From Chitinophagales bacterium (GTDB lineage: Bacteria > Bacteroidota > Bacteroidia > Chitinophagales > JADIYW01): a stretch of DNA of 6,497 nucleotides. The DNA is taken from NCBI GenBank assembly GCA_020848315.1, contig JADLAH010000171.1, forward strand, positions 1 to 6,497, given 5' to 3'. The position numbers and the translations under genes are program-made. The notes under the pieces were generated by a model that had not been told where the DNA came from, searched no databases, and saw nothing but the letters and a program-made list of their open reading frames with translations. Below are positions 1 through 6,497 of this stretch, piece after piece (the stretch's first letter is position 1; every line of letters starts with the position of its first letter).

Positions 1-1460
1 AGCAATTCATAGGGTATGATTTCCCAATCTGCGATAATGTAATTATTCTGTTTGCGCAACTCGGCTATTTCCGGCCATTCAGCAGCGCCCATTGTACGAT
101 GACTAAAGCCTGATTTTTCGGACTTCAACAACAGCGACAGAAAGAGATGATTCCGCTTGTACATATTATCATTCAGATATCGGGTACGGTAAATCCTCAA
201 CGCATCCATCTTATGAAAAATAAGATTATATTCCTTGCGGGCAAAAAGAAAGAGCATTTCCACGACCCGAATGGAGAAGTTGAAGCCCGATTTATCTTTT
301 GAATTCACGGGCACATCATTCAGGAATTTCGGCAAACTGAATTTATAGGCACCATTATTCAGATAACTATCCATAAACACCCAGTAGGCGTGATAAATTT
401 TCCATTTTTCCGTAATCTGCGCCACCTGCTGTTTAAATGATTTATGCTCCGTCACCGACTTATATACGCTCAACGCTTCCGGCAAATGATGATTCTGCAG
501 ATACAGCTTGAATTCGATTTCTTTCAGCACCAACCAGTTGTAGAAGTTATTGGCGTTAATCATGCCGCTCGACTGCTCCAGCAGTTGCAGACCGCGCTCA
601 TATTGCCGTGTATGCAGCAATGCTTTCATGCGATAGAGCAGTACGGCAATCCGTCGGGTGGCAGTTTCTGTATTCGGATGATCATCCATATACTGCGCCG
701 CTTCATCGCACACTTGCTGCATCTTATCCAGTTCATTGCTGTTCTGATAATACGAGAATGCGAGATAGAAATAAAAGAAATCGATCTCCGGATTATTCAG
801 TTCTTTTCTGATGACATATAATTGTTCCAGCTTCTGGCGCACTTCCGTCAGCATCTCATTGGTAACAGGCGAAGCACTCACAAAATCGACTACCGCGCTG
901 TAATAGATATACTTCGCCATCTGTTCCTTTTGTGCCAGTTCCATATACAACAGATAGCGTTTTTCTTCTTCTTTCAGGTTTTTCTTATCGCCTTTCAGCG
1001 CGTAGTAGCAAACTAGATAATACGAGTAATTCCTCAGGATATCGTAAAAATTATACTTCTGCGCTTTGCTGAAATTCTCTTTAATCAGCTCATATACCAG
1101 GCGATTGGTGCCGGTCATTTTTATAATAATATCCAGGATATGGTTAAACGTCATGCATTCATAATAGGCACGCCCCAGTTCACTGCTGAATACTTCATCC
1201 TCATCAAACAACAGGATAGACTTCAGGATTTTCCCTTTAAACCGCGATTTGAGCTGTCGGTAGCGGGCATCTTTTTCGCGGGAATCATACAGATAGGCAG
1301 CAGCGGACGCGTCATCGGTGATTTGCCCACTCTCCAGCCCTTCGTATAGCTTGTAATACAAACTCTCGCTTTGCGCATTCAGAAATGTCTTGTCAAATAC
1401 ATCAATTTTTGACAAACGCTTCCTGTTTACGATTTTAACCAATTCTTTTAAAACATCCAT
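1..1460 (-). CDS. Uncharacterised helical TPR-like protein, C-terminus cut off by window edge
   Basis: An open frame with no stop runs from an ATG at 1460 to the left edge, giving 486 residues, so the true C-terminus lies outside the window. The start is well fixed: an in-frame TAA lies four codons upstream, no other in-frame ATG intervenes, and a Bacteroidota-type promoter sits just upstream. The protein begins MDVLKELVKIVNRKRLSKID and has no signal peptide or clear membrane segment, so it is probably cytoplasmic. It is rich in Leu, Tyr, Lys and Glu and reads as successive amphipathic helices. Examples are residues about 140-190, 200-255 and 265-335, with TPR-like pairings such as LLYRMKALLHTRQYERGLQL (274-293) and LKEIEFKLYLQNHHLPEALS (312-331). 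I see no catalytic motif or DNA-binding helix-turn-helix. I do not recognise the family; the TPR-like fold is inferred from helix pattern only. It is divergent from the small repeat-peptide gene at 1867. Confidence 0.85.
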   Translation of the reverse strand, partial: MDVLKELVKIVNRKRLSKIDVFDKTFLNAQSESLYYKLYEGLESGQITDDASAAAYLYDSREKDARYRQLKSRFKGKILKSILLFDEDEVFSSELGRAYYECMTFNHILDIIIKMTGTNRLVYELIKENFSKAQKYNFYDILRNYSYYLVCYYALKGDKKNLKEEEKRYLLYMELAQKEQMAKYIYYSAVVDFVSASPVTNEMLTEVRQKLEQLYVIRKELNNPEIDFFYFYLAFSYYQNSNELDKMQQVCDEAAQYMDDHPNTETATRRIAVLLYRMKALLHTRQYERGLQLLEQSSGMINANNFYNWLVLKEIEFKLYLQNHHLPEALSVYKSVTEHKSFKQQVAQITEKWKIYHAYWVFMDSYLNNGAYKFSLPKFLNDVPVNSKDKSGFNFSIRVVEMLFLFARKEYNLIFHKMDALRIYRTRYLNDNMYKRNHLFLSLLLKSEKSGFSHRTMGAAEWPEIAELRKQNNYIIADWEIIPYEL

Positions 1461-1483
1461 ATTGTCACATTAACAATGCATAT

Positions 1484-1514
1484 CAAAAATACAATTCACA
1501 GTAAATCAATCAAA
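1484..1514 (-). promoter_or_regulatory. Bacteroidota-type promoter for the TPR-like gene
   Basis: On the minus strand a -33 TTTG (1514 to 1511) is followed after 19 bp by a -7 box TATTTTTG (1491 to 1484). This fits the known Bacteroidota consensus TTTG-N19-21-TAnnTTTG. Transcription would start near 1478, leaving a leader of about 18 nt before the ATG at 1460. This is the only candidate in the window that has both boxes at the expected spacing. Confidence 0.6.
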
Positions 1515-1547
1515 TAAAAAGAATTTTGATTAAAATAAAGGCATATA

Positions 1548-1559
1548 CTTTGTCACAAA
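1548..1559. repeat. Operator-like dyad CTTTGTCACAAA, copy 1
   Basis: This 12-bp sequence is identical to the one at 1690-1701. Its core TTTGT-C-ACAAA is a perfect 5-bp dyad around one central base, the shape expected of a binding site for a dimeric regulator. It lies about 35 bp upstream of the -33 box of the minus-strand promoter. The regulator is unknown. Confidence 0.4.
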
Positions 1560-1598
1560 TCAAGTATCAAATGTAATATAACTCCGTCACTTTACCTA

Positions 1599-1606
1599 TA
1601 TCTTTG
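1599..1606 (+). promoter_or_regulatory. Possible -7 box (TATCTTTG) facing the repeat-peptide gene
   Basis: TATCTTTG matches TAnnTTTG exactly on the plus strand, but no TTTG lies at the expected distance upstream, so support is weak. If used, transcription would begin near 1613 and leave a leader of about 250 nt before the ATG at 1867. That leader would contain the inverted repeat at 1765-1799. A weaker box, GATATTTG at 1841-1848, lies much nearer the gene and is an alternative. Confidence 0.3.
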
Positions 1607-1689
1607 AATCCGCTTAAATAATTTACCCTCAGGGGCTAAGTATCTTAAGTCAGACATACGAAAATATATTTTGCTTTGAGACACCCCAC

Positions 1690-1701
1690 CTTTGTCACAA
1701 A
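1690..1701. repeat. Operator-like dyad CTTTGTCACAAA, copy 2
   Basis: This is identical over 12 bp to 1548-1559 and offset by 142 bp. The TTTGT-C-ACAAA dyad is preserved, while the flanking bases differ, which points to conservation of the site rather than a recent duplication of the region. It lies about 165 bp upstream of the repeat-peptide ATG. Confidence 0.4.
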
Positions 1702-1714
1702 AATAAGATATATT

Positions 1715-1741
1715 ACACAACTAATTCACACACAACTAATT
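1715..1741. repeat. Tandem pair of ACACAACTAATT
   Basis: Two perfect copies of the 12-mer ACACAACTAATT lie at 1715-1726 and 1730-1741, separated by CAC (period 15 bp). They sit between the second TTTGTCACAAA dyad and the large inverted repeat. They could be paired half-sites or simple slippage in AT-rich DNA. Confidence 0.5.
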
Positions 1742-1764
1742 GAATTATATTGTTTTAGTTTTTA

Positions 1765-1799
1765 GTGACACTATATTTACACCATCAATATAGTGTCAC
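1765..1799. repeat. Perfect 13-bp inverted repeat: operator, attenuator or terminator
   Basis: The arms GTGACACTATATT (1765-1777) and AATATAGTGTCAC (1787-1799) are perfectly complementary around a 9-nt loop (TACACCATC). On the plus strand the stem is followed by A and then five T (1801-1805), so the RNA could form a moderate intrinsic terminator or attenuator. On the minus strand no T-run follows. The outer half of each arm (GTGAC/GTCAC) echoes the TGTCACA motif seen elsewhere in the region, so a protein-binding palindrome is equally possible. It lies about 70 bp upstream of the repeat-peptide ATG. Confidence 0.75.
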
Positions 1800-1866
1800 A
1801 TTTTTATGTTTTCTGCAATAGAGTATTGAAAATGTTGCCTGATATTTGTATCACAATCACGCAACA

Positions 1867-2046
1867 ATGGGAATTATTTTAACACTCTTGATCGCCCTCT
1901 TCGGCAACTCCGGTATCGTAATCGACGGAAACAGCTACATCGTTAAACAGGATGAAAAATCTATTGTTATCGATGGCAACAGCTATCTTACCACCAACAA
2001 CGCAAACACTAATGCTCGTATTGTAATTGACGGCAATAGTTTTTAA
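1867..2046 (+). CDS. Small repeat peptide with three IVIDGNSY/F copies
   Basis: This is a 59-residue protein of unknown function. From the ATG at 1867 it has a hydrophobic N-terminal segment (residues 2-12, GIILTLLIALF), a short GNSG turn, and three copies of an octapeptide: IVIDGNSY (17-24), IVIDGNSY (33-40) and IVIDGNSF (52-59). The last copy ends exactly at the C-terminus. The linkers differ: a charged IVKQDEKS and an Asn/Thr-rich LTTNNANTNAR. The repeats differ almost only at third codon positions, strong evidence that the frame is translated and the octapeptide is selected. A strong terminator follows 46 bp after the stop. A TTG at 1846 would add seven residues, but ATG is preferred. The N-terminus could be a secretion signal or membrane anchor, though it has no positive charge before the hydrophobic stretch, which is atypical for Sec. 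Possible roles are multi-copy peptide precursor, modified peptide, amyloid-like repeat or membrane peptide; all are inference. Confidence 0.78.
   Translation: MGIILTLLIALFGNSGIVIDGNSYIVKQDEKSIVIDGNSYLTTNNANTNARIVIDGNSF
1915..2043 (+). repeat. Three in-frame 24-bp coding repeats (IVIDGNSY/F)
   Basis: The units lie at 1915-1938, 1963-1986 and 2020-2043, with start-to-start distances of 48 and 57 bp. Each pair of units carries five synonymous third-position differences (for example GAC/GAT, GGA/GGC, AAC/AAT). The only amino acid change is Tyr to Phe in the last unit. This pattern is old repeat divergence under constraint on the protein, not recent DNA duplication. Confidence 0.9.
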
Positions 2047-2092
2047 TAAATTTTTCTCCTTTTTTATAGTAGTAGTCAACAATCATCACATC

Positions 2093-2119
2093 AGGGAAGC
2101 TCCTGCTTCCCTTTTTTTT
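2093..2119 (+). terminator. Intrinsic terminator after the repeat-peptide gene
   Basis: A perfect 8-bp stem, AGGGAAGC (2093-2100) with GCTTCCCT (2105-2112), encloses a TCCT loop and runs into eight T (2112-2119). The T-run is on the plus strand only, so it terminates the peptide transcript rather than the converging thioesterase transcript. It supports the small gene being a real, separately ended transcription unit. Confidence 0.88.
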
Positions 2120-2130
2120 ATTTAAAGAGA

Positions 2131-2568
2131 CTACATCTTAATGGGTATGGCGGTCGCAATAAGGTTGGAAGTGGCCTTGGAGAGCAACTTACCATCTGCC
2201 GCAAAGAGTTTTGCTTCTGTATGTAATACCGTTTTACCCGGACGCGCCACACGACCTTCCCCTACAATAACATCTCCGGCTTTAGCACTTGCCAGAAAAT
2301 CGACATTCATATTGATGGTTGCATAACCTACCGGACGCCCAAGCGTAAATCCAGCTGCCCCCATCAACTCATCCAACATCGTTGAGGCAATTCCTCCATG
2401 CAAGATTCCAATTGGATTGAGCATGTATGACTCCACTTTGAATTCCATTTTCAAAAAACCTTCTTCCACTTCAATAATTCTGGCGTTCAGCCATTTCATC
2501 AATGGATAATCAAACAACCATTCACCTTTTTCTATCTGCTTTTTATAGAATGTTACTCTTTCATTCAT
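2131..2568 (-). CDS. PaaI-type hotdog-fold acyl-CoA thioesterase
   Basis: This is a 145-residue cytoplasmic protein, the usual length for single-domain PaaI/YdiI-like hotdog thioesterases, which hydrolyse acyl-CoA thioesters. The signature NPIGILHGGIASTMLDELMG covers residues 51-70. HGG is at 57-59, with the likely catalytic Asp66 nine residues after His57, as in PaaI. The second half has the expected beta-strand core: ATINMNVDFLASAKAGDVIV (83-102), then a strand with RVARPGKTVLHTEAKLFAADGKLLSKA. The substrate cannot be told from sequence; phenylacetyl-CoA is not implied because no paa genes are present. The ATG follows the prfC stop by 14 bp on the same strand, so it is probably cotranscribed with prfC; I see no separate promoter. 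It ends close to the terminator of the converging small gene. Confidence 0.9.
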   Translation of the reverse strand: MNERVTFYKKQIEKGEWLFDYPLMKWLNARIIEVEEGFLKMEFKVESYMLNPIGILHGGIASTMLDELMGAAGFTLGRPVGYATINMNVDFLASAKAGDVIVGEGRVARPGKTVLHTEAKLFAADGKLLSKATSNLIATAIPIKM

Positions 2569-2582
2569 CTTATTTATTTTAC

Positions 2583-4187
2583 TTAGGAAATCACCTCGTC
2601 GCGGTTAAACTCGGAGGTAAAATGGAATTGTATTTCCGGATAATCCTGCTGGGTAAGGCGCAGAATCCACTCGGAGGTAGCCAAAAACACCGGCTTATCA
2701 TCCTTATCATAAGCGATATAATTGGATTTTGTACGGATAAATTCATTCAGTTTGGCCTCATTTTCACTGGTCAGCCAGCACGCCTTAAAATACTGCAAGG
2801 GCCGGAACTGACAGGAGGCTCCGTATTCATTCAGCAAACGGTACTGAATCACTTCAAATTGCAAATCGCCCACGGTACCAACAATCTTCGCCTGTGTGGT
2901 ATGCACCGTAAACAACTGCGCCACGCCTTCTTCTGTGAGCTGCGCGATACCTTTTTCCAGTTGCTTCGTTTTCATCGGATCGGTGTTCACCATCTCTTTG
3001 AAAATCTCCGGAGAGAAATTAGGGATTCCTTTGAAATACATCATTTCGCCTTCCGTCAGCGTATCGCCGATTTTGAAGTTGCCGGTATCGTTCATACCAA
3101 TCACATCTCCCGGGTAGGCATCTTCCACAATATTTTTGTCGGATGCCATGAAAGTAACGGGATTACTGAACCGCAATTCCTTTTTAAGGCGCGTATGAAA
3201 ATAGAATTTATTGCGTTCAAACTTACCTGAACACACCCGCAAAAATGCAATTCTGCTGCGATGGTTCGGATCAATGTTCGCATGTATTTTAAAAACAAAT
3301 CCGGTCATTTTTTCTTCGGTCGGCATCACCACTCTCGTATTCGTATTTCGTCCTCGCGGAGATGGCGCAATTCGAATAAATGTTTCGAGCAACTCGCGCA
3401 CCCCGAAATTATTCACCCCGGAACCGAAGAACACCGGCGCAATCTCGCCTGTTTTGTATTTTTCTTCATCAAAAGTTTCATACACGCCATCGATCAGCTC
3501 CACATCTTCGCGCAATTTGGCGGCATCCCGCTCGCCGACCTGCTTATCCAGTTCTCCATCATTCAGATCGGAAATCTGCACAAATTCCTCTTCCACTTTA
3601 GTACCGGAAGCCCTGAACAAATTCAACTGTTTATCATAGAGATTATACACTCCTTTGAAGTGAGTACCGCTGTTGATAGGCCATGATAAAGGGCGTGTTT
3701 TAATGAATAATTTCTGTTCCAGTTCATCCAACAAATCGAACGGATCTTTTCCGTCGCGGTCCATTTTATTGATAAAAACAATCACAGGTGTATTACGCAT
3801 GCGGCAGACTTCCATCAGCCTTTCCGTCTGCATCTCCACCCCTTTCACACAATCCACCACCAGAATTACGCTGTCAACCGCCGTCAGTGTGCGATAGGTA
3901 TCTTCCGCAAAATCCTTGTGGCCGGGCGTATCCAGCAGATTGATGAGCGTCCCCTGATATTCAAACGTCATTACAGACGTAGCCACCGAAATACCCCGCT
4001 GTTTCTCAATCTCCATAAAGTCGGAGGTGGCGGATTTCTTAATCTTATTGGATTTCACCGCGCCTGCCGTCTGAATCGCACCACCGTAAAGGAGGAACTT
4101 TTCCGTGAGCGTGGTTTTACCCGCATCCGGGTGCGATATAATGGCGAACGTTTTCCGTTTTTTTATTTCTTCTGCTATCGTAGACAT
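2583..4187 (-). CDS. prfC: Peptide chain release factor 3 (RF3)
   Basis: RF3 is the translational GTPase that removes RF1 or RF2 from the ribosome after peptide release. The 534-residue length fits the family (E. coli RF3 is 529). GTPase motifs are intact: P-loop SHPDAGKT (18-25), switch I RGISV (64-68), DTPGH (86-90), NKMD (140-143) and the G5-like GSGVNN (255-260). The rest matches RF3 domains II and III, with [22 protein letters not shown] (294-315), GDTLTEGE (374-381) and [15 protein letters not shown] (437-451). I choose ATG 4187 ([20 protein letters not shown]). The frame stays open to 4286, but that extension ([10 protein letters not shown]...) is not RF3-like and lies upstream of the likely promoter box at 4219-4226. 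The thioesterase gene follows 14 bp downstream. Nothing looks disrupted. Confidence 0.97.
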
Positions 4188-4218
4188 AATCCTATCATTA
4201 GGTGGCCGAAAGGCGCTG

Positions 4219-4226
4219 CAAAAGTA
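4219..4226 (-). promoter_or_regulatory. Likely -7 box for prfC
   Basis: On the minus strand this reads TACTTTTG, an exact TAnnTTTG match within the TACTTTTGCA context common in Bacteroidota promoters. Transcription would start near 4212, about 25 nt before the ATG at 4187. No good -33 TTTG is visible at standard spacing. The position argues against the longer prfC frame beginning at 4286. Confidence 0.55.
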
Positions 4227-4315
4227 CGGAATAAGGGCACAAAAACCGCGCAATAAACAATAAATAGGTATTAAGAATTTTGGCATAAAATAGCCGCAAA
4301 TAGATAAAGGTTCGT

Positions 4316-4323
4316 TATTTTTG
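4316..4323 (+). promoter_or_regulatory. Likely -7 box for the type IX cargo gene
   Basis: TATTTTTG matches TAnnTTTG and would start transcription near 4330, about 20 nt before the ATG at 4350. A -33 TTTG is not evident at the expected distance. Together with the box at 4219-4226 it makes the 4188-4349 gap a compact divergent promoter region. Confidence 0.5.
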
Positions 4324-4349
4324 TTTGAACTACTATCAATTAAATCACT

Positions 4350-6497
4350 ATGAACATACTCGGATATCTCCGGAGCATGGTATGGATTTGCACCCTTTGC
4401 CTGCCCGTCACCTCATATGCCACCCATCTCGTGGGCGGTGTAATGAATTACCGCTATCTGGGGGAAGACCAGTACGAAATTGATTTGTATGTTTACCGCG
4501 ACTGCAAGCGGGCGCTGGCCGATTTTGACTCCTATGCCATCATACGCATCTGGGACGGAAGCATGGAAAATTATTATTTCTTTGAACTGCCACGTGTGGA
4601 TACGCTGGATGCCACACTGACCGACCCGTGCGCCACCATACAGCCGGATGAATGTGTGGACTGGACTAAATACACCGGCGTAATCTCTCTGCCGGCTATC
4701 GACGGCGATTATACGGTATACTATCAGCGATGCTGCCGGAACAACAGTATCGACAACCTCACCCGCGACCCGTTCAGTGATGAAATCGTGTGGGGTGCCA
4801 CCAACGCAATTACCATTCCGGTGCGCTCCGGTGCACTGCAAAACAGCAGTCCGGTGATTTCCAACTATCCGCCGGTATATATCTGCGCCAACAAACCCAT
4901 ACAATACGACCATTCCGCCGTGGATGCGGATGGCGACAGTTTAGTTTACGGCCTATGCACTCCTTTCACAGGCGCCACCACCTCCGACCCGCTGAACTAC
5001 TACGTGGAAGAGGTGCCGCCTTTTGATACGGTGGTCTGGAAAAACCCCTACAGCCTGAGCAATCTGCTGGGTGGCACGCCGCTGAGCATCAACTCCAGGA
5101 CGGGCTTGCTGACCGGCACCCCCAATACCGTCGGGCAATTCGTGGTGGGGATTTCCATTGATGAATACAGAAACGGCACTTTCATCAGCCGCACTATCCG
5201 CGACTTCCAGTTCAATGTTGTGGACTGCGGACTCCAGGTAATCAGCAGCTTCTTTGCGCCGGATATCCAATGTAATGACTCCACCGTTGTCTTCAACAAC
5301 CTGAGTTCCGGTGCAAGTACTTTCAAATGGTATTTCGGGGACGGAGATTCTTCCACCGCACAATTTCCGACACACACTTACCGCGATACCGGAAGATATA
5401 CCGTCACACTCATCTGTAATGAAGGCTCCTTCTGCAGCTCAACCTACACACAGGAAATATCCATACAAATCCGACGCATTCAGGCAGACTTCAACACATC
5501 TGCTCTGAGCTGTCTGAGTGCGGGAAACAGCATCCAACTAAACGATCTGAGTACCGACTTCTTCGGTGTGAGCGGATGGAAATGGACTTTTTCTGACAGC
5601 ACTATCTCCTATGACAGAAACCCTGTTTTCACCTATAACGGAACTGACACCGCCTTTTCCGCTACACTGCTGGTAACTTCTGTAAACGGTTGTACCGCCA
5701 GCCAGACACAAACATTCCCACTACACGCAAAAGCCACCTATGCCGCGCCAAATGACACTGCGGTATGTCAGGGAAGAGAAGTGCTGCTGAATGCGGGCAT
5801 CAGTTCCATGACGCCATACACCATTAACTGGCAATTCAACGGGGGCTCACAGACCAACAACAATCAATCAGCTATAAGTTTTACACCGGCAACAAGCCAG
5901 ACGGTATACTTCACGATTAGCAACAGAGAAAACTGCAGCATCACGGACAGTACGGCCGTCACGGTGTATACGTTACCGGAAGTGGAAGCTACTGCAGATC
6001 CTGCATCTATTTTCCGCGGAGACACTGCGCAGTTGACCGCCACAGAAAGAGAAACCTACACTTATCAATGGTCTCCATCCAATACGTTAAGTGATTCTAG
6101 CAGCGCCGTCACCATTGCCAAACCATTAACGACCACCACCTACCAGGTAACAGTAACCGACGAAAACGGCTGCCGAAATCAGGATACAGCATTAGTCCAG
6201 GTGGTACCAAGAGAATGTTCGGAGAAGCTGATATTTATACCCAACGCGTTTACGCCAAATGGAGATGGTGCCAATGACACTTTCCGCGTGCGGTCGGAAA
6301 TCCTGACTGAAATGATTCTAAAGATATATGACAGATGGGGCAATGAAGTTTTCTATACCAACAATATGCTGGACGGTTGGGACGGACAGTACAAAGGCGC
6401 AGCAGCTCCACCGGATGTGTATGGCTTCACAATGTCCGGCACCTGTCTCGAAAATAAAAAAATAGTAATAAAAGGCAACATCACACTACTGAGATAA
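4350..6497 (+). CDS. Secreted PKD/Ig-like repeat protein with type B T9SS sorting domain
   Basis: This complete 715-residue protein ends with TAA on the last base of the window. Residues 1-24 form a Sec signal peptide ([20 protein letters not shown], likely cleavage after SYA). Residues 25-295 form a Cys-containing N-terminal region starting [14 protein letters not shown], a pattern common in large Bacteroidota surface proteins, and include a putative Ig-like stretch near 243-291 ([20 protein letters not shown]). A PKD domain spans about 300-375 ([11 protein letters not shown]...PTHTY), and a second PKD-like unit spans about 378-455 (WKWTFSD). Ig-like units follow at about 456-540 and 541-620 ([12 protein letters not shown]). 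The last about 90 residues are the gliding-motility-associated type B sorting domain, with [17 protein letters not shown] (629-645), DRWGNEVF (661-668), GWDGQYKG and a C-terminal KGNITLLR. The protein should cross the outer membrane by the type IX system and stay on the surface or be released. The adhesin/structural role is inference; no enzyme domain is seen. Confidence 0.93.

Follow-up and report, generated by a model that had tools for sequence, protein, structure and literature searches.

What is the role of a short gene whose product ends in the third of three near-identical octapeptides, and which protein would read such repeats? We addressed this for a peptide gene of a Chitinophagales bacterium, carried on a 6,497-nt stretch of DNA that was analysed over its whole length (here, the window).

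Repeats of the peptide gene and their surroundings

The locus comprises the following features.

3..1460, minus strand: divergent partner gene, 486 residues visible, running past the window edge; predicted TPR-like superhelix
1464, 1552, 1586, 1694, 1765 and 1795, no strand assigned: six GTCAC/GTGAC sites between the divergent genes
1842..1848, plus strand: ATATTTG box, ending 18 bases upstream of the ATG
1867..2046, plus strand: multi-copy peptide gene, 59 aa (translated ORF and orthologues)
1867..1914, plus strand: leader, residues 1-16, hydrophobic; residues 1-12 without K, R, D or E
1915..1938, plus strand: unit 1, IVIDGNSY, residues 17-24
1963..1986, plus strand: unit 2, IVIDGNSY, residues 33-40
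2020..2043, plus strand: unit 3, IVIDGNSF, residues 52-59, abutting the stop codon
2093..2112, plus strand: intrinsic terminator hairpin, then a T run
2131..2568, minus strand: thioesterase (4HBT), conserved neighbour, convergent to the peptide gene
2583..4286, minus strand: peptide chain release factor 3 (housekeeping), conserved neighbour

The peptide encoded by 1867-2046 reads MGIILTLLIALFGNSG-IVIDGNSY-IVKQDEKS-IVIDGNSY-LTTNNANTNAR-IVIDGNSF-stop. Its units are encoded by ATC GTA ATC GAC GGA AAC AGC TAC (unit 1), ATT GTT ATC GAT GGC AAC AGC TAT (unit 2) and ATT GTA ATT GAC GGC AAT AGT TTT (unit 3), and at the DNA level copy 1 shares 79% identity with copy 2 and 71% with copy 3. Apart from the last residue, the copies differ synonymously, which places the repeat at the protein level and not in a DNA tandem repeat. 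When the residues of the peptide were shuffled 3,000 times, three octamer copies (≤1 mismatch) never arose (2,999 shuffles held one and 1 held two), and no other stop-to-stop frame of at least 30 residues in the window holds three. The codon differences and the shuffles together rule out a DNA tandem repeat or a chance origin. The initial annotation's claim of a 59-residue frame with three near-identical octapeptides, the last at the stop codon, is therefore real (exact translation, 0/3,000 shuffles). An alternative in-frame TTG at 1846 would give 66 residues; the conserved start is the ATG at 1867.

Among the six orthologues, an ATATTTG or ATCTTTG box is conserved 18 to about 24 nt before the start, and it resembles the Bacteroidota -7 box. 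The spacer between the divergent genes carries four GTCAC sites whose places agree to within 3 bases in all six genomes (the window's 1464, 1552, 1694 and 1795 correspond to sites in the five other spacers), where base composition predicts 0.20-0.34 sites per spacer. Measured from the peptide start, two of these places lie at about 67-71 and 167-171 bases; measured from the partner start, the other two lie at about 90-93 and 3-4 bases. Beyond the shared four, there are two extra sites in the window and one in G005, and the window's sites at 1765 and 1795 sit within an inverted repeat.

The 3'UTR of the peptide gene holds a 23-nt element, AGTTAGTAGTTTAGTTCTTACAC, with a conserved terminator hairpin behind it (L119-L124). 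The element occurs once, with 0 mismatches, in each of six genus genomes (G002-G007) and has diverged in the window genome; allowing ≤2 mismatches, the remaining 390 of the 396 order genomes searched do not have it. Its conservation exceeds that of the peptide, and it may act as a small RNA derived from the 3'UTR. A comparison with known RNAs (six sources) gave only a sub-threshold Rfam match near the gene, to an L20 leader (25.8 bits against 58.7, E 0.28; L055).

The gene order (prfC, thioesterase, peptide gene, divergent partner gene) is the same in the five loci compared, and the flank beyond the partner gene varies among the four loci that reach it. There, an Asp/Asn hydroxylase (G006), a methyltransferase with a prenyltransferase (G005), an FtsX/MacB-type permease (G004) and a metallo-beta-lactamase-fold protein (G007) were each found in one locus only. 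Among the 10 partner-side flank proteins scanned in these four loci, a subset of the frames there, we saw no maturation enzyme, exporter or protease common to the loci and no curli-type match. On the other side, the window encodes at 4350-6497 a PKD protein of secreted type with a CHU_C type IX secretion domain.

Family members with species-specific units

A search of the protein database with the window peptide yielded four near relatives (5 matches including itself, from 9 candidates), and an eight-peptide profile matched 21 proteins at E ≤ 1 among 7,995 candidates scored. We counted 19 of these 21, the window's own included, as the family. P0016 was left out, its units following an unrelated frame on a contig of 515 bases, and so was P0021, which has no leader or unit that matches. 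Two of the sequences are partial or redundant: P0004 begins within the leader, so shows its end only, and P0006 duplicates residues 1-43 of the G004 peptide. The units, in at least two copies with the last at the stop or one to three residues short of it, are IVIDGNSY/F, IVDPTGGN, IVDPTGTN, VITDPNG(R/K/F), GIDPTGNK, IVIDGSGN, IVIDPTNG and GGIDPT(G/E)G. The layout first described for the window, a leader followed by repeated units that end at the stop, is found in homologues with other units as well. Relatives with repeats exist in related genomes, the repeat is not part of any larger known protein, and the peptide fits no Pfam or NCBIfam model, in agreement with the initial view that no named family has it.

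The six orthologous genes encode 3 to 11 units each, a unit being about eight residues, at irregular spacing (linkers of 0 to about 17 residues). The propeptides measure 59 aa in the window, 55, 67, 73 and 77 aa in four orthologues and 102 aa in G005; with G005 slightly above, these sizes agree with the 10-100 aa given for propeptides in PMC10075063. Residues 1-12 contain no K or R in 16/16 multi-copy members, which speaks against Sec secretion.

At the level of whole genomes, 6/8 genus members carry the gene, and among 198 genomes of the order that were searched with a profile, the multi-copy form is confined to these six, plus one weak match (E 0.0097, within a 1,413-residue frame). The G001 assembly shows no more of the partner gene than its end, at the edge of a contig, and a close thioesterase was not found. 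In G003, the partner and the thioesterase are on two contigs, and the thioesterase contig keeps the 3' element and extends 137 bases past it. No frame before the element in that stretch (L037 1-137) holds a unit, and only a short inverted repeat is present. As the element is there and no unit lies in the 137 bases, the G003 peptide gene seems to have been lost, replaced or misassembled. Further peptide-partner pairs come from metagenomes, P0010 with P0053 (17,746 bases) and P0007 with P0061 (3,342 bases), each pair probably on the same contig given the equal sizes. In a wide search with the peptide only, 36/99 genomes matched at E ≤ 10; one was G005 (E 0.002), and 34 other matches (E 0.027 or worse) were treated as noise. 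A peptide search of genome contigs gave 171 pattern matches, of which 0 were confirmed, and partner alignment was used instead.

Across 36 units from the six genes, we found 0.607 synonymous differences per site and 0.0062 non-synonymous ones, the latter figure being biased down because the units were picked by pattern. G007 was scored on the six-residue core IDPTGN only, the preceding residue varying between G and V. Within units, just two changes were seen: the window's last copy has F for Y, and one of the eleven G005 copies has L for R. Between species, by contrast, the whole unit is replaced and the leader is retained. This combination of whole-unit replacement and within-gene identity is what would be expected if the same specific partner must read each copy, and the family offers a clear instance of selection shaping a probable ligand, next to a candidate partner.

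The divergent partner and single-copy peptides in other genera

That partner is the gene adjacent to and divergent from the peptide gene in 6/6 genomes with the peptide. Complete orthologues are 496-501 aa long, in line with the 250-500 aa given for receptors in PMC10075063. The protein has the predicted fold of a TPR superhelix like that of Rap. In structural comparison the model fits Rap best, whereas the Foldseek result is not significant, and the best match of its sequence in the PDB is a redesigned TPR protein (E 0.034). P0022 matched no Pfam TPR model, and TPR_14, TPR_7 and TPR_12 each matched weakly in one of 52 partner-family members. Two other weak Pfam matches, Cmr1_C (2/52 members, best E 3e-05) and CotJB (2 members), were not taken as family evidence. 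A DNA-binding domain in the N-terminal part was considered; the model of this part is weak (pLDDT 67, pTM 0.56; the other four models 43-48), its best PDB match has E 4.5, and no known fold was found with it. The five proteins submitted to PADLOC gave 0 matches at E ≤ 1, so an anti-phage defence system was set aside, as was phage or plasmid cargo. For the latter, 30 pattern matches to P0001 in viral contigs yielded 0 confirmed peptides, and the partner had no phage match and one partial match (24.5%) in a Hymenobacter plasmid.

The unit does not simply track partner similarity, because the closest partners, G000 and G007 (66.9%), go with different units whereas G004 and G006 (66.3%) share one. 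In G002, the partner gene is in tandem, with a second copy about 200 bases past the end of the first (L081 1-600; L113).

The partner family was found in 38/119 genomes searched. From many of its genes, small frames with a like start and a single terminal motif run divergent. Examples of the motif are NGIVIIDTDEL (L095), NGIVVLDETDL (L100), GVIIIDENELM (L103), DQIIIEDLGQI (L104), AKIITDDTGTIRP (L105), RIVIFDELEV (L135), FIVIIEDLEL (L137), NIVVIDDIEY (L094) and the convincing AVIVPDPDEM (L092). By eye, such microproteins are present at 22/60 loci outside the orthologous group, all divergent, with the terminal motif weak or missing in 5/22 (L136, L138, L144, L158, L159). One genome of another family (G022) has 12 partner-family matches, three of them partial (L132-L139, L142, L094); several of these genes have their own microprotein, each with a different C-terminus.

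We compared these counts with controls, covering both strands of entire loci. A fixed filter, which was not blind as it was devised after some microproteins were known, passed frames at 11/60 partner loci (154.5 kb) versus 2/52 control loci (156.2 kb; both matches look unrelated), and 20 Markov shuffles gave a mean of 0.8 and a maximum of 2/60. A looser filter passed 22 frames in 30 partner loci (122 kb) versus 9 in 28 control loci (84 kb). For the upstream side, we used the 61 of 67 loci with at least 400 bases upstream. A hydrophobic small frame runs divergent at 25/61 loci and on the same strand at 16/61, against a mean of 4.8 and a maximum of 10 in Markov shuffles. Five of the 25 are the genus multi-copy genes, and four (L091, L101, L129, L152) are unlike the family. 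The 18 downstream stretches held no further microprotein; L177 passes the motif filter and resembles an ordinary membrane protein.

Candidate roles of the repeated units

Because the adjacent gene encodes a protein with the predicted shape of a peptide receptor, the repeats are likely the partner's ligand, and the two would then act as a propeptide and receptor of the RRNPPA type do; we hold this reading tentatively, at close to an even chance. The C-terminal motif, which is single in those other genera where it was seen and present in several copies here, would sit in the superhelix groove, and its binding may alter partner activity. The partner, or a co-regulator, could then feed back on the divergent promoters that bear the GTCAC sites. 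The least certain step is that the protein may be secreted, being exported and cut to free the units before they act, in which case multiple copies would raise the ligand dose per translated protein. We do not call the peptide a pheromone, because the leader is short and without a basic residue, and because the flank proteins scanned include none for export or processing that the loci have in common.

RRNPPA signalling has been described as a trait of Bacillota. Its pairs (Rap-Phr, NprR-NprX, PlcR-PapR, AimR-AimP) resemble this locus in that a small peptide gene adjoins a receptor gene of 250-500 residues, and in that the ligand is C-terminal and sometimes present in several identical copies. 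The locus differs in its phylum, in the G007 partner without a Pfam TPR match, in a leader that is not Sec-like, in units that share hydrophobic residues and then Asp, and in an N-terminal part of the partner to which the weak model assigned no known fold. MalT domain III and the NOT10-type superhelix (8fy4_B) are also among the nearest known systems, and neither is known to have such a peptide gene next to it. PMC9765709 and PMC11343458 describe the same design for the Rap and NprR propeptides of Bacillota, including several copies per precursor. In PMC10075063, RRNPPA systems are further recognised by a TPR-bearing receptor (HMM), directly adjacent genes and a propeptide secreted via Sec, with SHP and PrgQ excepted. 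Like the window's peptide, the short hydrophobic peptides (SHP) of Rgg have a hydrophobic precursor, and they have no SignalP Sec signal; unlike it, SHP-like precursors may have N-terminal basic residues (PMC10075063). No duplicated units were found for Rgg or ComR propeptides, whereas the units repeat here.

Other readings were weighed as well. The protein may stay in the cell, held at the membrane or by its leader helix, with the uncut repeats serving as a multivalent ligand of short linear motifs by which several partner copies are gathered or silenced, and without cell-cell communication. This is unlikely in our judgement, although several observations favour it: the leader is not Sec-like, some single-copy relatives have a charge within the hydrophobic stretch, a Gram-negative outer membrane would have to be crossed, the 10 flank proteins scanned share no exporter or protease, and the units are kept while the linkers vary freely. 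What tells against it is that the nearest known analogue, the multi-copy RRNPPA propeptides, is secreted (PMC11343458), and that the turnover of whole units between species looks like a signal code. The initial annotation had also offered a RiPP-like modified core. Such a precursor would fit the leader with its repeated cores, the Asp that never varies, and two enzymes encoded close by (an Asp/Asn beta-hydroxylase for G006, a methyltransferase for G005); neither enzyme is common to the four loci scanned, where the flank past the partner differs each time, and the leader is short (about 13 residues) and purely hydrophobic, making this reading very improbable. The annotation's leader and unit layout is supported and its RiPP option is not, with no maturase common to the flank proteins examined, and it overlooked the species-specific unit, the divergent partner gene with its predicted Rap-like fold and the single-copy counterparts in other genera.

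We also give little credence to a small hydrophobic peptide that acts on membranes, such as a type I toxin or a lytic peptide, with an incidental neighbour. It would explain the short hydrophobic start without charge and the strong conservation of the 3'UTR with its terminator among sister species, but the polar, Asp-containing C-terminal repeat is kept too, not the hydrophobic start alone, and the partner is retained at 6/6 places. A beta-strand or amyloid-like repeat, for instance in a surface or matrix peptide, would draw on the beta-prone residues of the units (I-V-I strands) joined with turn-prone DG, DP and NG (D-G-N or D-P-N-G turns); the irregular spacing, the sufficiency of 3 copies in some species and the single-copy counterparts make it improbable. 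These last two readings explain less of the evidence.

Returning to the ligand-receptor reading, a wider form of it is possible, though we put it short of even: Bacteroidota may have their own class of intracellular peptide receptors, a TPR-superhelix family with about ten paralogues in one genome and divergent microprotein ligands ending in hydrophobic residues and Asp. One genus would have multiplied the ligand to 3-11 copies behind a leader that is not of Sec type, and the whole sequence would have been exchanged from species to species, as in a private code. Among the open-licence PMC papers listed, none is about a peptide-TPR pair in Bacteroidota, judged by title and the opening of the abstract. 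If true, Bacteroidota would have a type of signalling pair that the papers searched do not describe for them, and a peptide code whose receptor is predicted, in a phylum of Gram-negative bacteria, would offer a testable route to communication or self-recognition. Even without secretion, a repeat unit that stays the same inside one gene through many synonymous changes, yet is swapped between species, remains informative.

Partner-family genes were seen in other arrangements as well. A second paralogue in the genus, about 31% identical (L125-L131, L170-L174), has no microprotein frame on its readable sides and could be an orphan receptor. Locus L184 (G086:C32) has, close to a partner-family gene, three small frames that are related to one another (MSSIMIFLLG...) and spaced by about 350 bases; two of the three are almost the same along 47 residues.
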